From: Chrysoperla carnea
Lineage: Eukaryota > Arthropoda > Insecta > Neuroptera > Chrysopidae
Assembly: GCF_905475395.1 (NCBI RefSeq)
Contig: NC_058341.1
Coordinates: 64,735,501-64,799,500 of the forward strand
DNA: 64,000 nt
Direction: 5' to 3'
Below, one piece after another: positions 1-64,000 of this stretch. Under the pieces are notes generated by a model. It made no database searches and was not told the DNA's origin. It saw only the letters and a list, made by a program, of their open reading frames with translations. The translations under genes were made by a program, and so were the position numbers. Each line of letters begins with the position of its first letter. Position 1 is the stretch's first letter.

Positions 1-429
1 GAAAAAAATTTGTACCATTAAACTTTTTTTTTATCTGTTATATATAAAAGAACTTAATTATATAAGTAAAAGTTTTTACAATACTACAAAGTTAAAAATT
101 ATTTGGGTGACCAGACACAAAAAGTGCTTTTATATGACCGCAATTATACGACAATTGTCAATTTTGTTGATGACAAAACTTTAGCTTAAAAATACGAATT
201 TGTTTTTATAACGCTGATATTTCAAAAACTGTGAGACGAGGTGAAAAATGTCACGAGACAAAAATTGTTAAAAATCGTCCAAAATATGAGAGACAAATCA
301 AATATTTAATAGAAACCACACAATAATTGTTAATTTCCACAATATCAAATTTTCATCAAAATTAGATTTTGTTTATTTTCAATACTTGTATCTTACGCCA
401 GTAAAATTTTACAATAAAAACAGCTAAAA

Positions 430-957
430 TGACAAAACGTGATGTAAAGCTACATTTTTGATATGTTATTTGGACCCTTTAGGGAAGTGTGAAACCATAT
501 TTTGCAAGCAAAAAAAGGTTGTGCTTCCTGCATAATACGCGAAAAACTGAAAAATTTTCGGACTTTTTTCAGTTTTTGCAGTTCAATTCAAAAACTATGA
601 GCTTTTTGAGATTAGTTGCCATTATCATTTTGAAAGTATACAAAATTGGAAACAATTTAAGCCGATCTACAGTTTCTAATAGTTTTTGAGGTATGATGCT
701 TGGGAAATTTCAGAAATGCTAATATTTTGAGTTTTGCTTATGCTAAACCGTTAGTGATAGAACAAAAGTTTAAAGGAAAAAATATTTCTTATACCAAAAT
801 AAACAACTTTTGTTTTAAACATTTTTCGTAAACATCTTTGTTTTCTCTTGCTGGGGCAAATTAGGGCAAAACTTTGGTGTTTTCGACACCTGGTAGTTGC
901 AAACTACTCTAAGGGGTCCAAATAACACACCAAAAAAGCAGCTTTATATCGCACTTT
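430..957. repeat. Inverted repeat, start of window
   Basis: TGATATGTTATTTGGACCCT (about 460) pairs with AAGGGGTCCAAATAACACAC (911), extended by TGTAAAGCTAC and GCAGCTTTA. Diverged repeat-A material lies between. 1-429 holds nothing else I can identify. Confidence 0.5.
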
Positions 958-1239
958 GCGATTTTAATGTAGGATTTGAGTGGCGTATCTTAAAAACAAT
1001 GACTTTTATGAAAAAATGCCACGCGACAAAAATATGGTTAGAATAGCTCATTATATAAGATCCAATGGTTATTTTCTTAAACTTCGTGGTTTTCTAGCAG
1101 AATGAGCATGGACGAACATCTAAGCACACTCGCGTGTATGGTAAAAGCACACTTTCTAATCAATATGACTTTGTTCTATACAATCATACGAACATTTTGA
1201 AGCAGGTCTTTTGGTCTTGATCCGGCTTCATTTCATAGA

Positions 1240-2283
1240 TTACTAAGCTTTAAATCAAAACATTATTAGGCAAACTTGTTAATTTTTACAGATGCTCTCC
1301 TAATACTCTAGACATATAATATCAAAACATTACTAGGCAAACATGTTAGTTTTTACAGATACTCTCCTAAAGCTCCGCGATCTTAGCACCTCATGTGCGA
1401 AATTTCAATTAACCAATTATACCATCTGAAAGGTCACAAATTGATCATAAAAGGTCAGTTCAAAAAATTTTCTAACGCTGACTAATTAATAACACCAACT
1501 GATCTTTTATGATCAATACTATTTTTCTACTATTTTTGAAAAAGTACTTCAAAATGTTGATTTTGCTAATAAAAAACCACCAAAAATTTATTTCGGAAAA
1601 ATACACACGCTTTCTTGCCAAAAACTTAAATTATAAACCTTTTTTAAACTGTCAAAAACGCGGGTATCCAATTTGATGACGTAATATCGGTATCATTACA
1701 CGAAATAACACAAATAAGTTTGACAGATATATTCATAGACATCTGATTATAATAAATATAAATACTTATTATCTATGGATATATTATACCCAGCTGTCTA
1801 CACTGAACTCATTGAAGGTCTATGGCCCATACCGATATGACATCACAGCAAGGCTTGCCCGCGTTTTAGATCACGTGATAAACAGTTTATAAAAATTACG
1901 ATTTTTAATTTTAATATTTTAAAAGAAAATGTGCTTTTAAGGCTCGAAATCAGAATATTTAAGTAAATTTAACATAAATTTTAACTTTTTTCAAATTTCA
2001 TAATTTATTTTATGACTAACGATAATACCCTATTTGTAATCTTTCGGATGGTATAATTGGTTAATCGAAGTTTCACACATGAAGTGCTAAGATCGCAAAG
2101 CTCTCTCCTAATACTCTAGACATAATTACTATTTTTAATATCTGTTCCCCTAATATTAATCTAAGAACTTTTGATTTTTTTCATCACTTTTCTACGAAAT
2201 TTGTTGTTTGTTGTTTTTAGCCACTGGTACAGGGTAGCCACGGGTTACGGTAACTACGGGAGCTGAGTTACGGGTCTAGCTAG
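1240..2283 (+). mobile_element. Non-autonomous Helitron (interrupted)
   Basis: Shares ACATGTTAGTTTTTACAGAT, TCTCCTAATA and CACGGGTTACGG blocks with copies at 54053-54519 and 60269-60666, ending ACGGGTCTAGCTAG before T. Contains a partial direct repeat (about 1255-1370) and is interrupted by the foldback at 1371-2102. Confidence 0.65.
1371..2102. mobile_element. Foldback element with 9-bp target duplication
   Basis: Begins AGCTCCGCGATCTTAGCAC and ends GTGCTAAGATCGCAAAGCT; inverted arms also share CCAATTATACCATC/GATGGTATAATTGG. Flanks are identical CTCTCCTAA at 1362-1370 and 2103-2111. A 9-bp duplication suggests a Mutator-like transposase. No coding. Confidence 0.8.
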
Positions 2284-2368
2284 TATATTATATTTATAGT
2301 ATATAAGACTATCGTCTTAATAATAAGACAATACAACATAAAGAAACCTACATATACATATCACATAC

Positions 2369-2575
2369 GGTAGTCATATACTATAACTTTAATATACTAT
2401 GTGTAGCTTTGATCGCCCTTAACTCAAAAAATATCTGTAAAAAAATTTTGTGATCGTGAAAACGTCATCACCATTTTCCTAGTCATATACTATAACTATA
2501 ATATATAAGTAGCTTTGATCGCCGCTAGCTCGAAAACTACTCGTTAAAAAATTTTGTAGCTGTGAGAGCTTTTGA
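2369..2575 (+). repeat. Diverged tandem duplication
   Basis: Two units of about 110 bases, each starting TAGTCATATACTATAACT, with TAGCTTTGATCGCC and AAAAAATTTTGT. The rest of 2284-2990, before the BMP exon, has no recognisable feature. Confidence 0.6.
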
Positions 2576-2990
2576 TCAGGACGATCTGGCGAACATTTTG
2601 GGGCCGATTTGATAAAATTGCACAGAAAGCCATTTTCTTATCTAATCGTGCGGGGACCAAATTGCAAATATGTATTTTTATCTCCAAGAAAAATGATCTT
2701 CCCGGGATCATCTACAACTTATTTTATTGCTTGTAGTTTATAGTTTCTTAATATGAAGCGAAATTTCTTTTTGCTGCTTTGTAGAAAGAAATCCAATACA
2801 AACATTCGAAAGCTTACATATTTCCCTGTGGAATGTGTTTTTACACATTCTCGTACGAGCTGTTTGGGTCCGGTCTCAAAAATTTTAATTATTTTTTTAA
2901 ATTGTGATTTTTTTTATATCGTATGCATTTCTTGTTTAAAAACCATTTTTAATTTCCAATTTTCTCAAAAAGTAATGAATTAAATTTCAG

Positions 2991-5900
2991 GTATTGAACG
3001 TTTGATTCACGTATCATTTTATGATTCTATTGAAGAAAATATCATTCATTTAGATAAGAAACATATCTATCACACAAATAATACATGGATATCATTTAAT
3101 TTAACTGAAGCTATTCGTCATATTTTAATAACAAACTACAATAATACAACTGCTACCCAACAATTACGTATTGTTATAACAATTGAATCAATAGCTGCAA
3201 ACATTAATAATAATGAAGCATTTAATTTATCATTATTACCATCTGCTGATAAATATCACTATGATGAACATGATTATCCATTATTAGTATTATCATATGC
3301 AAGTAAAGCACATCATCATACTGATACGAGTACTAATGCTGATCAACAAAAACGTGGTTATCAATATCAACGACAACGTGATAAACGTGAAACTGATTTT
3401 ATAGAAGACGAATATGAAGAGGAAACAAATCATTTATGGAATGATCAACAATCAAATAATGGTGGTGGTGGTGGTGGTGGTATGAAACCAGCACAATTCA
3501 AACGTATGCGTCGTTTACGTAACACATGTAAACGACAATCATTGTATATTAACTTTGCTGATATCAATTATGATAGTTGGATCATTCAACCTACAGGATA
3601 CGAAGTAAGAGCTTGTTTTAAGTTATCATATTGGGTGCTTAAACCCTACCAATTCGTTGTGTGCGTAGTCATGGTGGGGATAATAAAATCGATGCCAGCG
3701 CTTTAAGTGAAAAATTTTGGAGATAAAGTGGGCTGTTATGACTAATTTGCAATTATTTACATGTTAATGATATAGAAACTGTCAAATTAAAATGATTGAA
3801 AAACACTAATTAATTAAACTTAATGCATTAAAAATTGTGAAAATAAGAAATTAAATTGTACAAATATTATTTTTCAAATGTTAATTATCGTAATTATTTA
3901 TTTAAATTTGTGAAACAAGAATATTAAATTTTAAATGTAAGTTTTCAATGCAATCCACACAATTATATATGCATCCATTAATTCTATAATTAAAGTAGTG
4001 TATCGTTGTCATGGAAACGAAATTCACGCTCGGAGCGAATAGGGAATAATCATGTATTTTTTTTATATTTTTAATTCATTGTTTACACCGTTATAACATA
4101 GTAAAAAAATATAAATACTGTTTAAAAATGCTGTAATTAAGTGTAAAAAAAAATTTAAAATACAGAATAATTTTGAGATGTTTAAACGCAGTCTTTTGGC
4201 GCTATCTGTTGACGGCGTATTAATATGCGACCTGTCAATTGGTGACAGTTCAATATAGAATTTACACTTTAAAAAAATGAATTTACAACACAGAATTTAC
4301 ACTTGTTATTATTAAGTTTTCTAATAAAAAGTCGTAGAATAATATAACTCAATGTAATATCATACAAAATATAAGTAATTAATAATACCATACAGTATGT
4401 CAACGAATTTGACAAGCCAATCCGTTTTAGAAATTTCGAGTTTCTCTCACTGAATTTGTACTTTTATTAATTAATTTTAAGTAATTAAAAAGATATTAAT
4501 TACTTAAATAATGGTTTAGTTAAAATGTCCAGCCAATTAAGTTACGGAAAAAAAATTTAAATATTATGAATATTCCCTATTAGTCTAGTTAACAAGTTCA
4601 AATTGGTAAAATATAGAAATCATAATCGCAAAAATACGTGTGATAGCTTGTTGGGTTCGGAATGATGTCTTGAAAAAAAGTGCCAGAAGCACTTTTCAAC
4701 ACATAAAAAAATGCAAAAGTTATCAATAATTTTTTTTTACCGTGCTAATTTTAACTATTATCAGTTCTAATAAGAACTATGAATAAAGTGCACATCATGA
4801 TCACTAGATAAAAATCGTGATTTCTGTCTGCCCAATGGAAGACACAAAAATAAAGAATTATATATTAAAATTATTTAAGTACAATTATCACTAGAATGTA
4901 AAATAAATCAAGGTATATTTTAGCTCTAAAATATTAAGTTTATTTAGTCTGTTAAGGTTTCACTATTTTCAAGAAGGTTAAGCACATAAACATTTGAATG
5001 CATTTCTAAACGATACACATAGTTTTAACTAAATCGCACTGTAGACACATTTAAACTACGATGTAAGTCATCGTTTCGTACGTACCATGGTGAATCACTT
5101 ATCGTACGCAGCACTTTGGACTGAAAACCCTGGAAAGTCTCAATGTTACTAACACTTGCAGTGCCCCACAATTGAATACCGTATGTCCATATAGGTTTCA
5201 AAATGCTCTTATACACTAACAACTTATTTTCGAGCGATAATTTAGAGTTACGATTTAGCAACCAGAAATATTTATTAAATACAACAATTTAAGATGAAAA
5301 AAAAGGTATTTCGCCAATTTTTTATTAAATATAAATATTTAAGAAATTTATAAAAATGATTCTTAAAGAGGAGGCAATTTCCAAGATAAAACTTCCACTC
5401 CCGGATGTCTCTATCTCTATTACTTATAATTTACCGCTGAAAATAAGTCTTTTTGCGTCATTTTTAGATTGTGTTGTTATATCGTCAAAACCAGTATCTC
5501 ACAGTAAATAATTTTTTTAAAGATATTAAATATTAAAGAGAATTGAAAAAAATACACTCGAATCAGGACTCGAATCCGGACTTCTTGGATTCATGTCAAG
5601 TGTCATACCAATTAGGCTATTCGCGAGTGTATTTTTTTAAATTCTCTTTAATTAAGATTACTAGACAAGATATTTGTCAATATTTAGTTTACGCCCATAT
5701 GAAGCATATTATATCAAATATAATCGAATAGACCATGATGTAAATATCGTATGCATAATTATAAGTAAACAACAACAAAAAGTAATATTAGGTAAATATT
5801 AATTTAAAAATTTGACAAAAATAATGGCGTAGGTATTCTGAAGACTCTAAAGAATTTATTATCGTTGGAAATTTATTTTATAAAAATCGAATATTATTGC

Positions 5901-7734
5901 ATTTTTAGTTTTTCAAGAATGTTTATTTCGAAATCTAAGCGTCTAGAGAAAAAATCACAAAAGTACTTTTTTACTTAAAACTGATCAAAAAATCCAAAAA
6001 TATGTACTTTTTATTATTGATCAGTTTTAAAAGTACTCACGAAAATGCCTTCCGAAATGAAAATTCTTGAAAAACAAAAAATGCAATAACATTCGATTTT
6101 AAGAAAAAGCTGTTATTTTTAAATCTCTGAGCGAATTCGCTTAGCTAACGTAGCTCCTGCGCTACGAATTTTTTATATAAATTGAGGATGCAAAAAATAT
6201 CAATTAAGATCACTGCCATTATTGGCGTCCATACTATTATAATAATATAAATTTATTCGCAGGAAAGAGTTCAAGGCCGAGCTTAAAAATAGGGAATATT
6301 CATGAAATTTAAATTTGGTTCAAATTTTTTTTTTTTCGTAACTTTATTGGCTGGACATTTCAACTAAACCATTATTTTAGTAATTAATATTTTTTTAATT
6401 ACCTAAAATTTATTAATAAAAGTGCAAATTCAGTGAGATAAATTCAAAATTTCTAAAACGGAAATTCAAATTTTAAAACGGACATAACGTCATAGTATTG
6501 GCTTGTCAAATTCGTTGACATACTGTATGGTATTATTAATTACTTATATTTTATATGGTATTACATTGAGTTATATTATTCTACGACGTTTTATTAGAAA
6601 ACTTAATAATAACAAGTGTAAATTCTGTGTTGTAAATTCATTTTTTAAAGTGTAAATTATACATTGAACTGTCACCAATTGACAGGTCACATATTAATGC
6701 GTCATCAAAAGAGAGTGCCAAAAAAATGCGTTTAAACATCTCAAAATTATTATGTATTTTAAACATTTTTTTACACTTAATTACAGCATTTTTAAACAGT
6801 TTTTATATTTTTACTATGGTATAACGGTGTAAACGCAATGAATTGAAATATAAAAAAAATACATGAATATTCCTTATTGTACCACAATTATTATTTCAGT
6901 ATTTATCTTAGAATTTCATCAGGCATTTAAAATCAACTGTCATTTTCCGTATATCCGGGAAATATCGCATACGATAAATAAATAACTGTTTTGTAGGGAT
7001 GAAAGTAAAGTGTAGTCTTGTGTAGTCTATAAAATACCCTGCTCATGGGATTTATGTTATCTAATATTCAGATGACAATAAGGCCGCTCTAACTAATTAC
7101 CATTCTAATTTTTATCACAATTTTGATGTTATTAATGTTTAATTTTGATACGTATGGATGCTAACCCTTAGACATTAGCCAGAAATTAAGTTACTCTCCA
7201 AACGTCTAGCTATCTCTCTGCACAAAAACTACATCGATCCGATGTTCCGTTTTGGCGTGAGAGGTCAAACAAACAAAAAACTGATTATGAGAACAATTAA
7301 TAATGGAAATTTTGTTGGAATATAATTGAATAATGAGCTGGGGCGAATAACATATGTATGGGACGATTTTCTTGGATGAAATGTCGGAGATGAAATGCTC
7401 CGAGAGCCCTGTACATGAATTAAACCTAAATCAAATATATTGGTTTTGCCGATTTCATTATGAGAGAAATAATTGAATATTGAATAATTTACTTTTGTAG
7501 GCATATCAATGTTCTGGCAAATGTTTTTATCCAGTTGCTGACCATTTATCTCCAACAAAGCATGCGATAATACAAGCATTATTGCATAGTGTACATCCAC
7601 GTAAAACTCCAAGAACATGTTGTGTGCCTACAAAATTGGGTCCAATTAGTGTTCTTTATGTGGATTCAAATGGAATTTTCACCTACAGATATGCTTATCA
7701 AGAAATGGTTGTTTTAGATTGTGGATGTCGTTAA
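2991..7734 (+). CDS. BMP10: BMP9/10-type TGF-beta ligand, last two coding exons (5' end missing)
   Basis: Secreted dimeric growth factor of the BMP9/BMP10 branch. Exons seen: 2991-3604 (after a TTTCAG acceptor, two bases of a split codon first) and 7501-7734; the GTAAGA donor at 3605 and the acceptor ending at 7500 join in phase 0. The first exon holds propeptide (a WISFNLTEAIRH-like stretch), a seven-glycine run at 3461-3481, and two furin-type sites, RDKR (3377-3388) and RMRR (3503-3514). The mature domain starts with the first cysteine at 3527 and reads YINFADINYDSWIIQPTGYE. The last exon supplies CSGKC, SPTKHAIIQ, CCVPTK and the terminal CGCR. Seven cysteines in the canonical order include the one for the interchain disulfide. 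The CCVPTK and PTKHAIIQ motifs fit BMP10/GDF2 rather than dpp or gbb. Upstream exons with signal peptide were not found and probably lie before the window. Confidence 0.9.
3651..4041 (+). repeat. Dispersed repeat C1 in BMP10-like intron
   Basis: TTCGTTGTGTGCGTAGTCAT to CACGCTCGGAGCGAATA matches 33416-33795 with scattered differences. The MITE at 4042 starts at its end. Confidence 0.65.
4042..4577 (-). mobile_element. 0.55 kb TA-flanked MITE, copy 1
   Basis: GGGAATAATCATG start and CATAATATTCCC-like end (ATGAATATTCCC), TA on both sides. Same element, reverse orientation, as 6292-6874 and 12120-12690. In the BMP10-like gene's large intron. Mariner/Tc1-type target. Confidence 0.8.
4732..5277 (-). 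mobile_element. 5'-truncated Jockey-type LINE
   Basis: Minus-strand reverse transcriptase tail (5261 to 5025) containing LSLENKLLVYKSILKPIWTY, GIQLWGTAS and LRTISDSPWYVRN, then a 3' UTR and an A-tract (T-run at 4731-4740 on the plus strand). It interrupts a repeat whose uninterrupted relative is at about 38630-38645. The frame ends early relative to full Jockey elements. Confidence 0.8.
5536..5792. mobile_element. tRNA-derived SINE with inverted head
   Basis: Flanked by TAAATATTA at 5527-5535 and 5793-5801. The minus strand from about 5630 to 5560 is tRNA-like: A-box-like TAGCCTAATTGGTATGA and B-box GGATTCGAGTCC. The body (5620-5770) runs on the plus strand and matches 30945-31130. CGAGTGTATTTTTTT-type arms flank the head in opposite orientations. 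Confidence 0.7.
5850..6180. repeat. Inverted repeat in BMP10-like intron
   Basis: GTTTTTCAAGAATGTTTATT mirrors 6055, and ACTGATCAAAAAATCC mirrors 6018. Related sequence at 62040-62240 (TAGCTAAGCGAATTC, ATTGCATTTTG). The remaining intron, 6880-7500, has no recognised element. Confidence 0.5.
6292..6874 (+). mobile_element. 0.55 kb TA-flanked MITE, copy 2
   Basis: Starts GGGAATATTCATG and ends CATGAATATTCCT, flanked by TA. Shares the GTTGACATACTGTATGGTAT and TGTCACCAATTGACAG landmarks with the other copies. Also in the BMP10-like intron. Confidence 0.8.
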
Positions 7735-7804
7735 ATTATTATTGTAACTAAATACTTAAATTGTTTTTATAAATCAACATCGAATTTACTTAAAAATACG
7801 TCTT

Positions 7805-7810
7805 AATAAA
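7805..7810 (+). terminator. Polyadenylation signal of the BMP10-like gene
   Basis: AATAAA about 70 bases after the stop codon at 7732-7734, in AT-rich 3' UTR. A match to the canonical signal; use is inferred from position. Confidence 0.5.
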
Positions 7811-7944
7811 TTTTTCTATAAAAATTATTAACTTGTGTATTTATTTTAACTCAATGTTTGCCAGAAAAACGTAAACTTAGCATTCCTTTGTTTATATGCA
7901 CTAAATAGCATATACGGTAGATAATTTCCGTTCGCCAGTTGTTC

Positions 7945-8325
7945 AAACAAAAGATTTTGTTTTATAAGGAACATTTTCTACATTTAAATTATTGTTTCTT
8001 CTAACGATTTACAAGATGGGACCTACGAACCCATGACCCAATTGACCTATATTGCTCATAAGGATTTAATCTCACTTTTTACGTCCTGAGCACGCTATAA
8101 AAATTTCAACTTGATATCTCTTTTGGTTTTTGAGTTATCGTGTCCATAAGCAGATGCAGACGGGCAGATAGACAGACTGACAACCGAAAATGTTCTACCA
8201 AGGCGATTTTATAAAACCTATACCAAAATTTTGTTAGTAGCATCAATTTATTTTTAAGCAGTTCAAACTTGGGACTAAACTTAATATGCTTTGATTTATT
8301 TCATACATACATGATATAATAATTG
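7945..8325 (-). repeat. Dispersed repeat A, partial copy
   Basis: AACGATTTACAAGATGGGAC and TTCAAACTTGGGACTAAACT identify the family. Further partial or diverged pieces occur at 745-870, 12893-12950, 14065-14345, 31290-31395 and 61491-61530. Confidence 0.5.
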
Positions 8326-8734
8326 AAATAAAATTAAGCAAAAATCAGCTAGTCAAAACCACTTTTGGACACCTTCATTGGTCAAAAATACTTTTGACTG
8401 TTTTGTCATTTCAGTCAAAAGTATACTATTACCGAAAGCCTCCGGCCAAAAGTAGTTTTAACTGATTTTGCCTGTTAAAAGTATTTTATCCGGTTGAGAG
8501 TTTTGCCTGTATGGTTTAATGGGGACATTATGTTCTGTCATCTAATTGAACCTAGATTTCCGAGTAGCTTTAACAATCAATTTAGATCCTAAACGGTAAG
8601 AGATAGAATAACAGTTTAAATTAGAAAGTTGATCCTCATAAAAAAACCAACATTTTTTTATTTAATTATTTTTTCGAAAATGGTTAGCTTTAGGAGGTAA
8701 TGCGACTTAAAAATATATCATTATTGCATGTAAT

Positions 8735-9664
8735 CAGTGGTGGATTTACACTAGGGGCTTTCGGGGCTAGTGCCCAGGGCGGCAAATTTTCTAGGGCGGT
8801 AAAATTTGGAAAGTGGAAAAAAGAGATGAAAGAGTATAAAACAACAGTGTCTAGAAAAAGAAAGAGAAAATTACATGCTGATGAATCGCGGGATGGAGAT
8901 GTACAATTGTCAGGTCGAGACCACTTTAGAATCAATACTTTTAATGTCATTCAGAAGATTCAGAAAACGTTCTCAGTTTTAATTGAATTTGGCAATCTGG
9001 ATAATAGAGAGATTCGAAAACGAGCTAAACATTTAAAAAATATTTATTCTTCAGATCTTGAGTCCTCATTAGATGATGAGTTTGTGCACTTCCATGCTTA
9101 TTGCACTGAAAAACAGGTGGAACGAAATTCACCTTCTGATATTCTGAAACATTTACGAGCAAACGACCTTTACACTGAGTTTCCGAACGTAGAAATTGCA
9201 TATCGAATTTTCATTACTTTAGCTGTAACAAACTGTAGCGCAGAACGATCTTTTTCTTGTTTAAAAAGAGTTAAAAACTACTTGCGTTCTACAATGAGTG
9301 CAAATAGACTCAATAGCTTAGCTATTCTATGCATCGAATCGGACGTACTTCAACGTTTGAATTGTGATGATTTAATCGACCAATTTGCAAATCAAAAAGT
9401 CAGACGTGTTTGTCTGTGAAAAAAATTATTGTTATATAATTATGAGTCAAGCTTAGTGCAAAATTTGTAGTTCTAAGAACAAAAACATATTTTCTTACAT
9501 TATATTGAGTATATAATAAGCATAATAAATTATTTGCAATTCATTAAATATTTTAATTTTTTTTAAATAAGATATCAAATCTATATAACTTTGAGTGAAA
9601 TTTCAGTGATGGGGCGGCATTTATTCGACTGCCCAAGGGCGGCAAAATTTTAAATCCGGCCCTG
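8735..9664 (+). mobile_element. Internally deleted hAT transposon with 8-bp target duplication
   Basis: Ends CAGTGGTGGATTTA and TTAAATCCGGCCCTG form imperfect terminal inverted repeats. Flanks CATGTAAT (8727-8734) and CATGTTAT (9665-9672) agree at 7 of 8 positions, the hAT target length. GGGCGGCAAA-type subterminal repeats occur at both ends. Confidence 0.85.
8790..9419 (+). pseudogene. hAT transposase C-terminal remnant
   Basis: Open frame inside the hAT element (the longer frame starts in the flank at 8700, so the true start is unknown). The last 100 residues are a hAT dimerisation domain: FPNVEIAYRIFITLAVTNCS, AERSFSCLKRVKNYLRS, then NSLAILCIESDVL and a terminal KVRR. The zinc-finger and DDE-containing N-terminal parts of a full hAT transposase (600 or more residues) are missing, so it cannot transpose by itself. 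Confidence 0.8.
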
Positions 9665-9672
9665 CATGTTAT

Positions 9673-10116
9673 CAAAATTTCGCAGTCCCAAATCCTCCGA
9701 AACGATTCCCAAATGAATGGAAATAGTTTGAGTGAACAATAACAATTTTATCTGCTAAGTATACGGAGCTGCAGTGAACTGGTAATCCATATCGGAACGA
9801 TTTTCTTTGCAGTAAGAGCACTGAGCTGTGCTCGCAGTGTATATCGGAACGCAGCCTAAGTGGGTATGTTCCGATATACACTGAGACTTCTGTAAGATAT
9901 GACATTTATTCAGTATACTGAGAAGCCGATCCTTTTTAGTCAGCTGGTTAAAACGAAACGCAGCCCAGTATACTGTTCTCGTTCTCGGATACCTCGTTTT
10001 ATGACATCGTTGTCAAACGAAAATAATTATCCGGCGCCTTTTAACCTGCTACTCTCTCCACTCGAGTTTCACGTCCTTTTATATATATATATGTTCTTGA
10101 TTAAAGTTTTTTCTTG
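9673..10116. other. Unassigned region with a GTATACTG-rich hairpin
   Basis: CAGTGTATATCGGAAC (9835-9850) pairs perfectly with 9868-9883 around a 17-base loop; CAGTATACTG motifs recur at 9911 and 9965. No gene. Probably a decayed repeat. Confidence 0.4.
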
Positions 10117-10732
10117 TTAACTGACTTCAAACAAAATGGAAGAGGTTCTCAATTCGTCTGTATTTTTTTTTTTATGTTTGTTACCTCAGAATTTTTGACT
10201 GAGTGAACCGATTTTGATTATTTTTTTATCTATTTGAAAGCTCGTGCTTCTCATGTGATCGTATTTCAATTTGGTTCATTTCTGACAATGTTATCCATGT
10301 GAAAACCATATAAGTCTTAAATTTGCATTAAGTATGTGGGCGACAAATGGACGAATAACTCAGTATCACCACAACCGATTTCGATGATTCTTTTTTTAGT
10401 GATAAATTAGTTAGTTTACTTCACTAAAAATCATAAAATAAATCATATAGGTCAAAAAAACCGACTTAAAAAAAAAAAAAAATTCAAAAACAAATTAATA
10501 TGCACTAAAAAGTAAAAGATAACAAAAATATAATGCAGTTACAAATTGTTATATTTGGAGTCGGTGTCAGCCAAGTTAATGTAGCAAAGTGTTCTGTCAC
10601 AGTTGTTTCCTTGGTTGACACCGACTCCCAAAATAAAAATAATTGTAAATGCATTATATTTTCGTTATTTTTTACTTTTTAGTGAATATTAATTTGTTTT
10701 TGAATTGTTTCTTTTGAAGTCGGTTTTTTTTT
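10117..10732 (+). mobile_element. Hairpin element B (ACYGACTTCAAA ends)
   Basis: Starts TTAACTGACTTCAAA and ends TTTTGAAGTCGGTTTTT, an inverted pair. Near the 3' end a stem GGAGTCGGTGTCAGCCAAG (10557-10575) pairs with 10610-10628 around a 34-base loop, with weaker pairing out to 10503-10684. Second copy at 43516-43947. No coding. Confidence 0.65.
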
Positions 10733-11359
10733 TTACATAGCTGTGTTGAGGACGTTGAGGTTAGTTTTGTCAAGTTAAAAATATTATTTTTTTTTTTTTT
10801 CGATATCATAAAACGAAATAAAAGGAGCACAGTCTATAAAAAATGAATGGTAAGGAAGTTTTAAATTTTGAATTGCAATTGGTTTATATATAATTTATTT
10901 ACAATATTTATTTTTATGGTAAATAAGATTTAGATGAAAATGTGAAAATTGAAAAATTATGTCTTAGAAATAAAAATTAAATATGTAGAAAATGATGAAA
11001 TGTTTGAGGAATTTTATTCATCTAACAATGTGAGTGAAATATGTAACAATGTCGAGACTAATAAAATGAAAATTGAAAAAGAATTGCATTCAGAACTCAT
11101 AATTAAAGATGAGGATTATGATGAAATGTTCGAAGAAACTGAAACTAGACACAAACGACTTCATGCTGGGGAAAAACCTTATGTATGTGATGAGTGTGAT
11201 AAAGCATTTAGCCAACGGATTAATTTAGTTCAACATAAACGACTTCATACTGTTGAAAAACCTTTTCCCTGCGATATCTGTGATAAAAAATTTACACAAA
11301 AAATCTATTTATTTCTTCACAAACGGACACATACTGGAGGAAAACTTTTATTTTTGTTA

Positions 11360-12023
11360 TGGCACGCCATTTTACTATTTAATGTCCGAAAAAAAATGAT
11401 CGCAATAATAATACATTATTATTATGTTATCATCATAATAATAATCATTTTCATTATGTACATAATTTTAATTCAATCATTTTTATTATGTACATAATTT
11501 TAATTCAATCATTTTTATTATGTACATAATTTTAATTCATATTAAATAGTAAAACGGCGTGCGATATATTTCCATTATGTACATAATTTTAATTCAATCA
11601 TTTTTATTATGTACATAATTTTAATTCTCTATTTCCATTATGTACATAATTTTAATTCAATAATTTTTTTTAAATCTAATTCAAATAAAATTAACTGATT
11701 TATTATTATGTATCATCATAATAATAATACATTTTTATTATGATGATAACATAATAAAAATGTATTATTATTATGTATCATCATAATAATAATACATTAT
11801 TATTATGATGATACATAATAAAAATACATTTTTATTATGTTATCATCATAATTTTAATTCTCATCTCTCTTTTCTCATCCTATCTTATATCAATCTCTCT
11901 TTTACTAAGATTTATTTTACAAAATATATAATATAAAATATAAAATTTCTGATTGAAAAAAAATAATTAATTAATTTTTTTCTCGATAAAAATTTGCCTA
12001 TTAAATAGTAAAATGGCGTGCCA
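11360..12023. mobile_element. TA-flanked DNA transposon with minisatellite core inside the zinc-finger pseudogene
   Basis: Termini TGGCACGCCATTTTACTATT and its reverse complement (ending GGCGTGCCA at 12023), with TA on both outer sides. A third, slightly mutated copy of the terminus sits inside at about 11543-11570. The core has about six units of a 32-base repeat containing ATTATGTACATAATTTTAAT (about 11441-11660), then interlocking ATTATTATG/CATAATAAT palindromes to 11850. No transposase. Confidence 0.7.
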
Positions 12024-12119
12024 TATTTTGTGATATTTGTAATAAAATATTTAGCAAAAGAATTAATTTAGTGAAACATATAATAACACATAACGGACCA
12101 CCGTATGCATGCGAGAATA

Positions 12120-12690
12120 GGGAATATTCATGAAATTTAAATTTGGTTCAAATATTTTTCTTCCGTAACTTTAATGACTGGACATTTCAACTAAACCATT
12201 ATTTTAGTAATTAATATCTTTTTAATTACTTGAAATTAATTAATAGCAGTACAAATTCAGTGAGGGCATTTAAAAATTTCTAAAACGGAAATTCAAATTT
12301 TTATACGGTCGTGGCATCAAAGTACGGACTTGTCAAATTTGTTGACATACTGTATGATATTAATTACTTACATTTTGTATGGTATTTCATTAAATTATAT
12401 TATTCTACGGCTTTTTATTAGAAAACTTAATAATAACGAGCGTAAATTCTGTGTTGTAAATTCATTTTTTTAAAGTGTAAATTGTACATTGAACTGTCAC
12501 CAATTGACAGATCACGTACTTATACGTCATCAACAGAAAGCTCCAAAAAATTGCGTTTAAATATCTCTTTATAATGTAAATATTTTTTACACTTAATTAC
12601 AGCATTTTTAAACAGTATTTATATTTTTTACTTTGTTATAACAGTGTAAACAATGAATTAAAAATATAAAAAAAATATATTATTATTCCC
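12120..12690 (+). mobile_element. 0.55 kb TA-flanked MITE, copy 3
   Basis: Starts GGGAATATTCATG and ends ATTATTCCC with TA on both sides, inserted in a finger of the zinc-finger pseudogene after YACE. Confidence 0.8.
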
Positions 12691-13020
12691 TATTTTATTC
12701 TGGTTTTTACGCACAAAAATGAATTAAACGTACATACGCATAGAAATCTTTTTATTTGAATGCACAAATAAAACATTTTTTAGTAATAAACAAGAATGTA
12801 ATTTTTCTTTAAAATGTCGTTTACTTGATATCGTTGACTATCTATCAACAGACAGGTAGTCAAAAATTAAAATCGATTATTAATAAATGAAAACAATTAC
12901 TTGACTGAGTTAATTGTTGAAATACCCTGTATAAAAAGTGTTGGATGTAAGTGTTTGCATTATTTTTAACAGAGAGCCATAAGGTATAAATATCTTAAAA
13001 ATTCAGAATCCAGGAAAGTG

Positions 13021-13912
13021 AATGAATCTTTATAAAAACTGTGCGACTGCATTGTTAAAAGCTTACTTAAAGGGCAACGGGAATCGATATAGGAATGAAT
13101 TCTAAGCAAAAAGTGTCATTGAAACATATTTCGAAAAGTCAATACTTTCCGAAATTCGATGTATTTAACGTCAAATAATAGAAAAATTTTACGATATACT
13201 TTGAAAAAAGTATATCATACACTTTTTAAAGTACTTTAGAAGGTAAAATATTTTTCTGAGAAATAGTTAAATTTTTTCCCCCGAAACTTTTTTCTGTAAC
13301 TTTATTATTTTTCGAGTTATTTAACGATAAAGACATTTTTTGTATTTTCGAAAAAGTTTTTTGCATTTAAATTGCAATATTACAAAAAGCATTTATCCGA
13401 AACTGTTAAAACTGTTTTAGTTTGTTGCCAGTACCTAAATAAAGTTAATTAGAATACGGCATGCATTAATTTTTGCTCCCGTGGTAAATTCATTAGTTTT
13501 TGTACTTAATATAAAATACAAGGAAAGTTCCGATAACCTTTGTTTTCATCATAACTTAATCGTCAATTTTTATGCAAATGACTTCAAACTTTTTTCATTT
13601 TCAAGGTTATTTATAGTACTTTAAAAAGTGTACGATATACTTTTTTCAAAAACGTCAAATTTTTCTATTATTTGACGTTAAATCTCCGAATTTCCATCGT
13701 CAATAACTCGGAGTATTGACTTTTCGAAATATGTTTCAATGGCACTTTTTGCTTAGAATTCATCCCTATATCGATTCCCGTTGTCATTTACAGCATACAT
13801 TTTTCCACCCCCGAGGAGTGGTGGTGGGAGCCCCTAGGCTAGATCACACAAATTTTTGTTTTTAACTTCTTTAAATAAGCTTGCAGTCGCACAGTTTTTA
13901 TAAAGATTCATT
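13021..13912. mobile_element. Long foldback element
   Basis: Arms of about 220-300 bases start AATGAATCTTTATAAAAACT and end with the reverse complement. The inner parts share TTTCGAAATATGTTTCAATG and TATTTGACGTTAAAT. A truncated relative lies at 25040-25665. No clear target duplication. Confidence 0.7.
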
Positions 13913-14064
13913 CTCTGTACTTGAATTCCGAGGTATAAATCTTACGGTTCTCCTCCACTCTTTAGAAAATTATTCCACGGTTCTCCACTATTTACTAATT
14001 TTTTGCCTAGACTGAAATATATTTATTACTAATTTTTTGTCTATAGAAATATAAGTGTCTAAAC

Positions 14065-14345
14065 TGAACTTGAACGAGTCCCAAGTTTGTACCGTTTAGA
14101 AATATTTATGATACAAACAAAATTTTGGTATATATTTTCATAAAAATCAGCTTATTAGTCCACTTCCTTTTGTAAGTCAAAAACGAAAAGAGATATCGAG
14201 TTGAGATTTTTATAACGTAATCAGGCCGTAAAAAGTGAACTCGAGTACGTAAATGAGCAACATAGGTCTATGGGGTCTTGGGCTCGTAGGATTCGTCTTG
14301 TAAACCGTAATAGATAGAACAAAAGTTTGAATATAATAGTTGCCT
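14065..14345 (+). repeat. Dispersed repeat A, partial copy
   Basis: CAAGTTTGTACCGTTTAGAA to CTTGTAAACCGTAATAGATA match the 5' half of the family, lacking the palindromic start. Confidence 0.5.
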
Positions 14346-14812
14346 GTTTATAAAAAAATTAAAAAGTTTTTATTACTTTAAGGATGTACGCACAATACAA
14401 CGAAAAGTAAGAAAAAAAATTTTCAATAGCTGGCGTAATTTTCAAAATACCGAAAATTAAAATTTTTTAAAATTATTTAGCTGTCGATTTTCGGAAAACC
14501 AAGGCAGGTATCGAAAAATGTTATTCTTATTTTTCCGTCTACATTCCATGAAGTTATAACAAAATTTATCATCAAAGTTGAAAATAAGGTACAAATAATT
14601 TCAATCTAAAATTGATTTGGTGCTCGTACTACTTTAAATGTTGTCTTGCGTAATTAAAATTACAAATATTATTACAAAAATAAAAAATTTATTGTTAAAA
14701 AATAATAAAATTTACAGATCACACAATTTAACACCACAATTTTACAGAAATCCTTATATAAAATTCTTATACAAAATATTTTACTAATATTTGTTTACTA
14801 AAACATTTTATT

Positions 14813-14987
14813 TTATGCGCGTTGTACATTATCTGGTTCGTTGCTTGATTCGTCATGAATAGATGGATCAATTTCATCTCGATTCCCTGGACGGTAGCCC
14901 AACTCCACTACATTATCCTCCCCCGCCAGCCCGACTATGCCATCGTTGAATTCTGGGGAAACTCCTACCGTTATTTGAATGTCATCA
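14813..14987 (-). CDS. Candidate acidic C-terminal exon, unrecognised
   Basis: Minus-strand stretch following an acceptor (TTATTAAAG) and ending TAA at 14813-14815. It encodes 57 residues, among them VGVSPEFNDGIVGLAGEDN and a very acidic tail (RDEIDPSIHDESSNEPDN). Base composition is less AT-rich than the flanks. It may belong to an unrecognised gene or a mobile element; a fragment resembling non-LTR retroelement protein lies 50 bases beyond it on the same strand. Confidence 0.3.
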
Positions 14988-16659
14988 CTTTAATAAAAAC
15001 ACAAATCATTACTGAAATACCTATTTAATTAATGGGAAATAAATTTCAGATTGCATGTTCCAACAGCCTCTACTACTGGAATAATTTGTATGTTCCTTAA
15101 GCCAATAAGATCAATGTGGGACTATTTTTTTAAGAATGGCACGAATGTGTGATAATGTTCAAATGTTCAAGTCGATTTTTTAGGACTTATTTGTGTTAAT
15201 ATTAGAACAGAGATTCCCATGTTTTTAGTCGAAAAAATGTACCAGAAGGGAGAAGATGAATAAAAGTTATTTTATCTCTAATTGTTGCCCCGTTTATTAT
15301 TTCTAAAAAAATGATCTTTAACCGATCACCTTCAATATTAAATCCGGTCAATTTAAACAAAAATTGATCAAAACACCATCATAAATGTAATCTAAAAAGT
15401 GCTCATCGATCCGAGATATGGAAAAAAATTTACGCGGGGTCAAAGGCCACAAAAACCGGTTTTTAACGATTTTCAGCGAAACATGTTTTATCATAAAATT
15501 AGTTCAGGCGAAAATTGTAGATCAAATAAATATAAAAAATGTCACATTACTTTTTTCCCAACAGCAACCTGATATCTGAGATTCTGAGATATAACGATTC
15601 AAAAAGTTGGAAAGATTTGTTATTGTTTGTAATGATTTTATGAATGGACATAATGGGGGATAATCCTTATGTCGAATTGGCCATAAGGATTACCCATAAA
15701 AATGTAAAATTAGACTTGATACCATGACAAAATTGGAAAATGATATTAAAATTGATTAAAAAACGTTTTTTAAAGAAGTTTTAATAAGCAATCAAAGATT
15801 GTATTCAAAGGTTGCACATCTCCTTTTAGCAAAACAAAGCTTTATATGTAATCTTTATGGCGATACCCAAGTATGACGTCCCTAGCGTGTATCTTCCCCT
15901 TCCCCTTGGGTACCTTGATAATTAGAGGCGTTCAAATCGTAAATAAGAGCTCTTTAAGCACTCACTAAGACGTCATATTACTTACTGGGCTGACATCTCA
16001 AAAGGCGACGTCTTGGACCAACCAGGTCCATCAAAGAGGGCACAGTTTAATTAAAATAATTTTCTCAAAACTGATATCAGATTTTCAGATATTTTTTATC
16101 GATGTATTTAAATACACATAAATTTCAAGTAACATTCAAGTTTCTGAAGACTTAGTCTTTCCTTGCAAACTCTCTCTTGATTGAGGGAGTCACTTCAGAG
16201 TCTTTTCAGATTCCAAGAAAGGATTTTTATAATAAAAATTCAAATTTTGAAGTTTCTTAAAAAAATTTTTATTTTTTGCCCAATATTTTTCATAAATGTA
16301 AACGTTGTAGGTTACACTGAAATGAAGCTACTCACAACGTTTCGTAAGAGTATTATTCACGAAATGACGAAATCACCCCCCCCCCCTTCTGTACTGTATA
16401 GACTATTATATGTATAAAGAATTGATTAAAAAAAAGTCAATATGAATACGCGAGCGCGAATTTATTATGCATAGCTTAAATTACAATACACATGCGAAAT
16501 AAAACATTATGATTGACATTTTTTGAATATAGTTTTTCAAAATAGTTTTGGATAATCTCTACTGTATTATACATTTTTTTCAACAATTTTCATTAATTTA
16601 AGTAAAGCCATAGTTCCAAAAAATTATAAATAAAGTTTTTTAGTTTAGGTACTAACATT
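14988..16659. other. Gene-free stretch
   Basis: Apart from the retroelement relic at 15030-15117, only diverged AT-rich sequence with a homopolymer C-run near 16376-16386. The small frame at 16181-16417 is not protein-like. Confidence 0.4.
15030..15117 (-). pseudogene. Possible tiny non-LTR retroelement coding relic
   Basis: Minus-strand reading HIDLIGLRNIQIIPVVEAVG then TCNLKFI resembles the 'IPVV(I/E)GALGT' block that follows reverse transcriptase in many insect non-LTR elements. Too short for certainty. Confidence 0.25.
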
Positions 16660-16894
16660 CTAATAATAAGTAAATGATGCTTCTTCATCTGCACCGATAT
16701 TAAATGGTGTTGCTAGTAACAATCTGGATATTTTATGAATTGATTTATTTAAATAATTAGAATATTTCATAATTTCTCCATTTTTTAAATTATTTTCTTT
16801 CGGATTATATATGTATTTTAACACTACGTTTTTTCCTATCTGTTGCCCTTCTTTGTTTGATGTATCGTAATGCTTTATCTGAAGTTTCCCTTTC
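16660..16894 (-). CDS. Candidate terminal coding exon, unrecognised protein
   Basis: Minus-strand open stretch ending at a TAG (16660-16662). A TTTTTAAG acceptor just above 16894 would start the exon; the open frame runs slightly further to 16914. The peptide (for example KNVVLKYIYNPKENNLKNGE and ISRLLLATPFNIGADEE, ending SFTYY) has balanced protein-like composition, unlike the shadow frames nearby. No family recognised and no partner exon located upstream. Could be a decayed gene. Confidence 0.35.
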
Positions 16895-17339
16895 CTTAAA
16901 AACCATACAAACATATTAAAAAAACAGCGTAAATTTAAAGTAAATCAACTCATCAAATTAAATTAGACCCGGTAAAATTTGTCATTGAGCATGAATATAA
17001 TTTTCGCATGGAAAATTTTTGCAGAATCCCGTTTAAAACATGCTCCTGAACGTAAAAGTGAAGGTTGCCGGGGGTAACTCGGTAGGATATTGCTTAAACT
17101 AATTTTTTTTAAACATATTAAAAATATTGACTGAATTGCTTCGAAATATATATTTTATCATATAATTGAGGCTCAAATTAACAAAAAATGTTCTTCGGTA
17201 TTTTTTGTCTAATAACAAAAAATTAAATTTAAATAATTTTTTTAACTAATTGATTATAAAAAATCAATGCAGAATACATTTTATGTGAAACTTAAAAAAA
17301 ATAACGTAAAAAATTAAAGGCGGATGAAACTTTCCCATC

Positions 17340-18228
17340 TATTTTTACAATAAGCCCTTAATGAAGTGAATTTGGGTGTCAACAGGAATTAATTGTTTAT
17401 ACGGCCGTAGCTCCTAAACTATTAAAAATTTATCAAAATAAATGGGTACCATTTTATTCTTCTGTAAACAAAAACGATATTGCACAAGGCGGCACGCAAC
17501 GCTTGAACTGAAACGTACCCGTAGATTGGCCATGATAAATAATATTTTTGTACTTTAAGGTCCTCATTTTAAACGTGTGGGTCTAAATTTTAATGTTATA
17601 CACATAAAAATACTAATTATTAATTTTTATCATTTTTCCGGCCCGCTATTAGTAATCAAGCCCTTAGCGAAAGAAGACCTCACATAATTATATAGTTTAA
17701 GAATCTTTTTTATTTTTTCAAATATCTCAATTTTCAAATTAATAAATTCTGGTTCAATCAAATTATACATGAAAAGGGGGTTCACGTTGCATCAAATTAG
17801 GTATGTTTGTTTTTTTGATATGTTGTTTGCAATGTTAAATCGAAGTTTTCAACCCGGCAAACGACCGGATCTTGCCGAAAAATGAGAAAAACCTCGAAAA
17901 TTTAGACCTTTTATTTCAGGTTTTGCCGATTTTGACCTGGAAGTAACCAAAACTGTTAAAATTCAAGCCGGTTTTTATAGGAGTTATACGATTTTTCGCA
18001 AAATTTCATCTTGTAAACCGTTAGGGATAGAAAAAAGTTTCAATGTAAAAAATTTTTTTCGTAAAAAATTGTTTTGGTAAATTTTCAATAGTTTACGAGT
18101 TATAGCCGCATAAATTAATTCTTTATTTCAGTGGATTCGGTGGGTCAATATACGTTGAAATACATTTCTTGTTCAGTAGGGCCTGAAAAAGCACACGAAA
18201 TCCACTCAGCGCCTACATTATAATGATA
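17340..18228. repeat. Copy of the 55240-57475 foldback family
   Basis: Shares TTAATTGTTTATACGGCC, GTAGATTGGCCA and, at the right end, AAAAGCACACGAAATCCACT plus AGCGCCTACA with 55240-57475. Internal segment also related to 21330-21670. Confidence 0.55.
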
Positions 18229-18572
18229 AAATGTTCTCTTGCTCAAAAAAAGTCTTTATTGACTTTATGACTTAAACACGACGAACAAAAGTTTGAAACA
18301 TCCCCCTTCCCCCCCTTCTGGATGATTCCTCTGCAGGAGCTTGCCGAAAATTTAACATAAAAATTAATTTTACCATTGGTTCACGGAAAATAAATATGAC
18401 TATAGATATGTTTTTCGAAATCTTTTTATCAAATGATTTATCAATGAATGAAATATTATAAATTAAAAAAACTTAGAAAATGGAATAGAAATATCTTGGA
18501 TTGGAATGATTTGATCAGTATATTTCAACGAGTATTGGCGTATCATGGATAAAATTAATTTACGAAACGAAT

Positions 18573-19668
18573 GACAAAATTGTTATCAGAAAACAAAAAA
18601 TACGTTTTTATAGAAGAAAAAAAGCCAAGAAATATAGCGTTTTATGTTCACAGCTAATCAATGGCTAAGTTACCAGAGAAAATTCACAAAAGTAAAAAAA
18701 AAACGGTTTTCATGCGATTAAAAACAAGTTAAAGTCCAATGCACAAAAATTAAATGGGAAAGTTCTAGATCTCAAAAAAACTTATCGATTGACGTCTGGT
18801 AAGTCCGATTTGGATGAGTAGATGCGAGAAAACTAGAAAAAAATGAGCGAAAATAGTCGTTTTTACATTTGCTTATATCTTTTTTTCTTTTTCGATTTTA
18901 AAAGTGCTATTTAATGAAGCTATGAGTAATCGACGGTTGACAAATCTTCAATTTCCCGTTGGTAGAGGGACTTTTTTGAGCATGATATTTTAGCAGCAAG
19001 TGAAAGTTTTTAATTTTTGATTCCGAAATCGAGTAACGAAAAAGTGCATTTCTTGGGATGGGTTTTTCGGTAAAAAGTAAAATTGCTAGAGCTCTGAAAC
19101 TTGCACACTTAACTAATAAAAACTTACTAAATATTTTTAAAAAAATTTGCAATTGTTATCGTTCGTGTAACGGCAGCCATGATCCCGTTAAAATCGAGAG
19201 TTTCTGCATCGCAAAAAATGCACTTTTTTCGAGGCCCGATTTCGGCACCAGAAATGGAAAATTTTTACTTGCTATTTCAGTAGCATTATGCTCGAAGAAT
19301 ATTTCAAAATTACTCAGTAACTATTACTCATAACTTCACTAAATAGCAACTTTAAAATCAAAAAAGAAAAAAGCTATAAGCAAATGTAAAAACTATTGCT
19401 CATTTTTTCACGTTTTCTCGACATCTACGTATCCAAATCGGAATTACCAGACGTCAATCGATTGGTTTTTTTGAGATCTAGAACTTTCCCATTTAATTTT
19501 TGTGCATTGGAAGTCATATTTTTTTTAATCGCAAGAAATGTTTTTTTGACTTTAGCAAATTTTCTGTTAACTTAGGCATTGATTAACCGTAAATAAAAAA
19601 CACTATGTTTCTTGGCTTGTTTTCTTCTATAACACATTTATTTTTTATTTTCTGATAGCAATTTTATC
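18573..19668. mobile_element. 1.1 kb palindromic foldback element
   Basis: Nearly continuous inverted repeat: GACAAAATTGTTATCAG at the left pairs with CTGATAGCAATTTTATC at the right, and TTAAATGGGAAAGTTCTAGA pairs with its complement near 19480. Pairing continues inward to an apex near 19060-19190. No coding; frames within are mirror shadows. Ends about 130 bases from the protamine-like gene. Confidence 0.75.
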
Positions 19669-19800
19669 AAATTTAACATTGGGCCCTCCGTAGATTAATT
19701 GGATTATAGATTATAATGTGAAAGTCAATATCTCAAATTTCACAAAAATTACTGGCTGACTGGCCGTTGGCTATAATTACATCATTAAAAATATTTCACT

Positions 19801-20283
19801 TTACCTAGGACTCTTATAATTGTATTCTTCACGTTCTTCGTCACTCATATCATTCCAGATACGTCCTGCTTCTGCAGCAATATTAACAATATTCCTATTA
19901 CATCCACATTTACGTTTATACGCACTTAAAAAGTTCATGAATGCATTTGAAGATGTATTACAATCAGAGGGAGTTATTGCTGCTTTATTACACTCTACAC
20001 ATCGACATTTGTTACAACCACAACTACAGCTTTTTGCACATGGACTCTGGCCACATACCACACATACTCCTGGTTTACAGTATTTAACTCGACGTCGTGA
20101 TCTTCTACGTATTGACCTTCTTCTGGTTGGGCATGGGCTTCTTCGGCGTGGTCTTGAACAACTTCTACGCCTTCGATATGGAGATCTTGAACGTCTTCGT
20201 CGACTCCTCTGCATTCTTCTCCGTCGTGGCTTACAACAGCCACAGGAACAGACTTGGGCATCTAATGAAGTATGCGAAGCCAT
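19801..20283 (-). CDS. Protamine-like sperm nuclear basic protein with C-terminal MST-HMG box
   Basis: Single-exon frame of 160 residues. Residues 20-65 hold 27 arginines in RRRR/RRRS blocks broken by Ser-Pro, as in protamines. Nineteen cysteines occur in total, clustered as CSCGCC (12-17) and a second cluster at 69-98 (CKPGVCVVCGQ, CSCGCNKCRC), suited to disulfide or zinc cross-linking. Residues about 112-156 (SSNAFMNFLSAYKRK, then AAEAGRIWNDMSDEEREEY) match the MST-HMG box of Drosophila Mst35B/Mst77F-type sperm chromatin proteins. Inferred role: replacing histones in spermatid nuclei. Start chosen at the first ATG (20281-20283), stop TAA at 19801-19803. It sits just beyond a 1.1 kb palindrome. 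Overlapping frames on both strands are shadows of the repetitive arginine codons. Testis expression is inferred, not shown. Confidence 0.85.
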   Translation of the reverse strand: MASHTSLDAQVCSCGCCKPRRRRMQRSRRRRSRSPYRRRRSCSRPRRRSPCPTRRRSIRRRSRRRVKYCKPGVCVVCGQSPCAKSCSCGCNKCRCVECNKAAITPSDCNTSSNAFMNFLSAYKRKCGCNRNIVNIAAEAGRIWNDMSDEEREEYNYKSPR

Positions 20284-20529
20284 AAATACTTTAATTTTGA
20301 ATAATGATTAAATTTTAGAAATTTTAACAGAATGTAGAAACAAATAGAATGTATAATTTGTCAAATAATTTTATTTACTAGATAAAAACAAAAAAACATT
20401 CATTTCAATGACTACTATTTTTTTCATACCTATGAAACAATTTTTGAAAAGTTTTTTTGCAATAAAAAAAAACTGACATAAAAAAAAAACCAACTATTCC
20501 AATAGAAATTATTTGCACACATCTACAGT

Positions 20530-20735
20530 ATAAAATCAATATCTTCTCGAAATTTCAAACTTCCACCATGAGCGATTCAGGCTGAGCGTCGATATATCAG
20601 TCGCGACATTGCCTATCTCCTCTCCAGATTATTTCTCCCTTCTGAAATGTTTCTGATTTTAAATAATATACAGAAAGAATCATTTTGAAAAAAAATCAGC
20701 AAAATCGGAGCTGTCATTGAGGACTCCCTAAGAGT
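20530..20735 (+). repeat. Dispersed repeat
   Basis: TATAAAATCAATATCTTCTC, GAAATTTCAAACTTCC and AAAATCGGAGCTGTCATTGA recur at 51970-52110 and, in part, at 30355-30405. The rest of 20312-20950 has no recognisable feature. Confidence 0.45.
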
Positions 20736-20952
20736 GGCTACATTTTATGTATTCCTTTATCCGCTATTAGTATAATTCATCACGATATCTTTTTCTATCA
20801 TCTTTTAATAATATATTATGGAAAAATATCAAGAAATCTATTGCATATTGAATTTTGAATTTCGATTTTTTTAAATCTGTTAAAATGCTATATTACCTTT
20901 ATAATATATTTTTATCTGTGAACCTTAATAAAAAAGTTTTCAATGCACTTTT

Positions 20953-21310
20953 TTATACCATGTATATATATAATATACAAGGTATACTAAGTTTAGTCCC
21001 AAGTTTGTAACGCTAAAAATATTGATGCTACGCACAAAATTTTGGTATAGGTGTTCATAAAATCACCCAATTTAGTTCATTTTCGGTTGTCCTTCCGTCC
21101 GTCTGTGAACACGATAACTCAAAAACGAAAAAAGATATCAAGCTGAAATTTTTAGAGCGTACTCAGGACGTAAAAAGTGAGGTCGAGTTCGTAAATGAGC
21201 AATATAGGTCAATTGGGTCTTGTAGGATCTCTCTTGTAAACCATATGAGATAGAACAAATGTAAACAAGTGAAAGCAAACAATTGACTGAGTTAATTGTT
21301 GAAATGATTA
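20953..21310 (+). repeat. Dispersed repeat A (ATACCATG family), chimeric ends
   Basis: Starts ATACCATGTATATATATAAT, has the AAGTTTAGTCCCAAGTTTGT and CACGATAACTCAAAAACG blocks, then ends with the family's 3' tail in reverse orientation (CAATTGACTGAGTTAATTG). Confidence 0.6.
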
Positions 21311-21749
21311 AAATTGTAAACAAAAATGATAATGCATAAGATCAGCGCGAAGCGCTTGGTTTGAAACAGGCGTAGATTGACCAATTAAAAATATTTTTAT
21401 TAGGGTACTCATTTTGAAGGTATGAATGAGTCTATATTTTAATGTTATGCACATAATAATACGTTTTATGAAATAGCAACGAAACTAGCACGGTTGTAAG
21501 TATTAAGTTTCATCATTTTTCCGGCCCATTATTAGTTTATAAGTCGATAGAAAATAAGTCATCATTTTTTCGAGCCTTTAGCGAAAGAAAATCCCACATA
21601 ATTATATAAGAGAAAATTGCAAATTTGTTCTAGTTTAAGAATCTTTTTGTAGGCACTCAGCGCCTTCACTATTCCATATAAGCTGTCAAATTGATCAATG
21701 ATTTTTATTACATATGATTCAGTCAATATAGACGAAAAAAAGGCCGGAC

Positions 21750-22688
21750 CTGGAAAAAATTACAATAGTGACTCTGAGGTTATAGATCGTTAGGGGGGCA
21801 TGTAAATAACTTTAAAAAAAATTAAGAGAATTTTTCGTTCCGCTGTTTTTGAGAAAATCCAAAAAAATGGGAAAAAAAATTTGGAATGCGTTTTTCTCGG
21901 AATCTATTGGTTTAAGGGGAAAGTTTTTCAAATAAAAAATGTAGAAGACATTGTCAGCTACATTTTATGTCATTAAAGCAACGTCATACGAGTTAAATTA
22001 CAAAAAGTAGGTGGCGTTAAAGTATCAAAAAAAGGGTTTTTCACGATTTTCATTAAGAAAAAATGATGTTTTTGTAAAAGTGTAAATGAGAAAGTTGTTT
22101 GACTCAAAATTAGCTTCAACTTTTATTTAAACAATTTTTATGAAAAACTTACCGTTTCCGAGCTATAATAAAACAATGTATGTTTAAAATAAACCAAGAA
22201 AATAAAAAGGAAATCAAGTACATCCTTTTCAAAATTTTAAAAAACTTAACTTTCAGATTTTTTAGCAAGCTGTATTTCAAAAACGGTAAGTTTTACAAAA
22301 AAACTGTTTAAATAAAAGTTGAAGCTATTTTTGAGTCAAACAACTTTTTTATTTACACTTTTACAAAAAAATCATTTTTTCTTAATGAAAACCGTGGAAA
22401 ACCCTTTTTTTGATACTTTAACGCCACCTCCTTTTTGTAATTTAACTCGTATGACGTTGCTCCAATGACATAAAATGTAGCTGACAGTGTCTTCTACATT
22501 TTTTATTTGAAAAACTTTTCCCTTAAATCAATAGATTCCGAGAAAAACGCATTCCAATTTTTTTTTCCCCATTTTTTTGGATTTTCTCAAAAACAGCGGA
22601 ACGAAAAATTCTCTTAATTTTTTTTAAGTTATTTACATGCCCCCCTAACGATCTATAACCTCAGATCCACTATTGTAATTTTTTCCAG
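21750..22688. mobile_element. 0.94 kb palindromic foldback element
   Basis: Arms of about 420 bases with few mismatches: CTGGAAAAAATTACAATAGT at the left end pairs with the right end; ACATGCCCCCCTAACGATCT near 22635 mirrors 21793. Central spacer about 22170-22260. No clear target duplication or coding. Confidence 0.75.
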
Positions 22689-23089
22689 TCAAAATGCCAG
22701 ATTTATTTTTTATTCATTGTCAGGAACTATTTTTCACTCAAGGATTGTTCACAAACGTATTCATGTTTTTTACAACATTTGAATCAGGAAGCGGGAAAAT
22801 GCTAAAATGGTAAAATGGCATTGACTGGGTACATGCACCTACTGAACCAAAACTCGTCCTACATCGAGCATACCTTGTCTAGTTCTACCAAGGTTAAACT
22901 CAAACTTTCGAAATTTTTAAATAATTTTATTGTAACTAATATGTATATTGTATATTTATTTTACATTTTTATTCAACTATAATAATTTTAATTAAATATT
23001 AATTAATAATTAATCTCATTTTATATAAAACAGCAAAAACTTAATGAATGAACACACATAACACTTTAATTAATTAGGTAATTGTCTAT

Positions 23090-23226
23090 CTATACTAAAT
23101 CTTCAAAACATTTGAATTTTTTTATCTTGTCAAGCTCATCTAAGAGCCACTCTTTTAGTTTATCTTTGCCAAGTTTTTCATTTTTACAATAAAATATTAA
23201 ACCATTTTTTGAATCATAAATCAGTC
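23090..23226 (-). CDS. Candidate terminal coding exon, unrecognised protein
   Basis: Minus-strand exon-like stretch after a good acceptor (poly-T then GTTTGTAG, plus-strand 23227-23234), starting with two bases of a split codon and ending in TAG at 23090-23092. The 44 residues include LIYDSKNGLIFYCKN and KEWLLDELDKIKKFKCFEDL: alternating hydrophobic strand then charged helix, protein-like. Upstream exons would lie above 23226, possibly with the basic 160-residue gene inside the intron. Family not recognised. Confidence 0.4.
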
Positions 23227-23353
23227 CTACAAACAAAAAAAAATGAATAAAAACCAATAAAATTTAATTATTAATATACATGATCCGTTCAAAATAATGT
23301 TTTTGCGTGAACTTGTTCAAAGGCAAAAAAAGAAGAGTGTAGTTTTAGGACCC

Positions 23354-23718
23354 TAATAACGCGCAGTCTCGGAAGTACTGGGCTTACGGTAATTAACGCT
23401 ATATATACATAACAAAATAAGGATTTTTGGCCAATATCTCGGAAACCATCAACTTTATGAAAAAAAGTTTCAAACAAAATATTGTCGGAAATATTTTTTC
23501 TATAGGGAAAATTGAAAATCGGGAAAAACCTTCAAATATATATATTTATATGCTAATTACAATATCTTGAAACTAATTGATTTTATAACAATTTTTTTCA
23601 CACAAAAGTTGTCATTCCCCAAAAAAATGTAGAGTGAACAATTTGGATATCTTTAGCCATGGCTATATATAGCGTTAATTATCGCAACTCCATCACTTTT
23701 GAGACTGCGCGAGTATTA
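23354..23718. mobile_element. Short foldback MITE
   Basis: TAATAACGCGCAGTCTC and GAGACTGCGCGAGTATTA ends. TAATTAACGCTATATATA pairs with TATATATAGCGTTAATTA further in. TTA/TAA target possible. Confidence 0.65.
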
Positions 23719-23922
23719 AACTAGATGTCGAAACCTTCGTTTATTTTAGTTTTTTCTAGCCTTTGAATAAGTTTATGAAATAGCTTTTTTCAGTTATTTT
23801 GAGCGGCCTAAAAGTAAATGATTTGAAGAAATTCTTGAGGAAAACTTTATTAACGAAATTAATCACATAACATTTAAAAATAAAATGAAAATAAATTAAC
23901 CAAAAATTCACGAATTTAAATT

Positions 23923-24405
23923 TTAGAATTGTCTATTCATATCATTTGCTATTCTTTCTGCACTATCTGTAAACGCTTGAATAATTTCGCGAGCCTCTTC
24001 AGCTGTCATTTTATTTTGTTGTGCTTTTTGAGTTCGTTTTTTCACTTTTGTAAGATGTCGGTTTTTTTTACCTTTGGTACTTTCTTCATTAGTATTCGTG
24101 TTATTATTGTAGCAGTTATGATCAGAAGAACGTTTTGATTTCAAATGATTGTGAATACGGTTACTTTTCAACTTGGATGATGATCTATAATTATAATGAT
24201 CTGTGGATGGTTTTCTTATTCTTGATGAGCATCCACAAGTTCTATTTCGTTTATTATTATTATTATTATTACAACGTGGTCCTCTACGTACATGTTTTCT
24301 ATTGGCAATGTCTACGGATTCCACAGAACTTTGATTTGAAGCTCTACGTACTTGTTTTGTATTGTCAATATCTACTGATTCCACAGAATCTTGATTTGAA
24401 GCCAT
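23923..24405 (-). CDS. Basic Asn/Lys/Arg-rich 160-residue protein, unrecognised
   Basis: Single-exon frame with the same length (160 residues), strand and opening (MAS) as the protamine-like gene 3.6 kb away. Residues 2-21 and 22-41 are a tandem duplicate of a 20-residue unit (ASNQxSVESVDIxN...VRR), visible in the DNA as a 60-base duplication. The middle is low in hydrophobics and rich in Asn, Lys, Arg and Ser with a six-Asn run; about residues 115-130 read KGKKNRHLTKVKKRTQK; the C-terminal 28 residues (MTAEEAREIIQAFTDSAER...) look like an amphipathic helix. This could be a rapidly evolving sperm chromatin or transition-type protein; that is inference from composition and neighbourhood. The helical tail is not a clear HMG box. 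It could also be a chance frame, but uninterrupted length and internal repeat argue against it. Confidence 0.6.
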   Translation of the reverse strand: MASNQDSVESVDIDNTKQVRRASNQSSVESVDIANRKHVRRGPRCNNNNNNKRNRTCGCSSRIRKPSTDHYNYRSSSKLKSNRIHNHLKSKRSSDHNCYNNNTNTNEESTKGKKNRHLTKVKKRTQKAQQNKMTAEEAREIIQAFTDSAERIANDMNRQF

Positions 24406-25039
24406 TTTTATTAATTAATTGATTTGTTAAAAAAACATAATAATATAACTTACAATAATTTTGATTTTAAATCGTCTAAAATTAATTTATTTTATAATTT
24501 TAAATTTAGCAATTATACTATCATTTTCTAATTTTGTCAATAATTTAATATTTATAATAAATAATTTACGATAGTAACCATAGATCACATTCCAACTCAA
24601 TTGTTTATATTTACAGGTTACTTCCTAGTTATTCTTAAGGACTATTCCTTTAAAAAAAAATATTTAAAAAATAATAATAATATATAATAATGGGGTTTAA
24701 CTTCCGTTTCTCTGACATATGCGCCTATAACAGAGGCCACCCACATCATTATTTGTTAATCTTTATTTATTTATTTAACTACATACATGTTTACAATTAC
24801 ATTTTGATGTGGGTGGATTCGGTTACTTCGTTCTTATCCAAGCGACGACAATGTGATCAATTCTACTGCCCCCATTAATTTTTTATTTTAATTGCTCACA
24901 CCGTCACACTGCCTGGTTTCGAACCCGCAATCTCGGCCATTTAGGCTTCAAAAATTAAAAAAACCCGAATGAGTGAAATATAAACTGAAAAGAAAAAAAT
25001 AAGTCCAGCAGTTTACATAGCGACTTTAAAAAGATATCA
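24406..25039. other. Gene-free stretch, possible SINE-like piece
   Basis: Low-complexity AT to 24690, then GTGGCC/GTGGGTGG segments and GGTTTCGAACCCGC at 24915, which resembles a B box but is palindromic and lacks a convincing A box. Nothing else seen. Confidence 0.3.
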
Positions 25040-25665
25040 AAGGGTACGATATTCAAAGTGTACGATAATTTAAAAAGTGGTACGATATCAAAAAACGTCA
25101 GATTTTCTATTATTTGACGTTAAATACTTCGAATTTCAATCGCCAAAAATTCGAAAGTATTGACTTTTCGAAATATGTTTCAATGACACTTTTTGCACAC
25201 AATATTCCTATATCGATTCCCGTTGTCATTTTCAACTTAAATTTTTCCACTAACAAGAAGGGGTGGCTCCCACCCCCTGGACAAGATTGCAAAAATTTTT
25301 GTTTTTAACTTCTTTAAGGAAGTTCCCTCACCAGTAATAGAAAAAAATTAATTAGTAGAAAATGATCCAATTTTTTAGTATGTTGTAGTTAACGATACAT
25401 ATTATTAAATCAAAAAAAAATTTGGGTATCTTATCGATCAATTAAGAGAGAGTATGTTATTTAGTGTATTTTTAATTAATAAAAACTCTCTTAATTGATC
25501 GATAAGATACCCAAATTTTTTTTCAATTTAATAATATGTATTGTTAACAACAACATACTAAAAATTCGGATCCTTATCTTCTAATTTATTTTTTTCTATT
25601 ACTGGCGAGGGAACATCCCTAAGTAAGTTTTAAACAATACAGTCGCACATTTTTTATAAAGATTA
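25040..25665. repeat. Partial copy of the 13021 foldback family, with nested foldback
   Basis: Carries CGATTCCCGTTGTCATTT and GACTTTTCGAAATATGTTTC in the order of the right arm of the 13021 element, ending CAGTCGCACATTTTTTATAA. Interrupted by a second palindrome at 25325-25611. Confidence 0.65.
25325..25611. mobile_element. Nested foldback MITE
   Basis: Arms of about 130 bases from CCCTCACCAGTAATAGAAAA to CTATTACTGGCGAGGG, with inner TAAGATACCCAAATTTTTTT pairing with its complement. Inserted in the partial foldback at 25040-25665. Confidence 0.7.
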
Positions 25666-26344
25666 CATTTAAAGTTTGGTTCTGTCTCCTTTTTTTACAA
25701 TATGGTTTTTTTTTTCCTTTAATTCTAGAAAATACTTCCAAAAATTTTCGTATGTTTACGAAAGAATGATTCAAATAAAAGTTGTTAATTTTTTTTATAA
25801 GGAATAACTTTTACATTTAAACTTTTGTTCTAACGGTTTAAAAGATGGATACTTTTTCCTTTGATTGTATGAGCAAAAAAATTCCATTTTATAATGCATA
25901 TCTCAATCAATTTTGAAGCTAGAAAATCGAAAAAAAAAAAACAGAAATATGCAAAATTAAATCAGCTAGAACCTTTAGTGGAATTTTTTATATTTTATAC
26001 ATATTATTTTTGTAATTTGTAAAAAAAACTGGTTAAAACCCACAACAACCCCCAAAAAAGGGGATTAGACACGCCCCTGAGAGGTCGACTTTTTGGTACT
26101 ATGTTTTTACAACTTAATAAAAAACTGTGTAACACTTAGAACTAAATTGAAAGAAATTAAGGCGTTTTTTCTGTGTGGTAAAAAGTGTGATGTACTTGAC
26201 TTTGATAATGCATCATTTAAAAAGTGTTCGAATCTTCGAATATTCAAGATGATTCACATATACTTAGCGGTGATTCACATATACTAAGTGGCAGCTCTGA
26301 ACATAGATTCAAATTTTTAATAAAATAAGAAGCACAAAAATAAA

Positions 26345-26660
26345 ACATTTATTTATTTGTCAGTCTGTCTATCTGTGGCATCGAAGCTCTCAAACGATTG
26401 AACCGATTTTGATTTTTGTTTGTTTGTTTGAAAGGTAATTTAATGAAGATTGTTCTTAGCTATGTTCAAAATGCAAGTTTAGGATCCCGCAACCGAATAA
26501 ACTAAAACATATAAAAAATAGGCATCGATCTTCAAAATAGGATCAGTTTAGAGAAGGCTCTATGGGAAGGGGTAATTTAATGCAGAGTGTTCTTAGATAT
26601 GTTTTAACGGCCAGTTTGGGATTCTGTACCCGAAAAATTAGTCGAATGTTTTTTAAATTT
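26345..26660 (+). repeat. Dispersed repeat, retroposon 3'-end-like
   Basis: TGTGGCATCGAAGCTCTCAA, ATTGAACCGATTTTGATTTT and TGAAAGGTAATTTAATG; the reverse-orientation relative at 59395-59535 shares AAATTACCTTTCAAA and ACCCGAAAAA-type ends. Confidence 0.45.
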
Positions 26661-26900
26661 TGTAAATATCACTTGTTCGAGTTTTATTTCAAACGATAAG
26701 ATTCGACAAATTTTTTATCAAATTTATTGTTGACACCCCAAAATAATCTTCCGGTTCCGATAACTTCAGTAAATTTATGAAACATGAACGCTGTTGAATA
26801 TGATTTTGTTATATTGATTCAAACGGAAAACAAAATTCTTGGGATCAATATGCGTTATTTCATACACTAGTAGTTTCACCACTTATTAATAACCATTTTT

Positions 26901-27550
26901 ATACCATGTATATATGAAATATACATAGTATTTTAAGTTTCGTCCCAAATTTGTAACGCTTAAAAATATTGATGCTACGAACAAAATTTTGGTATAGGTG
27001 TTCATAGAATCACCTAATTAATCCATTTCCGGTTGTCCGTCCGTCCGTCCGTCCGTCCGTCTGTGGACACGATAACTCAAAAACGAAAAAAGATATCGAT
27101 CTGAAATTTTTACAGCGTACTCAGGACGTAAAAAGTGAGGTCAAGTTCGTAAATGAGCATCATAGGTCAATTGGGTCTCGGGTCCGCAGGACCCATCTTG
27201 TAAACTGTTAGAGATAGAACAAAAGTTTAAATGTAAAAAATGTTGCTTATAAAAAAATAAAAAACTTTTGTTTGAAACATTTTTTTGTAAACATCACTGT
27301 TTACCCACGAGGGCGTTAATTAGGTGCAAATTTTATAGTATGTATTAATATAGGAATATCAAAGTGAATATCTTTTGTTATTTACGTGACGTCAAAAAAA
27401 CAAACGACTGCGCACCAACACTTGCGCATTATATGAGAATATCAGTTAAATATGTCAGATATGTACGTATGTGAAATGTGGCAGAGTTATCAACACTGCC
27501 TATACATGGTATTTCAACAATTAACTCAGTCAATTGTTTGTTTTCACTTG
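26901..27550 (+). repeat. Dispersed repeat A, full-length copy
   Basis: 650 bases from ATACCATGTATATATGAAAT to TTTGTTTTCACTTG. Contains TCCG microsatellite (27038-27060), GATAACTCAAAAACGAAAAA, TTGTAAACTGTTAGAGATAG, a near-terminal TATACATGGTAT that inverts the start, and the 3' hairpin CAATTAACTCAGTCAATTG. No coding capacity; class unknown. Confidence 0.7.
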
Positions 27551-27891
27551 TTTTTTTTTTGCTTTTTGAAGAAACTTTGATGGGTATGGATAATCACACA
27601 TTTCAGTGTATATCTTCCGGAAAAGAGTCATAATCGCTTCTCATAATACAGCTCCGGTACTAGTATTGTGAATGATTTGTGTTATTTGCAAGTAATGTTT
27701 ACTACATTTTTTAAAGTTTATCAAATTTCTCAGTATTTAGTTTAATTCAAAGAATGTTTTGTATTTTATTACATTTAGTCGCGTCAATGAATACATAACA
27801 AAGCAATAAAAAAATTTGTTTTTTTCTATTATTTGAAAGCAGAAACCTACGCGACCTACACGAGGAGACGACATCCCCACATCTTATAAAT

Positions 27892-28270
27892 GTGAAAGTA
27901 AGGTTCTTTGTATCTTTGTGACGCTTTCTTGCAAAAATTACTGAATGGATTTGATTGAAACCATCCAATAATATAGCTCATACATCAAATTAACACATGA
28001 TCTATAATTTATAAAGATATATTGAAAAAAATAATATTAATACCATTTTGAACCATAATTTTAAGATTTCTGTAAAATTGGTAAACGTAAAAATGTAGTA
28101 ATTGTAAAAATATGATATAATTAATCAATGAATTATGACTATTTTACATTTAATTTCAAAATATTAAAAAATGTACATCCTGTATTATGGAACGGGAATA
28201 ACTGAGAACAAGGGAGGTATTTACCAGTCTTTACTTTTAAACCCAGCGAAGCTGCCGGTTATCAAGCTAG
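27892..28270 (+). mobile_element. Non-autonomous Helitron
   Basis: Starts TCTTATAAATGTGAAAGTAA after A and ends AGCGAAGCTGCCGG, ATCAAGCTAG before T. Both termini and the A^T site are intact. No coding capacity. Confidence 0.75.
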
Positions 28271-28892
28271 TTATTTATATTGTTTTATATATTTATACCA
28301 AAATTTCAGTTTGATTCCGATTTATAAAAAATCTAATCTTTACATCAAATTAAAATCTTATCTTCAACCATAATTAATGTATCAAATATCTCATCTTCTT
28401 CGAGTGGTGGGGGTTAAAATGTAGGCAAGTGAACAATGAAAGCTATTTTTTCTGTGGATACATGCTGATACACAATATGATTTTTTATATTGATGGGTGC
28501 TGCTGGTTGTGAGATTTTGATTTGTCTCTAAGTATGAGCCGATATTCAATCCGATAGACGAGTCGTTTTGAGTTGTTCGTGTTTTTTATTTTTTATTTTT
28601 TTATAATTCTTTACTATACTGGGAAGAAATTCGTGTGAACCTCAAGGGTCGCACCAGACCCACCTCACGGCTTGTTTATTCACTAGTATCAATATGCTAA
28701 TATAATGAATTACAGGAAGTTCACAATATTACTCCATTCCGTTTACAATGTCCTTTGTAAATAACGTTCCTTTTATCCATTTGAAAACAGCACATGGTGT
28801 TGCTCCACGACCGAAGGACCACCCTCTATTTTCATGAATTTCATTAATGTCTGTTATATTGTCTTAGACGAATCATTTTAAACGAAAAAAGT

Positions 28893-29764
28893 GTAATTTA
28901 AGAATTTTTTTGTACCTCTACCTATCGGGCCAATTTTTTTTTAAATTGTTCAGGAAGATCTATATATCAAAATCTGCATCAAACTTGGTGCCGCTAGAAA
29001 GTTGATTGCTTTGGGTCAAACAAGACAATTATTAAAAACGATTTCTGAGGTGATTTTTGAAAATTTTAAAACTTGGAAAATATTTAACAAAATGGGCCAG
29101 AAACATATACACGGGAGTTTTTGGGATTCTTGATTACTATTCCGACGTCAGAATTTCGATATACTTCCCCCCCCCCTGGGATAATTCGCCCCAGTGGTCC
29201 ACTGATCACGATTCTGAAGTTAAAATGTGGAAATACTCTCCCTTTTGGGGTTATTTGCCAAAATCCAAAAACCCAAGGATACATATTTTTTGCCCATTCT
29301 ATTGACTATTTACAGAATATTGTTGTGTTAGGCTAGCGAGGGGTGAATTACCCCAGCAGAGTGGAGTACATCCTCATTTTAAATACGGAATTCTGATCAG
29401 CGACACCAAAAACTCCCGAGTATACTTTTTTTGTCTATTTTGTTGAATATTTACAGAATATTGTTACTTTGGACCAACGGAGTAAATTACCCGAAGAGGG
29501 GGGCAGTGTATCGAAGTTCTGACGTTCGAATAGTAATCAGAAACCTTGAAAATCCCCGTATAATATTTTCTACAAGAGTAAGTTTTAAAATTTTCGAAAA
29601 TCACCTCAGAAGTGGATTCTAATAATTGGCCTATTTGGCCCATAGCAATGGCCAAATTTTCAAATGGCACCAAGTAAGATGTAGATTTTGATATATAAAC
29701 CTTCCTAAAAATAAAAAAAATAAAAAATTGGCCCTAGGTCTAGGCACAAAAAATTTCTCCTTAA
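28893..29764. mobile_element. 0.87 kb foldback element
   Basis: ATTTTTTTGTACCTCTACC and GGCCCTAGGTCTAGGCACAA ends, with GAAAATCACCTCAGAAGTGG mirroring 29045. Interior GC-richer blocks (TTTTGGGGTTATTTGCC, CCCCCCCCCCTGGGATAA) are also partly mirrored. Frames inside are shadows of the palindrome. Confidence 0.65.
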
Positions 29765-29817
29765 AATGCTTAAATTATAAGTCTATCTGGTCAGTTGAAA
29801 TTTTGGCAACTTACAAT

Positions 29818-30060
29818 CTAAATGTGTATAAATATGACTGACTGACTCATCACGAGATCTCTAAAACTATACACCCGATGGACTTGAAATTTAGCACACT
29901 TAATAATTTCGAGATACGCGAGACACTCAATAAGAACGGATTTTTGTATATCTAATAAAATGATGAAAAGAGGCATGAAAGTTTATATGAAAATCCGTTA
30001 TTTTTGAATACTCTACTCAACCGATTTTAAAAATGCTTTCACCTATAGAATGCTAAATTA
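29818..30060 (+). mobile_element. Helitron 5' end fragment
   Basis: GACTGACTCATCACGAGATC and following bases match the start of the Helitron at 36854 (GACTGACTCATCACGAAATC). No matching 3' terminus nearby. Confidence 0.45.
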
Positions 30061-30069
30061 TCAGCAAGT

Positions 30070-30235
30070 AGATTAGGTTCTATTGGCTATCCCCGAGAGA
30101 CACATTTTGGCCTTAGACACGTGTTTTACCACCTTTTCCGTTGATAATTTCATTTATCAGCTCCTCGATTATTTCGAGCGACTTGGTTACGCTTACGGTT
30201 GCGCGTACGGAATTGGTTACGCATAACCATCTAAG
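30070..30235 (-). mobile_element. Diverged SINE related to 46144-46416
   Basis: ATTTATCAGCTCCTCGATTA and GATTAGGTTCTATTGGCT correspond to the intron 3 SINE body and end; B box lost. Confidence 0.45.
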
Positions 30236-30944
30236 ATACAAGAGTTGACTATCAACAAGTAACATAGGAAGTGTATTTTATTTAAAAAAAATTTAGGTTC
30301 CGCATCAAAAATTTAAGTGAAGCCAAGGGCCTGAAAGCGGGTGCGTAACTGTTAGTTAAAATAATATAGAATCATCCAAATCGGAGCTGTTCTTGAAGAC
30401 TTGCAAGGAAAATATTTCATTGACACGACTAATAGAACTAGTAAGAGAAATAAATATAATAATAAAATTTAAATAAAACTAGTTATTAAAAGCGGTTATT
30501 GAAGTAGTTATTTGATAACCCTTAACATGTAAATAAAAAAATACAAAATAAGAGACCTAATTAAATTGCATCATTATCATTTATTATATTCATCGGGGAT
30601 ATTTATTTTTGGTTTTATTTATTTCTTATCAACATTTATAATAAAAACTATTTTCCAAATCACCTGAACAAAGAGTGTTTGAAATTTTACATTACTTATT
30701 CTTTGTGAAATTGTTTTCAATCTGTATGGTATACAGTTAGTATGTTTACCCCTTAGAGTTATGAAGAGTTCTTATGTGCATACAGTGAAGAGTTCTTATG
30801 TGCCTACACTATAATTTTAAAAACTCAAATTTGTAAAATATAATTTTTTTTGGATCTCAATGTTGGGATTAAAAATTAATTCATTATTTCAAGTCAGTAA
30901 AAGCCGAATTTCAGTCGGTCATGATGATTTTTTTTTTTAAGAAG
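30236..30944. other. Gene-free stretch
   Basis: AT-rich sequence; GAAGAGTTCTTATGTGC occurs twice (about 30763 and 30786). No gene or complete element recognised. Likewise 31400-31950 and 32883-33415. Confidence 0.4.
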
Positions 30945-31130
30945 TCCGGGTTCGAGTCCTGGTTCGAGTGTATTTTTTTCAATTCTCTTTAATTAAGATT
31001 ACTAGACAAGATATTTGTCAATATTTAGTTTACGCCTGTATGTAACATATTATATCAAAATATAGTCGAATAGACCATGATGTAAATATCGTGTGCATGA
31101 TTAAATGTAAACAACAACAATAAGTAATAG
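30945..31130 (+). mobile_element. tRNA-derived SINE, second copy
   Basis: AAGTCCGGGTTCGAGTCCTG (B box) followed by GTGTATTTTTTTCAATTCTC and the same body as 5620-5770. Here head and body share one orientation; the A-box side is truncated. Confidence 0.65.
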
Positions 31131-31950
31131 TACAATTAAACTAAATATCTAAAAGAAAAAAGGTGTTGCATCTTTGAAATTTGCATCATAAACTGTGCAT
31201 CGAATAAAAAAAAAGTTCAAATAAAGGCTCTAGCTGAAGTAATTGTGAACATTTTTGTTTTTTTTTCGGCTCTCTAGTTCCAAAATTGAATCACGGGTAA
31301 ACAGTGATGTTTACGAAAAAATGTTTCAAGAAATTACTTCCACATTTAAACTTTTTGTCAATCTCTAACGGTTTACGATGTTACGGTTACGATGGATTCT
31401 TTTTCATTTGATTGAATGAGCAAAAGACGCACCATGCACTTTAAAATTTGCATATCTCGGTCAATTTTCAAACTAGAAAGTCGAAAAATAAACAAAAATG
31501 GTCACAACTTTTATTTGAACTTTTTTTATTTGATGCATCGTTTCTTTTGTAATTAAAAAAAAAAAATGATTTTTTTAAACTCCCAAATGCTTTGCAACAG
31601 TGGTACGAAGTTTTTACAACCTAATAAATAACTGTGGCAAATTTCAAAAATGCAATACTCTTTTCTTTATTACCATGATTTGTTTTTTATTTTGTTGTAC
31701 TATAGTTTAATCAGTCACTTATTTTCAGTCATAGTATTTTGTGGGCCATATTTGATTGCTTGCAGGGCAAGCAGATACCATATTTATAATCTTAAGAAGG
31801 TCTGAGTAAAAAGTTAATTATTAAATTAAAAACAGAAACTTTGCTGCCATTCAATGTCCAAACGTTTTGGTATGAAAATGTAATGCTTAGAACAAAATAA
31901 TTTTAACTATATTTTAGCTTGTTTTCTTTAATACTGTTTTATTATACACA

Positions 31951-32442
31951 TTTTTAATTGGCGTGAAATCATTCTTTGATTGGCGTGAAGTTTTATAATT
32001 TTTAAAAAAATCCTCTTAAATATTCATTGGTGGGAAAAAATATTTCTAAAAAAGCGGTTTTCCAGATAAAAATGGTTAAAGGTACGATTGAATTTCAAGC
32101 ACTGCGATTAAACCCTTTGCTCTATCGATTTGAAATTTAGATATGTTATTGGTACCTATACATATTCTAGTGAACAATGAAAATTATTTTCGAAAAATAA
32201 ACGTACCCAGGGCAGTCCGAACATGAATACCTATAATATATGAAAATTTCAAATCGATAAAGTAATGGGTATAATCACAATGCTTGAAATTCAATCGTAA
32301 CTTTAACCATTCTTATCTGGAAAACCCCTTTCTTTATAAATTTCTTTTCCATCCTAATGAATATTTATTTATTTTAAGAGGATTCTTACAAAAATTATAA
32401 AGTTTCATGCCAATGAAAGAATGGTTTCACGCCAATAAAAAA
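31951..32442. mobile_element. 0.49 kb foldback MITE
   Basis: TTTTTAATTGGCGTGAAATC pairs with GGTTTCACGCCAATAAAAAA; arms of about 230 bases also share ATGGTTAAAGGTACGATTGA with its complement near 32290. Confidence 0.7.
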
Positions 32443-32591
32443 TGCGTATAGAACAACCTTAATTAATTTACATTCACAAGTTATAAAATATACACTGACT
32501 TTGTCACTGTTAAAACCCAATGTTAAAATGACGGTATATTTGTGTATAGGTGGGGTTGAAATGAATTAGTCAGTTTTTTTTTTCTAAATGT

Positions 32592-32882
32592 GTGTTTTTT
32601 AATCCTATGAAAGGATTAAGGCCATCATTTGCCAAAATAGTTTTACAGAGAATAGAAAAGGCAGGTTTTAGGAAAGAATACTTTACAACTAACCACCATT
32701 TTCAAACCGTTAGTCAAGTCATTGAAAAATACAAAGAATACAATGGCACAATTTATCTTTTGTTTTTCGACTATTATAAGACTTTTGACAGTGTCAAACA
32801 TTCCCCTAAAAATAAAGCAGGGTTCCTCAACGCAGGGTTCGTAAAGGCGATCCATTATCTAGTTTGTAGTTCAATAAGATAA
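32592..32882 (+). pseudogene. Reverse transcriptase fragment of a non-LTR retroelement
   Basis: Residues GFRKEYFTTNHHFQTVSQVI, EKYKEYNGTIYLLFFDYYKT and FDSVKHS correspond to the reverse transcriptase block ending in the YxKAFDSV motif. The catalytic YADD block is absent; an isolated fragment. Confidence 0.7.
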
Positions 32883-33415
32883 AAAAAAACCTGACTTTTT
32901 TCAAGTTCAATTTCTGCGTGACAAAGCTGGATATTCTTTGATATGCGTCATAGTGTGAACGCACGGCCTGATTAAATTTGTGACTGATAATTTGAAAAAA
33001 AAGCCGTATAAAGGAAACACCACTTATAAATCATGTATTTAGAATTTCGTTACGTAGTACATTTGTTACATTAATCCTATTTAATAAATACTTATTAAAT
33101 ACCGGATATTGTTTCAATTAAATCAATTTTATATTTTAAGATTAATAATACTAGAAAATACCAGTGCTTATTTACAATATTAATTAATATTTTAGAATGA
33201 ATATCTACCTCTATTGAATTTTATCTTAAGACAATTGATACAATTTATCAAACTTAAAAAGAATGAATTTAAAGGAAGTATGCGATATAGATAATAAATG
33301 AAATATTTTTATCATATTATGTAATTAACAATTTACACTTAATTATAAGAAATATTTTAAGAATATCAAAATTAATTAGTACTTATTACCTATTCAATAA
33401 AATAATTAGTATCTA

Positions 33416-33795
33416 TTCGTTGTGTGCGTAGTCATGGTATTGACAATAAAAACGATGCCAGCGTTTCTAGTGAAAATTTTAGGGATAAAGGAGGCTGTTA
33501 TAACTAATTTTCAAGTCTTTACATGTTAATGTTATAAAAAATGTCAAATTAAAATAATTGTAAAACACGAATTAATTAAACATAATGTATTAAAAATTGT
33601 GAAAATAAGAAATAAAATTGCACAAATATTATTTTTCAAATGTAACTTATAGTAATTATTTATTTAAATTTGTGAGACAATAATATTAAATTGCAATCCA
33701 TACAATTATATATGCATCCATACAATTCTATAATTATAGTAGTGTATCGTTACCATGGAAACGCCTCCAATAAAACTCACGCATGGTGCGAATAG
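33416..33795 (+). repeat. Dispersed repeat C1, second copy
   Basis: ATTCGTTGTGTGCGTAGTCA to CACGCATGGTGCGAATAG; colinear with 3651-4041 but not followed by the MITE. Confidence 0.65.
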
Positions 33796-34250
33796 AGTTT
33801 TGTCAAATGACAGGAGTATAAATAAAGGACATAAGGAACACTTTTTATACCAAGTACAAGATGGGCCATTTTATTCTATACACCTAAATATCTCGTTTTG
33901 TAGTTAACCAATCAAAAAATAACTTAAAGAAAAGTTTGATGGACAACATATTCTGACATCAGATTGGACCTAGTTCTTCTGGTTTCTTTTAAGCCAATTT
34001 AAATTCTAAACGGTAAAAGATAGAATAACACTTTACATTAGAGAGTTCAGCCAAAAGTTTTCAAGGGACCTAGAGTTATTTACCAACTTTAAGCTTGTTT
34101 TCTTTCGATTAAATTCAATAATGATATATTTTTAAGTCGCAATTCCTCCGAAAAGCTAACGTTTCTTTAAAAAAAAATTTTTAACATAAATTGTTAAGTT
34201 CCTTTTATCATGGGCTTCATAGAATAGAAGTGCATAATGCTGTTTTAGTA

Positions 34251-35216
34251 GGGGAGCATGGGGTAATTGGCACAATCTATGGAATATTGTTAATAAAACT
34301 CATAATTTTTTTAATTTAAATTTTTATTTAGCAAGAACGTAAGTTGTACTTATCTGGTTACCAGAAAATCATAGAAAAATCTTAAGCCTAAGTAAAGTTT
34401 GGCGAAAATTAAAAAAATTCTGGATTATGTCTTTCGCTCCAATTACCCGAACATTCTGGAAATAGGAGCCAATAAATATCCCATTGGTCGAATGGGAGCC
34501 ATTAAATTTTAATCAATCTAGAGTAGTCTCATCTTTGATTTCAGTCAGTCTCAAATAAATCTAATCTTATATATCAAAGAATTAAATAAAAAAAGGAACA
34601 TTTGGTGACAACATGGTCTCGTTTGTCCAACCATTATGGGAGCAGGTGTAGATTGTTCCCGGTGGTCCATCTTTTTCAAGCTGAAGCGAGTGGCATTGAC
34701 GTGGAAAAATAAAAAGAAGTGGAATGAACATTCTTGGAGCACTCATGGCACATATTACCGTCATATTTCTCACGAGTTCAAATTATTGTAGGTACGAGGA
34801 ATAAAAAATCTTACGATGGATAATGAGAGCCATACAGCTCTCATTACCCGCTTAACCTTCAATCGAAAAAATAAAATTTCAAAATTACATTTCGTAAACT
34901 ACTAAAATTTCAAAAGTCATACCTTAAATTAGAGAGGTTTAGAGATATAATTAAGATAAATACAATATCAAAAGTATGTATTTTAATGCTGAGCTGGAAC
35001 GTTATTCTTTTGTATTTATTATGCATATATTGCAGCAAAAAAATACAAAAGTCTCGTACAATAGAATGAGTGCAACTAAGTCATTGTGCGCTTTAGGCTA
35101 GCTCTATCAAACATAAACAAGACATTCGAACTTAATTTACTTAATTACGGGCGTTAGGGCAGTCCATTTTAAACTCGCTCCCATTACCCACAGGCCGTCA
35201 ACACCCCATGTTCCCC
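34251..35216. mobile_element. TA-flanked DNA transposon, non-autonomous
   Basis: GGGGAGCATGGGGTAATTGG start and ACACCCCATGTTCCCC end with TA on both sides. Interior repeats TGGGAGCCATTA and CTCATTACCCG motifs. No transposase seen; small frames inside look non-coding. Confidence 0.65.
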
Positions 35217-36235
35217 TAGAAATGTCCAGTCCGCCGAGAAGCACTCTTTGCCATTTCTGCTAATGCAGCTCTATTACCTACTAATAGCTTTCCAGTATCT
35301 CTGTGACGGTTTAAAAACAGTATGTTTCTTTCATAAATAAAACGGAAAACCCAATATTATTTTACAGAGCAATAACATTAATATTTTATTACCGATAAAT
35401 TAATTGTTATATTTTATTAACTTCTATTCTCGTTTTTGCATAAAGGGACAAATAGAAATTATTGTAATCGAAACAGTGAAAAAAAATTTTAAGTTTTCCG
35501 CAAAAGTTAACGGTCTTAAACCTGGATTATTTTCGATTCCCGTTCTTTTCTCCGACACTCTGAAAGCTAGATGGCTATCAATGGGTATGTAGCTTCGAGG
35601 TTTTAGTCAATAGGATGTGATTTTCACAAGATAAGTTTCGACTACAAAACTACAGAAGAAAACTAAAGAAAGAAGGTTTCGGAAACTACAAGAGAAAGAA
35701 GGTTACAAATTTGTAAGGAGCTTCTAATAGTAGGTTTCTTGATCATAATATGGTATTTTCATTCCTTTGCTAAATCTATGGACAGATTTTTTTTCGCTAG
35801 AATTTACAAAAACGACAAATTAAAAAGAACTTAAAAGTGCTTACTTACTTAAAAGAACTTAAATCCAAAACTTATAACCGTGTAAATCACGAGATAATAA
35901 TGGCTACGTTCCCAATTTTGTCCAATTTACGTCAAAATTAATATCTCGAAAACGAAAGTTAATATCTAAAATTTTTTAACTTTCAACTCTTTTACTTTTT
36001 TTTTAATTCTACCGAGAGAATTTTTTAATATCGAAAAAAAAATAGCTGGTAGCATATTGAGTTTTACATACTTTGAATGAGAAATCACAAACTTTTCAGC
36101 TGATTATTTCGCAATCTAAATGACTGAAAATTCGTCAAATTCGGGATCTCACAATTAACAGTATCCTGAGCCTGTGAAAAAATAGGCCAAATCTGTCGAC
36201 AAGGGCTTGCATGCTGGTAATAACAAAAAAATGGT
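35217..36235. other. Gene-free stretch
   Basis: No reading frame with protein-like composition and no terminal repeats seen. Confidence 0.4.
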
Positions 36236-36610
36236 TAAGTGTTGGATATGTTTTTTGGAATATATACATGCCTTGAAACGAAATGTGTCATAAACGTATT
36301 TTGGTAGAAAATTGAAACCGAACAAAAATATTTTTTGCTGTCCAAAATTTTATTGTGAAAAAAAGGTTAATTCGTGCGTATATTTTTTGGTATGTACGTG
36401 CTTTGTGACCAATTCTGGCATATACTTACCCATTTTAAACGAAAACCGAAATCAGACCCAAATAAATTCTTTAAGAGCGGAAAATCGACAAATAGTTTAT
36501 TTGTGAATGTGTCTTTTCCAATATGCATGCTTTAAAATGATTTTTGGCATTTACCTATTTTGGTCGAAAACCGAAATTGTGCAATTTTTAATCAAGTCCA
36601 AAATTTTACT
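36236..36610 (+). repeat. Diverged tandem repeat of about 130 bases
   Basis: Three units each pairing ATATRCATGC/TACGTGCTTTG-type motifs with a following CGAAAACCGAAAT or GAAAATTGAAACCGAA and a TCCAAAATTTTA block. Non-coding. Confidence 0.5.
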
Positions 36611-37057
36611 GTAAAAAACCAAAAATTTGATTTCAAAAAATTTAGAAAAGAACCAAAAAAAAAAATTTTTTTTTCTTAAAAAGAGGAGATGCAAAATGGA
36701 AATAGAAGTTTGTGTAGAATCATTTACTGTGTTTTTATTAATCAAAATAAATAATAAATTTAAATTATTATTTTATAATAATAAAATTAAATAATAACAT
36801 CCGATTCATTCGTTCAATGACTTATTGAATGTAGGTTTTGTAAATCATCCATATCTATATATAAATAAGCGATTTACCACTGACTGACTCATCACGAAAT
36901 CTCCGAAACTATCGGCCCGATTAACTTCAAATATCGCCTACTTACCTCTTTCGTGACATAGACGCTCACTAAGATCGGATTTTACGAAATTCCTATCCCA
37001 AGGGATTTTCTGTATTTTATAAGTCTTTAGATACAGTCATAAAGGTAGAAGATACTG

Positions 37058-37532
37058 TTCACTTTACTGTCGAGTTTCTACACACACTCAACCCACCGGG
37101 AATACCACCTCATATTCTTCATCTAAAAATTGGTGCACCAATAATGTTGTTGCGTAATTTAAATCCCCCAAAATTGTGTTATGACACCAGACTACGAGTA
37201 AAAACCATGCAAAGAAACGTTATCGAAGCAACAATTTTTACAGGAAAGTAGGAGGGGAAAGTGTATTCATTCCGAGAATCCCTCTGATTTCATCGGACTA
37301 TCATTTTGAATTTCAGCTTTTGTAGTTTCCAGTAAAATGTTGCTTTGCGATGACTATCAATAAGGCACAAGGTCTGAGTTTAAAATTAGCCGGTGTAGAC
37401 TTACGAAGTGACTGTTTTTCTCATGGTAAATTTTATGTGGCGTGTTTAAGAGTGTGTTCACCTGAGGATCTCATCGCTCTCCAACCAGATAAACGTACGA
37501 AGAATGTAATTGTTTACAGAGAAGTTTTGTAA
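37058..37532 (+). pseudogene. Helitron PIF1-like helicase C-terminal remnant
   Basis: Reads VEFLHTLNPPGIPPHILHLK and IGAPIMLLRNLNPPKLC, then MTINKAQGLSLKLAGVDLRS and SPEDLIALQ (37350-37532). MTINKAQGQ(S/T) and the CSRVGSPEDL-like block are PIF1 helicase motifs of Helitrons. In-frame stops in the 5' half (after IFTGK and before MTINKAQ) show decay. Confidence 0.75.
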
Positions 37533-37575
37533 ATGTGAATAAAGTATTTTACAGGTTTATATACCAAGTGTTTTT

Positions 37576-37881
37576 GTACCATCTAGGCATAAACATGTCT
37601 GTAGTAGGACTGAATACATCTGTTTAGTAATGCATCTAAGCGAGAGGTATTGCATACATATATTGTAAGGCTACAGATACGATACACAAGACTTTTGTTG
37701 TATGCATGCAGAGAGTGGGAGTTTTGTTGCATACAAGTATTTTTAATTAGCTAAAAAACTTCCACTCTCCAAGCGTCTCCCAACTAATGTTAAATACATG
37801 TATATAATACCTCTCGCTTAGATGCATTACTAAACGGATGTATACTGTCATACTACAGATATGTATATGCCTAGATGGTAC
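37576..37881. mobile_element. Foldback MITE nested in the Helitron
   Basis: GTACCATCTAGGCATAAACA pairs with ATGCCTAGATGGTAC; inner TAATGCATCTAAGCGAGAGG pairs with its complement at 37810. Nested just after the helicase remnant. Confidence 0.7.
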
Positions 37882-38497
37882 GAACACACATGGTATATTT
37901 ATCCATTATTATGAGTTTCATGTACATGAAATGTTATTACATGTTAAAATTAAGAGAAATAAATTAATTTAATGAAAAATGGAAATGTAGTTGTTATTTA
38001 TAAAAATTGTCATACATATAAAATAAAGGACGTAAAAATATAATTGATTACAAAAATTAATTTAATAGATTTAAAAAATTAAAAAATATTTAAAAAAAAA
38101 AAATTCAAAATTTGTACTTAGTTTTATGGTGCCAATTTTTTCGTAGTGTAGGCCTACTGGGGATCCCGCCACAATAAATAACGGGAACGCATCCCAATAC
38201 ACAGTACCTCATGAGTGATGTGGAAATCTGTGTATTCACTGACTGGCACTATATATTTTTATTTTAAATTTGAAAAATTTACAAAAAATATCAAATCGAA
38301 ATCAAACATTTCGTTAATAAAAGAAGTATACATTCACATCTAAATGGTTAATGTGCCGAGCGAAGCGGGTGGGAATCAGCTAGTATTAATATAAAATTTA
38401 AATAAGACGTGTGGAGATGGCTTTTAGTAGCCAAACCAACAACTTCTTGATCAATCTAATTATTATACTCCATTTGAAATGAAGAACAAACTACACA

Positions 38498-38900
38498 CTT
38501 AGTCTAGTTAACAAGTTCAAATTATAGAAATAATGGTCGAAAAAATACGTGTGACAGTTTGTTGTAATCGATGTAATGTCTAGAAAAATGTACCAAAAGC
38601 ATTTTTCAGCACATAAAAATTGCAAAAGTTATAATAAACAATTAAATATGGAAAAAAGGTATTTTCGCCACTATTTCAAACAATTTTAATGTTCTTAAAG
38701 AGAAGGAAATTTCCAATAAAAAATCCTCACTCCCGAAACTTTATTTCCATTATTTATGATTTTAATTTAACGCTGAAAATAGCCCTTTTTGTGTCATTTT
38801 TTGATTATTGTAAAAGCGTCGAAAACGAGTATCTCACACTTAATAATTTTTTTAGGTATTAAATATTAATTTAAAAATTTTTCTAAATTATGGTGAATTC
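38498..38900 (+). repeat. Dispersed repeat C2, uninterrupted copy
   Basis: Colinear relative of 4578-5850 without the two insertions, so it shows both empty sites (near 38635 and 38865). Confidence 0.7.
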
Positions 38901-39290
38901 CAACACTTTATAGCATTTATTATCGTTGGAAAATCTTAAAGTTAATTGTTTAATTATTGTTTTTAACAAGTTAGACAATTGTTTATTCAGAATTTTTTAT
39001 GAATTTTTTGTTAACCTAATTATTTTAAACAAAGTATTAAATTTTTTTAACTCTTTTGACGTTATCTTGTTAAGTATACATATAAGAAGGGCTCCACGAA
39101 GCCAAAAAGCTTTACACCAATTATTTAAACATTTTCTTTTAGTTTACAATGAAAACGAAAATTCCAGAAAATACTCTGAATACACAGTTGTCTAACTTGT
39201 TGAAAAATTAACTTAATAAATTTCCAACGATAATAAATTCTTTAGAATGTTCTCAGGTCGTCAAAAGGGGTTTCTAGGCAAAAATCTATA

Positions 39291-40192
39291 CAGCGTGTCT
39301 ACTTAATTTGGCTCCATGTAGCAAATTTTTTATTATAAGGTTTACGAAGAAAAGTTATTCTTTATAAAAATCTTTGCTTTCGAAAATATTAGCATTCGGC
39401 TATTCATTTTTGACATCGAATGAACAGAGTATCCACAACCATTTAAAAGTGAGTGACGTTGACCATTTAGAACAAATAATAAGGGAATCGGTTCAAGAGA
39501 GAAGAACAATTCATGTATTAAACACGAAGGTGGATATGTTAAGGCAAAAACATATGGTCTAAGGCAAAAACGAACTGATGATAAGTGTTGTGACTTACGT
39601 CAGCAATAATAATTGTAACGTAATAAATGAAAAATAAATGTTTTGTATTAATTATTTTGTTATAAATTTTTTTCAAATCAGCAAATAAATATTTGAAGTA
39701 CGATAACTGGTTAATTTGGATAACAGATAACGTGTTTTATAAATAGGATTTGCAAAATTTAATTTTAAATTGAAGTGGTCAAAACATTCCCATCGTTCGC
39801 AATTCATTGCTAAACAGTTATCTTCACTTCGTTTTTGCATCTACGTATCCACCTTTTCGTTCCATACATGTAATTGTTCTTTCATAAAATTTTTTTAATA
39901 TTCTCTCCTACATATCTCGAGAATTTCTTGAAACGTTGTCCTTATTATCTGTTTTAAATGGTCTGGTCGTTTTGATATGTATACATATCAAAACGACCAT
40001 AAAAATTCCTTTCGAATTTTTTCACTTTGTGGACATATCCTGTATACATTCAAACTGATGACAAAAGTGAATAGCTAAATGTTAATATTTTCAAAAGCAG
40101 ACATTTTATACAGGTAACTTTTTTTCATAAACCTTATAATAAAAAAGTTTTTCATATGGAGCAAACTTAAGTAGACGCGCTGTATAAAAAAA
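39291..40192. mobile_element. TA-flanked mariner-type non-autonomous element
   Basis: CAGCGTGTCTACTTAATTTG and AACTTAAGTAGACGCGCTG ends with TA outside. Contains a perfect 36-base palindrome (39964-39999). A short plus-strand frame (39425-39560) includes VSDVDHLEQIIRESVQERRT, possibly a decayed transposase or captured exon; not recognised. Confidence 0.65.
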
Positions 40193-40739
40193 AGTCTACA
40201 TTCGAGTTTATCATACACGCGTACTCATTGAAAAATAAAAAGTCAAAAACTATTCAATTAAAATTTCCAAATAGGCAACTGTATGCTCTGTGGATTACTT
40301 ACGTGTCGGGAAACCGTTTGACTTATTCGTGTACGCACTAGACGAAAAAGTGTCGTACCAAACCATTCGTTTTCCAAGCAAACTTAACACTTCTAGATTT
40401 AAAATCCCGTAGATTCTCAAATAATCATTGCTCAAAAAGCACCCCTTTGCAAGGGATGCTAAAATTGCATTCCGGGGAGTTGAATACGGTTTGCACGGAG
40501 GTTTAAAAGAGTGAGAAATGTTAGATCTCTAAATTTTATAGGAGTTAAGAAGTGAATAAAAAATTTAAAGATTAGTTTACGAAAAATTTCTAAAACCACT
40601 CAAAAGCTTGTCTATTTTTCTTTAAAATGAGCTATAAAAAATTTCCATATGAGCTTTTAGGACCAGGCCATTTTGGACCAAGCAAAATTAACACATATAG
40701 ATTTAAAATTCCGTATCTTCTCAAATAATCAATGCCATT

Positions 40740-41165
40740 ATATATTTTTCTTTAATCCCTCCAGTTTTCGAATAAAAAATTCGTTAAATTTGAAAATATG
40801 CGATTTTTACAATTTTAATCCCTCATAAAAGTCTATCAAAATGAAATTTTTCGAATTTTTTTTTTAATTTGACTTTATTTCCAGTCGGTTGGTGAAACTC
40901 TCTTCTTTCTAGTACGTAAAGAACAGCAAATCTTTATTTTGGATGTTTTTCACGCGGTCTCTTAACAATTAACAATTAAGCACTTAAAATACAATAAGAC
41001 CAAAAATTTTTGCGGGAAGTTGTTGAGTAAGCTTTACACAAATAAAAATTTTATACATGTTAAAAATCTGATTTTTTCATACGCTTTTTGAGGGATAAAA
41101 ATCGCAAAATTTTACAAATTTTTTATTCGAAAACTGGAGGGTTTAGAGACAAATATCTAAGAACA
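40740..41165. repeat. Inverted repeat
   Basis: TCCCTCCAGTTTTCGAATAA (about 40757) pairs with TTATTCGAAAACTGGAGGG near 41126, and TATGCGATTTTTACAATTTT with its complement. Preceded by a direct repeat: AGATTTAAAATYCCGTA with TCTCAAATAATCA at 40394 and 40700. Confidence 0.55.
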
Positions 41166-41464
41166 TTTTTTGTTAATTTTGACCCCAATTATATGATAAA
41201 AATTTTTTGGAAGCGATTCGGTTAATATTGTTTTGTAGTTTAAAAAAAATACTTTAAACAATATCTAATCAATCGGGTTACCTACCCACCGGCAACCTGA
41301 AAATTATTCATGTTTAATGGATTGGATTTTGCCGGGTCTAAGTAAAAAACATTGCTTATTGAATGCTGTAGTGCGAACAGCTCGGCAATCGCCGGCAACC
41401 ATTTTCTCATTGGGAGCGAATTTCTTCCAAGCGCCAGCCTTTCACTGACTAAAACTTAATAATA

Positions 41465-41910
41465 ACAAGTGAAAACAAACAATTGACTGAGTTAATTGTT
41501 GAAATACCATGCATACACAGTGTTGATTACTCTGCCACATCACACATACATGTCACACATACATAACTGATATTCCCATATAATACATACTATATAATTT
41601 ACGTCTAATTTGCGCCCTCGCGGGTAAACAGTGATGTTTACGAAAAAAATGTTTCAAACAAAAGTTGGTTATTTTATTATAAAGAATATTTTTTACATTT
41701 AAACTTTTGTTCTATCTCTAACGGTTTACAAGATGGGTCCTACGGACACGTCTGTTGACAGACAGACGGACAGACAACCGAAAATGGACTCATTAGGTGA
41801 TTCTATGAACACCTATACCAAAATTTTGTTCATAGTATCAATATTTTTAAACGTTACAAACTTGGGACTAAACTTATTATACCTTGCATATTACTTATAT
41901 GCATGGTATA
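41465..41910 (-). repeat. Dispersed repeat A copy
   Basis: Minus-strand copy: CAAGTGAAAACAAACAATTG at the left, CATGGTATA at the right, with the GACGGACAGACAACCG region between; shorter than 26901-27550. Confidence 0.65.
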
Positions 41911-42447
41911 ATAATTAATAACAATAGAAATCAAATGCATTTTAGAATGTACCGTTAAATATTAAAATTAATTTGATGACCCACATTGCATCTTTTACTT
42001 TTACTAGAGTCGATAAACACATCAATAATACTTTATTTATTATTATTACTTCAGTTTGTTTAAAACTAATCAACTGCTGAGTACCAACCAGACCAGCTAC
42101 TCTGCTACAAGTGAATTAAAACTGATATTTTTAATTTTTCGTTTTAACAATAAAATTATAAAAAAAAAATAAGTCAAGTAATCTTTAAAGATAGCGAGCG
42201 GACACGCATTCATATTCATTAAAAAAAAAAAAAAGTTTAATTAATTTGCGATAATTTTGTCAAAATATATATGGAATCAAGTTTTAAAGTTTTAATAAAC
42301 TAGAATTTACTGGTATGATTGTTGCCCCACGTGAACTAAATGATCTTTACATGTCACTCATGTTATTTGATAAAATAAATAATAAATCTTTTATAAAATA
42401 ATATTTGTTTATAATATTTATATAATAATACATTTGATTATAAATCA

Positions 42448-42510
42448 TATAAAAGCAACACCCAAGTCATGTTTCAAATTAATTAGAAATATTTATTAAA
42501 TCAGATCAGT
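42448..42510 (+). promoter_or_regulatory. Candidate core promoter of ALDH1L1
   Basis: TATAAAAG at 42448-42455 lies about 150 bases before the start codon; a weak TCAAAT initiator sits near 42474 at roughly the expected spacing, and a better arthropod TCAGT motif lies at 42506-42510 but further than usual from the TATA box. In AT-rich DNA such boxes occur by chance, so this rests on position. Confidence 0.3.
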
Positions 42511-42603
42511 TCATATAACATTTTGTTTCTTATTTTTATTTATTACTTACTGTTCATCAATAATAAATATTTTTTGTGTATTTTTTTTTTGGTTTCATCA
42601 ACA

Positions 42604-45600
42604 ATGTCAAACGTAAGTAGAATTTACAATATTTTTTTAAAACTTATACAATATTACGAGAGTGATACCCACCCGCTTCGCTGGGTTTAAAAGTGAAGAT
42701 TGATGAAGATTGCTCTCGCATATCCCCTTTCTATAACACTCGAAAAAAATGGTAAGGATTGTTTTACACAGATAAAATATATGTATGGTTTTCTATTTTT
42801 TTAAATATATAATAGTAATTATTCATTGAGTATATCAGAGAAGATGGTCGTGAAATATTTTATATTGACTATTTTTACAGAAATGTAATTTATGGTAATG
42901 TCAAATGACTACTTTTACAGAAAGCTGTAATTTATGATAATGTCAAACTAAACTAATTTTTAAATTTTTTTAATTTTTTTATTAATATGTCTTATATAAA
43001 TTATAAATTATATCTCATGTGTTATTCTGATATATCAGCTATATTGCTGTACAGTTTCATTAAAAACCATTCGCTAGTTTTAACGTGAAAGCGTAACAAA
43101 CAAACAAACAAACATGCTTACTTTCGCATTTATAGTATATAGAGATAGAGATAGAAATAGAGAAGAGATTACCCTAGCAAGTTTTTTTTCTGTACTACCC
43201 TTATCTTCGGTCTAAAAATGAAATACGCCAAATAAATAATTTTAACGAAAAAATATTATAAATTTAAATAATAAGTTTATTAGACAAACATGTTAGTTTT
43301 TACAGATGCTCCACTAATACATCTAGACATATAATTACTATTTTTAAAACATGTTCTCCTAATATTAAGTTAAGGTCCTTTGACTTTTTTTACGATTTTT
43401 GGCGATTATAGAATGCGTTGATATATTTTATTGTGTTTAAAGCGTGCTTTTGACAGCTGATTCCCTTATTTATTTAAAAAGAGTGCTCTCCTGTGTTGTT
43501 GATATTTGTAATTTTTAACCGACTTCAAAAAAGGAGAAGGTTATCAATTTGGCTGTATTTTTTAATGTTTGTTACCTCAGAACTTAATTTGACTGGGTGA
43601 ATCAATTTTGATTATTCTTTTTTTATTTGAGAGCTAGAGCTACTATTTCAATTTGGTCCAGTTCTAACAATAGCATCCATGAGAAAATCACAAAGAAAAA
43701 AGCTTTTAACAAATAAAAAATAATAAAACTATTCCAAAACAAATTAATATGAACTAAAATGTAAAAAAATAACGATAACATAATGTAGTTACAATTATGC
43801 TTATTTTTGGCTCGGTGTCAGCCAAGTTAATGTAGCAAACTGTTCTGTCACAGTTGTTTCCTTGGCTGACACCGACTCCAAAAATAGCAGAAAATTGTAA
43901 CCACATTATATTTTACTTTTTAGTACATTTTTTTGAAGCCGGTTTTTTTTTTGTCATTGGTTTTTTTTAATATGGTGTTTTTATTGTAAATTTTGTACTT
44001 TATCGTGTTATTTTTTTCTTGTAAAATGGAACAGACTCTCATTCTTGATGAATGAGATAAATGAGAATGAGAATGATGAATTGAACAGACTCTCATTCTT
44101 GATGTACATTGTTGCCGAAATTCCCAGTTCAGCCATCCAAATTTAATGTATTCGTATATTTATTTCTCATTCTTTTTTTACTTTTTGTCCTCCTTCAAGA
44201 ATTTCATATAAAATAACATTTTCTGAATTACAACGAGACATTACATCTGTATAACATTCTATATCTATAAAGTGAGCTATAAAAAGGTTCCAATTAAAAT
44301 CGGTAGATAGAGTCTTCCTTAGTAGGATTGTCGAACATGGAAAACATTTGTTAAATTTCTATATTATCGAATATTTTCAGAGATCGTTACGTATTGCCAT
44401 TATTGGACAAAGTGTCTTCGCAGCAGAAGTATTTAAACAACTTGTAGACGGTGGTCATGAAATTGTTGGTGTATTTACAATTAAAGATAAAGGAAATCGT
44501 GAAGATCCTCTAGCTATTACTGGAAAGGAATACAATGTACCTGTATTCAAAGTGGCAGCATGGCGTAAAGCTGGTAAACCAATTCCCGAAATATTAGAAC
44601 AGTATCAATCGGTGAATGCTGATTTAAACGTTTTACCATATTGTTCACAATTTATTCCAATGGAAGTTATTGATTATCCACCATTAAGAAGTATTTGTTA
44701 TCATCCGTCTATTTTACCACGGCATCGAGGAGCCAGTGCTATTAATTGGTAAATATTATCTATATTCCTTACTTTACAGGATGTCTTTTTTAATTTGACA
44801 CATACTGGAAACTCGAAAAATAAGTTTTATCGATAAAAATGCTTCAAGCGAAAAATGTTGGCGCACATCTTTCACAGATATTAAAGTTTTCAAGCTCAAT
44901 AAAGAGCTAATTATACTTCATAACTGGTAACAGACAGATGAATACTATAAATTAGAAAGATATGATTGAAAAGGTAACATTTTTTTGTTCGAAACCGTAC
45001 AGTTTTGGCAAAAACGGGTAAAAAATGTTTACCCTAAATTGATTTTTCGTATCAAAATTGTTATTTCGTATAATTGTTTCTGGGAAATCTAGGCACTCTT
45101 CGAAAAACTTTTTCAATAAAACCAGTAAGAGTGGTTTACTTTTCTATAAAGACCATTTTTGTTTAAATTGAATAAACAAACGCACAAAAAGCTATATTTT
45201 TGCTATCAATTACTGCCTAAACTATTCAGTTTACAAAAAAATATTTCAAACAAAATTTACTTGACTATTTATAAAGAACAACTTTCTAATTTAAAGCTTT
45301 CATCTAATGTTTGTTAGTTGATAAGTCTATGAATCAGAGTGTGGTTTTAATTGAACCTGAAACCTTAGGTCGGATTCGATGCCAGTATAAGTTATATGCC
45401 TTTGAAACTAACATCTTTCTTTTGAAGCATTTTCCTCGATTAAATTTATTTTTCGAGTTTCAAGCATATGTCAACTTAAAAAACAAGCATATGTCAACTC
45501 AACAATTTGCAGTTCCTTTAATTTTAATACTTTTTTTTTGTTATTATAGGACGCTTATGTGTGGAGATAAAGAGGCCGGCTATACCATATTTTGGGCTGA

Positions 45601-48600
45601 TGATGGCTTAGATACTGGCCCAATTTTATTACAAGAATCATGCAAAGTCTTACCAACAGATACAGTCGACACGTTATACAATCGGTAAATACACTTTTGA
45701 CTTTTAGAATCTTCCTGTTTCATTGCAGAACTGTATAAAAATCAATGAGTCCCCCACAAGCAGTCACGGATTAAATGGTAATGGCGCCCTAGACCCAAAG
45801 AAGAGACCTAGTGAATGGTATTCCTTATTCACCCTGGGCACCAGATACCTCGTAGACCAGTTCTGTCACGATATTTGTGTTCAGCGACCCCACAAATCCA
45901 CGAGTAACAAGTTTCGAATCATTTTCATCACTATTAACCCAATTGTGAATTTAATATATTTACGGTCATAATTTAAAATGCATATTATTTATATAAACTG
46001 CATATTTTTAATTTCTTATAAAACAATTTAGGTCACAAAATTTCCTGACACTCTAACGAATCGAAAACCACATTCAAATCCGTCTTACTGTTGAAATTTT
46101 CGAATTTTAGTGAATCGAATTAAAAGTAAACACCTTACTATTTAGGTTAGGTTAGGTTATATTGGCTGTCCACGAAGGACACACTTAGGCTATAGAGCCC
46201 ATTGTGATACCATATATGTGTTTTGTCACCTTTCCGCTGATAATTACATTTATCAGCTACTTATTTATTTTGAGAGGCTGAGTGCACCTTCGTCATTCAT
46301 ACTATGCACAACACCAGCCCATCACAACTATTAATTTTTTGTGTGACGGCGAGAATCGAACCTGTTACCTTAGACATACCCGAACGAAATTGGTTACGCT
46401 ATTTGGTCCGTTTTCTAAATTTGGTATGTTAAAAAATTATTTTTATTTAAACTTTTATTTCTTTTAGATTCTTGTATCCGTCTGGAATTGATGGAGTGGC
46501 CAGAGCTGTTGATATGGTGGCAGATGGATCCGCTCCAAAAATTCCCCAAACAGAAGTTGGGGCAACTTATGATCCAATGCTAAATAAAAAAGAATTGCAA
46601 AAGGTATTTTATAAAAACTATTTCTCAACTTAAATAGAATTTTATTTTATTTATAATTAATATTACAGATTGATTGGTCAAAGTCTGGTCTAGAAATCTA
46701 TAATTTTATTCGTGGGATGGATTCTGTACCAGGTGCATGGTCTCAAATTGAAATTGAAAATGATAATGAAAAAGTAATAGAAGAAGTCCGATTGTTTGGT
46801 GCAAGTTACGATGTCGATACAAAGTTTATAAAAGGCAAAGAAATACATGTTTTAGAAATGTGTGGAACTGGTATTGTCCATGAAAATGGGCTTATTGTAT
46901 TTGGAAGTGATGGCGTTGCTGTAAGTTTTACTTAATTTTACACATGTTGTACCAATAAAATAACCCCCCCCTCTATGTACGAATTTATGACGTGTGTATT
47001 TATGATGTTGATGTTATCATCTAGTTTAAGATTTTAGTGGTATCTTGTCCATTATACCTACATTATACCTGAAAAAAACGTAATTGAAACGAGCAGACCC
47101 GTGCACAAGGGGATCTTTGGAGGGTCAACTCCACCTCCATTGAACATCTTTCCTCATAAATTTGAACTAACAATATAGCGAACAAACAGTTGGTTTGTCC
47201 CCTTACCAACAAAATGAAAATTGTTTTGAAGTCTCTTTCGCTCAACTTTTTGAGTCATACTTTTCAATTTTGCACGATGATTCCCGTGATAAATGGGTCG
47301 ACGAAGTTCAACTGTAGAGAAAACAAATTGCCGAACCGGACGTCAAAAATTCACTCGAAGCACTCGATATTTGCTCTGAAGTTTTGCCTGTATTTTTCTC
47401 TACCTCATAAAAATTCACTCTACTCCTTTTTTCATAACTTGCTAAAAAAATATAACTTCAATAATAACAATTGTTGTTTGAAACATTTGTTCGAAAACTA
47501 CTTGACCTCTAAATTTTCTTGTAAATTCGAACGTGGGATCCACTGTTACTATTGATCCAATATTTTAATATTCATAATAATAAGTATCGATATATTTATA
47601 GATAAATATCCAAAGAGTCAAAGTTGGTACAAAAATGATAACTGCAAATAAATTAGGCCAAAAAAGTGATGTACAAAATAATTTGGTACTAACTCCTGAA
47701 GAGGAGAAGATTATTAATACGATCAACAATATTTGGTCATCAATATTGAATATCGAAGTTGATGAAGATACAGACTTCTTTGCCTCTGGTGCTGGATCCA
47801 TGGATGTAGTTCGGTAAGTAATGAAATTTTTATGCCTAAATTTTATAGTTTTCTATTGACACCCGCTTGAGTATTAGGAGACCAGGCAATTCTTGCTGGC
47901 GAAGGTATTTATTTAATAAAAACTGTATCTAATTTTTAGATTAGTTGAAGAAGTTAAAGATGAAGTACAAGTTGAAATAGAAAAAGATGTCGTTTTCTTG
48001 GCAACTACATTTTCTGAATTTTGTAATGCAGTGATTCTTCTTAAACGTAGTGGAGGAAAAGTTGAAGAAGAAATTGTTTATGATGCTGTTGAATTAAACA
48101 TAAACAAAAAACATTTAAAATTCCCTCGACAATTGTTCATTAATGGCAAATTTGTAAATTCTGAAAGTGGCAAGAAAACACCAGTAATCAACCCTGCAGA
48201 TGAAAGCATTATATGTGAAGTTGAGTGTGCATCAGAAAAAGATGTCAACGCAGCAGTTGCAGCTGCTCTTCATGCCTTTAAGGAAGGCGAATGGTCAAAA
48301 ATAAGTGCCAGAGAACGTGGGGAATTACTAATGAAATTAGCTAACCTTATGGAAGAACATTGTGAAGAATTAGCAACATTAGAATCAATTGACTCCGGCG
48401 CTGTGTACACGCTTGCCTTAAAAACTCACGTAGGCATGAGTATTAACACCTGGAAATACTTTGCTGGATGGGCAGATAAAATTCAAGGAAATACAATTCC
48501 AATTGCTAATGCTAGACCTAATAAAAACTTAAGTTTTACAAAAAAAGAGCCTATTGGTGTTTGTGCATTAATAACACCATGGAATTATCCTTTAATGATG

Positions 48601-51352
48601 TTGTCCTGGAAAATGGCAGCTTGTTTAGCGGCTGGTAATACTGTCATAATAAAACCAGCACAAGTTTGCCCATTAACAGCTTTAAAATTCGCTGAATTAT
48701 CCGCAAAAGCCGGGATACCTCCCGGTGTTATAAACGTTTTAAGTGGTACTGGTTCGGGAGCTGGTCAAGCATTAGCCTCACATCCTGATGTTCGCAAATT
48801 AGGGTTTACAGGAAGTACCGAAATTGGAAAAGTGATAATGAAATCTTGTGCAGATTCAAATTTGAAGAAAGTTTCACTTGAACTTGGTGGAAAATCACCA
48901 TTGGTAGTTTTTGCTGATTGTGATTTAGATAAAGCTGTTCGCTTGGTATGTAAATTTATTCCAGAAAACAAGGTCTAAAATTAATAATAATAAAAATTTC
49001 TTTTTAGGGTATGCAAAGTGTATTTTTCAATAAAGGTGAAAATTGTATCGCAGCAGGAAGGATTTTCGTCGAAGAAAGTATCCATGATAAATTTGTACGA
49101 AAAGTAGTTTCAGAAACTAGAAAAATTAAAATTGGAGATCCGTTAAATCGTGCAACGTCGCATGGACCTCAAAATCACTTAGCTCATCTTAAAAAGTTAA
49201 TTGAATATTGTGAAATTGGGGTGAAAGATGGTGCAACTTTAAAATATGGAGGCCGAAGATTACCTCGTCCAGGATTCTTCTTTGAACCTACCGTATTTAC
49301 CAACGTGACTGATGACATGTTTATTGCAAAAGAAGAATCATTTGGACCAATTATGATTATTTCTAAATTTAAGGATGGGTGAGTTTCTAAAATTTTTTAA
49401 ATTTCATTAAAATTTGTCCATGTTACAAAAAGATTTAAAATTTGAGCCAACAGAGCTGATAGGCTTTTAGTACAGTTTTGAGTATACAGTGTATTTAATT
49501 AAACAATTAATTCAGTTAGTTGTTATTTATATTTGTTAATGTATATGTATATATTTGTTACTCTAGTGATGTGGATGGTGTAATAAAACGTGCTAATAAT
49601 ACAGAGTATGGTTTAGCTTCTGGAGTATTCACATCTGATATGTCAAAAGCTTTAAGATTTGCAGATGCTATTGAAGCTGGTACAGTATTTGTTAATACAT
49701 ACAACAAAACAGATGTTGCTGCACCTTTTGGTGGTTTTAAACAATCTGGTTTTGGAAAAGATTTAGGTAAATAAAACATTATATCTAATAATAAGTAATC
49801 TTAAACACGTCAAATGCGCCACTATTATGTAGATAATAGGACGGGTCCAAAATTCTTTTTAAATTAAAATGTGTAATGAATTTCTTTTGATGCTTTATGG
49901 GTGTTCCTCTATGATAATCGTGTAATGCACTAAAATCTTAGAATTTAGCAGTTAAAAAAGCCTGCTCGCCAATGTGTAGCCAACCGCGATTTGTCTGGCG
50001 AACCGTAATGCTGGTTGCATATACAAATTAACTTTTAATTATATTTTAAATGTCTCTCTGTCTCATAATAATAAACAGTAATGACTGTGTTCGTTAGATA
50101 CAACATTGTTGTTGTTATAGGTCGTTTAAACCAAAGTGGTACCGATAAAAAGAGAGAGTGTAGATTTTAGTGCACATACATATACATATCTACACTATCT
50201 TTTGCTCATAGCTGCAGGGACTGACTAATATGTATAACTAACTGCGCCCCGCGATTAAAAGAGAGTCGTGTTACCCGCAATTAAAAAAAGATTTTGAGAG
50301 TTTTTATCGTTACTGTGTACATTAATCAAGCCTTCTTGAGAAAAATGCTCTAAAAATCTATTTCACGAACTTTTACAAAATCCTTTAAAAAATATGAATC
50401 CTGTATGCTATCCCATAGGAACCGTGCATTTTCCGGGATAAATAAATTAGCCTGTATCATTTTCTGATTCCTAAACTACCACTATCTATGCAAAAAAAAT
50501 CATGCCCATCCTTTGCTCTATGAAAAATTAAAACAAATCTATCCCACGAGAACCAAATTTCATCCAGATCTGTTCAGCCGTTCTGGCGTTATTGGTATCA
50601 AACATTCATCCATCCAAATATAATAGTCAGACCGAGTTCGACAAGCGGGTTTGCAGGCTCGTTTGCCGAGCGGGGCCGCCAATGTGTGGGCTCGGCCTCC
50701 CGCCGAGCGAGTTCGCCAATGAATGATGTACTTTAAAGATCAATATTTTTGTAATCCTTTGATATCCTGGGTTAAGCTGTGTATATGAGCAACTTCGGAT
50801 AGATATTTAAAAAAAAAAACGAGTGTGCTTTAGACCACACGACTCAAGTAATACTTGTTTAGCTCCGTCTTTTTTTTAAATATACATGAGCTGGTTTTGA
50901 ACGCTGGTCTCCGATTCCAGTGTTCTGCCACTAAGCTACTGAGTGTGTAATATTTTATATACTTATAAGTAGTATGACATAGATCTTGCTATGTTGTTGA
51001 AACGTAACTCCTCCTCTATCTTCACTAACTTATATCTTCCTCTCAACTTGATCACACTTTTCCTAACAAGCTTGATCACACATTTAACATCGTAACATCA
51101 TACATTCTCCAGTTCACTCCCCAAGTCAAGCGAACCTAAAGAAGTTGTTTATACCATTTAATATACCAGCAAAAAAAAGGTGATCTGATATCAAAAAGCT
51201 ACTTGAAGCCATTGTTAAACAATTTCAGAAAAAATTTATTTTTATTTATAGAATGACATGTTTTGCTTTTATTGCAATTTAAAATTTTATTTTCAGGTAT
51301 GGAAGCGTTAAATGAATACTTAAAAACTAAATGTGTAACAATAGAATATTAG
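42604..51352 (+). CDS. ALDH1L1: Cytosolic 10-formyltetrahydrofolate dehydrogenase, complete 10-exon gene
   Basis: Converts 10-formyl-THF to THF and CO2 with NADP+. Exons: 42604-42612, 44381-44748, 45550-45684, 46468-46603, 46669-46920, 47602-47813, 47940-48945, 49008-49378, 49567-49766, 51297-51352; all have GT..AG introns and the phases join without error, giving 914 residues (human protein about 902). Exon 1 encodes only MSN. The N-terminal formyl hydrolase carries His111 and Asp147 (in DDGLDTG). The middle acyl-carrier segment has its phosphopantetheine serine at 366 (GAGSMDVV). The aldehyde dehydrogenase half has Glu685 (LELGGK) and Cys719 (KGENC). The protein ends KCVTIEY. Introns 1, 3 and 9 hold transposons; no coding damage was seen. 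A mitochondrial ALDH1L2 reading is less likely because no leader precedes the hydrolase domain. Confidence 0.96.
42661..43145 (-). mobile_element. Non-autonomous Helitron in ALDH1L1 intron 1
   Basis: Minus strand begins TCTATATACTATAAATGCG, AAAGTAAGCATGTTTGTTTG and ends CCCAGCGAAGCGGGTGGGTA. The exact 3' end is unclear because the CTRR terminus is mutated. Starts about 50 bases after the three-codon first exon. Confidence 0.6.
43150..43430 (+). mobile_element. Partial non-autonomous Helitron
   Basis: CTAGCAAG, TTAGTTTTTACAGATGCTCC and ATTACTATTTTTAA blocks match the 1240-2283 family, plus orientation, lacking the 3' end. Abuts the Helitron at 42661-43145. Confidence 0.5.
43516..43947 (+). 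mobile_element. Hairpin element B, second copy, in ALDH1L1 intron 1
   Basis: TAACCGACTTCAAAAAAGG start, TTGAAGCCGGTTTTT end. The stem and the loop TTAATGTAGCAAACTGTTCT are nearly identical to the copy at 10117-10732 although the 5' half is shorter. Confidence 0.65.
46144..46416 (-). mobile_element. tRNA-derived SINE in ALDH1L1 intron 3, ending in telomere-like repeat
   Basis: Minus strand: AGCGTAACCAATTTCG (A-box side), GGTTCGATTCTCGCC (B box), a GGTGCACTCAGCCTCTC body and an AACCTAACCTAACCTAAA end. A related, diverged copy is at 30070-30235. Confidence 0.65.
50480..50640 (+). repeat. Non-LTR retroposon 3'-end-like fragment
   Basis: ACCAAATTTCATCCAGATCT, GTTCAGCCGTTCTGGCG and AACATTCATCCATCCAAATA resemble insect RTE-type 3' ends. 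Within ALDH1L1 intron 9. Confidence 0.4.
50812..50950 (-). mobile_element. tRNA-derived SINE in ALDH1L1 intron 9
   Basis: Minus strand: CTCAGTAGCTTAGTGGCAGA (A box) and GCGTTCAAAACC (decayed B box), then a tail GAGTCGTGTGGTCTAAAGCA ending in a T-run. Confidence 0.6.
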
Positions 51353-51597
51353 ATTAGTAAAGTAATTTTTTAGTATTAAATTTAATAATTTATTAATAAG
51401 CTGCATTTATAATATTTAAGTAGATATAATTATTATTATCAAAAAGTATTTTTATTATTATTTTAATAATAATTTTAGACAATAATTTTTGTAAAAACTA
51501 ATCAATCGACTGATATTAAGAAAACAATCTATTTATTTTTATTTTGTTTATACATATTATATAATTAATTAATTAATTTTGTTAATAGTTACATACA

Positions 51598-51607
51598 AAT
51601 AAATAAA
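51598..51607 (+). terminator. Polyadenylation signals of ALDH1L1
   Basis: Two overlapping AATAAA hexamers about 250 bases after the ALDH1L1 stop codon. No earlier perfect hexamer was noted in the 3' region. Confidence 0.45.
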
Positions 51608-54052
51608 GAATTCTCATGTAAAGCATAAATTTATTTAAAAACCAAGCTCAGGGGAAAATAGTTTTTGGGGTAATAAATTTTCTGTAATAACTGATAACTA
51701 ACTTAAATAACTAGCCGTTATCCACAATATTGACTTTAATTCCCTTACCTTCACTTAAATCCTCTCTTGTTCACTATTAAATGGACTTTAAAATTTGGTG
51801 CGGAACAATAATTTTTTTGAAAATAATATACTGCCCATACTATTTGCTGATAATGTGGTATTCTAAGTAATGAACTCAAAAATGACGGTTTGTATGTATT
51901 TTCATACAAACTTCCATCAGCTATTTCACCTCTTTAGGAGATGAATTTCGAAAAATCCTACCCTAAATAATACCTACAGCATAAAATCAATATTCTCTCG
52001 AAATTTCATACTTCTGTCATTAAATATTTATAAAAGTATCTTTCTTATTTTAAATAATTTTTTTTTATCATCAAAATCGGAACTGTTATTGAAGACTTTC
52101 GAGTAAAAACGCTCGTTAATGCGGCTATTAATATTGTTTAAAAAGGGTGACCTTATAAATATTGCTTCTTGGGAGCTTGAATTCCAATAAATTTTCATCC
52201 TACTTTCCGTCCCCAAAACCTTTAAATATGTCATCAAGAAGATGATGGTTTATAACATCGATCGGAGTTGTAAATAGGGCGTTTTGTTATTGATAGCAGA
52301 AAATGGTACCAGTAAATTAAACTTATCAAGACAAATGGAAAAGCTCTTTACCAAACTTCGAACTTAGACCTGATTCGGGAGATGTGGGTATAGGTTAAAA
52401 TAGAAAGATTTATGAATTCACAAACCTAACAAATTAATTAAATTATTAGATTCACTTTAGAATATAGAGGTGGACTATCATAAAACAATAATTGATTGTA
52501 AATTGATTTAATTGGGTAGTTAATACTAAAAAATATATTTTGTTGTCTTTATTAATAAAGAAAATAAAAAAATAATTCAAATATATTTTTTAAATTATTT
52601 CAACAATACAGTTAACATTACACTTAGATGTGGTAGGTATCAAATTATACATATATAAATATAGATACAGGGGGGTTATATTGTGTATTACATAACACAT
52701 AATGTCTTAGGCCTAAGACATGAGGGTCAAGAAACAAAATATTATAATTTTTGGAAAAAAGTCAAAATTTTCGGAAAATATTAAGAAAACACAAATATAA
52801 AAATAGCAAAAAAATACATTTTTTGTTAGCAAATTTTCCTATGTTAAAAAATTCTTTTTGTATTATTCCATCCAGCTATTCAATTGTTGGTTTCACAATA
52901 CAATTAGTGCAACATACTTTATTTTCTTAAGTACCTACCCAATAATTTATCTGAAAATTTATTCAAGTTGAAGATTATATTTACACTTAACAAAATGTGA
53001 TAAGATAACAATGACTATTTAATAACATCTTCTGATTATTTCAAAATATTTTGAGTTCTAGATTAAAATGATCAGTGTTTTAATAGTTACTTTCTCAAAT
53101 TTTTCTTAAATTTAATGTAAGTTTAAAGTTTTAAATATGTTTTAAAATATACAAACTGCTTTAGAATAACATAAATAACGGTATATCTATGCAGTTCTAT
53201 AACATATCTAGATACAAATATCTAGATAGGTATAAGGCAAGTGAAGCATATTTAGAATACCAGTTTTTACTTGTTTAATTACTAGAAAAACAAAGGACTA
53301 ACCCGATAAAAAATGCATAAAATTTTTGAAAAATTGTTACCTTAAAGCAAAACAAAAATTACTAACCCTCTCAAAAATGCCATCAAACAAAAAATCTCCA
53401 AAATCGTGATTTTACTTAGGGTGCAGGTAATTTGGAATTTTGGTATTCCAAATTATATTCGATTTTTTTCTTTGATAATTGCTTGCACTTTTAATTATTA
53501 AATTAATATATTTTTGATATGCCTGTATTGGCCATCGAGAATTAAGTGTACTGGTGGTACTTCTGTTGGTTTTACAAATTCTGCGAAATGCTAAAACCAT
53601 TGCTTTAATAAGTTAGTTTGGATCCATCCCGATGGGCATCAGACTTTTTTTCACGGACAAATATTCCTATATCGACTGTTCATTCAGACTTGGAATAGCA
53701 AAGCAAAGTCGCAATAATTACTGATATTGCATCAAATTTTGAGAAAGCATTCAAAAATAGATTCCCTGGCAATACTAATACGGTTAGGTACTGAACAAGT
53801 TGATTATTCAAATGATGTTGATGATATAAGCATCGAAGTTATAAGTATTAAAAATTAATAACTGCAAAAGCAGTTTTTAATTTTCAAAATTTAAAAAGTG
53901 TCTTTGAATGTATCTAAATATTCTAGATACCGTGATTGATATCTAGATACATTTTAAAAATATGTATCTCTATCTATATTAAGATGCAATTTGAGGGTAT
54001 CTATTACAGCTCTGTAGGTATCTGTGTAATGATGTGGCATTATTAATATTTA
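51608..54052. other. Intergenic region downstream of ALDH1L1
   Basis: Contains the 51970-52110 dispersed repeat and TCTAGATA-rich sequence (53200-53240, 53920-53960). A minus frame (53412-53600) is short and unrecognised. No gene supported. Confidence 0.4.
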
Positions 54053-54519
54053 CTAGCTTGACTCGTGCGGAATTCCGCTCCCGTAGTTACCGTAACCCGT
54101 GGCTTAAAACAATAAACAACAAATTTCATACAAAAATGGTGAAAAAATCAAAAGTTCTTATATTAATATTAGGAGAACATGTATTAAAAACAGTAATTTT
54201 ATGTCTAACGTATTCGTTGAGCATCCGTAAAAACTAATATGTTTGCCTAATAATGTTTTAAGTATTAAATGTCTAGAGAATTGTAAAAAAACCAACATGT
54301 TTGCCTAATAAAAAATCATTAAAATTTATGTTCTTTCGTTCAAATTATTTGCCTAGCGTGTTTTTTCCTCGGCGGTAAATTTTTAGAACGGGAGTATATT
54401 CTTCGTCAAACCTAGACATAATAAGCTTGAAAATGAAGGGTGAATCATGGAATTTGAGATAAAGGAATAAGGAAGATAAGGGTAGGACAGAAATAATACT
54501 TGCTAAATAATATATAAGA
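54053..54519 (-). mobile_element. Non-autonomous Helitron
   Basis: On the minus strand starts TCTTATATATT after A and ends CACGAGTCAAGCTAG before T, both Helitron rules. Same family as 1240-2283 and 60269-60666. Lies between ALDH1L1 and the C11orf54-type gene. Confidence 0.7.
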
Positions 54520-54625
54520 TTTTTTGTATACAAAATAAATTTTTATTGCAAGGGATACCGGTGACCGTAGGCACACCTCGAAAACCAGAAACTGCAGCCC
54601 AAAACCAGAGAGTTTACAGCCTTAT

Positions 54626-54740
54626 AGAGTTCGTACAAAACAAAGTAGCACTGAACAAGAGAGAGTGTAGATACGAGTGCACATACATATACATCATACA
54701 CTCTCTCTTGTTCGGTGCCACTTTGTTTTGTACGAACTCT
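54626..54740. repeat. 115-base near-perfect hairpin upstream of the C11orf54-type gene
   Basis: 45-base arms from AGAGTTCGTACAAAACAAAG to its complement with about three mismatches. The loop region GTGCACATACATATACAT is shared with 50131-50202 in ALDH1L1 intron 9. It lies 100 bases before the start codon. Confidence 0.7.
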
Positions 54741-54840
54741 ACTTTGAAATTTTCAAAGACGCAGACACGACGTTTTGTTGAGAACAATTTTTTTGTTTCA
54801 AACTATAATCCAAAATTTGTCTGTTTCAAATAGATTCCAA

Positions 54841-57800
54841 ATGGCGCTGGATATAAAAAATTTGAAATTAGAACAAAAAATTTTACATCAACCACCCTTA
54901 AATGAAGTCGCCGAAGGTAAATATACGAATTTATTAAGTCTTTCAAACAATATATCCTAAATTTTTCGATTCATCATTTTAGTTCTTAATAATGGTCTAA
55001 AGAATAACTTTTCAACTGTTCAAGTTGAAGTTGTTGATTGTCCAGATTTAACTCAGCGACCATTTACTTTAGCTTGCAAAGGTACGTTTTGTTATAAACA
55101 AAGTTTAAAGAAAATGGGACGCCAAAATTTTGATTTTCCTTTGAAAATAAAATTTTTATAATAGAAAAGACGATGAATAATAAAATGAACCTCTAAAAGG
55201 TTTTTGAATTTACTGAGCCCATATTTTTAATTAGTAAAGATTTAGGCGCTAGTGTAGGCGCTGAGTGGGTTTCGTATTCATTTACAGGTCCTACCGAACA
55301 AGGAGTGTATTTCGACGTATTTTGAATTATTAAATCAGAATTTTCACTTGCTCATCGCTCAGAGTGAGGGTGGGGTAATTGTTAATAACAAATTAATTGT
55401 TTATACGGCCATACCCCTTAAACTATTGAAATTTTTTGAAACAATTACCATTTTATTCTACATGTAAAAACAAATAGAACCGGAGATATGGTTAAAATTG
55501 TGAACAAAATGATAGTGCATAAGGTCTGCTCGCAGCGCTTGATTTGAAACGTCCGTAGATTGGCCAATAAATAATATTTTTGTACTTTAAGGTACTCATT
55601 ATACCATGTATATATGAAATATACATAGTATATTAAGTTTAGTCCAAGTTTGTAACGCTTAAAAATAATGATGATAGGAAAAAAATTTTGTCATAGGTGT
55701 TCATAAAATCACCTAATTAGTCCATTTCCGGTTGTCCGTCTGTCCGTCTGTGGACACGATAACTCAAAAACGAAAAAAGATATCGAGCTGAAATTTTTAC
55801 AGCGTACTCAGGACGTAAAAAGTGAGGTCAAGTTCGTAAATAGCATCATAGGTCAATTGGGTCTTGGGTCCGTAGAACCCATCTTGTAAACCGTTAGGGA
55901 TAGAACAAAAGTTAAATGTAAAAAATGTTCCTTATCAAAAATTAAACAACTTTTGTTTGAAACATTTTTTCGTAAACATCACTGTTTACCCGCGAGGGCG
56001 CCAATTAGGCGGACATTTTATAATATGTACTAAACTTGATTATCAGTTATGTATGTGTCACATGTTTGCATATGTAATGTGATAAAGAAATCAACACTGA
56101 CTATACATGGTATTTCAAAAATTAACTCAGTCAATTGTTTGTTTTCACTTGTATTATTTAAGTTAAATATTATAGGTAATAATTGTCACCAGGAGATCGG
56201 ATAATGTTGGGCGGAACATTTAATATGTCAACTATTTTATTAAAAATGATTTTTATGATGTGAGTTGTAAAATGATTGTAGAAAATTTCATTGAAATAAT
56301 TGTGAATAGAATTATTTAAAAATGAATTTTATACAAAAGTATTTTATGGACTCTGCAATTCCTAAATGGTTATTTGCATTATTATAAAGTCTTCCATACA
56401 ATTCCTTACCTTTGCTTTCCTCATTTAACTCTGATGATTTTGTATCAGTGAGACGGAAATCTGTAGACAAGAGAGTATTTCTTCTATATTCTACGGTAAG
56501 TCAAGAGGTAACATTAATTGCTGCAAGTTTCTTGAAGCTGGGGACTTGCTTGTTACTATGCAATAGTAACAAAGCTAGCACGATTGTGCTACCTTCGTTA
56601 CTATGTTAAGTTTTATCATTATTCCGACCCGCTATTAGTTTATAAGAAAACTCCATAATTATAAGAGGAGAAAATTGCAAACTAGTTATAGTTTAAGTTT
56701 CTTTTTTGTTTTTTTAAATATGTCTATTAAAACTTTAGTTATTGCAACCGAACGCGAATGTATGATGAAATTTTGGGTAAAATCGTGTAACTTGAAAAAA
56801 TAGACAAACTTTGAAAAGTTTTATCTCCGAAACTAGCGATTCTATAAAAATCGGCTTAATCTCAAATTATAACAAATTTAACCTTCTTTAAAAATAAATT
56901 ACAAATGTTGATGAAAACTTTCCTTCGAGGTCAAAATAAAACATACCAGATTTGATGCAACGTTTACCCCCTTTGAATGTTTAATTTGATTGAATCAAAA
57001 TTGATTTATACATTCGCGTTCGGTTGCAATAACACAAGTTTTAATAGAGATATTTGAAAAATAAAAGATTCCTACACTCGAACGAATTTGCAATTTTCTT
57101 ATATATAACTATGTGGAGTTTTCTTTCGCTAAGGGCTCGCTTTCGACTTTCGATAAACTAATTGCTCGAAAATGGTAGAACTAAATAATTACAATCGTCT
57201 CGGCTTCCTTGCTATTTCTATTGGTCATATCAAGACGAATAAAAAAAATACAAATTTGTTTTATATGTAGAATAAAATGATATATTTGTTTTCAAAAATT
57301 TCAATAGTTTAGGAGCTATGACCGTATAAACCATTAATTTGTTTATAACAATCCCCCCCCCCACTCTGAGCGATAAGCAAGTTGAAAATTCGGATTCAGC
57401 GGATCAAAATACGTCGAAATACACTGCGGTGGCATCTGTTAAAGCACACGAAACCCACTTAGCGCCTACACTAATAAGGCAATCAGAAAGTATGAAATAG
57501 AAGGAGACATTATTTTTAAAAAAGTTGAATAATCGGTTTAAAATTTTAGACCTCGCACAATTTAGATGTAATCTGCATTTCGGTCAAACTTTTTCAAATT
57601 TTGGGAAATGATAGTTTAAGTCATTCTAAAGAAAAGTTCCCATGGCCACAAGTCATGAAAATGACAGTATTTCAAGTTATCGCTAAATTAAAGTTTGAAA
57701 ATGTACTCATTTGTATAATAACTACATGCATACATGTGTTTTTTAATGTTATGGTGTTGTTTTTAATTCTTGTTTTTTTAAAGAATATGTTACGAAATTC

Positions 57801-60800
57801 AGAGAAGAAGCAGTGTTAAATGTTCAATGGATCAATAATATGAAGTGTTAAGATGAATATTTTTAGCTACATATATACGTACATGATTTTTGACAATTAA
57901 ATTACATAATTTTTTTATACAAATGAGTAGGTACATTTTCCAACCTTAATTTAGCGATAACTTGAATCCCTGTCATTTTCTTGACTTGTGACCATGGGAA
58001 CTTTTATTCAGAATGACTTAAACTATCATTTCCCAAAATTTGAAAAAGTTTGACCGAAATGCAGATTACATTTAATTTGTGCGAGGTCTAATAAAATATT
58101 ACTTCAAATAAGTATAACGCAGAGTGTATAAGCAAAAAATTTGTGATACAACAATATAATTGATTCAAAAGTTTCAATTTAATATTCATTGTTGTATTTC
58201 AAGTAAAAAAACTAAAAACAACATCAAAATTTCCTTTTTTTGTAAGATTAAGTTTTCTTTTACTATCTGCTAATCAATTTTTAAAAGAAAATTAATTTTT
58301 AGGTCTTGGAGGAAAGGCAAATTTATTAGAAATTGGTGGTCCGCCATTTTTAATGCCATTAGTTAACCGAAATAAAGTTTATGAATTAAAACAAATACCA
58401 GAAGCATTGGATTTAGATCCAGCTTTTATTATTGGAGCAAGTGCAGGACCCTTTCCTCATACAGGTGTTAGCTGTGAAGTAAATTCCTTTTTATTATTTA
58501 TCATATAATTAATAAAGGTAAAATTGAATGCGATAGGTAATTAATAATTTTAGGAAATGGTGAATTTATATATTTGTAAAAATAAATTATTAAATCAATC
58601 AAGGATATCTAAAGTAAATGTTGAGGACACATCTAGACACATTTTGGAAACACTTCCCGAATCTGAAACTCGATGTTCTCTTCTCGCAAATCTTTTTTGT
58701 TCAAACGGCAACGCTGGAAAAGTATTGAAAGTTCATTGTAAGAAACGAACTGGAAATGATGATTTTATTGCAGCCATACGTAAAACTCTTATGAAATTTT
58801 ATAAAGAAAAAGTTGTAGGTAGGTTTGAATTTATTCTAAAATCAAAATGCATATTATTCAATTAATATTCGTTACGTGCAGAACCGAATTTAGCGTCGCC
58901 TGTCAGTAATTTTTTTATAAATCGTTTTCCATTTTTTCCTATTCATTGCCTCTTCTTTCCAGTTCTTAATTTCAATCTGTTGAAGATCCTCAATCGTGGC
59001 TCCAATCCATCTTCTTTTCGGTCTCCCTCTTTTTAGTTTCCTGCCCCCTCCATCGGTAATCATTTTTTTGGAGTCCCTATACATGTCCCTATACAATGTT
59101 GGAGTCCCTATACATTGCATAAACTTCCTCATTTGTTCTTCTTCTCCAAAGCCCACACTGATCTTTTACACCTCCATAAATTTTCCTTAAAACTTTCCTC
59201 TCCCAAATCAGTAGTTTATTAGCCACTGCCTTGTTCATAGCCCACGTTTTCGACCCATAGAGTACCGTCAGCCTAATCATTGTTTTGTAAATCCGGGCCT
59301 TCAGCGATCTTGATACCATTGGAGATAGCCAAATGCTTCTCAAGCTTTGAAGCCTGTTATTAAAATAAGTGAAATTTACAAAATATAAAAAAAATCCCGA
59401 TAAATTTTTCGGGTACGGAATCCTAAACTCGTACTTGAAACATATCTAAGAACACACTCCATTAAATTACCTTTCAAATTACAAAAAAAATCTAATTCGG
59501 TTCATCAGTTTAAGCACTACGATGGCACAAACTCATAAAACCCCTTCTTTTTGGTTCAGGGGTTACAAATAAGGAAATTTTTAATATAATGTCGGGGCCA
59601 GACACAAAGGCAAACAACAATAAAGATAGGCAAATATGAAATGGGTACATACCATTGCGTTGTGATGTTTTTTACTGTTTGGTACTTGCCTATTTTCGTT
59701 GTTGTTTGATGTTCACCTTCGTATCTGGTCGCAATTTAATTTAGTTAAATACTATTACCCGACTGCGCGACTCAAAGTAGTGGTAATGAATTTATCAGTC
59801 TATATATGTATGTATGTATGCATGTATGTATGTATGCATGTATGTATGTATGCATGTATGTATGTATGCATGTATGTATGTATGCATGTATGTATGTATG
59901 TGTGTTCCTTTCAAGCACATTAGAAACCAAACGTTATGATTCGAACGATTCTATTAATCTTGCGAGTGTCACTGAAGATATGGCATTAATGAAAATTCTC
60001 TATGGAAAAAAATTAAATTCGAAAAATTATGTTAAGTTGGGTATCTTTGAAAAGCTAAATAGAAAAATCGATATAATAGATTGGAAAAAAAATTATTGCT
60101 GATTTGACTAGAGTGGTATGACTTCGATTCTGCTATACTACTTTAACATTTTGAAAATATATCTAGCTACCTTGTCACACACTTAAGAGTTAAAAAATAA
60201 ACTAGTTATTAACGATAATGGGATCTTACTTATCAAAAGAATACTAAAAATCTTCATAAAAAAATGCACTAGCTCGCCCCGTGAGGAATTCGGCTCCCGT
60301 AGTTACCTTAACTCGTGCTACCCTGTACCCGTGGTTAAAAATAACAAACAACCAATTTCGTAGGAAAGTGGTGAAAAAACCAATAGACCTTCAATTAATA
60401 TTAGGAGAACATGTATTAAAAATAATAATTATATGTCTACAGTATTAGGAGAGCATCTGTAAAAACTAACATGTTTGCTAATAAGCTTATAAATTAAATT
60501 TATTTAAATTCATGATATTTTGTCTAGCGTATTTGTCTAGCGTGTGTTTTCCTAAACATATACATAATAAGCTTGAAAATGTTGGGCGAATCAAAGAATT
60601 TGATAAAGGACTAAGGAAGATAATGTTAGGACAGAAATAAACTTGCTAGAGTAATAATATATAAGATAAACATTAGACTTATGATATATTTCCGCGAGGC
60701 GCATAAATTTGATTCTGCACGCAACGAATAAACCTAGAATAAATTATTTAATATTAGGATTGGGTGGAACATTTTTACTAAAGGAAGGGCAAGCTAAACA

Positions 60801-61382
60801 GCATGTGATGCCGGATTTTTCTAAAACGCCCATTACATCCGGGGAAGATTTTAATGATTGGTTAAAATTTTATAATATGTCTGCACCACTTATTGCGGTA
60901 GGAACTTTAGTAACTGGTCAAACTGTAAGTAAAACATTTTTTCGAGGAAACGAGTTTGTCAATCTAACTAACGACTAAGAACGTATTAAGGATCCAAAAA
61001 TTTTTATAAAAAAATCACTTCACGTATGAAAATAGCCTTTAAAAGCTCAAACATCTGAATCAAAACGATGTTTTTGAAGAATTTGAACGGCTTATTGTTT
61101 TGATCTTATCACGTGCGTTAATCAACGCCATTTTAAAGTACGTTTATTATCAGTCTAATCGTAAAATAATTTTATAAATATATATTTGTTATGCAGGAAC
61201 TTGATCTGCGTGTTCAACATTTCCACAGTTTCAGTCATCATGGAGAAGGTGGTCATTATCATATTGATACGACGCCCGATTCTGTGGAATACTTAGGTTA
61301 TTTTAATCTTGGTAAAATTCTATATCGTTTGGACAGACCAAATTTAGATGAACATCAAATGATCAAGTTTGAACGCTTCTGA
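54841..61382 (+). CDS. C11orf54: C11orf54/PTD012-type zinc ester hydrolase (DUF1907), complete six-exon gene
   Basis: Homologue of the human ester hydrolase C11orf54, a zinc protein with esterase activity in vitro and unclear physiological substrate. Exons: 54841-54916, 54983-55081, 58303-58478, 58554-58818, 60758-60924, 61197-61382; all introns are GT..AG and all phases fit, giving 322 residues (human about 315). Recognisable blocks are PDLTQRPFTLACKGLGGKAN, the GGPPFLMPLVN segment, IIGASAGPFPHTGV, ANLFCSNG, and the C-terminal metal site with His269-x-His271 followed by HHGEGGHYH (His281, His283), then EYLGYF. The start ATG at 54841 is the first in the reading frame. Intron 2 (3.2 kb) carries a foldback and other repeats; intron 4 carries an RTE-type retroelement remnant and a microsatellite. 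It lies 3.5 kb downstream of ALDH1L1 on the same strand; independent promoters are assumed. Confidence 0.95.
55240..57475. mobile_element. Foldback family with nested insertions in C11orf54 intron 2
   Basis: TAGGCGCTGAGTGGGTTTCG at the left pairs with CACGAAACCCACTTAGCGCC at the right; TTAATTGTTTATACGGCCAT pairs with the region at 57325. Repeat A (55601-56151) sits inside. Related copies at 17340-18228 and 21330-21670. Confidence 0.65.
55601..56151 (+). repeat. Dispersed repeat A copy in C11orf54 intron 2
   Basis: ATACCATGTATATATGAAAT start and TTTGTTTTCACTTG end, 551 bases, inserted within the 55240-57475 foldback. Confidence 0.7.
57549..58088. mobile_element. TA-flanked foldback MITE in C11orf54 intron 2
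   Basis: GACCTCGCACAATTTAGATG start and TTTGTGCGAGGTC end, TA on both sides; arms of about 200 bases, for example TTCCCATGGCCACAAGTCA mirrored at 57985. The frame at 57601-57819 is non-coding. Confidence 0.7.
58890..59343 (-). pseudogene. RTE/CR1-like reverse transcriptase C-terminal remnant in C11orf54 intron 4
   Basis: Two overlapping minus-strand frames: LKARIYKTMIRLTVLYGSKT with WERKVLRKIYGG, then KMITDGGG, RGRPKRRWIGATIEDLQQIE and NWKEEAMNRKKWK. They belong to one non-LTR element but are out of frame around 59090-59160, where a short GGAGTCCCTATACAT duplication occurs. Inactive. Confidence 0.8.
59805..59900 (+). repeat. TATG/CATG microsatellite
   Basis: Repeated TATGTATGTATGCATG units with regular CATG interruptions in C11orf54 intron 4. 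The long Met-Tyr-Val-Cys frames here are artefacts. Confidence 0.9.
60269..60666 (-). mobile_element. Non-autonomous Helitron in C11orf54 intron 4
   Basis: Minus-strand TCTTATATATT start and GGGGCGAGCTAG end before T, with the shared ACGGGTACAGGGTAGCACG region. It ends about 90 bases before exon 5. Confidence 0.7.
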
Positions 61383-61399
61383 CATTTTGATTTTTATAC

Positions 61400-61405
61400 A
61401 ATAAA
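61400..61405 (+). terminator. Polyadenylation signal of the C11orf54-type gene
   Basis: AATAAA 17 bases after the stop codon, implying a very short 3' UTR if used. Confidence 0.5.
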
Positions 61406-62811
61406 GCGATTCGATTAATTAGCAAAAAAAGAATGTAGATAACAAAACAAAAAATTATTTTTTATAAAGAATAAGGATTATTATTATTTTTATACCATGT
61501 ATAAATATGTAATATATATAGAAAATTGGAAAATTCGGAAAAATATAAAAATGGTAGCCAAAAACAAATTATTTCGTTTTTTCGAAAAAATAAAAGTTGG
61601 GTAATATTGTGCTCTAGTTGTGCTACAATATGCCGTTTAAAAAAATTTAATTACTTTTAAAATCGCTAAAAATTTTCGGGTGAAATGACCCACCAGGGAT
61701 CATGTTGAAAAAGAAACAGCGTGGTACATGTATATCTGTATAAATTATATGAATGTCACACCCCTTGGTGTCTCACCCCTGCATCAGAAATTTGAAAGGT
61801 ATTGCTGGATTCAAGCTCTGAAGAGATATTCGAAGCGAATTATATAAATACCGTACAGAAATCAATTTCCGAAGCCCCAGGTGATTTATTTCAGTATGTC
61901 ATTTATGTAATTAGCTTCAAATACTTATGCAAGTTAGTATCCAGAAACACCGTACAAATTTCTTAAGGCGGCATTTCAATTTTAGAAGCGGCAAAATTTT
62001 AAAGACGAAACAATTCAAGGAAATCCTAATTAATTAAAAATAATACTAAAAATTCGTATCGCCGGAGTTGCGTTAGCTAAGCGAATTCCCTCAGAGATTG
62101 AAAAAAAAAACAATTTTCTTAAAATGGAATATTGCATTTTGAATTGTTCAAGAATTTTTATTTCGAAAAAAAAACGTCTTGAGAAAAAAATCACAAGAGT
62201 TTACAACTGATTTTATAAATAAAAAAAATTTTCTTTGCAAAAATTCAAAATTTTGAACTTTGCGCACCCCCACCCCTTGTTTATCTGTCGACTTTTCTCA
62301 TTAACGAACTTAACCTTTCAAATACCAAAACCCTTCTTGATACCAAATTTTATTCAAATCGGATTTAAATTGCAACCGCTAGAGAGTTTACAGACATATA
62401 AACGTTTAGATATATAAATAAATATATATATAAAAATATATACATTTTAACGATGGTCATTTTTGACATCTATTAGGTAGGATCGATGAATATTTGAAAA
62501 ATTTTTTGCCAGAATTCCATCATCAGTACAAAAGCAATAGCTCCATTTCCTTCGGCAAATCATTAAATAAATTTATTAAATAATCTAATGATTGAATTTT
62601 TTTTTAAATTACCGCAACGTTAATTTTTTAATAGATTAGTAGGCTTTTATCAATATTAGTCTTGATCGATAAATACTATGGATTAATTAAAAAATAATAT
62701 GGACGAATTGAAAAATTTTGAGAAAATTTTTTTAAACACATTTATGTTCCTCAATGTATTTTTTAATAATTAATTGTTGTGAGCTTTAATTTGTGGAAGT
62801 TCATTAATTTA

Positions 62812-62932
62812 ATTCGATTTTAGAAAAATAAAATTATGTAAATTAATTATTTAAAAATTATAATTAATAAATAAATATTTTTAAATAATTAATTTACAAA
62901 AATATTTTTTTTCTAAAATCGAATATTTTTTA
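62812..62932. repeat. AT-rich hairpin
   Basis: ATTCGATTTTAGAAAAATAA pairs with TTTTTTCTAAAATCGAAT around ATTAATTATTTAAAAATT. 61383-63020 otherwise contains only diverged repeat pieces. Confidence 0.5.
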
Positions 62933-63020
62933 ATATTTGTATTTTCAGTGATATTAATCTCATTACATTAACTTTAATATTTTGATAATTAATCTGAAAT
63001 TATTACAAACGAGTTGAAAA

Positions 63021-63612
63021 CAAGTGAAAATCAACAATTGAGTTAATTGTTGAAATACCATGTATAGACAGTGTTGATTACGGAATCGTTGGTTTTTTCA
63101 TGTCATGTAAGTAAAGAGAGATAGCCAGTCATGCATACATGTCACACCCACATGACTGATATCCCCATATAATACATACTATACAATATTCGAACCTAAT
63201 TTGCACCCTCACGAGTAATCAGTGATGTTTTCGAAAAAATGTTTCCAAATTAAATTGTTTATTTTTTATAAGGAACATTTCAATTTTTGTTCTACCTCTA
63301 ACGGTTTACAAAATGGGTCCTAAGGACCCAAGACATAATTGACCTATATTGCTCATTTACGAACTCGACATCACTTTTTACGACCTGAGCACGGTGTAAA
63401 AAATTTTACTTGATATCTTTTTTTGTTTTTGAGTTATCGCGATGACAGGCGGACAGACAGACAGACAGGCAGGCAGGCAGGCAAGCGGGAATGAACTAAT
63501 TAGGTGATTTTATGAATCCCTATAACAAAATTTTGTTCATAGCATCAATATTTTTAAGCGTTACTTGGGACTAAACTTAGTATACCTTAATATATTTCAT
63601 ATACATGGTATA
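63021..63612 (-). repeat. Dispersed repeat A copy
   Basis: CAAGTGAAAATCAACAATTG start, ATATACATGGTATA end, with a CAGG/CAGA microsatellite at 63447-63482 where other copies have TCCG/TCTG. Confidence 0.65.
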
Positions 63613-63740
63613 AAAATTCAGAACAAACTCGCCAGTAAATATCCCAACAACTTACAAGAAACATTGGTTACATTATCAAAATTGAAGACACCTTAGCCAA
63701 TGAAGATGTACGCTCGGTATAAAACGGATGTAATTTATTG

Positions 63741-63929
63741 CATTCACGAAATTTTCAAGATGTTTATCCTAATGTAGATATTGTTCTACGTATTTTTCTG
63801 AGTATCGAAGCTACAAATTGTTCAGGAGAAAGATCTTTTTCCAACCTGAAAAGGGTAAAAAATTACTTACGTGCAAGCATGGGCCAAGATTGACTTAATG
63901 CTCTTGCATTATTGTTTATTGAAACTTAA
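63741..63929 (+). pseudogene. hAT transposase dimerisation-domain fragment
   Basis: From 63750 the frame reads NFQDVYPNVDIVLRIFLSIE then ATNCSGERSFSNLKRVKNYL, the hAT C-terminal motif, with an in-frame TGA at 63891-63893 and a TAA at 63927-63929. Different subfamily member from the copy at 8735. May continue past the window. Confidence 0.75.
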
Positions 63930-64000
63930 TTAGTGCAAGAAATTGATTATAAAGATATATAAAATCGACGTTATTCCGCGCAAACCAAAACCAGAAAGAA

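Follow-up and report, generated by a model that had tools for sequence, protein, structure and literature searches.

Introduction

How green lacewings package their sperm DNA is the question raised by an open reading frame (ORF) of Chrysoperla carnea, located in a stretch of 64,000 nucleotides (hereafter the window) that we take to lie on autosome 5 (C5:64735501-64799500). The initial annotation had read this ORF as a protamine-like sperm chromatin protein with an Arg-rich block, two Cys clusters, and a C-terminal HMG-like box. Sequences of sperm packaging proteins are known for few insects outside Drosophila; a 2024 study calls its six species the first attempt (PMC12216123), to which work on a wasp has been added (PMC13148410). 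A literature search, with most subscription papers outside its scope, found no sperm nuclear basic protein (SNBP) in Neuroptera and no protamine in Chrysoperla, and the term chromatin is absent from the main text of a paper on lacewing sperm (PMC10464168). The assembly has an NCBI annotation, in which the gene may already be listed (PMC10116181).

Location, frame, and composition of the ORF

The features of the locus are collected in Table 1; on C5, the ORF spans 64,755,301-64,755,783 of the minus strand, a strand assignment absent from the initial annotation. The frame of the ORF is stop-free upstream of its ATG back to 20307, and the encoded protein of 18.6 kDa, with a pI of 10.6, contains 33 Arg, 9 Lys, 19 Cys, and one Trp, the stretch IWNDMSDEEREEY occupying residues 142-154. 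Independent recounts reproduced the figures of the initial annotation for Arg (27 in 46 residues) and for Cys (19 of 160), and the two Cys clusters that it had named were located at residues 12-17 and 69-98. The charge is concentrated in residues 20-67 with a net value of +28, while the remaining three parts of the protein carry 0, +3, and +1. A composite architecture is seen in the protein, and the terms "fusion" and "lineage-specific" that had been applied to it are unproven.

Table 1. Coordinates of the candidate gene, its protein segments, and neighboring features in the window.
Feature	Residues	Position	Strand	Remarks
Palindromic inverted-repeat element		18572..19669		Main arms 73-90% complementary
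Candidate SNBP ORF, 160 aa		19801..20283	minus	ATG to TAA, intact
MST-HMG-type (protamine-like, truncated HMG) domain	109-159	19807..19959	minus	Pfam, predicted model
Antisense ORF, 163 aa		19820-20311	plus	Overlaps main ORF
Second Cys cluster	69-98	19990..20079	minus	10 Cys in 30 residues, CxC and CxxC spacings
Arg block	20-65	20089..20226	minus	27 Arg in 46 residues, Ser-Pro and Arg-Ser motifs
N-terminal Cys cluster, CSCGCC	12-17	20233..20250	minus	4 Cys; from sequence
Neighboring basic ORF, 160 aa exactly		23923..24405	minus	pI 10.3; 3.6 kb upstream of gene

The length of the ORF is only moderately unusual and counts as weak evidence, since an ATG ORF of at least 160 aa was present in one of 40 windows of 64 kb simulated with an order-1 Markov model. 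Its composition is extreme and provides strong evidence against chance. Among the 370 stop-to-stop frames of at least 46 aa in the window, the runner-up in Arg richness reached 13 Arg in 46 residues, and this frame is the antisense of the ORF itself. When the protein was shuffled 20,000 times, its Arg clustering was never reached, and its Cys clustering was reached 232 times. The GC contents at the three codon positions are 0.39, 0.63, and 0.23 over the whole ORF and 0.39, 0.50, and 0.21 beyond the Arg block. The antisense ORF, for which the Pfam search was empty at E≤10, looks like a by-product, and the ORF on the minus strand is a real gene candidate.

The designation of the box as truncated presumes that the stop of the ORF is the end of the protein, with no further exon. 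A donor-like site, CCTAG|GTAAAG, overlaps the stop codon, and eight pyrimidine-rich acceptors lie within 6 kb past it, giving tails of 2-22 residues, of which the acceptor at 17208 with its tail of 10 residues was judged the least bad. The bases at +5 and +6 of this site differ from the usual donor consensus, and none of the tails extends the box convincingly; a second coding exon past the stop was rejected on these grounds, and a spliced last exon is unlikely. A further ORF of 84 aa, about 2.9 kb downstream on the strand of the gene (16660-16914), had no Pfam match at E≤10.

Profile matches and predicted fold of the C-terminal domain

The protein was scanned against Pfam as a whole and then as three separate pieces. 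When residues 96-160 were searched alone, they matched the Protamine_like family (PF06382) with 23.9 bits against a cut-off of 21.3 (E 5.2e-5), whereas HMG_box stayed under its cut-off (21.7 bits against 25.4) and a third, weak row was DUF1289 (E 0.1). The HMG-like C-terminus of the initial annotation is thereby upheld for the isolated domain against the protamine-like profile, and falls short against the generic HMG-box profile. In the search with the whole protein, HMG_box was found with E 0.0018 and 19.1 bits, again under the cut-off of 25.4, followed by DUF2457 (E 0.19) and TT_ORF1 (E 1.4) at noise level; PF06382 was absent from the list at E≤10, as was any other protamine family. A scan of the genome with PF06382 likewise did not report the locus. 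The HMMER composition filter is suspected to lie behind the absence in the whole-protein search. As the family is missed in both the whole protein and the genome scan, we claim an MST-HMG-type domain and not formal family membership.

Several controls indicate that the score of the domain exceeds background, as the initial annotation had expected of a real HMG-type box. None of five shuffles of the domain matched PF06382 or HMG_box, and fragments of SSRP1 and HMGB1 scored 63.3 and 80.5 bits with HMG_box, with PF06382 listed for neither of the two. The HMG_box match covers profile positions 6-53 of 69, and the protein ends three residues further on; the PF06382 match is restricted to profile positions 80-129 of 183. 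The predicted model of the domain, with a mean pLDDT of 76, shows three helices in the HMG-box arrangement, and a Foldseek search with it returned HMG-box proteins in 41 of 46 rows, none of the rows at E≤0.001. The best solved relative of the box is SSRP1, and Met116 sits where the solved SSRP1 box has its Met. In NCBIfam, the domain gave only matches below cut-off (E 0.2).

This three-helix domain is the only confidently modeled part of the protein. The full-length AF2 model has a mean pLDDT of 47.5, with residues 1-34 and 36-110 under 50, and is uninformative outside the box; the Arg block is without helix or strand in it, the 10-residue mean pLDDT being 33-38 over residues 21-70. The other two pieces of the protein, one of them a 30-aa piece covering most of the second Cys cluster, gave nothing in Pfam at E≤10. 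No linker-histone family was listed in Pfam at E≤10 either, so the winged helix that characterizes the PL class of SNBPs was not recognized in this protein.

Copy number and surroundings of the gene

The genome of 559,487,470 bases in 337 contigs was searched with the whole protein, with residues 96-160, and with residues 1-66, and in each case, the main locus was the sole match at E≤10. Each of these searches scored one candidate only, and the result therefore leaves room for distant paralogues. The PF06382 scan of the genome gave a single match, on C1, with E 1.87 and below cut-off; it was rejected as a paralogue, being a 55-aa open frame whose translated stretch has no Arg or Cys block. The same profile matched in none of 14 control genomes, and 48 pattern matches in viral contigs yielded no relative. 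Scans for tRNAs, for Rfam families, and for bacterial promoters and terminators found nothing, which has little bearing on an insect gene.

The palindromic element, probably a non-autonomous transposon, starts about 130 bases past the stop of the ORF and lies outside the protein. The first AATAAA signals on the minus strand after the stop, at 19649 and 19642, are inside this element, and the poly(A) site of the gene may thus be supplied by it. The neighboring ORF upstream has an AATAAA of its own at 23851, is rich in Asn, Lys, and Arg, and was seen by eye to have a 20-residue repeat near its N-terminus. It was rejected as a paralogue because its comparison with the main ORF showed no meaningful similarity. 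The whole protein of this neighbor had no Pfam match at E≤10, its last 39 residues had two matches below cut-off, and NCBIfam gave E 0.0087 with 16.3 bits, below the cut-off of 45. It is possibly a second spermatid or testis protein. Nearby, a possible terminal exon at 23090-23226 on the minus strand, preceded by the acceptor-like TTTGTTTGTAG (by eye), reads through a lysine-rich tail of 44 residues before reaching a stop.

Elsewhere in the window, the plus strand carries an exon for a TGF-beta type ligand at 2984-3706 (PF00019 over cut-off), a hAT transposase dimerization region at 8694-9419 (PF05699), a C2H2 zinc-finger coding stretch at 10946-11497 (PF13465, PF00096), a Pif1-type helicase piece at 36973-37251 (PF21530), which we presume to come perhaps from a Helitron, and the exons of a formyl transferase and aldehyde dehydrogenase gene at 44276-48978 (PF00551, PF00171), which we take to be ALDH1L-like.

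Proposed function and alternative explanations

The Arg block, the dense Cys cluster, and the fly-protamine-like box together argue for a protein that probably packs sperm DNA, and we put the probability that the product is an SNBP of the green lacewing at roughly 0.72. The initial annotation had arrived at the same reading, and the richness of the protein in Arg and Cys fits what is described for SNBPs (PMC5122968; PMC9917458). By analogy with SNBPs, the protein would be expressed in spermatids, be imported into the nucleus, and replace histones or transition proteins there. The 46-residue Arg block, from its sequence, would neutralize the DNA backbone, and its Ser-Pro and Arg-Ser sites may be phosphorylated, timing the loading. 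The fold and Met116 suggest that the truncated HMG box at the C-terminus would bind or bend DNA as an anchor. Both Cys clusters could then form disulfides between proteins or bind zinc, and the chromatin would be locked until reduction in the egg. This locking is proposed because DTT decompacts sperm nuclei in Drosophila, where egg thioredoxin Deadhead unlocks them (PMC5122968), and decondenses sperm chromatin in crickets, for which the SNBPs were described as unidentified (PMC10345107); zinc bridging is an alternative cited for human sperm (PMC5122968).

The protein may also be cleaved, given the N-terminal cut described for Mst77F (PMC5133442) and the longer precursors from which the SNBPs of the bee and other insects appear to derive (PMC12216123). 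The Arg block released alone would have a computed mass of about 6.2 kDa. One may go further and imagine an HMG-anchored protamine precursor, in which the protein is brought to its place and held there by the MST-HMG box and the Cys cluster before an Arg-rich protamine is cleaved off. We regard this as a speculative extension with rather low odds, and the same low odds apply to the idea that such a precursor would be a third type of architecture, distinct from both the winged-helix PLs and the naked Arg-rich protamines. If it were true, one composite ancestor could have given rise both to the MST-HMG proteins of flies and to the Arg-rich protamines found in other holometabolous insects, each line having lost a different half.

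A transition protein, present in spermatid chromatin only between the histones and the final protamines and not in mature sperm, is one alternative, as the HMG-box SNBPs Tpl94D, tHMG-1, tHMG-2, and CG30356 of Drosophila are not kept in mature sperm (PMC9917458). The 19 Cys of the lacewing protein suggest, however, a final product that is covalently locked, and its Arg content is like that of mature protamines; neither point is decisive, and we hold this reading to be unlikely. It is also conceivable, and considerably less probable, that the product works outside sperm as a chromatin or RNA-binding protein that combines an HMG box with an Arg-Ser region of the SR type, as the Arg-Ser and Ser-Pro motifs of the Arg block and the weak similarity to HMG_box, with SSRP1 as the best solved relative, would allow. 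Against such a protein, no RNA-binding domain was listed in Pfam at E≤10 (the HMMER filters discard many weak matches), and the domain scanned alone scores over the threshold of Protamine_like and under that of HMG_box. A content of 19 Cys is moreover unusual for SR or HMGB proteins.

The clusters rich in CxC could belong to a Cys-rich structural sperm protein or a metal-binding one, similar to the Cys-Gly-Pro proteins of the sperm tail or to metallothioneins, with the basic and HMG parts being incidental. Flies do have Cys-rich male-specific tail proteins; yet the Cys piece matched no metallothionein or other family at E≤10 in Pfam, and the 46-residue Arg block and the HMG-type domain point to DNA, which makes this explanation improbable to a high degree. 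That the gene does not work at all, being a chance or decaying ORF, is what the lack of transcript evidence, the simulated window with an equally long ORF, and the transposon-like palindrome directly downstream might suggest. This is the hardest to believe, given that the domain passes a curated cut-off in the same open frame, that the composition is extreme, and that the GC content of the third codon position lies below those of the first and second. The preferred reading is thus that of an SNBP.

Comparison with known sperm packaging proteins

The candidate, most likely an SNBP, joins known parts in a combination that was not found described among the matches listed. In Drosophila, the protamines Mst35Ba/Bb are grouped with Prtl99C and Mst77F as MST-HMG-box SNBPs (PMC8284685). 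According to Kimura and Loppin, the truncated HMG box motif is apparently specific to fly SNBPs, in which Arg and Lys are balanced, in contrast to the Arg-rich protamines of mammals (PMC5133442). The lacewing protein resembles this group in bearing Cys and a single truncated box of the HMG type (PMC5133442; PMC9917458), in its length of less than 200 aa and its pI above 10, and in an isolated domain that passes the PF06382 cut-off. It differs in that Arg and Lys, roughly balanced in the fly proteins (PMC5133442), number 33 and 9, that its Arg block is protamine-like and runs on without interruption, that 19 of its 160 residues are Cys, ten of them in one cluster, and that its box is at the extreme C-terminus. 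With its truncated box and its large excess of Arg over Lys, it therefore shares the first mark of fly SNBPs and departs from the second. Similarity to protamine A/B has also been described beyond Drosophila for CPIJ004430 of Culex, likewise a dipteran, which is present in all three sperm proteome samples and is likened here by description (PMC9934393).

Canonical protamines are 50-110 aa long with as much as 80% Arg (PMC13148410), whereas the lacewing protein has 160 aa and 21% Arg, and only its residues 20-65, with 59% Arg, resemble one. The Arg-rich insect protamines of Apis (P1/P2), Tribolium, and the fishfly Parachauliodes have Arg clusters in common with it, and the term HMG is absent from the main text of the paper that describes them, while the lacewing protein has an HMG-type box (PMC12216123). 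The fishfly proteins were extracted with HCl, and one of them weighs 5.8 kDa when mature (PMC12216123, legend), which is close to the computed mass of the lacewing Arg block as a numerical likeness only, independent of any comparison of the sequences.

PL SNBPs, known from Hymenoptera and other animals, combine a folded DNA-binding domain with 30-50 disordered residues rich in Arg/Lys, which are freed by cutting in some organisms (PMC13148410). The lacewing protein similarly joins a folded domain to a basic stretch, but its domain is C-terminal and of the HMG-box type, unlike the histone-H1-like winged helix of the PL class, which is near the N-terminus in the wasp (PMC13148410). The nearest non-fly case that we met, compared by description and not by sequence, is LOC103316943 of Nasonia vitripennis, a testis-expressed protein of pI 10.7 with a C-terminal HMG box, which its authors liken to ProtA/ProtB and rank outside their top SNBP candidates (PMC13148410). 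The canonical Arg block, the dense Cys, and the MST-HMG box, treated as separate solutions in the literature examined, are united in one lacewing gene, which offers a named candidate for the origin of fly-type protamines from an order for which no SNBP was found described.
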